DNA of 38,988 bases from Burkholderiales bacterium (GTDB lineage: Bacteria > Pseudomonadota > Gammaproteobacteria > Burkholderiales > Burkholderiaceae_C), in assembly GCA_016192425.1 (NCBI GenBank), contig JACPUE010000047.1:1-38988 (forward strand). The letters are read 5' to 3'. The notes under the pieces are model-generated. The model was not told where the DNA came from, ran no database searches, and was given only the letters and a program-made list of their open reading frames with translations. A program made the position numbers and the translations under genes. Positions 1 through 38,988 of this stretch are shown here, piece after piece (the stretch's first letter is position 1; the number at the start of each line of letters is the position of its first letter).

Positions 1-1
1 C

Positions 2-1141
2 ATGTACGGGCAACTGCTGGCCAATGGCCAGATCCAGCTCAACGCCCAAGGGGTGCCCATCGTGCAGCCCGGGCAGGTGCTGGAGTTTGACCTCTCGGAC
101 ATGGGGGGCAGCACACTGGGAGGCCATGCGATCGGGCGTGAGAGCGCAATGCGGGCGCAGCGGGAGACGGCTGAAGCCGCAGCACGGGCCAGCACCTTAG
201 ACAACAGCTGGATTCCAGGCGAGGCGGGGGGTGGCCGTGGCTTTGTAAATCCTGCCATTGCGTCGGCACACAACGAAGAACCGTTTGGGGGCCGCTCGAC
301 TGTTACTGACCCTGCGGCATATATTCCGCCCATGAGCTACGGCGAACAGATGCGGCATGTTGGGGAGTTCTTTGGCGACATGAGCATCGGGGCCACCAAG
401 GGACTTGTAAACGTACTGCCTGAAACAGCTGCTTTGGCCTATCGCATGGCTGGCTATGCAACAGCCGGTGTTGCCAGCTTGACCAACACCGATCTGTCAG
501 ATCGGATGTTTGCCCAGTATGAACGAGTAACTGGTCGTGTGATGGACTACGACAACGGACTGCAAGAGGCATCGGGGGTAGTCGCTGGTTTGGTGGGGCC
601 TACTGCGGTGCTGCGGGGGGCTGTGGCTGTGGGTGGGGTGATTAGCGCCGACAAGGTTGGGGATGCGCTGCAGGTTGAGGGCAAGCTGGCTGGGAGAGTT
701 GGCAATGTCGAAATCACGGGTGCAAGGGGCGCATCTAGCACGAGGGAATTTGATCCCTCACTCGCGGGTGGGCCACTTCGAGAGTTGTCGGCCGACAGCA
801 TTAAATTCACGGAGAGTGGCATCTCCGTGGTCGAGCGGCATACTGCGCGCTTCGGGCCTGATGCGGCCAATGAATATATGGTTGATCGTTTGCGGCAAAT
901 ATCGCGAGGTGAGATTGAGGCGACAACGGTTGATCGCAACTTCTACAGCCATGAATTGCGTGAATATGTTCGCTATCGCCAACTCGGCTGGGAAGCTGGA
1001 CAGCCTGCAGATCCGATGGCGGCATATCGGTTGTGGAACAACACCCACACTGCGACGTTGGAGGAATACCGAATCCTTGGTCCGTACACGGACAAGTCGC
1101 TATATCACTCCAATGCGATAAATTTGATGGAGGGTAACTGA
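2..1141 (+). CDS. C-terminal part of a polymorphic-toxin-like or haemagglutinin-like protein (5' truncated by window)
   Basis: The reading frame is open from the window edge for 379 residues, so the first ATG at position 2 is probably internal and the 5' end lies outside. The N-terminal part is Gly/Ala-rich with few charged stretches. Around residues 110-220 it has an Ala/Gly/Val-rich, weakly hydrophobic region of the sort that precedes toxin domains in large exported proteins. The last ~110 residues differ: they are polar and aromatic, with the strings FYSHELREYVRY and LWNNTHTATLEEY, and look like a compact separate domain. The stop codon overlaps the next ATG (TGATG). A variable C-terminal domain followed directly by a tiny overlapping gene is the usual form of polymorphic toxin/immunity pairs. 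I do not recognise the toxin family, so activity is inference. The DNA is less GC-rich than the rest of the window, which suggests transfer. Confidence 0.6.
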   Translation: MYGQLLANGQIQLNAQGVPIVQPGQVLEFDLSDMGGSTLGGHAIGRESAMRAQRETAEAAARASTLDNSWIPGEAGGGRGFVNPAIASAHNEEPFGGRSTVTDPAAYIPPMSYGEQMRHVGEFFGDMSIGATKGLVNVLPETAALAYRMAGYATAGVASLTNTDLSDRMFAQYERVTGRVMDYDNGLQEASGVVAGLVGPTAVLRGAVAVGGVISADKVGDALQVEGKLAGRVGNVEITGARGASSTREFDPSLAGGPLRELSADSIKFTESGISVVERHTARFGPDAANEYMVDRLRQISRGEIEATTVDRNFYSHELREYVRYRQLGWEAGQPADPMAAYRLWNNTHTATLEEYRILGPYTDKSLYHSNAINLMEGN

Positions 1142-1407
1142 TGAATTTGCGTAGAACCATCGTCGAGCTAATCGACAAAAACGACGGAAAGTGGACTTGG
1201 TACCAACTTGAGAGGGGGTTGACCGGTGTCGGCTTGGGTGGACGTAGTGACGCTGTGGCCACACTGAGCGACTTGGTTCAGGAAGGGGCGTTGTCTGAGC
1301 AGACGGATCCGCGCTACATGCACCCCATTTACCGAATTACTGAGAAGGGCAAGTTACTGATGGCTCAATTGACCACAGAGTCCGCCGATCCAAAATCTTT
1401 TGAGTAG
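1141..1407 (+). CDS. small winged-helix-like protein, candidate immunity protein
   Basis: This 88-residue protein starts at an ATG that shares one base with the upstream stop (TGATG), so translation is probably coupled. It has no signal peptide or membrane segment and is expected to be cytoplasmic. The pattern WTWYQLERGL, then DAVATLSDLVQEGAL, then YRITEKGKLL resembles a small winged helix: two helices, a recognition-like helix and a beta wing ending in the common ITEKGK turn. It sits where an immunity gene sits in polymorphic toxin loci, and no other gene follows on this strand before the convergent eda. It could instead be a small DNA-binding regulator. Function is inferred from position only. 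Confidence 0.55.
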   Translation: MNLRRTIVELIDKNDGKWTWYQLERGLTGVGLGGRSDAVATLSDLVQEGALSEQTDPRYMHPIYRITEKGKLLMAQLTTESADPKSFE

Positions 1408-1516
1408 GCGGAGTCAAGCACCAAGTGCAACCAGTATTTGCATTTGGCGGTGACGGTGGCGAGTGGGTGAGGCTCTATGCCGTTTCGTGTGGAACTTGAC
1501 GTTAAGGTAGGGTCAC

Positions 1517-2176
1517 TCAGATATGGCTTGACGCACCACAGGCCCGCTCCGCCAGCGCGCAGGCTTGGCGTGCGCGCTGGGTGATGGCGTTCCAGTCGCC
1601 TGCGGCCAGCACATCGGCCGGGGCGAGCCAACTGCCTCCGGCCATGGGCACGTTGGGCAGGCGCAGGTAGTCCTGCAGGTTCTCGGGGCTGACGCCGCCG
1701 GTGGGGCAGAACTGCACGTCGGCCAGCGGCGCGCCCAGCGCCTGGAGCATGCCCAGGCCACCGGCCTGCGCCGCAGGAAACAGCTTCATCAGGCGAAAGC
1801 CCTGCGCGCGCCGGTGCATGACTTCGCTGGGCGTCATCACGCCGGGGATGAAGGGCAGGGCGGCGGCTTTCACCGCGTCCACCAGGGCGTCGGTGCAGCC
1901 CGGCGACAGCGCAAACCGGGCCCCGGCGTCGAGCACGCGCTGCACGTCTTCCACGCGCGTGACGGTGCCTGCGCCGGTGTGCATTTGCGGCACGGCCTGG
2001 GCCACGGCCTCGATGGCCTGGAGCGCGGCGTCCGAGCGCAGGGTGATCTCCACCACGTCGATGCCGCCTTCGAGCAGCGCGTGGGCCAGGGGCACGGCGT
2101 GCGCCGGGTTGTGGAGGACGACGACCGGCACGACGCGCGAGCGGAAGGCGGGGCGGGTGAAACAGGTGGTGGCCAT
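1517..2176 (-). CDS. eda: 2-dehydro-3-deoxy-phosphogluconate (KDPG) aldolase
   Basis: This 219-residue enzyme splits KDPG into pyruvate and glyceraldehyde 3-phosphate, the last step of the Entner-Doudoroff pathway. It shows the class I KDPG/KHG aldolase signature: the catalytic Glu in DVVEITLRS (E43) and the Schiff-base Lys in FRLMKLFPAAQAGG (K131), with a phosphate-binding CPTGGVSPEN loop further on. Length is usual for the family. The ATG at 2176 is chosen because it gives the expected short N terminus and lies 23 bases after the edd stop. It is the last gene of the zwf-pgl-edd-eda operon and converges on the toxin/immunity-like pair. Confidence 0.96.
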   Translation of the reverse strand: MATTCFTRPAFRSRVVPVVVLHNPAHAVPLAHALLEGGIDVVEITLRSDAALQAIEAVAQAVPQMHTGAGTVTRVEDVQRVLDAGARFALSPGCTDALVDAVKAAALPFIPGVMTPSEVMHRRAQGFRLMKLFPAAQAGGLGMLQALGAPLADVQFCPTGGVSPENLQDYLRLPNVPMAGGSWLAPADVLAAGDWNAITQRARQACALAERACGASSHI

Positions 2177-2199
2177 GGCAATGGTTTCTAAGGTAAGGG

Positions 2200-4038
<1,839 letters not shown>

Positions 4039-4042
4039 GGTC

Positions 4043-4735
4043 TTATCCGATCCAGACGCTGGTGGGCGCCTGCGTGGAGGTCAGCACAAGGGAGATGGGT
4101 AGCGCCGGGTCGGCCTGCTGCACGGCGCGGCGGTACACCGCGAGCTTGGCGGCGCCGCTCAGCGGCAGCACCCGTTCACGCGCTGCCAGCAGGGCCTGCA
4201 GGCTCAGGCTGATGCGTGCATGCGCCGCGCTGGCGGGCACTACCCAGGCCAGCCGTTCTGGCGTGGTGATGGCGTGCTGGTAGCCCGCCGCGCCCGCGAA
4301 AAGCGATGCGGTGTGCGCATCCTCCCCCATGCCCAGCACGGCCACATCCAGCGGCCAGGGCAGGGCGGCCAGGCGCGCGCTGGCGCTGTGCACCAGGGCA
4401 TCCAGCGCCGTGGGGCTGCCATCGGGCGGTGGGGCTTCAAAAAACGGCGTCCAGCGCGCCGCAGCCGCCGGGCCCTGCAGCAGGTGGCGCTGCACCAGGG
4501 CGGTGTTGCTGTCGGCGTGGCCGTGCGGCACCACGCGCTCGTCCACCAGCACGATGTGCACCTGCGCCCAGTCCAGCGCCTGCGTGCGCAGCGCCTCGAA
4601 CAGCGCCACCGGCGACCTGCCGCCCGACACCGCCAGGCTGGCCTGGCCGCGTGCGGCCACGGCGGCGTGCAGCAAGCCCGCGATATGGGCTGCTACGGCC
4701 TGCGGCGTGGCATGCAGGTGCTCGGCTATGGCCAT
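4043..4735 (-). CDS. pgl: 6-phosphogluconolactonase
   Basis: This 230-residue cytoplasmic enzyme hydrolyses 6-phosphoglucono-lactone to 6-phosphogluconate, joining Zwf to Edd. It is of the SugarP isomerase-like (DevB) type: it has the [17 protein letters not shown] phosphate-binding loop near the N terminus, [16 protein letters not shown], and the [14 protein letters not shown] motif that carries the catalytic His. Its ATG shares one base with the zwf stop codon (TGATG), which indicates translational coupling, and edd follows after 4 bases. Length is at the short end of normal. Confidence 0.95.
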
Positions 4736-6213
4736 CAGGCCTCCTCCACCCAGGCCGAGCCTTCGCGCGCCATCAGCGCCGACGATGCCGCCGGGCCCCA
4801 GCTTCCCGCGGTGTAGGGCCTGGGCCGCTCACCCAGCTGCTTCCAGCCGTCAAGGATGGGCTCTACCCAGGCCCAGGCGGCCTCCAGCTCGTCGCGGCGC
4901 ATGAAGTGCGTGAGCCGGCCCTTGATGACGTCGATCAGCAGGCGCTCGTAGGCTTCGGCGCGGCGCTGGGCGAATGCGGTCTGCAGGTCCAGGTCGAGCT
5001 TGACCGGGCGCAGCTTCATGCCGCTGCCGGGTTCCTTGGCCATCATCTGCAGTTGGATGTGTTCCTCGGGTTGCAGGCGGATCATCAGCCGGTTGACCGA
5101 GCGGTGCGGCGAGTCGTGGAAGATGGTGAAGGGCAGGTCGGCAAACTCGACCACGATTTCGGACTGGCGCGCTGCCATGCGCTTGCCGGTGCGCAGGAAG
5201 AAGGGCACGTTGGCCCAGCGCCAGTTGTTGATGTGGGCCTTGAGGGCGACAAAGGTCTCGGTGGCGCTGCCCTCGGGCACGTTCTCTTCCTGCAGGTAGC
5301 CCTTGGCCGCCTCGCCAGCCGATGCGCCTGCGCTGTACTGGCCGCGCACCGTGTCGCGCGCCACGTCGGCCACGGACAGAGGGCGCAGCGAGCGCAGCAC
5401 CTTGAGCTTTTCATCGCGCACCGCGTCGGGATCGAGCGAGACCGGCGGCTCCATGGCCACGATGCACAGCAACTGCAGCAGGTGGTTCTGCACCATGTCG
5501 CGCAAGGCGCCTGTGCCGTCATAGAAACCGGCGCGGCTGCCCACGCCCACGCTTTCGGCCACGGTGATCTGCACGCTGCGGATATGGGGGCTGCGCCACA
5601 GCGGCTCGAAAATGCTGTTGCCAAAGCGCAGCACCATCAGGTTCTGCACCGTTTCCTTGCCCAGGTAGTGGTCGATGCGGAAGATCTGCTGTTCCGCAAA
5701 ATACCGGCCTACGTCGTGGTTGATCTGCCGCGCCGAGGCCAGGTCGTGGCCCAGGGGCTTTTCCAGCACCACGCGGGCGCGCGCATCGACCAGGCCCGCG
5801 CCGTGCAGGTGGGCGCAGATGCCCACGAACAGGCTGGGTGCGGTGGCCAGGTAGTACACGCGGTCCGAGCCAGGCTGCAGGGCAGCGGCCAGGGCCTCGA
5901 AGTCCGGGGCCTGGGTGGCGTCCACGCAGGCATGGCACAGCCGGTCCAGGAAGCCTGCCCAGGCGGTGGCGTCGAAATGCGCTGCTTCGATGAAGCCCTG
6001 GGTCTTGTCCTGGATGAAACCCAGGAACGCCTCGCGCTCCCAGCGCTGGCGGCCCAGCACGTGGATGCGTGTGGCTGCAGGCAGATTGCGGTGCAGGTGC
6101 GCCATGTACAGCGCGGGCAGCAGCTTGCGCACCGACAGGTCGCCCACGCCGCCGAAGATGACCAGATCCAGCGGGGCAGCAGGGGCAGAGGCGGATGGGG
6201 CAGAGGTGGGCAT
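4735..6213 (-). CDS. zwf: glucose-6-phosphate 1-dehydrogenase
   Basis: This 492-residue NAD(P)-dependent dehydrogenase oxidises glucose 6-phosphate to the lactone and is the entry to the Entner-Doudoroff route. It has an N-terminal nucleotide-binding segment with [20 protein letters not shown], the substrate-binding and catalytic motif RIDHYLGKE, and a normal C-terminal domain. It is the first gene of the operon zwf-pgl-edd-eda. An AT-rich stretch with a HexR-like palindrome lies 32-46 bases upstream of the ATG, which suggests the whole pathway is controlled there. No hexR, glk or gnd is present in the window. Confidence 0.97.
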
Positions 6214-6244
6214 GGTCTGAATGGGTAATTTTTAAGAATTTTAA

Positions 6245-6259
6245 TGAAATTTGGTTACA
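6245..6259 (-). promoter_or_regulatory. HexR-like operator upstream of zwf
   Basis: On the minus strand this reads TGTAACCAAATTTCA. It matches 12 of 15 positions of the palindrome TGTAATTAAATTACA that I recall as the consensus for HexR, the KDPG-responsive RpiR-family repressor of zwf/edd/eda in many proteobacteria. It lies in the only AT-rich stretch between zwf and cutA, close to where a zwf promoter must be. The fit is by eye and the regulator gene is not in the window, so the assignment is tentative. Confidence 0.4.
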
Positions 6260-6354
6260 TGGCGGATTCTTTTTGCACCCGGTGTTGCCCAGGGGCTACC
6301 GAATGGGGACGAAGCGGCCCGCCGTGGCAGACTGGCGCGGCGAGGTAAGCCCCC

Positions 6355-6693
6355 ATGACGCTCTGTTCCGAACCTTCCGAATCCCTCAGCGCCGTGACCA
6401 CCACCGTGGGCACGGCGGATGACGCCCGCCGCCTGGCCCAGGCCGTGCTGGAGCGGCGCCTGGCCGCCTGTGTGCAGATCGAAGCCATCACCTCCCACTA
6501 CCGCTGGGAGGGCGCGCTGCACGAGGATGCCGAGTGGCGCCTGGTCTGCAAGACCGTGCCCCAGGCGGTGCAGGGCCTGATGGAGCTGTTGCAGGCCCGG
6601 CACCCCTATACCCTGCCGCAACTGGTGGTGCAGCCCTTGCAGGCCAGCGCGGCCTATGCCGACTGGGTGCGGCAGGAAACCCAGGGGACATAG
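6355..6693 (+). CDS. cutA: divalent-cation tolerance protein CutA
   Basis: This 112-residue protein belongs to the CutA1 family of small trimeric ferredoxin-like-fold proteins. Seen features are the N-terminal VTTTVGTADDARRLAQAVLERRLAACVQ pattern (given here only as the family's A-A-C-V core), the SHYRWEGALHEDAEW strand pair and the C-terminal HPYTLPQLV segment with the HPY-x-x-P motif. The family was linked to copper tolerance in E. coli, but its real role is unclear. It is divergent from zwf, with 141 bases between the starts, and converges with the GGDEF-EAL gene, 13 bases between the stops. Confidence 0.93.
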   Translation: MTLCSEPSESLSAVTTTVGTADDARRLAQAVLERRLAACVQIEAITSHYRWEGALHEDAEWRLVCKTVPQAVQGLMELLQARHPYTLPQLVVQPLQASAAYADWVRQETQGT

Positions 6694-6706
6694 CGGTGCA
6701 GGTGTT

Positions 6707-9358
6707 TCACTCCAGCTGCTCGTGCACGCGCTGCTCAAACTGTTCCAGCGGCTCGGGCCGCCCGAACAGGTAGCCCTGGAAGTCGCGGCAGCCGTGCTCC
6801 AGCAGGAAGCGGTGGTGGGCCTCGGTTTCCACGCCTTCGGCAATCACGCCCAGGCCCAGGCTGTGGGCCAGGGTCACGATGCTGTGGGCAATGGCGGCGT
6901 CCTTGGGATCCAGCAGCACGCCGCGCACAAAGCCCTGGTCGATCTTGATCTGGTCCAGCGGCAGGCGCTTGAGGTAGCCCAGGCTGGAGTAGCCCGTGCC
7001 AAAGTCGTCCAGCGACAGGCCCAGGCCCAGTGCGCGCAGTTCCTGCATCAGCGCGATCACGCCGTCCACGTCCTGCAGCAGCAGGCTTTCGGTGAGTTCG
7101 AGCTTGATGCGCCGGGGGTTGGCGCCGCTGCCCTGCAGCAGGTCGCGCAGTTCGGACACGAACACGTCCTGGTGGAACTGCCGCGCACTGACGTTGACCG
7201 AGAGGTTCAGCCCGGCCATGCGTGCGTCGGTGCGCCAGCGTGCCTGCTGCTGCAGCGCGGATTCGAGCACCCAGCGCCCCAGCGGCAGGATCAGGCCGGT
7301 TTCCTCGGCCAGCGGGATGAACACGCCCGGCGGGATCAGGCCTTTGTCAGGGTGCTGCCAGCGCACCAGCACCTCTGCGCCCACGATGGTGCCGTCGGCA
7401 TTGACCTGGGGCTGGTAGTACAGCACGAACTCGTGGTTGCGCAGGCCCCGGTGCATTTCGGCCTCCAGCAGCACGCGCTGGTTCACGCTGGCCTGCATCA
7501 CCGGGTCGAAAAAGCGCATCGTGTTGCGGCCCTCTTCCTTGGCACGGTACATGGCCAGGTCGGCCTGCTTGAGCATGTCTTCCACCGATGGCTGGGCAGG
7601 GTTCAGCATGGTGACGCCCACGCTGGCCGTCACATGGTGCTCCTGGCCGCCCACCAGGTAGGGCTGGCGCAGTTGGCACAGCATCTTGTCGCCCAGCGCG
7701 CGCACCTGGGCGGCGGCTTCCACCGTGTCGGCACTGAGGTTGTGCAGCACCACCACAAATTCGTCGCCCCCCAGGCGGGCCACGGTGTCCTGGCTGCGCA
7801 CGCAGGCCTGCAGGCGCCGGGCCGTCTCCACCAGCAGCTGGTCGCCCACTTCGTGCCCACGGCTGTCGTTCAGGGTCTTGAACTGATCCAGGTCGATGAA
7901 CAGCACGGCCGCGTTCAGGCCGGTGCGGGCGCTGCCCGCCAGCACTTGTTGCAGGCGGTCGGTCAGCAGGCGGCGGTTGGGCAGGCCGGTCAGCGGATCG
8001 AAATACGCCATGTAGCGCACCTGCTCCTCGGCGGCCTTGCGCCCGGTGATATCGATGTCGATGCAGAACAGCTCGGGCGCCTGCCCCGGCATGTCGATCC
8101 GGGCATGGCTGGAGAACACGTCTACAAAGCTGCCGTCCTTGCGCTGCAGGCGCAGCTCGCCCGCAGGAATGGGCGTGCCATCGTTGAACATGGCATCCGT
8201 GGCCTTGCGCACCGCCTCGTGCATGGCTGGCGGGATGATCAGGTCGAGCAGGCTTTTCCCCAGGGCTTCCTGCTCGGTGTAGCCGTACAACTGCTCGGAG
8301 GCCTTGTTCCAGTAGGTGGTGGTGCGGTCGGGCAGGTAGCCCTGGACCGAGATCGAGGGGATGTCGTGCAGCAGGGTGCGAAAGCGCAGTTCCGATTCAC
8401 GCAGCGCGGCCAGGGTCTGTTGCTGTTCGGTCGTGTCGTGGGCGGCAAACACCACGGTACGCAGTCCGCCTTGCTGCAGGCCCAGCGAGTGGGCGCGTCC
8501 CTCGTAGCAGCGCGGGCCATGCGGCGTGTCGATGCGGTAGTCCATGCGCTGGGCCTGGCCGCTGGCCAGGGCCTGGTGAACCAGCGCCATCCACTGCGCG
8601 GCCTGGTCGGGGGGCAGCGCATCCTGCAGGCGGCGCCCGCGCAGCTGCTTCGGGGGCGCGGGCAGGCAGGCGTTGTCGGGCGAGAGCACTTCGAGCACCG
8701 CACCGCGCTCGTCCAGCACCAGCAGCCCGTCAGAGATCGCATGGGTCACAGCGTGCAGCCGGGCGGTGCTCTCGCGCAGCGCGCGTTCGGTGGCCAGGCG
8801 GTTCTCCACATCCTGCAGCAGCCAGCCGACCAGCACCGTCAGCGGCAGCGACAGCACCAGCAGCGGAAGAATGATGCCCTGGTGGGTACTCAGTGCCAGT
8901 GCGCTGGGCAGCGCAATGGCCACCCCCAGCGCCAGCACGTGCACGACGGCTGAAAGCACCAGCAAGCTCAGCGGGCGGATGGAAAGGCGGCCTTGCAGAT
9001 AGGCCCAGCGGAAGGCGCAGCCCAGGGTTGCCGACATCGCTATCACCAGCAAGCCGACGGTGGTTCCCGGCCCGCCCAGCCACAGCCGTACCACGGCGGC
9101 CATGGCGGCAGCGACCAGGGCGACCAGGGGGGCGCCAAACACACCGGCCAGCGACAGCACGACCGTGCGCACATCGATGGCCGCCCCCGGTACCGTCACC
9201 ACCGGCGCCAGCATGCCGATGGCGCAGACGGTGCCGAACAGCAGCCCGCTGGCGGCCCGGCCGCCCCAGGCCTCGCGCGGCCACCAGCGTATCTGCATGC
9301 CGTGCAGAAAACACAGTGCCAGCAACAGCGCAATGCTTTTGACCAGCTCATTGAACAT
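6707..9358 (-). CDS. membrane-bound PAS-PAS-GGDEF-EAL cyclic-di-GMP protein
   Basis: The protein has about 883 residues. The first ~180 hold about six hydrophobic segments with a layout like the 5TM sensor module of LytS-type proteins. Two PAS-like domains follow (roughly 190-430; the second has YWNKASEQLYGYTEQEALGK), then a GGDEF domain with intact GGDEF and an inhibitory-site RSQD five residues upstream, then an EAL domain. The EAL signature reads EVL in VGAEVLVRW; NVSARQF, the Glu of ELTES, DDFGTGYSSL and AEGVETE are present, so phosphodiesterase activity is plausible. It probably senses a membrane or cytoplasmic cue and makes and/or degrades cyclic-di-GMP. I chose the ATG at 9358; an in-frame TTG lies 33 bases upstream. 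It is downstream of ftsY on the same strand. Confidence 0.92.
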   Translation of the reverse strand: MFNELVKSIALLLALCFLHGMQIRWWPREAWGGRAASGLLFGTVCAIGMLAPVVTVPGAAIDVRTVVLSLAGVFGAPLVALVAAAMAAVVRLWLGGPGTTVGLLVIAMSATLGCAFRWAYLQGRLSIRPLSLLVLSAVVHVLALGVAIALPSALALSTHQGIILPLLVLSLPLTVLVGWLLQDVENRLATERALRESTARLHAVTHAISDGLLVLDERGAVLEVLSPDNACLPAPPKQLRGRRLQDALPPDQAAQWMALVHQALASGQAQRMDYRIDTPHGPRCYEGRAHSLGLQQGGLRTVVFAAHDTTEQQQTLAALRESELRFRTLLHDIPSISVQGYLPDRTTTYWNKASEQLYGYTEQEALGKSLLDLIIPPAMHEAVRKATDAMFNDGTPIPAGELRLQRKDGSFVDVFSSHARIDMPGQAPELFCIDIDITGRKAAEEQVRYMAYFDPLTGLPNRRLLTDRLQQVLAGSARTGLNAAVLFIDLDQFKTLNDSRGHEVGDQLLVETARRLQACVRSQDTVARLGGDEFVVVLHNLSADTVEAAAQVRALGDKMLCQLRQPYLVGGQEHHVTASVGVTMLNPAQPSVEDMLKQADLAMYRAKEEGRNTMRFFDPVMQASVNQRVLLEAEMHRGLRNHEFVLYYQPQVNADGTIVGAEVLVRWQHPDKGLIPPGVFIPLAEETGLILPLGRWVLESALQQQARWRTDARMAGLNLSVNVSARQFHQDVFVSELRDLLQGSGANPRRIKLELTESLLLQDVDGVIALMQELRALGLGLSLDDFGTGYSSLGYLKRLPLDQIKIDQGFVRGVLLDPKDAAIAHSIVTLAHSLGLGVIAEGVETEAHHRFLLEHGCRDFQGYLFGRPEPLEQFEQRVHEQLE

Positions 9359-9441
9359 GGGCTTGGAGGCGGGAGGCCCCACCAGAGTCAACGAAGCGCC
9401 ATCATCCGGGAATTGTTGGCGGGAGTAAATGGGGAAAGAGA

Positions 9442-10830
9442 TCAGCCCAGCAGCGCCTGGGCGAATTCACGCGCGTTGAAGGTTTCCAGGTCTTCGAGCT
9501 TTTCGCCCACGCCGATGAAATACACGGGAACAGGGCGTTCCTGCGCTATGGCAGCCAGCACGCCGCCCTTGGCCGTGCCGTCGAGCTTGGTGACCACCAG
9601 GCCGGTGAGCTGCAGCGCGTCGTCGAAGGCGCGCACCTGGGCCAGGGCGTTCTGGCCGGTGTTGCCGTCGATGACCAGCAGCACCTCGTGCGGGGCCGTG
9701 GCATCGGCCTTGGTGACCACGCGGCGGATCTTCTTCAGCTCCTCCATCAGATGCAGCTGCGTAGGCAGGCGCCCGGCAGTGTCCACCAGCACCACGTCCT
9801 TGCCGCGTGCCTTGCCTGCGGTCACGGCGTCAAAGCTCACGGCGGCGGGGTCGCCGCCTTCCTGGCTGACGATCTCGACCGTGTTGCGGTCGGCCCATAC
9901 GCCCAGTTGCTCGCGCGCAGCGGCACGGAAGGTGTCGGCCGCCGCCAGCAGCACCTTCTGGTCGTGCTGGGCCAGGTGGCGCGTGAGCTTGCCGATGGAG
10001 GTGGTCTTGCCCGCGCCGTTGACCCCCGCCACCATGATGACGGTGGGCTGGTGCTCGCCAATGACCAGGGGCTTTTCCAGCGGGCGCAGCAGCTCGGCCA
10101 GCGCGTCGGCCAGCAGGCCCTTGACGGCGGCGGGCTCGGTGGCCTTGGCTTCCTTGACGCGGCGCTTGAGGTCGGTGAGCAGCCACTGCGTGGCCTTGAC
10201 GCCGGTGTCGGCCATCAGCAGGGCGTCTTCCAGCTCTTCGTACAGCGCATCATCGATGCGCGTGCCGGTGAACACCGTGGCAATGCTGCTGCCGGTCTTG
10301 CGCAGGCCGGACTTGAGGCGATCGAGCCAGCCCTTGCGTGCAGGCTCAGGGGCGGCGGTGGGCGCTGGCGCGGGCACCGATGCGATGACAGGTTCCGGTG
10401 CCGCTGCGGGGGAAGGCACCGGGGCAGCGACAGGTGCCAGGGCCACGGTCGCAGCGGGCGCTAGCGCCGCGGCTTGCGCTGGGGCCTGGGCGGGCGCCGG
10501 GGGCGGAACGTCCGTGGCGGGCGTGGGTACCGACGGCGCCGCCGGGGCTGGTGGCGCCGGCGTGCTGGGTGGTGGGGGCGAGGGTGGTGCCGAGGGTGTG
10601 GCAGGCGGCACAGCCACCGGCGCCACTGCATCCGGGTTCAGCGCGGTGACGGGCTTGCTCAGCCAGCCGAAGAGGCCGCCCGAGTCCGACCCGCTGGCCG
10701 CAGGGGGCTCGGCCAGTGCGGCGGCAGATGGCGCGGCAGGTGTGGGAGCAGGGGCCGCAGTGGGCTGGATGGGTGCGCTGCCCTCTGGGGGGCGCGCAGG
10801 CGGGGACTTTTTCTTGAAAAAACTGAACAT
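9442..10830 (-). CDS. ftsY: signal recognition particle receptor FtsY
   Basis: This 462-residue protein is the membrane-associated SRP receptor GTPase for co-translational targeting of inner-membrane proteins. The C-terminal NG domain begins near KGWLDRLKSGLRKTGSS and carries G1 (GVNGAGKTTSIGKL), G3 (DTAGRLPT) and G4 (TKLDGTAKGG). The start at 10830 gives MFSFFKKKSP, a short basic-aromatic membrane-binding start. Between it and the NG domain are about 140 residues that are almost entirely Pro, Ala, Val and Ser, rather than the acidic A domain of E. coli FtsY. It is divergent from the M16 peptidase gene, with only 28 bases between the two starts, so the promoters must overlap the coding regions or each other. 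Confidence 0.96.
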   Translation of the reverse strand: MFSFFKKKSPPARPPEGSAPIQPTAAPAPTPAAPSAAALAEPPAASGSDSGGLFGWLSKPVTALNPDAVAPVAVPPATPSAPPSPPPPSTPAPPAPAAPSVPTPATDVPPPAPAQAPAQAAALAPAATVALAPVAAPVPSPAAAPEPVIASVPAPAPTAAPEPARKGWLDRLKSGLRKTGSSIATVFTGTRIDDALYEELEDALLMADTGVKATQWLLTDLKRRVKEAKATEPAAVKGLLADALAELLRPLEKPLVIGEHQPTVIMVAGVNGAGKTTSIGKLTRHLAQHDQKVLLAAADTFRAAAREQLGVWADRNTVEIVSQEGGDPAAVSFDAVTAGKARGKDVVLVDTAGRLPTQLHLMEELKKIRRVVTKADATAPHEVLLVIDGNTGQNALAQVRAFDDALQLTGLVVTKLDGTAKGGVLAAIAQERPVPVYFIGVGEKLEDLETFNAREFAQALLG

Positions 10831-10858
10831 TGGTGGGTTCGTAGAATCACTGCATTCT

Positions 10859-12301
10859 ATGAAACACGCCACCCCCCTCCTGGCCCTGTGGGCCTTTCTG
10901 TTTGCCGGGGCTTCCCTGGCGCAACCGGCACGCCCGCCTGCCGCCCCGGTGGCTGCGTCTGCGCAGGCTGCGGCCGGGCCGCAGCAGTTCCAGCTTTCCA
11001 ACGGCATGCAGCTCATCGTGCAGCCCGACCGGCGCGCGCCTACGGCGGTGCACATGGTTTGGGTGCGCGTGGGCGCCATGGACGAGGTCGATGGCACCTC
11101 GGGCGTGGCCCACGCGCTGGAGCACATGATGTTCAAGGGCTCGCGCAGCGTGCCGCCGGGCGAATTCTCGCGCCGCGTGGCGGCCCTGGGCGGGCAGGAA
11201 AACGCCTTCACCAGCCTGGACTACACCGGCTACTACCAGCAGATTCCGTCGCACCGGCTTGAAGACGTGATGCGCCTGGAATCCGACCGCTTTGCCCACA
11301 ACGAATGGCCCGACGCCGAATTCCGCAAGGAGATCGAGGTGGTCAAGGAAGAGCGCCGCATGCGCACCGAAGACCAGCCGCGCGCCTTGCTGTGGGAGCA
11401 GCTCAGTGCGGCAGCCTTCACCGCCTCGCCGTACCGGCGCCCCATCGTCGGCTGGATGAGCGACCTGGATGCCATGGCGCCCGAGGACGTGCGCCAGTTC
11501 CACCGCCAGTGGTACGTGCCGGGCAACGCCGCCGTGGTGGTGGCGGGCGATGTGGATGTGGCGCAGGTGCGCGCGCTGGCTGAAAAGTACTACGGCAGCA
11601 TCCCCACGCGCGCCGTGCCTGTGCGCAAGCCGCGCGCCGAGCCGCCTCAGCGCGGGCTGCGCCGCATCGAGGTCAAGGCCCCTGCCGAGCAGGCCTATGT
11701 GGCGCTGGCGTTCCGCGTGCCCGCGCTCAGTGCGGTGGACGCCCCCAGCGCCGAGGATCGCGACGCGCTGGCGCTGATCGTGCTATCCGCCGTACTCAGC
11801 GGCTACGACGGCGCGCGCCTGGAGCGTGCCCTCACCCAGGGCGCGCAGCGCGTGGCCGACAGCGCCGACAGCGGCGCCTCGGTCATGGGGCGCGGGCCGT
11901 CGCAGTTTGTGCTCACGGGCGTTCCGGCCCAGGGCAAAACGGCGCGGCAGGTCGAAGACGCCCTGCGCGCCGAGCTGGCGCGCGTGGCCCGCGACGGGGT
12001 GAGCACGGCAGAGCTCGAGCGCGTCAAGACCCAGTGGATCGCCGCTAAGGTGTACGAGCGCGATTCGGTCATGGGCCAGGGGCAAAGCCTGGGCCAGCAC
12101 TGGGTGCGCGGCTGGCCGCTGGACGCCGAAGACCGCCTGCTGGCGCAGTTGCGCACCGTCACGCCGCAGCAAGTGCAGGCCGTGGCGCAGCGCTACTTTG
12201 GCGACGACCAGCTCACCGTGGCCACCCTGGTGCCCCAGCCCCTGCCTGCGGGCGCTGCCCGTGCAGGCGGCGCGTCCGGGGCCGCAGCCCATCGCCATTG
12301 A
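10859..12301 (+). CDS. periplasmic M16 zinc peptidase, catalytic member
   Basis: This 480-residue protein has a clear signal peptide (MKHATPLLALWAFLFAGASL, then AQ). It carries the inverted zinc motif of family M16, HALEH at residues 85-89, and the downstream ligand Glu in EVVKEERR. The two-lobed length fits processing-peptidase-like M16B proteins exported to the periplasm. The next gene encodes an M16 protein without the zinc motif, so the pair probably forms a heterodimer like mitochondrial processing peptidase or bacterial M16 pairs. It ends where the next gene's leader begins and is divergent from ftsY. The substrate is unknown. The ATG at 10859 is preferred because it gives the signal peptide; the frame is open far upstream, opposite ftsY, by chance. 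Confidence 0.93.
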   Translation: MKHATPLLALWAFLFAGASLAQPARPPAAPVAASAQAAAGPQQFQLSNGMQLIVQPDRRAPTAVHMVWVRVGAMDEVDGTSGVAHALEHMMFKGSRSVPPGEFSRRVAALGGQENAFTSLDYTGYYQQIPSHRLEDVMRLESDRFAHNEWPDAEFRKEIEVVKEERRMRTEDQPRALLWEQLSAAAFTASPYRRPIVGWMSDLDAMAPEDVRQFHRQWYVPGNAAVVVAGDVDVAQVRALAEKYYGSIPTRAVPVRKPRAEPPQRGLRRIEVKAPAEQAYVALAFRVPALSAVDAPSAEDRDALALIVLSAVLSGYDGARLERALTQGAQRVADSADSGASVMGRGPSQFVLTGVPAQGKTARQVEDALRAELARVARDGVSTAELERVKTQWIAAKVYERDSVMGQGQSLGQHWVRGWPLDAEDRLLAQLRTVTPQQVQAVAQRYFGDDQLTVATLVPQPLPAGAARAGGASGAAAHRH

Positions 12302-12336
12302 TGCCCACCGACCGGGCCCATCCAGGATTTATTGCC

Positions 12337-13683
12337 ATGAATGCTATAAAAACAATAGCTGCTCGCGCTTTATTCATAAGCGCTGGGATACTATTTTATG
12401 CTCAATCTGCCTGGGCGCTGCTGCCCATACAGCATTGGCAGGAGCCCAGCGGCGCCCGCGTCTGGCTGGTGGAAAGCCCCGCCATTCCCATGGTGGACGT
12501 GCAGATCGACTTTGACGCCGGCTCCCGGCGCGACCCTGCAGAGCAGGCCGGCCTGGCCCAGGCGCTGGCGGGCATGGTGTCCAAGGGCGTGCGCGCCGGG
12601 CGCGGCTTTGCCGCCCTGGACGAAAACGCCCTGGGCGAAGCCTGGGCCGACCTGGGCGCGCAGTTCGAGGCCAGCGCCGGGCGCGATGCGCTGAGCTTCT
12701 CGCTGCGCACGCTCACCGAACCTGAATTGCTGGACAAGGCCGTGCACCTGGCGGCGCGCGAGATGGCCGAGCCTGCCTTGCCGCCCGACATATGGGCGCG
12801 CGAGCGAGCGCGCTGGAGCGCCAGCCTGCGCGAGGCCGACACCCGCCCCGGCACCGTGGCCGCCAAGGCGTTCTCCAGTGCCGTGTACGGCAGCCACCCC
12901 TATGGGCAGCGGCCCATGCCGCAAACGCTGGACCGCATCCAGGCCGCCGACCTGCAGCGCTTCCACAGCCAGCATCTGGACGCCTGCCGCGCCCGCGTGC
13001 ACATCGTGGGCGCGGTGGGCAAGGCGCAGGCGCGGCTGCTGGTGGCTGCGCTGCTGGCGCGCCTGCCGGCCTCCAGCCCCTGCGCCAACCTGCCCGCCGT
13101 GCCCGAGGTGGAACCGCTCAAGGCCGCGGCGCAGCAGGACATTCCCTTTGCCTCGGCCCAGGCCCACGTGTACATCGGCCAGCCCGGCTTTGCGCGCAAG
13201 GACCCCGACTTCATCGCGCTGCTGGTGGGCAACCACATCCTGGGCGGCGGGGGCTTTGTCTCGCGCCTGACCGAAGAGGTGCGCGAAAAGCGCGGCCTGA
13301 GCTACAGCGTGTACAGCAGCTTTGCGCCGGGCCTGCACGCGGGCGCATTCAGCATCAGCCTGCAGACCCGGCCCGACCAGGCTGCGCAGGCCGTGCAGGT
13401 GGCGCGCGAGGTGGTCGAACGCTTTGTGGCCGAAGGCCCCACCGAAGAAGAACTGCGCGCCGCCAAGGACAACCTGGTGGGCGGCTTTGCCCTGCGCATC
13501 GACAGCAACCGCAAGCTGCTGGCCAACGTGGTCAACATCGCCACCTACGGCCTGCCGCTGGACTACCTGGACGGCTGGACGCGCCGTGTGGAGGCGCTCA
13601 CCGTGGCCGACGTCAAGGCCGCCATGGCGCGCAAGCTCCAGCCTGCGCGCATGGTCACCGTGGTGGTGGGCGCGCAGCCATGA
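12337..13683 (+). CDS. periplasmic M16 peptidase homologue lacking the zinc motif
   Basis: This 448-residue protein is homologous to the upstream M16 peptidase, but the zinc-site region reads AGLAQALAGMVSKG where HALEH is expected, so it is almost surely non-catalytic and acts as partner subunit. The C-terminal lobe keeps the REKRGLSYSVYSS motif typical of M16 C-terminal domains. I choose the ATG at 12337 because it gives a good signal peptide (MNAIKTIAARALFISAGILF, ending AQSAWA). Start codons at 12298 (TTG) and 12301 (ATG) would add a non-hydrophobic tail. Residues 3-21 of the signal peptide are encoded by a copy of a dispersed repeat. The stop overlaps rsmD by 4 bases. Confidence 0.92.
   Translation: MNAIKTIAARALFISAGILFYAQSAWALLPIQHWQEPSGARVWLVESPAIPMVDVQIDFDAGSRRDPAEQAGLAQALAGMVSKGVRAGRGFAALDENALGEAWADLGAQFEASAGRDALSFSLRTLTEPELLDKAVHLAAREMAEPALPPDIWARERARWSASLREADTRPGTVAAKAFSSAVYGSHPYGQRPMPQTLDRIQAADLQRFHSQHLDACRARVHIVGAVGKAQARLLVAALLARLPASSPCANLPAVPEVEPLKAAAQQDIPFASAQAHVYIGQPGFARKDPDFIALLVGNHILGGGGFVSRLTEEVREKRGLSYSVYSSFAPGLHAGAFSISLQTRPDQAAQAVQVAREVVERFVAEGPTEEELRAAKDNLVGGFALRIDSNRKLLANVVNIATYGLPLDYLDGWTRRVEALTVADVKAAMARKLQPARMVTVVVGAQP
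12341..12398 (+). repeat. dispersed repeat A, copy 1 (inside a signal-peptide coding region)
   Basis: The copy begins GCTATAAAAACAATAGC (12343-12359), a 5-bp stem GCTAT/ATAGC, followed by GCGCTT (12365-12370), loop TATTCAT, and AAGCGC (12378-12383). The same order of two hairpins is seen at 33554-33610 and partly at 14359-14416. The element lies wholly within the coding region starting at 12337, with no stop codon in that frame, and encodes the hydrophobic core of the signal peptide. Confidence 0.85.
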
Positions 13684-14357
13684 GCAGCCGTCTGAGCATG
13701 GCCAAGGTGCAGGCTGCCCTGCGTAAAGGTGTGGCCCCTGCCGCTGCCCCGGTCCGCAGCGCAGCCTCCGCCGCAGCGCCAGTGCGCGCCCAAGGCGCCC
13801 AGGGCGCAGGTGAAATCCGCATCATCGGCGGGCAATGGAAGCGCACCCGCCTGCCCGTGCCCCAGCGCCCTGGCCTGCGCCCCACGCCCGACCGCGTGCG
13901 CGAAACCCTGTTCAACTGGCTGGGCCAGGATATGACCGGCTGGCGCTGCCTGGACGCCTTTGCCGGCACTGGCGCCCTGGGGCTGGAGGCCGCGTCGCGC
14001 GGCGCTGCATCGGTGCTGCTGGTGGAGCAGGATGCCGACCTGCTGGCACGGCTGCAGCAGCATGTGCAGCGCCTGCAGGCCGCCAGCGTGCAGCTGCGCC
14101 GCGGCGACGGCGTGGCCGCCCTGCGCCAGTGCGCCGCCGCCAGCCTGGACCTGGTGCTGCTGGATCCGCCGTTCGACAGCGCGCTGTTCCTGCCCGCACT
14201 GCAGGCGGCCGCCCGGGCCGTGGGCCCCCAGGGCTGGGTGTACCTGGAAGCCCCGCAGGCCTGGGACGAAGCAGCCCTGGCCCCCCTGGGGCTGGCCCTG
14301 CACCGCCACCTGCGCGCCGGTGCGGTGCATGCGCACCTGCTGCAGCAGATCCCCTGA
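13680..14357 (+). CDS. rsmD: 16S rRNA (guanine966-N2)-methyltransferase RsmD
   Basis: This 225-residue enzyme methylates G966 of 16S rRNA. It has the start of the family fold at IRIIGGQWKRTRLPVP, then RPTPDRVRETLFNWL, the SAM-binding DAFAGTGALGLEAASRGA and the catalytic DPPF (LLDPPFDSALF). The ATG at 13680 overlaps the upstream stop (ATGA). The first ~45 residues are an Ala/Pro-rich extension absent from E. coli RsmD; an internal ATG gives a start 6 residues later. It lies directly before coaD, a common gene pair in bacteria. Confidence 0.94.
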   Translation: MSSRLSMAKVQAALRKGVAPAAAPVRSAASAAAPVRAQGAQGAGEIRIIGGQWKRTRLPVPQRPGLRPTPDRVRETLFNWLGQDMTGWRCLDAFAGTGALGLEAASRGAASVLLVEQDADLLARLQQHVQRLQAASVQLRRGDGVAALRQCAAASLDLVLLDPPFDSALFLPALQAAARAVGPQGWVYLEAPQAWDEAALAPLGLALHRHLRAGAVHAHLLQQIP

Positions 14358-14358
14358 G

Positions 14359-14416
14359 TGCTATAAAAATAATAGCTGCTTACGCTTATATGGCGGGAGC
14401 TAGTGCTATTTTTTAC
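14359..14416 (+). repeat. dispersed repeat A, copy 2 (rsmD-coaD intergenic)
   Basis: It begins two bases after the rsmD stop with GCTATAAAAATAATAGC (14360-14376), identical to the copy at 33555. The second half (ACGCTTATATGG onward) has decayed and no longer forms the AGCGCTTA/TAAGCGCT stem. It ends in a T-rich stretch. Here the element is non-coding and lies upstream of coaD. Confidence 0.8.
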
Positions 14417-14482
14417 CAGGAAACATGCCAGGCGCCCGCCGCTGCATAATCCGGGCATTCCACTCCCTTGGCCCTGCACACC

Positions 14483-14983
14483 ATGCCCGCACACCGACTC
14501 GCCGTTTACCCCGGAACCTTTGACCCCATCACCCTGGGGCACGAAGACCTGCTGCGCCGCACGGCCCGCCTGTTTGACGGCGTGATCGTCGCCGTGGCCA
14601 TTGCGCACCACAAGAAAACGCTGTTCAGCCTGGACGAGCGCATGGACATGGCGCGCGAGGCGCTGCGCGACTGCCCCCAGGTGCAGGTCGAACCCTTCGA
14701 GGGCTTGGTGACGGCCTTTGCCGCCGCGCGCGGTGCCTGTGCCATGGTGCGCGGCCTGCGCTCGGGCACCGATTTCGACTACGAATTCCAGCTCGCAGGC
14801 ATGAACCGCGCCCTCATGCCGCAGGTGGAGACGGTGTTCCTCACCCCCGACAGCCGCTACCAGTCCATCAGCAGCACGCTGGTGCGCGAGATTGCCACGC
14901 TGGGCGGTGATGTGGCGCAGTTTGTCTCGCCTGTGGTGCACGGGCGGCTGATGCAGAAACTGGGCCGCTCAAGCTTGGCCTGA
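14483..14983 (+). CDS. coaD: phosphopantetheine adenylyltransferase
   Basis: This 166-residue nucleotidyltransferase makes dephospho-CoA from 4'-phosphopantetheine and ATP, the penultimate step of coenzyme A synthesis. It has the HIGH-like motif in VYPGTFDPITLGHEDL near the N terminus and the C-terminal ATP-binding ISSTLVREIA. The length is typical (about 160). The ATG at 14483 is preferred; an upstream in-frame TTG at 14468 adds 5 residues. Other coenzyme A genes in the window are panB, panC and panD. Its 3' end is 2 bases from the convergent metallopeptidase-like gene. Confidence 0.96.
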   Translation: MPAHRLAVYPGTFDPITLGHEDLLRRTARLFDGVIVAVAIAHHKKTLFSLDERMDMAREALRDCPQVQVEPFEGLVTAFAAARGACAMVRGLRSGTDFDYEFQLAGMNRALMPQVETVFLTPDSRYQSISSTLVREIATLGGDVAQFVSPVVHGRLMQKLGRSSLA

Positions 14984-14985
14984 GA

Positions 14986-16065
14986 TCAGTCCTCGGCGGT
15001 CTGTCGCACCGCATCGTGCACAAAGCGCAGCTTGCGCAGTGCTCCGGCCGACAGGGCGAAGGGGTAGGCGTCGGGCTGGCCCAGGCTGCGGTTGAGGCTG
15101 TTGAGCAGCAGCGTCAGCGGGACCCATTGGCGCACCAGGGTGTCGAATGGCGGCGCTGGGCGGGTAAACGGGTTGGCCACCTGCTCGCGCAGGGGGCTGT
15201 CGGAGCCGGGCACCTGCAGGGCGGTGTCGTAGGCGGCGGCGGTTTCCAGCAGGTCGACCATGTGCAGGTAATGCGCCCAGGTCTCGGCCCAGTCTTCCCA
15301 GGGGTGGGCGGCGGCGTAGGCGCTCACATGCTGTTCCTGCCAATCGGGCGGCGGGCCGCCTGCGTAATGGGCGGACAGCGCCGCAGCGTAGTCCAGGCGC
15401 TCGTCGCCAAACAGGGCGCGGAAGGCCTCCAGCCGCCCGCCATGCAGTACCAGCCGTTCCCAATGGAAGTGGCCCGATTCGTGGCGCAGGTGGCCCAGCA
15501 GGGTGCGGTAGGGTTCGTGCAGCGCCTGGCGGCGGCGTGCGCGCTCCACGTCGTCGGCCTCGGCCACGTTCAGGGTGATGGTGCCGCCCTGGTGCCCGGT
15601 GAGGATGGCGGGCTCGCCCGGCTGGTCGGCCAGCAGGGCGTAGCGGGGGCTGTCCTGCGCGCGGGCGCTGTCCGCCGTGCTTTGCAGTCCCAGGCGCGCC
15701 AGGGTGTAGAACAGTTGGCGCTTGGCGGCCTCGATGCGCGCCCAGTGCTGGCGCAGCAGGGGGTCGGCCAGCGGGGGCAGCATGCGTGTCTGGCGGCAGG
15801 CCAGGCACAGGTGGTGGGGGCTGTGGGCGGGCAGGGCGAAGTTGCAGCCGCCCCCGTCGTCGCGGTGCGTGCACAGGCGGTAGCGCGCAGGCCCCGGTGC
15901 AGGGCTGCGCTCCTGCCACAGTGCCGTGGAGTCCTCTGCTGCGGGTTCGAGCGCGCACAGGGCCATGGCCTCGGGAACAAAGGCCAGCGTGCTGCCGCAG
16001 CGCACGCAGTGCATGCTGTCAAAGAACACGAGGTGGCCGCACTGGCCGCATGGATAGACCTGCAT
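14986..16065 (-). CDS. zinc-ribbon, HExxH putative metallopeptidase
   Basis: This 359-residue protein starts with a zinc-ribbon, CGQCGHLVFFDSMHCVRCG, and has further cysteines in the next ~60 residues (CTHRDDGGGCNF, CLACRQ). The middle carries LRHESGHFHWE, an HExxH metal site. This layout matches, as I recall it, the family annotated as putative zinc-binding metallopeptidase with an N-terminal ribbon (Pfam DUF2248-like). It has no signal peptide and should be cytoplasmic. It is downstream of the CHASE3 histidine kinase on the same strand, 34 bases away, and may be co-transcribed. The ATG at 16065 is chosen because it begins directly at the zinc ribbon. Biological role unknown. Confidence 0.85.
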   Translation of the reverse strand: MQVYPCGQCGHLVFFDSMHCVRCGSTLAFVPEAMALCALEPAAEDSTALWQERSPAPGPARYRLCTHRDDGGGCNFALPAHSPHHLCLACRQTRMLPPLADPLLRQHWARIEAAKRQLFYTLARLGLQSTADSARAQDSPRYALLADQPGEPAILTGHQGGTITLNVAEADDVERARRRQALHEPYRTLLGHLRHESGHFHWERLVLHGGRLEAFRALFGDERLDYAAALSAHYAGGPPPDWQEQHVSAYAAAHPWEDWAETWAHYLHMVDLLETAAAYDTALQVPGSDSPLREQVANPFTRPAPPFDTLVRQWVPLTLLLNSLNRSLGQPDAYPFALSAGALRKLRFVHDAVRQTAED

Positions 16066-16099
16066 GGTGAAGTGTGGTGTTTCGCTCTGATGGGTACTT

Positions 16100-17467
16100 T
16101 CAGCCAGCCGCCGCGGGCAGGCTGGCATGCACGGTGGTGCCCTGGCCCGGTGCGGATTGCACCTGCCATTGCCCGCCCATGGCTTCGATGCGCTGGCGCA
16201 TGCCGGCCAGGCCGTGGCCGCCGTGGCCCAGGGTGGCAGGGTCGAACCCCACGCCATCGTCGTGCACCCTGACGGCGACCTGCGGCCCCTGCTGCTGCAC
16301 ACGCACGCTCACCTGGCGCGCCTGGGCGTATTTGCCGATGTTGGTCAGCGACTCCTGCACCAGCCGGTACACGGCCAGTTGTGCCGCGTCGCCCAGGTGC
16401 ACCTCGTCCACCTGGGCGTGCACTGCCAGGCCCGCACGTTCGGAAAACTCGCGCGCCAGGATCTCCAGCGCGGTGGCCAGCCCCAGGTTGGCCAGCGCCG
16501 AGGGCCGCAGGTCTTCGATGATGCGGCGCTTGAGCGCAATCACCTGGTTGAGCGTGGCGCCCAGGTGCTGCAGGCGTTCCTGCACCTCGGGGTTGGCGGT
16601 GCCGATGCGGGACTTGAGGCGCGCCAGGTCCAGCTTGGCCGCGGTGAGCAGGGCGCCCAGCTCGTCGTGCAGCTCGCGCGCCAGGTGGCCGCGCTCGTCC
16701 TCGCGCACCTGCTGCAGGTGGTTGGCCAGCGCGCTCAGGGATGCGGTGCGCGCACGCACCAGGGCTTCCAGGCGCTCGCGCTCGCTCTCCAGGGCCTTTT
16801 GTTCGCGGGCGGTGGCCAGTTGCAGGGCCTGGGTCTGGCGCAGGTAGCGGTAAAACGCCAGCAGGCCCACGGCAGCGGCCAGCGCAATGGCCAGGCGTGC
16901 GCCCCACAGCGCCCGTTCGATCTCGGCCTGGCCGCGTGCCACCTGCGCGTTGCTGCTGTCGATGAGGGCGCGTGCATGCAGGCGGATGGCGTCCATGTGC
17001 TGCTTGCCCACGTCGGTGGAGAGCACGAACTGCCACGCGTCCTGGCGCTCCTTGCGGCGCAGGTCCAGGCTCAGTGCCATTTCGGAGAGCTTGGTGGTGA
17101 TGGTGCGGGCGAGCGCTTCGAAATGCTCCCTGTCCTCGGGGGTGTCGGCCACCAGGCCGCGCAGTTGCTCCAGGTCGCCCTGCAAGGTGGACTCCGAGGC
17201 CTTGTACGGGTCGAGGTAGCGCTCATCGCCCGTGAGCAGGTAGCCGCGCAGCCCGGTTTCGGCGTCGAGCATGTCCTGCAGCAGCTTTTGGACGCTGGAG
17301 TGCGTGGCCTGGCTGTGGGCCAGTTGCTGCAAGGCCTGGTGCGAGCGCTGGTAGCCCGCCTCGTTGATGCCCACCAGCGCCAGTGCTGCGAGCACCGCCA
17401 GGGGCAGTACCACGGCAAGGCGTTGCAGGGAATGGGGCCATCGCAGGGGGCGGTGTGGACGAAGCAT
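16100..17467 (-). CDS. CHASE3-domain sensor histidine kinase (NarL-partner type)
   Basis: This 455-residue kinase has a first membrane helix (about 15-34), a CHASE3-like periplasmic helical domain (about 38-180, with AETGLRGYLLTGDERYLDPY), a second helix (about 189-206), a coiled coil, then a HisKA_3 domain with phosphoacceptor His267 in LARELHDELGALL. An HATPase domain follows with DDGVGFDP and GHGLAGMRQR. The HisKA_3 type pairs with LuxR/NarL-type regulators; one is encoded divergently 65 bases away. The signal is unknown. The zinc-ribbon protein gene follows on the same strand. Confidence 0.93.
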   Translation of the reverse strand: MLRPHRPLRWPHSLQRLAVVLPLAVLAALALVGINEAGYQRSHQALQQLAHSQATHSSVQKLLQDMLDAETGLRGYLLTGDERYLDPYKASESTLQGDLEQLRGLVADTPEDREHFEALARTITTKLSEMALSLDLRRKERQDAWQFVLSTDVGKQHMDAIRLHARALIDSSNAQVARGQAEIERALWGARLAIALAAAVGLLAFYRYLRQTQALQLATAREQKALESERERLEALVRARTASLSALANHLQQVREDERGHLARELHDELGALLTAAKLDLARLKSRIGTANPEVQERLQHLGATLNQVIALKRRIIEDLRPSALANLGLATALEILAREFSERAGLAVHAQVDEVHLGDAAQLAVYRLVQESLTNIGKYAQARQVSVRVQQQGPQVAVRVHDDGVGFDPATLGHGGHGLAGMRQRIEAMGGQWQVQSAPGQGTTVHASLPAAAG

Positions 17468-17532
17468 GCAAATCAGGATAATGGGTCGAACGCCGCCGCC
17501 GTGGCTGGCGGCGCGCAGGGAGAGCCGATTCG

Positions 17533-18165
17533 ATGATCAATGTGGGTATCGTGGACGACCACGCGATTGTGCGCTCGGGGCTGCGCCAGTTCCTGTCCGA
17601 GCATGTGGACTTGCGCGTGGTGGGCGAGGCGGCCAACGGGCGCGAGGCCATCGACCTGGTGCACCAGCAGGACATCCAGGTGCTGGTCATGGACCTGGCC
17701 ATGCCGGGGCGCAGCGGCATCGACGTGCTGGCGCAGTTGCGCGCCAAGGCGCCGCACATGGGTATTCTGGTGCTCAGCGGCTACCCCGAGGAGCATTACG
17801 CCATCAGCCTGATCCGCCAGGGCGCCAGCGGCTACCTCAACAAGGAATGCGAGCCCGAAACGATTGTCGAGGCCATCCGCACCATTGCCCAGGGGCGCCG
17901 CTACGTGACGCCCGCCGTGGCCGACCTGCTGGCCCAGCAGTTGCACCGCAAGGAGGACGCGCCGGTGCACGAGCAGCTTTCCGAGCGTGAATTCCAGGTG
18001 TTCCTCAAGCTCGCACGCGGCGAAACGGCCGGGGACATCGCCCAGGCGCTGTCGCTGAGCGTCAAGACGGTGAGCACCTACCGCACGCGCCTGCTCGAAA
18101 AAATGGGCCTGTCCACCAACAGCGACCTGACGTACTACGCGCTCAAGAACCGTCTGATCGATTGA
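17533..18165 (+). CDS. NarL/FixJ-family response regulator
   Basis: This 210-residue protein has a receiver domain with DD at 8-9, phosphoacceptor Asp54 (VMDLAMPG), Ser82 and Lys104, followed by a LuxR-type HTH (about 149-195: LSEREFQVFLKLARG, SVKTVSTYRTRLLEKM). It is divergent from the CHASE3 kinase gene, so the two very likely form a two-component pair with a shared regulatory region at 17468-17532. Targets are unknown; the neighbouring divergent operon is a natural candidate. Confidence 0.95.
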   Translation: MINVGIVDDHAIVRSGLRQFLSEHVDLRVVGEAANGREAIDLVHQQDIQVLVMDLAMPGRSGIDVLAQLRAKAPHMGILVLSGYPEEHYAISLIRQGASGYLNKECEPETIVEAIRTIAQGRRYVTPAVADLLAQQLHRKEDAPVHEQLSEREFQVFLKLARGETAGDIAQALSLSVKTVSTYRTRLLEKMGLSTNSDLTYYALKNRLID

Positions 18166-18170
18166 AGTGA

Positions 18171-18318
18171 TGTAACACCCCCCTGAGGTGCTGCGCACCT
18201 TTCCCCCGCTCTCGCATTGCTACGCAATGCGGGCAGGGGGACGCTCCCGGCGCGGCGGGGCGGCCCTTGCGCGGGAGCCCTGGCTTGGGGCGCGCCGGTT
18301 TCATCCGCTGTGGGTGCC
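18171..18318 (+). repeat. dispersed repeat B, copy 1
   Basis: It starts TGTAACACCCCCCTGAGG just after the regulator stop. It contains a small hairpin GGTGC-TGC-GCACC, a strong hairpin CGCATTGC-TAC-GCAATGCG nested within C-rich and G-rich arms, then the block GGCGCGGCGGGGCGGCCC and TTGCGCGGGAGCCCTGGC, and ends near GGTTTCAT. The same blocks in the same order are at 32260-32412, and a shortened version at 23322-23399. The hairpins may end transcription between two convergent genes. The last ~18 bases lie in the end of the lone receiver gene. Confidence 0.8.
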
Positions 18319-18714
18319 GCGTTCGTGCAATGGATCACTGAGATGCGCCGCCAGTTCGCGGCAGTAGTCCACCAGCGCCTCGATGTCGCCCGATTTGTCG
18401 AACACCGCGTCCACACCCAGTTGGGCGCAGCGCTGGCGCATGTCGGGCGTGGCGTAGTTGCTCAGCACCACGGCGCGCTGATGCGGCAGGCGAGTGCGGC
18501 AGGCGGCGAGAACGCCCAGGCCGGTGCCCTGGCGCAGAAACACATCAACGATGACCAGATCCCATTGCGTCGCGTGGGCGTTCAACCATTGGCAGGCGGC
18601 GGCTTCGTTGTCGGCCATGCCCACGGGCTCCACGGCGGCCAGCTCCTGCAGCGTGCCGATCAGGTTCTCGCGGATGGTGGGGTTGTCTTCGACGAAGAAG
18701 GTGCGGAGCGTCAC
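18301..18714 (-). CDS. single-domain response regulator (receiver only)
   Basis: This 137-residue protein is a CheY-like receiver with acidic residues at VEDN (9-10), phosphoacceptor Asp57 in VIVDVFLRQGTG, Ser85 and Lys107 (VFDKSG), and no output domain. The start is GTG at 18714, with GAAAGG as a possible Shine-Dalgarno about 7 bases upstream. It may be a phosphate sink or act on a partner protein; the kinase is not identified, although the CHASE3 kinase is 1.4 kb away. The last few codons (ending GTHSG) lie in the tail of repeat B copy 1. It is downstream of the moeB-like gene on the same strand, 90 bases away. Confidence 0.88.
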   Translation of the reverse strand: MTLRTFFVEDNPTIRENLIGTLQELAAVEPVGMADNEAAACQWLNAHATQWDLVIVDVFLRQGTGLGVLAACRTRLPHQRAVVLSNYATPDMRQRCAQLGVDAVFDKSGDIEALVDYCRELAAHLSDPLHERGTHSG

Positions 18715-18804
18715 AGCGGCCTTTCGGGGTGCGGCGGGCTCACTCTATCGTGCCGGGGGGCGTCGGGCTGCCAGCGCAGGCAGGCGCTGCGTGTAGGCGC
18801 GTTC

Positions 18805-19572
18805 CTACCGGGCCGACGGAGTGTGGGCCATGCCGCACACCGGGCAGCCGGGGTTGCGTGCGGTGCGCAGGCTGCTCCACTCCATGCTGCGGCCGTCCAG
18901 CATCAGCAATCGCCCGGCCAGAGAGGTGCCCACGCCTGCCACGAGCTTGAGCGCCTCGGCCGCCTGCAAGGCGCCCACCACGCCCACCAGCGGTGCGAAA
19001 ACGCCCATGGTGGAGCAGGCCACTTCCTCGAACTGCGCCGCAGGGTCGAACAGGCAGGCGTAGCAGGGGGTGCCGGGCTCGCGCGGGTCGATGACGGTGA
19101 TCTGCGCATCGAAGCGGATGACCGCGCCCGCCACCAGCGGCTTGCCCAGGCGCACGCAGGCGGCGTTGACCGCTTGGCGCGTGGCGTAGTTGTCCGAGCA
19201 GTCGAGCACCACCGTGGCCTCCTGCACCAGCGTGTGCAGGCGCTGGGCATCGGCGCGCTCCTGCAGGGCGGTCACCTGCACGCCGGGGTTGATGGCCTGC
19301 ACCGCCTGCGCAGCCGATGCCACCTTGGGCTGGCCGACGCGCGCCGTGGTGTGGGCAATCTGGCGCTGCAGGTTGGTCAGGTCCACCACGTCGTGGTCCA
19401 CCAGCGTGATCCGGCCCATGCCGGCCGAGCCCAGGTACAGCGCCACGGGTGACCCCAGGCCTCCTGCGCCAATGACCAGTGCGTGCGCCGCCAGAATGCG
19501 CTCCTGCCCCTCGATGCCGACTTCGTCGAGCAGGATGTGGCGCGAGTAGCGCAGGAGCTGGTCGTCGGTCAT
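18805..19572 (-). CDS. moeB: MoeB/ThiF/HesA-family sulfur-carrier adenylyltransferase
   Basis: This 255-residue E1-like enzyme adenylates the C-terminal Gly of a ubiquitin-like sulfur carrier (MoaD or ThiS). It has the ATP-binding GAGGLGSPVALYLGSAG, the LTNLQRQIAH helix, LDCSDNYATRQAVN, and two CxxC zinc pairs (CYAC and CPVC). It has no C-terminal rhodanese domain, so it is of the short MoeB/ThiF type. No molybdopterin or thiamine genes adjoin it, so MoeB versus ThiF cannot be settled from context. It is downstream of ctpA, separated by a terminator. Confidence 0.88.
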   Translation of the reverse strand: MTDDQLLRYSRHILLDEVGIEGQERILAAHALVIGAGGLGSPVALYLGSAGMGRITLVDHDVVDLTNLQRQIAHTTARVGQPKVASAAQAVQAINPGVQVTALQERADAQRLHTLVQEATVVLDCSDNYATRQAVNAACVRLGKPLVAGAVIRFDAQITVIDPREPGTPCYACLFDPAAQFEEVACSTMGVFAPLVGVVGALQAAEALKLVAGVGTSLAGRLLMLDGRSMEWSSLRTARNPGCPVCGMAHTPSAR

Positions 19573-19593
19573 GGTGTGGTGGGCCAGGGACAG

Positions 19594-19621
19594 AAAAAAG
19601 GGCCGGTGTGCAACCGGCCCC
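19594..19621 (-). terminator. Rho-independent terminator after ctpA
   Basis: On the minus strand a stem GGGCCGGT / ACCGGCCC with a 5-base loop (19600-19620) is followed by a run of six T. It lies after the ctpA stop and before the moeB-like gene, and so should end the gpmA/ctpA transcript. Confidence 0.85.
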
Positions 19622-19667
19622 GGTGGACGAAGGCAGTAAGGGCGATGCTGTTCAGCGTTGCGCCTGC

Positions 19668-21104
19668 TTACTGCTCCTTCTTCTCTTCCTTGCGTTCGGT
19701 CTGGGTCTTGCTGACGAGCACGGGCTTGCCACGCAGGCGGTTCAGGGCCTGGGCGAGCTGGAAGTCCTTGTCGGTGCCGAACTCGGGGAGCTTGCGCTCG
19801 GAAAGGGGCTTCTTGGCCTCTTCTTCCAGGCGCTTGCGGGCTTCTTCGCGGGCCTTCTCGCGCTCGGGGTCGGGTTTTTCTTCGCTCTGGCCGTTGCCCA
19901 GGTGCTTCTCCAGGTCGGCCTCGCGCATGCGCAGGGCGGCAAAGGGGCTGCCCTCGGCGGTTTCATCCACCATCACGTCGGGCACGATGCCGCGCGCCTG
20001 GATGGATTTGCCGCTGGGGGTGTAGTAGCGGGCCGTGGTCAGCTTGATGCCGGTGTCCGGGCCCAGCGGGCGCACGGTTTGCACCGAGCCCTTGCCGAAG
20101 GTCTGGCTGCCCATCACGGTGGCGCGCTTGTGGTCTTGCAGGGCGCCAGCCACGATCTCGCTGGCCGAGGCCGAGCCTTCGTTGACCAGCACCACCAGCG
20201 GCACCTTCTTGAGCGCCGCAGGCAGGCGCTTGAGCGGGTCGCTGCTGCCCCGGCGGACGTAATAATCGGGCGCGGCCTTGAAGGTGGCCTTGCTCTCGGC
20301 GAGCTGGCCATTGGTCGATACGACGACCGCATCGGCGGGCAGGAAGGCCGCAGAAATGGCCACCGCCGCGTCGAGCAGGCCGCCGGGGTCGTTGCGCAGA
20401 TCGAGCACCAGGCCCTTGAGCTGCGGATCCTGCTTGTACAGTTCTTCGACCTTGCGCACGAAATCATCCACCGTGCGCTCCTGGAACTGCGACAGTCGAA
20501 CCCAGCCGTAGCCGGGCTCGACCATCTTGCCCTTGACGGACTGGGTCTTGATCTCTTCGCGTGTGATCGTGACGGCAAAGGTGCGGTTTTCTTCCTTGCG
20601 GAAGATGGTGAGCTGCACCTTGGTGTCGGGCTGGCCGCGCATGCGCTTGACGGCTTCGTTCAGGCTCAGGCCCTTGACGGCGGTGTCGTCGATCTTGGTG
20701 ATCAGGTCGTTGGTCTTGAGGCCGGCGCGGAAGGCGGGCGAGCCTTCGATGGGCGAGACGACTTTGATCAGGCCGTCTTCCTGCGTGATTTCGATGCCCA
20801 CCCCGACGAACTTGCCCGTGGTGCCTTCGCGGAATTCGGCAAAGGACTTCTTGTCGAAGTACTGCGAGTGCGGATCAAGGCTGGCCACCATGCCCGAAAT
20901 GGCATCGGTGATGAGCTTCTTGTCGTCCACCGGCTCCACATAGTCGGTCTTGACAAGGCCGAACACGGCGGCAAGTTGCTGGATTTCTTCCAGCGGCAAG
21001 GGTGCCATGCTGCCACGCGCCATGGTTTGCAGCGATACCGTGGTCAGCGCGCCTGCGAGCGCGCCGACGGATACCCACCCTGCGATTTTCAGTTTCTGGC
21101 CCAT
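19668..21104 (-). CDS. ctpA: carboxyl-terminal processing peptidase (S41, CtpA type)
   Basis: This 478-residue serine peptidase is exported through an N-terminal helix (about 8-28, AGWVSVGALAGALTTVSL) that acts as signal peptide or anchor. It has a PDZ domain (about 95-180) and the S41 catalytic region with Ser313 (NEGSASASEIVAG) and Lys338 (SQTFGKGSVQT), 25 residues apart as in the family. The C-terminal ~70 residues are highly charged, with EREKAREEARKRLEEEAKK, probably a helix. It trims periplasmic substrates, often cell-wall hydrolases or their adaptors. The ATG at 21104 is chosen because it gives the signal sequence; the frame stays open upstream. gpmA precedes it on the same strand, 127 bases away. 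Confidence 0.95.
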   Translation of the reverse strand: MGQKLKIAGWVSVGALAGALTTVSLQTMARGSMAPLPLEEIQQLAAVFGLVKTDYVEPVDDKKLITDAISGMVASLDPHSQYFDKKSFAEFREGTTGKFVGVGIEITQEDGLIKVVSPIEGSPAFRAGLKTNDLITKIDDTAVKGLSLNEAVKRMRGQPDTKVQLTIFRKEENRTFAVTITREEIKTQSVKGKMVEPGYGWVRLSQFQERTVDDFVRKVEELYKQDPQLKGLVLDLRNDPGGLLDAAVAISAAFLPADAVVVSTNGQLAESKATFKAAPDYYVRRGSSDPLKRLPAALKKVPLVVLVNEGSASASEIVAGALQDHKRATVMGSQTFGKGSVQTVRPLGPDTGIKLTTARYYTPSGKSIQARGIVPDVMVDETAEGSPFAALRMREADLEKHLGNGQSEEKPDPEREKAREEARKRLEEEAKKPLSERKLPEFGTDKDFQLAQALNRLRGKPVLVSKTQTERKEEKKEQ

Positions 21105-21231
21105 ACGTTTAATGGTTGGTGGACAAGTTCTTGCCTCAGACCGGGTCAATATACACCTTGGAAGGGCACAGCCCGCGCCGGTTCCTGCGCGGGTGCTCAC
21201 TTTTTGCAGCGCTTGTCTTTTTTCGGTGGGC

Positions 21232-21975
21232 TCAGGCCTTGCCCTGGGTGGCCACCGCAGCGGCAGCTTTGGCGGCGGCCTCTGCATCGCCCAGATAGTA
21301 GTGGCGAATGGGGCGCAGGTCGGCGTCCAGTTCGTACACCAGAGGAATTCCGTTGGGAATGTTCAGGCCGACGATGTCCTGGTCGGAGATGCCGTCCAGG
21401 TACTTGACCAGCGCGCGGATGGAATTGCCGTGCGCCGCCACCAGCACGCGCTGGCCCGCACGGATGCTGGGCGCCATGGTGTCGTTCCAGAAGGGCAGGA
21501 CGCGGGCCACGGTGTCCTGGAGGCATTCGGTCAGCGGCACCTGGGATGCGTCCAGGTCGGCGTAGCGGCGGTCGTTGCGCTCGCTGCGCGGGTCTTGCGG
21601 CTCCAGCGCAGGCGGGGGCGTGTCGTAGCTGCGGCGCCAGACCAGCACCTGCTCGTCGCCGTACTGCTTGGCCATGTCGGTCTTGTTCAGGCCCTGCAGT
21701 GCGCCGTAGTGGCGCTCGTTCAGGCGCCAGCTCTTTTGCACGGGCAGCCAGGTGCGATCCATTTCGTCCAGGCAGTACCACAGGGTGTGGATGGCGCGCT
21801 TGAGCACGCTGGTGTAGCACAGGTCAAAGTCGTAGCCCTCGGCCTTGAGCAGCTTGCCTGCCGACATGGCCTGGGACACGCCGGTGGGGGTCAGGTCCAC
21901 ATCGGTCCAGCCGGTGAAGCGGTTTTCCAGGTTCCAGGTGGATTCGCCGTGGCGGATCAGAACGAGTTTGTGCAT
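21232..21975 (-). CDS. gpmA: 2,3-bisphosphoglycerate-dependent phosphoglycerate mutase
   Basis: This 247-residue glycolytic enzyme interconverts 3- and 2-phosphoglycerate. The N-terminal [17 protein letters not shown] carries the phosphohistidine, and the [14 protein letters not shown] and [15 protein letters not shown] motifs complete the active site. The length matches the cofactor-dependent enzyme. It is divergent from the rhodanese-grxC-secB-gpsA cluster (72 bases between starts). A GC-rich inverted repeat without a T-run lies in the 127-base gap to ctpA. Confidence 0.97.
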
Positions 21976-22046
21976 GGTGTCCCTTGGGCAAGCAGGTCGA
22001 AACCCGGCATTTTAGAATCGCCCGATCTGACACCCCAAGGAATATC

Positions 22047-22454
22047 GTGAATTTCATCGTCGAGAACTGGTATCTGTTCCTCCTGGCCTTTGTTTCGGGG
22101 GGGATGCTATTCCTGCCCATGCTCAAGTCGGGCGCGAACGGACTGTCCCCTGCCGCAGCCGTGCTGCTGGTCAACCGCGAGAAGGCCGTGCTCATCGATG
22201 TGTGCGGGGCCGACGAGTACGCCGAAGGCCACGCTGGCGGCGCCAGGAACGTGCCGGTCAACGAGATCGAAGAGCGTCTGCCCTCGGTGGTCAAGAACAA
22301 GGCGTTGCCGGTCGTCATGGTGTGCGCCAGCGGCGCGCGCGCCACGCGTGCGGCCATCATGGCCCGGCGCCTGGGCTACGAGAACGTGCAGGTGCTCGCC
22401 GGAGGCACCAAGGCCTGGAAGGAAGCGGGCCTGCCCATCGAGAAGAAAGCCTGA
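22047..22454 (+). CDS. membrane-anchored single-domain rhodanese (YibN-like)
   Basis: This 135-residue protein has an N-terminal membrane helix (about 6-25) and one rhodanese domain with Cys93 in VMVCASGARATRA, which fits an active CxxGxR loop, and LAGGTKAWKEAGLP at the end. I choose the GTG start at 22047 because AAGGA lies about 6 bases upstream and the longer frame adds residues with no family resemblance. The order rhodanese-grxC-secB-gpsA equals yibN-grxC-secB-gpsA of E. coli, which supports the assignment. It likely moves persulfide sulfur near the membrane; the true partner is not known. Confidence 0.9.
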   Translation: MNFIVENWYLFLLAFVSGGMLFLPMLKSGANGLSPAAAVLLVNREKAVLIDVCGADEYAEGHAGGARNVPVNEIEERLPSVVKNKALPVVMVCASGARATRAAIMARRLGYENVQVLAGGTKAWKEAGLPIEKKA

Positions 22455-22482
22455 TTTGCCCACCACCGCGAAGGATCCTGCC

Positions 22483-22743
22483 ATGCAAGCCGTCAAGATG
22501 TACACCACCGCCGTCTGCCCGTACTGCGTGCGCGCCAAGCAGCTGCTCAAGGCGCGTGGGGTCGAGAGCATTGAAGAAATCCGTATCGACACCAACCCGC
22601 AGGAGCGTGAGCGCATGATGGAAACCACCGGGCGGCGCACCGTGCCGCAGATCTTCATCGGGGACACCCATGTGGGGGGCTGCGACGACCTCATGGCCCT
22701 GGACGCACGCGGCGGGCTGCTGCCCCTGCTGGGCGCTGCATAA
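22483..22743 (+). CDS. grxC: glutaredoxin 3
   Basis: This 86-residue dithiol glutaredoxin has the active site CPYC (residues 12-15), the cis-Pro motif RRTVPQIFIG and the glutathione-binding GGCDDLMALD. It reduces disulfides using glutathione in the cytoplasm. It is 28 bases after the rhodanese gene, with AAGGA before the ATG, and followed by a terminator-like hairpin before secB. Confidence 0.96.
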   Translation: MQAVKMYTTAVCPYCVRAKQLLKARGVESIEEIRIDTNPQERERMMETTGRRTVPQIFIGDTHVGGCDDLMALDARGGLLPLLGAA

Positions 22744-22757
22744 TCCCCTGTTTCGCG

Positions 22758-22793
22758 CCCGCAGCGGGAAAGTTTCCTGCCGCGGGTCTTTTT
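22758..22793 (+). terminator. terminator-like hairpin between grxC and secB
   Basis: CCCGCAGCGGGAA (22758-22770) can pair with TTCCTGCCGCGGG (22774-22786) with two mismatches, followed by TCTTTTT. It would end the rhodanese-grxC transcript or reduce read-through into secB, in a cluster otherwise expected to be one operon. Confidence 0.65.
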
Positions 22794-22838
22794 GTGGCCT
22801 GGCAGTGTGCCGGGCCTGGTTTGAGCTGAAAGAATCCC

Positions 22839-23306
22839 ATGGCCGATCAAGACACCTCCAATGCCCCCGTGTTTCAACTCCAACGCGTGTATCTCAAGGA
22901 TCTGTCGCTGGAGCAGCCCAACTCCCCCGCGATCCTGCTGGAGCAACAGAGCCCCAGCGCCGATATTCAAATTGGCGTAGAGGCCGCGCCTGTCGCAGAT
23001 GGTGTTTTCGAGATCTGTGTGACGGCTACCGTTCAAACCAAGATTCAGGACAAGACCGTGTTCCTGGTGGAAGCCAAGCAGGCGGGCATTTTTGAAATCC
23101 GCAACGTCTCGCAGGAGCAGCTGAACTCCGCGATCGGCATGGCTTGCCCGCAGATCGTGTACCCCTACCTGCGTGGCAACGTGGCCGATGTGATCAACCG
23201 CGCAGGCTTCCCGCCCGTGCACCTGGCAGAAATCAACTTCCAGGCCATGTATGCGCAGCAACAGATGCAGGCTGCTGACGCATCTTCGTCGCCGCTGCCG
23301 CAGTAA
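22839..23306 (+). CDS. secB: protein-export chaperone SecB
   Basis: This 155-residue cytoplasmic tetrameric chaperone holds pre-proteins unfolded and hands them to SecA. It shows the family start [35 protein letters not shown], and the [16 protein letters not shown] segment. Length and sequence are typical for betaproteobacteria. It lies between grxC and gpsA, a conserved neighbourhood. The ATG at 22839 gives the expected N terminus. Confidence 0.97.
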
Positions 23307-23321
23307 TTTTTTGGTCTGAGG

Positions 23322-23399
23322 TGAAACACCCCCCTGAGTCGCCTTCGGCGCCTGGCCTGGGGCGCGCCGGTTTCATGCGTTGCGGGTGGTGCAAGCACC
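23322..23399 (+). repeat. dispersed repeat B, copy 2 (shortened)
   Basis: It starts TGAAACACCCCCCTGAG, has a small hairpin CGCC-TTC-GGCG, then joins directly to CTGGCCTGGGGCGCGCCGG and TTTCATGCGTTGCGGGTG. Compared with copies at 18171 and 32260 the middle block is missing, which looks like a deletion between the C-rich and G-rich arms. It fills the secB-gpsA gap. Confidence 0.75.
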
Positions 23400-23410
23400 A
23401 TGAAAAACTG

Positions 23411-23425
23411 CTATGAAAATCATAG
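23411..23425 (+). repeat. palindrome over the gpsA start codon, resembling repeat A module 1
   Basis: CTATGA-AAA-TCATAG is a perfect 6-bp inverted repeat containing the gpsA ATG (23413). With one flanking base it reads GCTATGAAAATCATAG, close to GCTATAAAAATAATAG, the first hairpin of repeat A elsewhere in the window. The same bases encode the family-typical start MKIIV, so the resemblance may be chance. Confidence 0.5.
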
Positions 23426-24429
23426 TTCTTGGCGCCGGGGCCTGGGGTACGGCCGTGGCCATCAGTGCTGCACGCCATCCAGAGGGCCATGGCGTGGTTC
23501 TTTGGGCGCGCAGTGCCGAGCAGGCTGCGCACCTGCAGGCGGCCCGCAGCAACGCACGCTACCTGCCCGGCGTGGGCCTGCCCGACGGGCTGGCGGTGGT
23601 CAGCGGCCCGGTGCCCGAGGCCGTGGCCGGTGCGGCGCTGGTGATCGTTGCTACCCCCATGGCCGCGCTGCGGGGCATGCTGGGGCAGTTGCGCGGCTGT
23701 GCCGTGCCGGTGGCCTGGCTGTGCAAGGGGTTTGAGGCGGCGCAGGCCGAGGGCGTGCCCGGCCTGCTGGCCCACGAGGTGCGCGCGCAGGTGGCTCCCG
23801 AGCTGCGTGCTGGCGTACTCAGCGGCCCCAGCTTTGCCCAGGAAGTGGCGCTGGCCCAACCCACCGCGCTGGTGGCCGCCAGCGAACACGCCGATGTGCG
23901 CGACATGCTGGTGCGCGCCTTCCACAGCCCCAGCCTGCGCGTCTATGCCAACGACGACATCGTGGGCGTGGAAGTGGGCGGTGCCGTCAAGAACGTGCTG
24001 TCCATTGCCACCGGCCTGTGCGACGGCCTGCAATTGGGTCTGAATGCACGGGCGGCGCTCATCACGCGCGGACTGGCCGAAATCACCCGCCTGGGCTTGG
24101 CCCTGGGCGCACGGGCCGAGACCTTCATGGGCCTGTCGGGCCTGGGCGACCTGGTGCTGACCGCCACCGGCGACCTCTCGCGCAACCGGCGCGTGGGCTT
24201 GCTGCTGGCGCAGGGGCAGACTTTGCAGCAGGCCGTGGACTCACTCGGCCACGTGGCCGAAGGGGTTTACAGCGCACGCACCGTGGTGCAGCGCGCACGC
24301 CTTCTGGGCGTGGAAATGCCCATCAGCGAAGCCGTGGTGGCCTTGCTCGATGGCCGCTTGCGCCCCGCGCAGGCCGTGGCTGCGCTCATGGAGCGCGGCC
24401 CCAAAGATGAAGGTCCAGGCAGTCAGTGA
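23413..24429 (+). CDS. gpsA: glycerol-3-phosphate dehydrogenase [NAD(P)+]
   Basis: This 338-residue enzyme reduces dihydroxyacetone phosphate to sn-glycerol 3-phosphate for phospholipid synthesis. It begins with the nucleotide-binding [16 protein letters not shown] and has [18 protein letters not shown] with the catalytic Lys, and the [11 protein letters not shown] substrate-site motif. The ATG at 23413 places the Rossmann loop at the very start, as in the family. An out-of-frame ATG at 23400 precedes it. It ends the rhodanese-grxC-secB-gpsA cluster and converges with the pseudouridine synthase gene, 21 bases between stops. Confidence 0.96.
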
Positions 24430-24450
24430 GACGTGGAGCTTTGCGCCACC

Positions 24451-25128
24451 CTACCGTCTGCAAAATGCGTTGCCCATGCCAGGGCTCCCGCGCAAGGGCC
24501 GTCCCGCCGCGCTGGGTGTCTCCGCTATTTCGCGCCACTGTCCTGGCTCCAGGCTGTCCAAGGCCCATGGCCCGATGCGCACGCGCACCAGGCGCAGCGT
24601 GGGCAGGCCCACGGCGGCGGTCATGCGGCGCACCTGGCGGTTGCGGCCCTCGCGGATGGTGAGTTCCAGCCATGCTGTTGGAATACTCTGGCGCACCCGG
24701 ATGGGCGGCTGGCGCTCCCACAGTGCGGGCGGCTGGGCCAGGCACTGCGCCTGGGCGGGCAGGGTGGGGCCGTCGTTCAGCAGCACACCCTGGCGCAGGG
24801 TTTCCAGCTGGGCCTCGCTGGGCGCGCCTTCCACCTGTACCCAGTAGGTCTTGGGCAGCTTGTGGCGCGGGTCGGCAATGTGTGCCTGCAGGCGCCCGTC
24901 ATTGGTCAGCAGCAGCAGGCCTTCGCTGTCGGCATCGAGGCGCCCGGCCACGTAGACGCCGGGCACATCGATGTAGTCCTTGAGCCCTTGCCAACGCCCT
25001 TCGGGGGTGAACTGGCTCAGCACGCCCCAGGGCTTGTTGAAGCACAGCAGCCTGGGGGCAGCGTCGGCGCCATCGGCGCGGCCCGGGCGTGGCCTGGGCG
25101 GAAGGTGCAGGCGGGGACGGGCGCTCAT
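24451..25128 (-). CDS. rluE: 23S rRNA pseudouridine synthase, RluE-like
   Basis: This 225-residue protein belongs to the RsuA/RluB/E/F family that makes pseudouridine in rRNA. It lacks the S4 RNA-binding domain of RsuA and RluB, as RluE does. It shows LLCFNKPWGVLSQFTPEGR, the catalytic-Asp motif VAGRLDADSEGLLLLTNDG, LTIREGRNRQVRRMTAAVG and an ending GPWALDSLEPGQWREI like RluE. The last ~24 residues after WREIAE are extra and are encoded by a fragment of repeat B. The ATG at 25128 overlaps the M23 peptidase stop (ATGA). RluE acts on U2457 in E. coli; the site here is inferred from homology. Confidence 0.88.
   Translation of the reverse strand: MSARPRLHLPPRPRPGRADGADAAPRLLCFNKPWGVLSQFTPEGRWQGLKDYIDVPGVYVAGRLDADSEGLLLLTNDGRLQAHIADPRHKLPKTYWVQVEGAPSEAQLETLRQGVLLNDGPTLPAQAQCLAQPPALWERQPPIRVRQSIPTAWLELTIREGRNRQVRRMTAAVGLPTLRLVRVRIGPWALDSLEPGQWREIAETPSAAGRPLRGSPGMGNAFCRR
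24474..24516 (-). repeat. dispersed repeat B, partial copy within the 3' end of the rluE-like gene
   Basis: On the minus strand CAGCGCGGCGGGACGGCCC followed by TTGCGCGGGAGCCCTGGC is nearly identical to the central block of repeat B at 18256-18290 and to 32361-32384. It is read in frame and supplies about 15 codons near the end of the gene. Confidence 0.75.
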
Positions 25129-25979
25129 GTGGGAAGGAACAGGGCCGGATCCACCATCGTGCGGTTGAGCATCACGCCCCAGTGCAGGTGCGGGCCGGTC
25201 ACGCGGCCTGTGGCGCCCGCCAGGCTGAATGCCTGGCCTGTGGCCAGTGTGTCCCCCACCCGGCAATCGATCCGGCTGAGGTGGCAATACAGCGTCAGCA
25301 GGCCGCCGCCGTGGTCGAGCCAGACCGTGCCGCCGTTGAAGAAATAGTCCCCCACGTCGATGACGCGGCCGGGCAGCGGAGCTACCACGGGGGTGCCGGT
25401 GGCGGCGGCGATGTCCATGCCGCTGTGGGGCTTGCGGGGCTGCCCGTTGAAGATGCGGCGCATGCCAAAGCTGGTTGAGCGTGTCCCTGGCACGGGGGGG
25501 CGCATGGTCAGGTCTGCCTCTTGTGCCAAGAGGGTGGTGAAGCTCGCCATCACCTGCTGCTGGTGGGCTTGCTCGCGTTCAAAGCGGGCCTGGTCGGAGG
25601 GGGACAAATCCACCGTGCGTGGCTCCACATTCAGCCGCTGCTCCCGGTAGCGTTTTCCTTGGATGCGGTAGCCCAACGCCTGGCTGGCCGCCCCGGCGCT
25701 GGCCTGCACGCGAAGCTCGGCCAGGCCTTCCTGGGCGGCCAGGGGAATTCCGACCACGGCGGTCCAGGCCTGGGGGCTGCCCAGCACCAGAACCGGGATG
25801 TCGCCAGTGAAAGCCAGAAGCCGTTCGGGGGCTGCACCCAGTGCGATGCGCGCCACGCCCCCGGGTACTGGCAGCGCGCGTGGCGTGCCCGATTGCGCAT
25901 GGCTGGTGGCGGCCCAACCGGGCAGCGCGGCCAGGCCGGCCAGCTGCAGCAGGGTGCGCCGTGGACAGGGCTGCGTCAT
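25125..25979 (-). CDS. periplasmic M23 (LytM-type) peptidase
   Basis: This 284-residue protein has an N-terminal signal with a twin Arg (CPRRTLLQLAGLAALPGWA, then ATSHA), so export by Tat or Sec is possible. A middle domain of unclear type is followed by the M23 domain with zinc motifs HSGMDIA (HxxxD) and HLHWG (HxH), and a YCHLS segment between. All ligands are present, so it should cleave peptidoglycan cross-bridges or stems. Length is normal for stand-alone M23 proteins. It lies between an unknown 201-residue gene and rluE, overlapping the latter by 4 bases. Confidence 0.93.
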   Translation of the reverse strand: MTQPCPRRTLLQLAGLAALPGWAATSHAQSGTPRALPVPGGVARIALGAAPERLLAFTGDIPVLVLGSPQAWTAVVGIPLAAQEGLAELRVQASAGAASQALGYRIQGKRYREQRLNVEPRTVDLSPSDQARFEREQAHQQQVMASFTTLLAQEADLTMRPPVPGTRSTSFGMRRIFNGQPRKPHSGMDIAAATGTPVVAPLPGRVIDVGDYFFNGGTVWLDHGGGLLTLYCHLSRIDCRVGDTLATGQAFSLAGATGRVTGPHLHWGVMLNRTMVDPALFLPT

Positions 25980-25986
25980 CTGCGTC

Positions 25987-26592
25987 TCACTGCCGGGTCA
26001 GGGAACGGTAGGCGCTGCGCGTGGCGGGATCCACGGCATTGAGCACCTGTGCATACGCTGTCTGGTGCCGTGCCAGCAGGCGCGCCGACGCCACGGGCTT
26101 GGACTTGCAGTACCAGTGGCAGGTGTGCTGCATCAGGAACAGCTCGGCCATCAGCGTGTAGGCCTTGTCCTTGGAACTGCGCTGGGCCTCGTTGCGCACG
26201 GCGCGGGCAATGCCCTCGGCGTGGATCTTGAGCGCCTGGCGCAGGTCGAAGCTGGCGCTGGGCCACCACTGGTCGGCAAACGGCAGGGCCAGCGGCAGGG
26301 TGCTCACGCGGGTGAGGGCGGTGTCCACGCGCGCCATTTCGGCCGCCAACTGGCCAAACTGCTCGCTCAGTTGCAGCTCGGTGGTGCGCAGCAGGTCCCA
26401 GATCTGCTGGCGCCGGGCGGGGTCGGCTTCGCCCAGGGCGCGCATGTAGCCTTCGATGAGGTTTTCCAGCAGTTTTTCGATCTGGTACTGCGCCAGGTGG
26501 CTGGCCAGCAGGCCGATGCGCTGGCGCTGCTGGCGGCCATTGAGCACGAAGATGCCGATGGCCAGGAGCAGGGCGAGGAGCAGGATGTCCAT
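25987..26592 (-). CDS. membrane-anchored protein of unknown function
   Basis: I do not recognise this 201-residue protein. It starts with one hydrophobic helix (MDILLLALLLAIGIFVL, about 2-18) and then is a largely helical, charged domain facing the cytoplasm or periplasm, with aromatic and cysteine-bearing HTCHWYCKSKP near residue 160. No catalytic motif is seen. It is 29 bases after panC on the same strand and 7 bases before the M23 peptidase gene, so it is probably co-transcribed with the peptidase and may assist it. Coding is supported by base use like its neighbours and tight spacing. Confidence 0.75.
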   Translation of the reverse strand: MDILLLALLLAIGIFVLNGRQQRQRIGLLASHLAQYQIEKLLENLIEGYMRALGEADPARRQQIWDLLRTTELQLSEQFGQLAAEMARVDTALTRVSTLPLALPFADQWWPSASFDLRQALKIHAEGIARAVRNEAQRSSKDKAYTLMAELFLMQHTCHWYCKSKPVASARLLARHQTAYAQVLNAVDPATRSAYRSLTRQ

Positions 26593-26621
26593 GGGGGGGC
26601 GTGGTCTTGCCGTGCAGTCGC

Positions 26622-27488
<867 letters not shown>

Positions 27489-28373
27489 TTACCAGGCGTG
27501 CAGGGTGTTGTCGGGGAAGCGGCCTTGCTTGACGGCCTGGACATAGGCCTCCATGGCGCCGCGCACGCTGTCTGCGTCTTGCATGAAGTTGTGCACGAAC
27601 TTGGCCATCTTGCCCAGGTTCAGCCCCAGCATGTCGTGTAGCACCAGCACCTGGCCCGCCGTGCCGTTGCCCGCGCCGATGCCGATGGTGTGGCAGTGCT
27701 GCAGTTCCTGGGTCAGTTCGGCCGAGAGCAGCGCAGGCACCATTTCCAGCACCAGCATGGTGGCACCGGCGTCCTGCAGCTCGTGGGCGTGGCGGCGCAG
27801 GGTTTGCGCGGCCTGCTCGGTTTTGCCCTGCACGCGGTAGCCGCCCAGGGCGTGCACTGTTTGCGGCGTGAGGCCCAGGTGGGCGCACACGGGCACGCCG
27901 CGCTCGACGAGGAACTGCACCGTGGGCGCCGTCCAGCCGCCGCCTTCGAGCTTGACCATGTGGGCACCGGCGCGCATCAGCTCGCAGGCGCTGCGCAGCG
28001 CCTGTTCGCGGCTCTCGGCGTAGCTGCCATAGGGCAGGTCGGCGATCAGCCAGGCCGTGCCCTGCACGCGGCGCAGGCCGCGCGCCACGCTTTCGGTGTG
28101 GTAGACCATGGTGTCCAGCGTCACGCCCACCGTGCTGTGCAGGCCCTGGCAGACCATGCCCAGCGAATCGCCCACCAGCAGGCATTCCACGCCTGCAGCG
28201 TCGGCCACGGCGGCAAAGGTGGCGTCGTAGGCGGTCAGCATGGTGATTTTTTCGCCCGCTTCGCGCATCTGCTGCAGGCGCGGCAGGCTGACGGGGCGGC
28301 GCTGGGGCATGGGTGATGCCGGAGGCAGCGTGCCATAGGGCGTTGCCGCGGTGGGGGTGGGTTCGGTGGTCAT
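27489..28373 (-). CDS. panB: 3-methyl-2-oxobutanoate hydroxymethyltransferase
   Basis: This 294-residue enzyme adds a hydroxymethyl group from methylene-tetrahydrofolate to ketoisovalerate, the first step to pantothenate. It has [33 protein letters not shown] with the metal-binding Asp, [16 protein letters not shown]-like [10 protein letters not shown], and [14 protein letters not shown]. The N terminus has about 25 extra residues before the core; the next in-frame ATG in that region would shorten it. It is followed by panC. Confidence 0.96.
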
Positions 28374-28412
28374 GGGTGTAGCGGTAAGTTCGCAGTCAGT
28401 GAATTTTGCCTC

Positions 28413-28433
28413 AGAGCCTGTGAATCAGGCTCT
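28413..28433. repeat. perfect hairpin between panB and the membrane-protein gene
   Basis: AGAGCCTG-TGAAT-CAGGCTCT is an 8-bp perfect inverted repeat whose last base touches the stop codon of the upstream minus-strand gene. There is no T-run on the minus strand, so it is at best a weak terminator or an mRNA 3'-end stabiliser. Confidence 0.55.
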
Positions 28434-30019
28434 CAGCGCTCGGGCAAGCCGCGCCAGCGCCGCCACAACGGGGCGGTCAGGCCCACCAGCGCAGCGGCAC
28501 CCAGTGCGACAGCGGGTACCCCCAGCAAGAGGTTGATCCATCGGTCGGTGCTGCCCAGGGGGCGGTCGGTGTGCGGGGCGTATGTGCCCAGGTGCATGGA
28601 TTGGACGAAGGCATCCCACAGGCTGGCAACGCCCATCATGCCCAAGGCCAGCGTCAAGCCCAGCAGCAGCGAACCGCCCCAGGGCCTGCGCAGCAGGGCG
28701 ATGCGCACCCAGGCCAGGGCCAGGAGGACGGCGGGAATCAGCGGCAGGGTCACCGAATCGGTCAGTCCCAGCATTCCCAGCAAGGCCACAGCGGGCAGCG
28801 TCAGCACCAGGCCACCGGCCAGGACGGCGATCTGGCGCACCGACATCAGGCGTGCAATGACCAGCGCGAGCGCCGCAAAGAACCCGGCGCTGGCTGTGGT
28901 GAGCAGTTCCTGGCGCTGCCTCCAGGGGGTCTCATCGGTGCGCTCGGCAAGCGACAGGTGGCTGGCCATTCGCGAAGGCAAGGCCATGCCGTAGCGGGGA
29001 TGTTGCCATTGCACGATGCGCGGTTCCTCTCGGCTGGCGCTGTAGTGCACCACACTTTGCAGCATGTTCTGCCACTGCGTGTCGGTGAGCTTGGCGTAGG
29101 CGGCAAAGCAGTGGGCGGGGTCTTCCAGCGAGGCGGCGCGTGAAGGCGCGCGCTGCCAGCGCTGCATCAGGCAGTCGGAGCTGTTTGCTTCCGCGGTATC
29201 TTCCTGGCCGGGTTGCGGAGGGTGCTGCTCCCGGTAGCGGCGCCACTCTTGTGCCAAAGGAGATTGCAGGGCCGCCTGGAACGCCGCCTGAAGTGCCGCG
29301 GCCTGCGCCGCAGTGGAAGTGCCTGCCGATGGTGTGTAGCCCCAGGGGCGCAGGGCGGCGCCGAATTGCTCCAGCTGCTGGCCCAGGGCCTGGGCATCGC
29401 CCTGGATGAGCCAGCGCAAGCTGTTGGCCGGGATGTGCTGGTCTTCGCGGTCGATGCTCGCGGTCTCGGGCTCCAGCGTGCGGACCCATTCCACCAGGGC
29501 TGCGGCATTGCGGGGATTCACCAGAAGCTCCAGCGTGCCCACGCTGCGGGCGGCCATTTGGTAGGCGCCGACGGGTGCGTTGTCCCAGCGCTGCTGAACC
29601 CGCCAGGGGTAGAGCGTGTCCAGTGCGAGCGCAGGAGCGAACAGCAGGGACATGAGCGCCGCGCCCCACAGGTACTCGGCCCACACGCCCAGGCGTGCCG
29701 CCGGTGCGCATTCGCGCCAGCGGTTGTGGACACGAACCCGAACCAGCCAGGTGAAGGCAAGCCCCAGCGACCCCATCCAGGCGATGGCGGTGCTGACGCT
29801 CAGCATGCCTTGTTCCGGCGTTTGCCAGCTGCGGGAGGTGACGATGCCTGGGGCGCTGCCCATCCAGCGCGCCGGTTCAGCGGCCCAGGCCAGCCACATC
29901 CAGGGCAGCACCACGGCCCAGAGCACGGCCAGGGGCACAAACCAGTGCAGGCGCAGCTGCCACAGCACGGGACAACGCATCAGAACGCCCTGGTCCCAGG
30001 CGCGCAAAAGGGGTCTCAT
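28433..30019 (-). CDS. polytopic membrane protein linked to an ABC ATPase
   Basis: I do not recognise this 528-residue protein. About three membrane helices lie in the first ~140 residues (such as FVPLAVLWAVVLPWMWLAW and LWGAALMSLLFAPALALD). Then come ~240 residues that are soluble and rich in Gln, Trp and Arg, and about six helices in the last ~160 residues. The ATG at 30019 is chosen because GAGGAA lies 5 bases upstream; an ATG at 30046 lacks such a site. It overlaps a 26-codon ORF (ATGA), itself 2 bases after the ABC ATPase gene. The arrangement suggests the membrane part of an ABC system, but the topology is unlike common ABC-2 permeases. Substrate unknown. Confidence 0.75.
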   Translation of the reverse strand: MRPLLRAWDQGVLMRCPVLWQLRLHWFVPLAVLWAVVLPWMWLAWAAEPARWMGSAPGIVTSRSWQTPEQGMLSVSTAIAWMGSLGLAFTWLVRVRVHNRWRECAPAARLGVWAEYLWGAALMSLLFAPALALDTLYPWRVQQRWDNAPVGAYQMAARSVGTLELLVNPRNAAALVEWVRTLEPETASIDREDQHIPANSLRWLIQGDAQALGQQLEQFGAALRPWGYTPSAGTSTAAQAAALQAAFQAALQSPLAQEWRRYREQHPPQPGQEDTAEANSSDCLMQRWQRAPSRAASLEDPAHCFAAYAKLTDTQWQNMLQSVVHYSASREEPRIVQWQHPRYGMALPSRMASHLSLAERTDETPWRQRQELLTTASAGFFAALALVIARLMSVRQIAVLAGGLVLTLPAVALLGMLGLTDSVTLPLIPAVLLALAWVRIALLRRPWGGSLLLGLTLALGMMGVASLWDAFVQSMHLGTYAPHTDRPLGSTDRWINLLLGVPAVALGAAALVGLTAPLWRRWRGLPER

Positions 30020-30096
30020 GCCAGTTCCTCCACTGTCACTGCGCATCGCGCAGCCCGTGGCGCATATTCCATCTCGAAAAGAGCGCTGCGTGGCAT
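30016..30096 (-). CDS. possible 26-residue small protein between ATPase and membrane-protein genes
   Basis: An ATG at 30096 lies 2 bases after the ABC ATPase stop (TAG-AG-ATG), with AAGGA about 7 bases upstream. The frame runs 26 codons (MPRSALFEMEYAPRAARCAV, then TVEELA) and stops in the ATGA that also holds the start of the membrane-protein gene. Tight spacing at both ends and a good ribosome site suggest it is translated. It could be a real small protein or a leader that couples translation of the two genes. It has one cysteine and no membrane helix. No homologue is known to me. Confidence 0.4.
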   Translation of the reverse strand: MPRSALFEMEYAPRAARCAVTVEELA

Positions 30097-30098
30097 CT

Positions 30099-31292
30099 CT
30101 AATCCTTCACAAACAGGCGCCGTGTGGAGCCGGTGATGTCGCGGAAGTAGCCCAGGGGCATGTGGGCATCCACTGCCTGGCGCAGGAACTGCGCGGCCGG
30201 GAAATCGGCGGCAAAGCTCACGATGTGGGTGTGGCCGTTCACCTGGCGGGTGTGCTCCGGCAAGTGGTGCAGCCAGTCCAGCAGCGCGGGGGTGGTCCAG
30301 GCGGTTTCGAATTCGACCGCACAGCCCGCCATTTGCGCGAAACGCTCGCTCAGGTTGCGGGGCTGGCCGTTTTCCAGGAACAGCACCGCATCGGCCACCT
30401 TTTCCACCTCGTACAGCTGCTGCGAACTCAGCACCATGGCGATGGGATGCCACGGCGAGCGCGCCAGCGATCGCAGGTCGCTCAACAGCGTCTGCTGGGC
30501 GTTGATGTCCAGGTTGGCCAGGGGCTCGTCCAGCAGCAGCACCCGCGGGCGGGTCAGCAATGCGCGGGCCAGTTCAAAGCGCATCTTGTAGCCCGAGGAA
30601 AGCTGCTTCCACTGGTGGCCCCGGAATGCGCGCAGCGACAGCCGTGCAATCACCAGTTCGACCATGCTGCGGTTCGAGGGCCCGCTCAGGCCATGGCTGC
30701 GGGCTGCGTATTGCAGGTGGTCCATCAGGCGCCCGCCCCATTGGTGCGGGCGCTGCGGGATGTACGCCAGTTGCGAGCGCAGGCCGTAGGGGTCGCGTTG
30801 GGGCGCACCCCAATCCAGCGTGCCCGCATCGGGGGCCAGGTCTCCCGCCAGCAGGCGCAGCAGCGTGGTCTTGCCGTTGCCGTTTTCCCCCACCAGCCCG
30901 AGGATGTGGCCTGGCGGCACCTGTACGTCCACAGGGCCCAGCGTGAAGCCGCCACGCGCAAAACGCTTGACCAGGCCCGTGCCCGCGGCATGGTGCACCG
31001 CGCAGGCGGGTGCTTCGACGCGCACCGATGCGTGTGCTGCCTGCAGCGCACCAAGGGCGGCTTCAAGCACCTGCTGGCGTTGGTGCATGGGAGCTGTGGC
31101 GGGCAGCGCATCCCATTGGTCCAGCGCGGCCAGTATGTGCTGCTGCGCGGCAAGCGGTGCGGGCAGGCTGGCATCAAGCAATGCGCACCACGCGCCATGC
31201 CATTGGCCCGTGGCCATGGCCTGCGTGGCGGTATGGCTCCAATCGGTGGCGCAAACGGGGGATCCGGGCTCCAGCAGCGCTGAGGGATGCAT
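30099..31292 (-). CDS. ABC transporter ATP-binding protein with N-terminal extension and degenerate motifs
   Basis: The protein has 397 residues. The first ~105 are not part of the ABC fold: they are helical, Ala/Gln-rich and unfamiliar. The ABC domain has Walker A GENGNGKTT (about 135-143), Walker B VLLLDEP (251-257) and D-loop NLD, so ATP binding is expected. The signature reads LSSGY (231-235) instead of LSGGQ, and the switch region reads VLSSQQLYEVE where a His is usual (SSHQ), so the H-loop His is replaced by Gln. The ATG at 31292 has GGAA about 9 bases upstream and ends an over-long frame that otherwise overlaps nadC. It is the first gene of a probable unit with the small ORF and the membrane protein. 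Confidence 0.85.
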   Translation of the reverse strand: MHPSALLEPGSPVCATDWSHTATQAMATGQWHGAWCALLDASLPAPLAAQQHILAALDQWDALPATAPMHQRQQVLEAALGALQAAHASVRVEAPACAVHHAAGTGLVKRFARGGFTLGPVDVQVPPGHILGLVGENGNGKTTLLRLLAGDLAPDAGTLDWGAPQRDPYGLRSQLAYIPQRPHQWGGRLMDHLQYAARSHGLSGPSNRSMVELVIARLSLRAFRGHQWKQLSSGYKMRFELARALLTRPRVLLLDEPLANLDINAQQTLLSDLRSLARSPWHPIAMVLSSQQLYEVEKVADAVLFLENGQPRNLSERFAQMAGCAVEFETAWTTPALLDWLHHLPEHTRQVNGHTHIVSFAADFPAAQFLRQAVDAHMPLGYFRDITGSTRRLFVKD

Positions 31293-31389
31293 CGAATGGG
31301 GTTCCAAAAAGCAGGCGGTCACGACAGGGCTGGCGCCTGGAGAGACAGCCCCGCCGTGGCGAAGGTGGACACGCCCTACACTAGCCGCC

Positions 31390-32259
31390 ATGAAAAACGC
31401 GACTGTAACCCGAACTTTTCAAGATACCGCAGTCCTGGCCCACGATGATGTGCAACGCGCGCTGCAGGAAGACCTTGGCAGCGGCGACCTGACCGCCGCA
31501 TTGGTGCCGCCGGGGCGCCGCGCCCGCGCCTGCGTGCTGGCGCGCGAATCCGCCGTGATCTGCGGCGCACCCTGGGCCGAGGCCGCGCTGCGCGCGCTGG
31601 ATCCTGCTGTGCGCATCACCTGGCATGTGGCCGAGGGCCAGCGCAGCGTTCCCGACCAGGTGGTGCTGGAGATGGAGGGCGACGCCCGCGCGCTGCTGAG
31701 CGCCGAGCGCACGGCGCTGAACTTCCTGCAACTGCTGTCCGCCGTGGCGACCAAGACCGCCACCTACGTGGAGGCCGTGCGCGGCACCCGCGCCCACATC
31801 GTGGACACGCGCAAAACCATCCCCGGCCTGCGCCTGGCGCAAAAGTACGCCGTGAGCGTGGGCGGCGGCACCAACCACCGCATCGGCCTGTACGACGCTG
31901 TGCTCATCAAGGAAAACCACATCGCTGCCGCTGGTGGCGTCACCGCCGTGCTGCAGGCTGCGCAGCAGGTGGCTGCGCAGGCGCAGTTCATCGAGATCGA
32001 GGTGGAAACCCTGGCGCAGCTTGAAGAGGCGCTGGACGCGGGCGCCAAGATGGTGCTGCTGGACAACATGCCCCTGCCCATGCTGCACGAGGCTGTGCGC
32101 ATCAATGCCGGTCGCGCCATCCTCGAAATCTCGGGCGGCGTGACGCTGGAAGGTGTGCGCGCCCTTGCAGAAACCGGCGTGGACCGCATCTCCATTGGTG
32201 CACTGACCAAGGACATCAAGGCCACGGACTTTTCCATGCGCCTGCAAGAAATAGAGTGA
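31390..32259 (+). CDS. nadC: nicotinate-nucleotide pyrophosphorylase (quinolinate phosphoribosyltransferase)
   Basis: This 289-residue enzyme turns quinolinate and PRPP into nicotinate mononucleotide. It has [11 protein letters not shown] near the N terminus, [16 protein letters not shown], the [18 protein letters not shown] active-site stretch, [12 protein letters not shown], and the C-terminal [19 protein letters not shown]. The ATG at 31390 gives the normal N terminus. It is divergent from the ABC ATPase gene (97 bases between the starts) and lies upstream of nadA, which makes its substrate; repeat B copy 3 fills the gap between them. nadB is not in the window. Confidence 0.97.
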
Positions 32260-32412
32260 CCAACCCCCTGTGGCGCTGCGCGCCTTCCCCCTTCTCTCGC
32301 GCGATGCGCGGGAAGGGGGACGCTCCCAGCGCCCGCACATGGGAATGCTGGCGGCCCTTGCGCGGGAGCCCTGGCCTGGGCCGCTGCGGTTTCATACATC
32401 GCGGGTGCTATA
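32260..32412 (+). repeat. dispersed repeat B, copy 3 (nadC-nadA intergenic)
   Basis: It begins directly after the nadC stop with CCAACCCCCTG, has hairpin GGCGC-TGC-GCGCC, then a long stem with arms CCCCCTT and AAGGGGG, GACGCTCCCAGCGC, and the shared block GGCGGCCCTTGCGCGGGAGC followed by CCTGGCCTGGGCC and GGTTTCATACATCGCGGGTG. Relative to the copy at 18171 it has an insertion (CCGCACATGGGAATGCT) in the middle. The frame of nadA is open through it by chance. Confidence 0.8.
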
Positions 32413-32434
32413 CACGCGGAAATGGATAACTGAA

Positions 32435-33553
32435 ATGAGTACCACGATCACCCTGAAAGAAGTCGATTACGAGCAGCCCGAAGGCGGTACGGTCTGCTCC
32501 ACCAAACATGCCTGGGCGCGCGTGCCCGCCGAACTGTCGCAGGACGAGCGCGCCGCGCTCAAGGACAAAATCCGCCGCCTGCTGAAGGAAAAGAACGCGG
32601 TCATGGTGTCGCACTACTACGTGCACCCCGACCTGCAGGACCTGGCCGAGGAAACCGGCGGCATCGTCAGCGATTCGCTGGAAATGGCGCGCTTTGGCCG
32701 CGACCATGCGGCCACGAGCCTGGTGGTCAGCGGCGTGCGCTTCATGGGCGAAACGGCCAAGATCCTCTCGCCCGAGAAGACCGTGCTCATGCCCGACCTG
32801 GATGCGACCTGCTCGCTCGACCTGGGCTGCCCCATCGAGGAGTTCAGCGCCTTTTGCGACCAGCACCCCGACCGCACCGTGGTCGTCTATGCCAACACCA
32901 GCGCCGCCGTGAAGGCACGCGCCGACTGGCTCGTCACGTCGAGCTGCGCGCTCGACATCGTGCGTGCGCTCAAGGACCAGGGCCACAAGATCCTGTGGGC
33001 GCCCGACCGCCACCTGGGGGCCTACATCCAGCGCGAAACCGGCGCCGACATGGTGTTCTGGAACGGCGCCTGCATCGTGCACGACGAGTTCAAGGCCTTC
33101 GAGCTGGAGGCACTCAAAAAGGAACACCCCCACGCCAAGGTGCTGGTGCACCCCGAAAGCCCGGCCGAGGTCATCGCCCTGGCCGACGCCGTGGGCTCCA
33201 CATCCGCCATCCTCAAGGCCGCGCAGGCGATGGACGCCCAGGAGTTCATCGTCGCCACCGACAACGGCATGATGCACAAGCTGCGCACGCTCAACCCCGG
33301 CAAGCGCTTCATCGAGGCCCCCACCGCGGGCAACAGCGCTACCTGCAAGAGCTGCGCCCACTGCCCCTGGATGGCCATGAACGGCCTGGCCGACGTGGCC
33401 CGCGTGCTGGAAACCGGCGCCAACGCCATCCACGTGGACCCGGCGCTGATCCCGCGCGCACGCCTGCCCATAGACCGCATGCTGGCTTTCACCGCCGCCC
33501 TGCGCAGCGGCCAGCCAGCCAGCGGCCTGGTGCCCCATATTGGCGCGGCATGA
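32435..33553 (+). CDS. nadA: quinolinate synthase
   Basis: This 372-residue iron-sulfur enzyme condenses iminoaspartate and dihydroxyacetone phosphate to quinolinate, the NAD precursor used by NadC. Cysteines fit the three [4Fe-4S] ligands: [21 protein letters not shown] and [10 protein letters not shown]. It also has [17 protein letters not shown] and the [13 protein letters not shown] stretch. The ATG at 32435 is chosen because upstream in-frame codons are repeat B sequence. It is 175 bases after nadC. Confidence 0.97.
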
Positions 33554-33610
33554 TGCTATAAAAATAATAGCTGCTAGCGCTTATCCAATAAGCGCTGGAG
33601 GCCATTTTGA
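33554..33610 (+). repeat. dispersed repeat A, copy 3 (nadA stop to pabBC start)
   Basis: This is the most complete copy. It begins directly after the nadA stop: hairpin 1 GCTAT-AAAAATA-ATAGC (33555-33571), hairpin 2 AGCGCTTA-TCCAA-TAAGCGCT (33576-33596), then GGAGG-CCATT-TTG. The GGAGG at 33597-33601 is a full Shine-Dalgarno sequence 5 bases before the TTG that starts the pabBC frame. Confidence 0.88.
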
Positions 33611-35379
33611 CCATTGGTTCTCTGATCGACTTTGCCGACCCGCATGATGCGGCCGGTGCCCGCCTGCGCCATGGATTTGGCGCGCCACGCACCGTGTGGG
33701 CGGCCCATGCGCTGCACGAGGTGCGCGCCGTGCTCGACGCCGCCGAGGCCGCGGCGCGGGGCGGTGCCTGGGTGCTGGGCTGGCTGCGCTACGAGGCCGC
33801 GCCCGCGTTCGACCCCGCGCTCGCCGTGCAGGCGGGCGACCCCGTGCTGCCCCTGGCCTGGTTTGCCGCACACGATGCACCGCTGCCCTGGCCCACCGCA
33901 GCGACAGCGGCAGACGATGCGCGCATCGAATGGCACTCCCAGCCCGAGCGCGCCGCGTTTGACGCCGCGCTGGCGCACATCCAGGACGGCATTGCGCGCG
34001 GCACCTACTACCAGGTCAACCACACCGCACGGCTGCGCGGGCGCTGGTCGGGCACGCCGCAGGCCTTGTTTGCCGCGTTGCAGCGCGCCCAGGGCGGCGG
34101 CTATGCGGCGTGGATCGATGGCGCAGCGGCGGGGCAGGTGCTGTCCGTCTCACCCGAGCTGTTCTTCGACTGGCAGGCCGGGCCGCAGGGCAGCGGCCCC
34201 ATCCTCACCCGCCCCATGAAAGGCACGGCCGCACGCGGCGCCACGCCGCAGGACGATGCCGCGCAGGCCGCGCACCTGCGCAACTCGCCCAAGGAGCGCG
34301 CCGAAAACGTGATGATCGTGGACCTGCTGCGCAACGACCTCTCGCGCATCGCCCAGCCGCACAGCGTGCGCGTGCCCCGCCTGTTCCATACCGAGGCGCT
34401 GCCCACCGTGTGGCAGATGACCTCGGACGTGGCCGCCACCACGCGCACGGGCACGCGGCTGCAGGACGTGTTTGCGGCGCTGTTCCCCTGTGGCTCCGTC
34501 ACGGGCGCGCCCAAGGTGCAGGCCATGCGCGCCATCGCCCAGCTCGAAGACGGACCGCGCGGCGTGTACTGCGGCGCCGTGGGCCTGCTGCGTCCCGCCG
34601 CCGGTGGCGGCCTGCACGCCACCTTCAACGTGCCCATCCGCACCGTCGAACTGCAGGGCAGCGAGGCCCGCTGCGGCATTGGGAGCGGCATCGTCTGGGG
34701 CGCCGACGCCAACGCCGAATGGCGCGAATGGGCCGCCAAGCGCGCCTTTGTCGAGCGCGCCAGCGAACCCTTCGACCTGCTGGAAACGCTGCGGTTGGAG
34801 GACGGCGCCTACCGCCACCTGCCCGAGCACCTGGCGCGCATGGAGCGGGCGGCCGCGGATTTCGGCGTGCCTTGGGACGGTGCCGCCGTGTACCAGTGCC
34901 TGCAGGCGCTGGCGGCAAAGCACCCGCAGGGCGCCTGGCGCACGCGCCTGCTGCTCTGCGCCGCAGGCACGCCGCGAGCCGAGGCCTTTGCCCTGGCCCC
35001 CACGCCCGAACCCGTGCTGCTGCGCCTGGCGCAGCGACCGCTGGCCCAGGCGCACGGCGAATTCGTGCGCCACAAGACCACGCGCCGTGCGCACTACACA
35101 GCCTTTGCTCCCAAGGAACCCGGCGTTTTCGACACCGTGCTGTGGAACGAGGAAGGCGAGATCACTGAAAGCACCTTCGGCAACATCGCCATGCTGCTCG
35201 ATGGCCGCTGGGTCACGCCGCCGCTCGCCTGCGGCCTGCTGCCCGGCGTGGGCCGTGCCGTGGCGTTGCGCGATGGCCGGGTGATGGAGGCCGTGGTGCG
35301 GCTTCAGGATCTGCCGCGCGTGCAGGGCTGGGCCTTCATCAACAGCCTGCGCGGCTGGCTGCAGGCGCGCCTGGGCTGA
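33607..35379 (+). CDS. pabBC: fused aminodeoxychorismate synthase component I / aminodeoxychorismate lyase
   Basis: The 590-residue protein joins two folate-pathway enzymes. The N-terminal ~370 residues are PabB-like (chorismate-binding): TRPMKGTAARG with the catalytic Lys, ERAENVMIVDLLRNDLSRIA, FPCGSVTGAPKVQAM and CGIGSGIVWGADA. The C-terminal ~220 are a PLP-dependent PabC-like lyase with RHKTTRRAHY (PLP Lys) and NEEGEITESTFGNIAMLLDG. Together they make p-aminobenzoate from chorismate, with glutamine nitrogen supplied by a PabA that is not seen here. The start is TTG at 33607: an in-frame TAA at 33589 excludes a longer protein, there is no ATG or GTG for many codons, and GGAGG lies 5 bases upstream within repeat A. 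Confidence 0.93.
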   Translation: MTIGSLIDFADPHDAAGARLRHGFGAPRTVWAAHALHEVRAVLDAAEAAARGGAWVLGWLRYEAAPAFDPALAVQAGDPVLPLAWFAAHDAPLPWPTAATAADDARIEWHSQPERAAFDAALAHIQDGIARGTYYQVNHTARLRGRWSGTPQALFAALQRAQGGGYAAWIDGAAAGQVLSVSPELFFDWQAGPQGSGPILTRPMKGTAARGATPQDDAAQAAHLRNSPKERAENVMIVDLLRNDLSRIAQPHSVRVPRLFHTEALPTVWQMTSDVAATTRTGTRLQDVFAALFPCGSVTGAPKVQAMRAIAQLEDGPRGVYCGAVGLLRPAAGGGLHATFNVPIRTVELQGSEARCGIGSGIVWGADANAEWREWAAKRAFVERASEPFDLLETLRLEDGAYRHLPEHLARMERAAADFGVPWDGAAVYQCLQALAAKHPQGAWRTRLLLCAAGTPRAEAFALAPTPEPVLLRLAQRPLAQAHGEFVRHKTTRRAHYTAFAPKEPGVFDTVLWNEEGEITESTFGNIAMLLDGRWVTPPLACGLLPGVGRAVALRDGRVMEAVVRLQDLPRVQGWAFINSLRGWLQARLG

Positions 35380-35464
35380 GGTGTGCGGCACCCGTGGCGC
35401 TGGCAGCTGGGCGTGAACGCGCCGCTGCGCTGATCCGAGCCGCACGGCCAGAATGGGCGCAAGC

Positions 35465-36661
35465 TCATTGCAGGGCGTGCAGCAGCCGGTCTACGTCTTC
35501 CTGGGTGTGTGCGGCAGACAGGGCGATGCGCAGCCGGGCCGTGCCCGCCGGCACCGTGGGCGGGCGTATGGCGGGCACCCATATTCCCTCTGCGCGCAAG
35601 CGTTCCATGGCGTCCAGCGCGGCTTCGTTGCTGCCGATGATGAGCGCTTGCACGGCTGTGCGTGAAGGCAGCAGGCGCCAGCCATTGGGGGCGAGCGATG
35701 GCGCGATGCCGTTGCGCAGTTGGGCGATCAGACGGCCCAGGTGTGTGCGGCGGTCTTCGGCCGCTTCCATGATGCGCAGGCTGGCGCTGAGAGCGCGTGC
35801 GAGCATTGCGGGCGCTGCAGTGGCAAAAATGTAGCTGCGCGTCTTTTGCAGCAGCCATTCAATCAGCGGCTCTGGCCCTGCTACAAAGGCGCCCGCAGCG
35901 CCCGCCGCCTTGCCCAGTGTGGTCATGTAGAGCACGCGTTGCGAGGCATGGGGCCCCGTGAGTCCTGCCTCGGCCAGGGTGCCGCGTCCCTGGGGGCCGA
36001 GCACGCCAAAACCATGGGCATCGTCGATCAGCAGCAGCGCATCGTGCTGCTCGCACAGCGCATGCAATGCACGGATGTCGGCCACGTCGCCATCCATGCT
36101 GAAGACCGCATCGGTCATGACGAGTTTGCGCCGGGCGGTACTGGCTGCCAGCAAGGCTCCCAGTGCCGCCATGTCGGCATGCGGGTAGCGGTGTACCGTG
36201 GCACGCGAGAGGCGGGCGCCGTCGATCAGGCAGGCGTGGTTGAGCGCATCGGAAAACAGTGCGTCTCCCGCGCCCACAAGCGCCGGCACGATGCCGATGT
36301 TGGTGGCGTAGCCCGCATAGAAGTACAACGCCCGAGGCAGTTGTACAAAGTGCGCGAGTTCGCCTTCCAGGTCCCTGTTGGCCGTGCTGTGGCCGCTGAC
36401 CAGCGGGGATCCGCCGGAGCCCACGCCAAACGCGCGTGCACCCGTGCAGGCGGCTTCGACCAGTTGGGGGTGGTTGGCCAGGCCCAGGTAGTCATTGCTG
36501 CAAAACGCGAGCATGGGGGCCCCGTCCACCAGAAGATGGGGGCCTGTGGGGTGGGCCGTATCGGGCGCGACGGCGCGGCGGCGGCGGCGCAGGTGGGCGG
36601 CGTCCAGCTCCGCAATGCGCGCCGGAAATTCATCGATCCAGGAGGTGTTGGTCATTTCCAT
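35465..36661 (-). CDS. bioF: 8-amino-7-oxononanoate synthase
   Basis: This 398-residue PLP enzyme condenses pimeloyl thioester with alanine, the first step of biotin ring assembly. It has FCSNDYLGLANHP, GSGGSPLVSGHSTANRDLE, the LLIDDAHGFGVLGPQGRG motif and the PLP Lys in MTTLGKAAGAAGAFV. The start may be the ATG at 36661 or the ATG at 36655, which overlaps the bioD stop as ATGA; both are in frame and differ by two residues. It is the last gene of panD-bioA-bioD-bioF and converges with pabBC, with 85 bases between stops holding nothing I can assign. Confidence 0.95.
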   Translation of the reverse strand: MEMTNTSWIDEFPARIAELDAAHLRRRRRAVAPDTAHPTGPHLLVDGAPMLAFCSNDYLGLANHPQLVEAACTGARAFGVGSGGSPLVSGHSTANRDLEGELAHFVQLPRALYFYAGYATNIGIVPALVGAGDALFSDALNHACLIDGARLSRATVHRYPHADMAALGALLAASTARRKLVMTDAVFSMDGDVADIRALHALCEQHDALLLIDDAHGFGVLGPQGRGTLAEAGLTGPHASQRVLYMTTLGKAAGAAGAFVAGPEPLIEWLLQKTRSYIFATAAPAMLARALSASLRIMEAAEDRRTHLGRLIAQLRNGIAPSLAPNGWRLLPSRTAVQALIIGSNEAALDAMERLRAEGIWVPAIRPPTVPAGTARLRIALSAAHTQEDVDRLLHALQ

Positions 36662-37332
36662 GGTGCGGGGAGTCGGTAGCACGTTGCCAGGGTGCGTGGG
36701 TCGGGATGGGGGCGGTAGGGAATATCCGCCCAGAGCGGCGCTTGAAGGTGCTGGCGCAACCAATCGATGTTTTCCTGCGGGGCCTGCATGCCGGGATCCA
36801 TGCGGTTGGCCACCCAGCCTGCCAGCGTGAGGCCGCGTGCGCGAATGGCCTCGGCTGTCAGCGCCGCATGGTTCAGGCAGCCCAGGCGAAGGCCCACCAC
36901 CAATACCACGGGGAGGTTCAGTGCGAGCGCCAGATCCGCGCCGGTTTCGGTGGCGGTCAGCGGGACATGGAACCCGCCTGCTCCTTCCACGACGACGGCG
37001 TCGGCCTGGGCGGCCAAGGCCTGGTAGCTTTGCACGATGGAGGGCACGGAGATGCTCTGTCCTGCGCGTGCGGCGGCAATGTGGGGGGACAGTGGCTCTG
37101 GCAGCAATACCGGGTTGTCGAGCGCAGGGGGGACGGCCACGGTGGAGGCGGCGCGCAAGGCCACGGCATCTTCGTTGGTCCATTGCCCTTCGTGAAGCGC
37201 TGCGCCTGCGGCCACGGGCTTCATGCCGACAACCCGCCTGTGGGTGTGCGCGAGTGCATGCAGGAGCGCTGCACAAGCGATGGTTTTCCCGACGCTGGTG
37301 TCGGTTCCGGTGATGAACAGTCCCAGCGTCAT
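36652..37332 (-). CDS. bioD: dethiobiotin synthetase
   Basis: This 226-residue ATP-dependent carboxylase closes the ureido ring of dethiobiotin. It has the P-loop FITGTDTSVGKTIACAALL, GMKPVAAGA, and VVVEGAGGFHVPLT with the second phosphate-binding loop. The ATG overlaps the bioA stop by 4 bases (ATGA) and its stop overlaps bioF, so the three genes are translationally coupled. Confidence 0.96.
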   Translation of the reverse strand: MTLGLFITGTDTSVGKTIACAALLHALAHTHRRVVGMKPVAAGAALHEGQWTNEDAVALRAASTVAVPPALDNPVLLPEPLSPHIAAARAGQSISVPSIVQSYQALAAQADAVVVEGAGGFHVPLTATETGADLALALNLPVVLVVGLRLGCLNHAALTAEAIRARGLTLAGWVANRMDPGMQAPQENIDWLRQHLQAPLWADIPYRPHPDPRTLATCYRLPAPWK

Positions 37333-38660
37333 ACTTGGCAGGTTTCCTCGGCCAGGGTTGCCTCCAGGGCGGCGAGGGCGCCGCGTGCCAGGTGGTCCAT
37401 CGCCTCGCCATCGAGCACGTAGGGTGGCATGGCGTAGACCGTGCGGCCAATGGGGCGCAGCAGCAGTCCGTGCGCCATGGCATGGTGGTGGAAGCGGCGC
37501 GCAAAGTCTGGCAGGGTGGTGTCGATGTCCCATGCCCAGATCATCCCAAGATGGCGTGCATGGCGAACCCTGTGGTGCAAGGCCAGCGGCGACAATGCCG
37601 CGTTGAGTGCCTGGGCTGTCTGCCGGTTGCGTGCCAGGGCGCCGGTTTGCTCGAACAGCTCCAGTGTCGCCACTGCCGCGCGGCAGGCCAGCGGATTGCC
37701 GGTGTACGAGTGGGAGTGCAGGAACCCGCGCGCCACATCGTCGTCGTAGAAAGCGGCATACACCGTGTCGGTGGTCAGCACGGCGGACAGCGCAAGCGTG
37801 CCGCCCGTCAGGCCTTTGGAGAGGCAAATGAAGTCGGGCCGTATGCCTGCCTGCTGGTGCGCGAACATGCTGCCCGTGCGGCCGAACCCCACCGCGATTT
37901 CGTCGGCGACCAGGTGCACGTTGTAGCGGTCGCACAGTGTGCGGGCCTGGCGCAGGTATTCGGCGTCATGCATGGCCATGCCTGCGGCGCATTGCACCAG
38001 GGGTTCCACGATGAATGCCGCGGTGGTGCTGTGGTGCTCGGCCAACCATTCTTGCAGGGCTGCGATGGCTCGCTGGGCCGTATCCTTGGGGGATTCGCCG
38101 GGCAGCGCACTGCGCGCGTCGGGGCTGGGTACGGTGTCTGCCAGGCGCACGAGCGGCGCATAGGCCTTGCGGAACAGGGCAATGTCGGTGACCCCCAGCG
38201 CGCCCACGGTCTCCCCGTGGTAGCCGCCAGCCATGCCCACAAACCGGCACTTGTCGGGATGCCCTGCGTTGCGCCAATAGTGGGCGCTCATCTTGAGCGC
38301 GATCTCGGTTGCCGACGCCCCATCGCTGCCGTAGAAGGCATGTCCCAGGCCGGTGAGGGCCGCCAGGCGCTCGGACAGATCTACCACCGCAGTGTGCGTG
38401 AAGCCCGCGAGCATCACATGGTCCAGGCGCGCGATCTGGTCGATGAGCGCTGCCTGGATGTGAGGGTGGCTGTGCCCAAAAAGATTGACCCACCAGGAAC
38501 TGATCCCGTCGAGGTAGCGTTGGCCATCGCGGGCATACAGCCACGGGCCTTGTGCGCGTTCAATGGCCACTGGCGGTGCCGCCTCGTGGCGCTTCATCTG
38601 CGTGCAGGGGTGCCAGACGCTGGCGAGGCTGCGCGCTGCGAGCGTGTTGTCGCTTGGCAC
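37329..38660 (-). CDS. bioA: adenosylmethionine-8-amino-7-oxononanoate aminotransferase
   Basis: This 443-residue PLP aminotransferase converts KAPA to DAPA with S-adenosylmethionine as amino donor. It shows SVWHPCTQMKRHE at the N terminus, ISSWWVNLFGHSHP, YGSDGASATEIALKMSAHYW, LVADEIAVGFGRTGSMFAHQ and the PLP Lys in FICLSKGLTGGTLALSAVLT. It lies 4 bases after panD and overlaps bioD by 4 bases. bioB and bioC are not in the window. Confidence 0.97.
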   Translation of the reverse strand: MPSDNTLAARSLASVWHPCTQMKRHEAAPPVAIERAQGPWLYARDGQRYLDGISSWWVNLFGHSHPHIQAALIDQIARLDHVMLAGFTHTAVVDLSERLAALTGLGHAFYGSDGASATEIALKMSAHYWRNAGHPDKCRFVGMAGGYHGETVGALGVTDIALFRKAYAPLVRLADTVPSPDARSALPGESPKDTAQRAIAALQEWLAEHHSTTAAFIVEPLVQCAAGMAMHDAEYLRQARTLCDRYNVHLVADEIAVGFGRTGSMFAHQQAGIRPDFICLSKGLTGGTLALSAVLTTDTVYAAFYDDDVARGFLHSHSYTGNPLACRAAVATLELFEQTGALARNRQTAQALNAALSPLALHHRVRHARHLGMIWAWDIDTTLPDFARRFHHHAMAHGLLLRPIGRTVYAMPPYVLDGEAMDHLARGALAALEATLAEETCQV

Positions 38661-38664
38661 AGGG

Positions 38665-38988
38665 TCAGACGGCTTGCGTGGGTACGTGGTCGCGCAGCGC
38701 CACCTGGCGGTTGTTGGCGTCCACGAACACCAACTGCGGGCGGTGTGCGGCCACGTCGGCCTCGGGCACCTGGGCGAAGGCGGCGATGATGAGCAGGTCG
38801 CCCACGCTGGCGCGGCGTGCGGCCGAGCCGTTCACCGAGATCATGCCGCTGCCGCGCTGGCCCTTGATGGCGTAGGTGATGAAGCGCTCGCCGTTGTTGA
38901 TGTTCCAGATGTGCACCTGCTCGTTTTCGCAGATGTTGGCGGCGTCGAGCAGGTCTTCGTCGATGGCGCAGGAGCCTTCGTAGTGCAG
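38665..38988 (-). CDS. panD: aspartate 1-decarboxylase (5' end outside window)
   Basis: The frame runs to the window edge for 107 residues and begins [20 protein letters not shown], so about the first 20 residues of this ~126-residue enzyme are missing. The Gly-Ser in YEGSC is the self-cleavage site that yields the pyruvoyl group. [18 protein letters not shown] and [18 protein letters not shown] are highly typical. It makes beta-alanine for PanC. The internal ATG at 38916 is not the true start. It is 4 bases upstream of bioA and seems to lead the biotin operon. Confidence 0.97.

What the first reader, a model, noticed from the sequence alone, without database searches (positions are those of the whole stretch)
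12337..12420. A dispersed repeat encodes the signal peptide of an M16 peptidase homologue
The reading frame from the ATG at 12337 passes through a full copy of repeat A (GCTATAAAAACAATAGC, then a GCGCTT/AAGCGC stem) without a stop, and those bases encode AIKTIAARALFISAGILFY, an ideal signal-peptide core followed by AQSAWA. The same element is non-coding at 14359 and sits at a start codon at 33554. It appears that a mobile or multiplying repeat was captured as an export signal. What is seen: sequence identity and frame. What is inferred: that it replaced or created the signal peptide.
Basis: partly seen in the sequence, partly recalled or inferred. Interest (0 to 1): 0.7.

Follow-up and report, generated by a model that had tools for sequence, protein, structure and literature searches.

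The report
Dispersed repeat encodes signal peptides
A short DNA repeat scattered through the genomes of Comamonas-type bacteria also forms the start of several secreted proteins, where it spells their export signals; it looks like an old and repeated re-use of the repeat rather than a single accident.

Summary
The frame from ATG 12337 runs through a dispersed two-stem repeat (201 copies within 2 mismatches in this 3.67-Mb genome) that encodes the signal peptide (SP) of an M16 peptidase homologue.

The idea of one capture is too narrow. (1) 76 of 110 M16 orthologue loci have repeat-like SP DNA, so the capture is old. (2) In the same genome the repeat also forms the predicted SPs of SCO1, SIMPL, a LivK-type binding protein, GspD, an ABC auxiliary lipoprotein and a lytic transglycosylase. 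It also lies in frame inside MiaA, PepN, a biotin-carboxylase linker and a patatin, and in reverse orientation in five more genes. (3) Protein similarity does not explain the DNA identity (0 of 20,000 back-translations for each of 11 genes). (4) The DNA match follows repeat copy number (Spearman 0.84 for M16, n=79 with five duplicate pairs). (5) In PepN and MiaA the repeat replaces a segment rather than lengthening it.

Nearest known: Rickettsia palindromic elements, and RU-2 in Yersinia YPO1552. I did not find this family in the papers searched. Mobility, the overwriting mechanism and SP function are inferred.

The parts
12337..13683 (+). M16 peptidase homologue (448 aa), start ATG 12337
   Evidence: translation; Pfam PF05193 1.3e-34 and PF00675 4.5e-9
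12337..12417 (+). predicted signal peptide MNAIKTIAARALFISAGILFYAQSAWA with an AxA-like end (AWA); cleavage site inferred
   Evidence: hydropathy maximum 2.12 over 11 residues; no dedicated SP predictor was available
12341..12400 (+). repeat copy in frame +0, GCTAT stem at 12343 and GCGCTT/AAGCGC stem; approximate ends
   Evidence: 33 of 35 consensus positions; consensus of 79 copies
12324..12327 (+). AGGA, possible Shine-Dalgarno, 9 nt before ATG 12337
   Evidence: sequence
10859..12301 (+). upstream M16 peptidase gene, ends 35 nt before ATG 12337
   Evidence: start codon chosen by me at the first ATG of the translation
14358..14417 (+). second repeat copy, intergenic, begins just after TGA 14355-14357
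33553..33612 (+). third repeat copy between a NadA ORF and a chorismate-binding ORF; its tail contains TTG 33607

Best explanation
The signal peptide of the M16 homologue is encoded by a copy of a dispersed element of about 55-60 bp with two stems (GCTAT-N7-ATAGC and GCGCTT-N7-AAGCGC) that is multiplied in many Comamonadaceae genomes. One reading frame of the element (AIKxIAAxALxxSAGxxF) supplies a lysine-bearing n-region and a hydrophobic core; the residues just behind it supply the AxA or lipobox-like end. The element has been recruited repeatedly as the N-terminal export signal of unrelated periplasmic proteins and, with more polar variants, as linkers or loops of cytoplasmic enzymes. In the enzymes it replaced the existing segment instead of being added to it, so the likely process is short-tract replacement (gene conversion or template switching). 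The same process would keep the copies alike while the repeat is abundant and let them drift to GC-rich codons when it is lost. Shown: sequence, frame, DNA-level identity across genes, relation to copy number, absence of a length step. Inferred: mobility, the replacement process, secretion.
For: Copies and frame. Old in M16: 76 of 110 loci score at least 24/36, the best 46-nt match elsewhere in the same genes being 16-21. Other SP genes in the same genome with Pfam support: SCO1, SIMPL, Peripla_BP_6, GspD N0/secretin, ABC_trans_aux, SLT_2; cupredoxin, DUF1775 and NMT1 in other genomes. DNA identity is not explained by the peptide: for each of 11 in-frame copies 0 of 20,000 back-translations with the genome's codon usage reach the observed score; ATA is 3 of 87 Ile codons in the reference set but is used four times in 16 codons of the M16 signal peptide. 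Copy number against DNA match: Spearman 0.84 for M16 (n=79), 0.79 SCO1 (n=30) and 0.69 MiaA (n=26), 0.85 PepN (n=29). No length step: PepN segment 37-43 codons with the repeat (14 rows, score at least 28) and 36-43 without (8 rows, score at most 20); MiaA 39-42 (10 rows) and 34-43 (11 rows). Hydropathy maxima 1.82-2.90 for seven SP copies, 0.59-1.65 for four internal ones.
Against: No empty-site pair at high identity was obtained, so mobility is not shown; the one comparison (L031) failed because the flanking genes differ. Exceptions to the copy-number rule: L058 (22 copies, 20/36), L054 (14 copies, 22/36), L084 (48 copies, 21/36), L066 (0 copies, 25/36); G064 (0 copies, SCO1 29/38), G099 (1 copy, 29/38 in both SCO1 and MiaA), G035 and G071 (0 copies, MiaA 25/38 and 27/38). 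The phylogeny-aware test has only 5 independent pairs (median 5:0, p 0.0625). Two MiaA rows with mid scores are longer (47 codons), as insertion would give. The loci compared are the best-scoring ones, so close relatives are over-represented. Signal-peptide function rests on hydropathy and motifs only.
Confidence: 0.75

Rival explanations
1. The likeness is ordinary signal-peptide convergence: short lysine-plus-alanine/leucine leaders look alike, and the DNA follows from the amino acids.
For: Signal peptides are compositionally similar; the M16 leader keeps its protein pattern in some genomes with no repeats.
Against: 0 of 20,000 back-translations reach the observed DNA match for each of 11 genes; GC of the leader is 0.44 against 0.72 in the mature gene; the same DNA is found inside cytoplasmic enzymes and in intergenic DNA.
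Confidence: 0.03
2. The element is a functional DNA motif (like an uptake or chromosome-organising sequence) that selection creates and keeps in place by point mutation wherever the protein tolerates it; the SPs follow passively.
For: Segments are overwritten without a length step; partial, graded matches are common; both strands are used equally (99 and 102); matches decay in lineages without the repeat.
Against: The motif carries about 59.5 bits over 55 columns, long for assembly by point mutation; I know of no such motif of this length (recalled, not searched beyond).
Confidence: 0.25
3. The direction is reversed: the repeat arose from a signal-peptide coding sequence (M16, SCO1 or another) and spread from there to intergenic DNA and other genes.
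For: The +0 frame is open over 54 nt in 53 of 79 copies and gives a good SP core; the M16 and SCO1 copies are widespread.
Against: The -0 frame is open in 50 of 79 and -1 in 44 of 79 too; in the DNA-chosen sample 69 of 83 copies were not assigned to a gene.
Confidence: 0.12
4. Translation starts downstream and the repeat is only a 5' leader.
For: No proteomic evidence of the start is available.
Against: The first Met after the leader is residue 52, inside the M16 domain that Pfam starts at residue 42; reading frame and leader are conserved in 110 of 110 loci by in-frame extension.
Confidence: 0.02

Closest known systems
Rickettsia palindromic elements (RPE; Ogata et al. 2000, seen only as cited and described in passages of PMC2229807 and PMC2759123)
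   Same: Dispersed palindromic element of an open reading frame, found between genes and in frame inside conserved protein genes.
   Different: RPEs are 105-146 bp and are described as inserted; here about 55-60 bp, no length step in PepN or MiaA, and the commonest coding role seen is a signal peptide. No sequence comparison with RPE was made.
RU-2 / YPAL element in Yersinia YPO1552 (Delihas 2007, PMC2759123, passages read)
   Different: One putative exported protein and a 168-bp element; here many conserved, Pfam-assigned proteins over many genera.
REP/REPIN elements with RAYT transposases
   Same: Short stem-loop repeats, many copies, mostly intergenic.
   Different: No Y1_Tnp (PF01797) match in this genome; Acidovorax, Comamonas, Delftia, Polaromonas and Verminephrobacter are not mentioned in the GTAG/CGTC REP survey (PMC3733652).
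Beta-proteobacterial repeat element BRE (PMC3110155, section 14 read)
   Same: Dispersed repeat reported in Comamonadaceae, some copies inside genes.
   Different: BRE averages 69% GC in Bordetella and is about 90 bp; this element is AT-rich at its core. The BRE sequence itself was not available for comparison.
DNA uptake sequences (DUS/USS)
   Same: Abundant motif that can sit in coding sequence and shape peptides (recalled).
   Different: DUS/USS are about 10-12 bp (recalled); this element is far longer. Uptake was not testable.

Membership tests
Protein-coding palindromic elements (RPE-like, by function) | dispersed in many intergenic copies | tested here: met
   201 copies within 2 mismatches; contexts of 40 exact copies mostly between genes
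Protein-coding palindromic elements (RPE-like, by function) | in frame within genes of known function without breaking them | tested here: met
   PepN, MiaA, biotin-carboxylase linker, patatin and seven leaders in one genome, Pfam-supported
Protein-coding palindromic elements (RPE-like, by function) | present as an added insert relative to orthologues | tested here: not met
   No length step in PepN or in most MiaA rows; two MiaA rows of 47 codons are the exception
Rickettsia RPE family itself | sequence homology to RPE | not tested
   no RPE sequence was fetched
REP/REPIN with RAYT | RAYT (Y1_Tnp) gene in the genome | tested here: not met
   0 matches to PF01797; control rings in 5 of 14 genomes
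MITE | terminal inverted repeats and target-site duplication | tested here: inconclusive
   two internal stems; no empty site obtained
BRE | sequence identity to BRE | not testable with these tools
   paper gives no sequence in the text read; GC content disagrees
Sec signal peptide | positive n-region, hydrophobic core, AxA or lipobox | tested here: met
   n-region charge +1 to +3, hydropathy 1.82-2.90, AxA-like ends; the script's lipobox pattern flagged internal cysteines, so the SCO1 and ABC_trans_aux lipobox assignments (FSAC, VAGC) are mine by eye; no SP predictor run
Known RNA family | Rfam match | tested here: not met
   0 gathering matches in the window; 3 sub-threshold chance-level ones near the 33555 copy

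The most novel reading that the evidence does not exclude
A multiplying DNA element acts as a portable signal-peptide module in a bacterial family: ongoing short-tract conversion between its copies overwrites the leaders of unrelated secreted proteins, so that one selfish or structural DNA sequence dictates the export signals of many genes, and the leaders decay when the element is lost.
Probability: 0.4. Interest if true: 0.85.

Novelty: new variant of a known kind. Interest (0 to 1): 0.7.

Why it matters
If right, it shows in conserved, nameable proteins how export signals can be born and kept alike by a repeat, gives a natural series (from repeat-rich to repeat-free genomes) in which the birth and decay of signal peptides can be dated, and warns that shared leaders in these bacteria are not evidence of shared ancestry of the proteins. 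It also makes testable whether short repeats spread by overwriting coding DNA rather than by insertion.

Tried and rejected
Rfam for the element: nothing above the gathering scores. RNA/DNA folding: only the 33555 copy folds better than shuffles (z -2.43); the M16 copy (z -0.36) and the 14360 copy (z -0.53) do not, so a structural role for the M16 copy is not supported. RAYT search: none. BRE as the same element: set aside on GC content. Empty-site test at the rsmD-coaD gap: L031 has different neighbours, L032 carries a diverged copy at the same place. Automatic gene calls around copies were rough: one search flagged 13 of 83 and missed the M16, SIMPL, ABC_trans_aux and PepN copies, so the list of coding copies was made by reading translations with Pfam. 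Papers on the element: nothing (listings), nor in the passages or sections read (PMC3110155, PMC2755013, PMC2759123, PMC2229807, PMC3733652, PMC11616780); subscription papers are mostly not held. Signal-peptide predictors and structure prediction were not used.

Rows dropped or part-sampled: 83 of 201 copies in the genome were examined (40 of 46 exact ones, 40 of 54 listed with one mismatch, plus the 3 in the window, which are among the 46). MiaA: 30 best of 116 matching genomes were fetched and 4 of these 30 lacked the flanking motif; SCO1: 30 best of 115; PepN: 30 best of 146, 1 of 30 lacked the motif. The 79 M16 rows with copy numbers contain five pairs from what look like the same assemblies; these were removed for the tree (74 rows).

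Full report
What was checked. The reading frame from ATG 12337 passes through a full copy of the repeat and encodes MNAIKTIAARALFISAGILFYAQSAWA in front of an M16 peptidase homologue. The repeat occurs 3 times in the window, against none in 100 shuffles, and 201 times (99 forward, 102 reverse) within 2 mismatches in the genome, with none for the reversed pattern. A second pattern built on the inner stem gives 164 copies within 3 mismatches, control 0.

What the element looks like. From 79 of the 83 sampled copies (those with score at least 24) the consensus is TTGCTATNAAAATAATAGCTGCTAGCGCTT-N7-..GCGCT.GAGGC.AATTT, about 59.5 bits over 55 columns (upper and lower case of the output merged here). 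It holds two short stems. Of the 79, the +0 frame is open over 54 nt in 53, +2 in 37, -0 in 50, -1 in 44, -2 in 1, and +1 in none. Within the family 67 of 299 genomes carry the stem pattern within 2 mismatches (reversed-pattern control seen once in each of two genomes, G258 and G282). In a draw of 300 genomes of the order, the only matches outside the family are single 2-mismatch sites in 2 of 291.

The M16 leader is old. 110 orthologue loci (104 distinct) were compared. 76 score at least 24 of 36 repeat positions, 55 at least 28, 25 at most 20; the best match elsewhere in the same genes is 16-21, and the leader beats its own gene's control in 93 of 110. The protein pattern xIKxIAxxALxxSAGxxFxxxSAWA recurs across the loci. 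The leader of the window gene has GC 0.44 against 0.72 for the mature gene; medians over the 110 are 0.51 and 0.71. The M16 match follows copy number: Spearman 0.84 over 79 rows. 18 rows with at most 2 copies have median 18/36 (16-25); 57 rows with at least 10 copies have median 31/36 (20-36); 4 rows lie between. Within genera: g89 has 226, 39 and 0 copies with 31, 29 and 19; g86 has 251, 119 and 51 with 34, 32 and 27; g73 has 243, 28 and 10 with 34, 25 and 29, which is not monotonic. On a tree of 74 rows the leader state changes at least 12 times and the repeat-rich state 7 times; 5 independent pairs go the same way in the median pairing, p 0.0625, so shared descent is not excluded by this test alone.

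The repeat is the leader of other genes. A search with the M16 leader in 11 genomes of the genus, and a search with a shortened consensus leader in 30 repeat-rich genomes (28 with matches), brought up other genes. In the window's genome, with Pfam support: SCO1/SenC (MPRRNAIKTIAACALFVSAGAIFSAC), SIMPL (MRFAIKIIAASALFISAAPVFSQ), a periplasmic binding protein (MKFAIKTIAVCAMLASAGAAFAQ), GspD (MPTRSFAIKTIAAAALWMGATGQIHA), an ABC-transport auxiliary lipoprotein (MIAMKTIAASACKTGATAVFVLVFVAGC) and a lytic transglycosylase (MIRTFAFATVFIAVCALSTGAEA). In other genomes a cupredoxin, a DUF1775 protein and an NMT1-type binding protein also carry it. Counting M16, that is seven predicted leaders in one genome.

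The repeat also lies inside enzymes. In the same genome it is in frame within MiaA, PepN, a biotin-carboxylase/carrier linker and a patatin-like protein. In reverse orientation it is in frame in AnmK, an epimerase-type protein, CobD, a GntR/aminotransferase regulator and near the start of NAD-dependent DNA ligase. So the element is not a signal-peptide device only. In the DNA-chosen sample of 83 copies, 9 forward coding copies (6 leaders, 3 internal) and 5 reverse ones have Pfam support; the other 69 were not assigned to a gene, including three uncertain N-terminal calls. The LivK-type and MiaA copies came from the protein search and are outside that sample.

DNA identity, not only protein identity. 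For each of 11 in-frame forward copies of this genome, 20,000 back-translations with codon usage from 2,679 codons of the genome never reach the observed match. Observed scores are 25-35 of 35, best random scores 23-29. The internal copies differ in their variable middle: hydropathy maxima are 0.59-1.65 against 1.82-2.90 in leaders, so copies seem adapted to their hosts.

Replacement rather than insertion. With orthologues from 30 genomes each, the PepN segment has 37-43 codons where the DNA is repeat-like (14 rows) and 36-43 where it is not (8 rows); for MiaA 39-42 (10 rows) and 34-43 (11 rows); rows of middle score include two MiaA segments of 47 codons. An element of about 18 codons was therefore not simply added in most cases. 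PepN and MiaA align to solved homologues through the segment with small gaps. Copy number again follows the DNA match: 0.69 MiaA (26 rows), 0.79 SCO1 (30), 0.85 PepN (29). Some genomes without repeats have unrelated SCO1 leaders (for example G007, G036, G061, G001), whereas G064, with 0 copies, keeps 29/38.

Most likely mechanism. Inferred: copies spread and stay alike by short-tract replacement, and those landing at N-termini of secreted proteins are kept because the +0 frame is a good leader. The alternative, that a functional DNA motif is built in place by selection, is not excluded. No strain pair with an empty site was obtained.

Known relatives. RPEs and RU-2/YPAL are the nearest in kind (passages read). 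REP/REPIN is not supported. BRE differs in GC content (section read). I did not find the element in the papers searched.

Noticed in passing
L379 (NZ_KY913898.1 79083-79127, plasmid p2-OXA of Klebsiella oxytoca): A copy of the repeat (82% over 45 nt) lies in a resistance integron between aac(6')-Ib4 and blaOXA-10, overlapping the start of a 57-residue DUF1010 (PF06231) ORF on the other strand. It suggests that this cassette once passed through a repeat-bearing Comamonadaceae genome. A DUF1010 cassette is reported as common in blaGES-5 integrons (PMC11616780, passages)..
   Followed up: partly
window 18239-18317, 23331-23389, 24473-24523, 32350-32408: A second, GC-rich dispersed repeat (GGCGGCCCTTGCGCGGGAGCCCTGGC...) in both orientations. 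Its GC content and range would fit BRE, which was not tested.
   Followed up: no
rsmD-coaD gap, window 14355-14483, and fetched orthologues: Several relatives carry a diverged copy of the element in this same gap, some in the other orientation, as if the site is refilled.
   Followed up: partly
NZ_CP049911.1 and three other Comamonadaceae plasmids: The repeat is found on 5 of 72,556 plasmid records, four of them from Comamonas, Acidovorax or Diaphorobacter; no match in 50,697 phage records at the limit used.
   Followed up: no
G303:C2:27112 (L178): A DUF1289-like short protein (name recalled, not run through Pfam) starts with MNAIQTIAARASALSAAGYF from the repeat although it is not expected to be secreted.
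   Followed up: no
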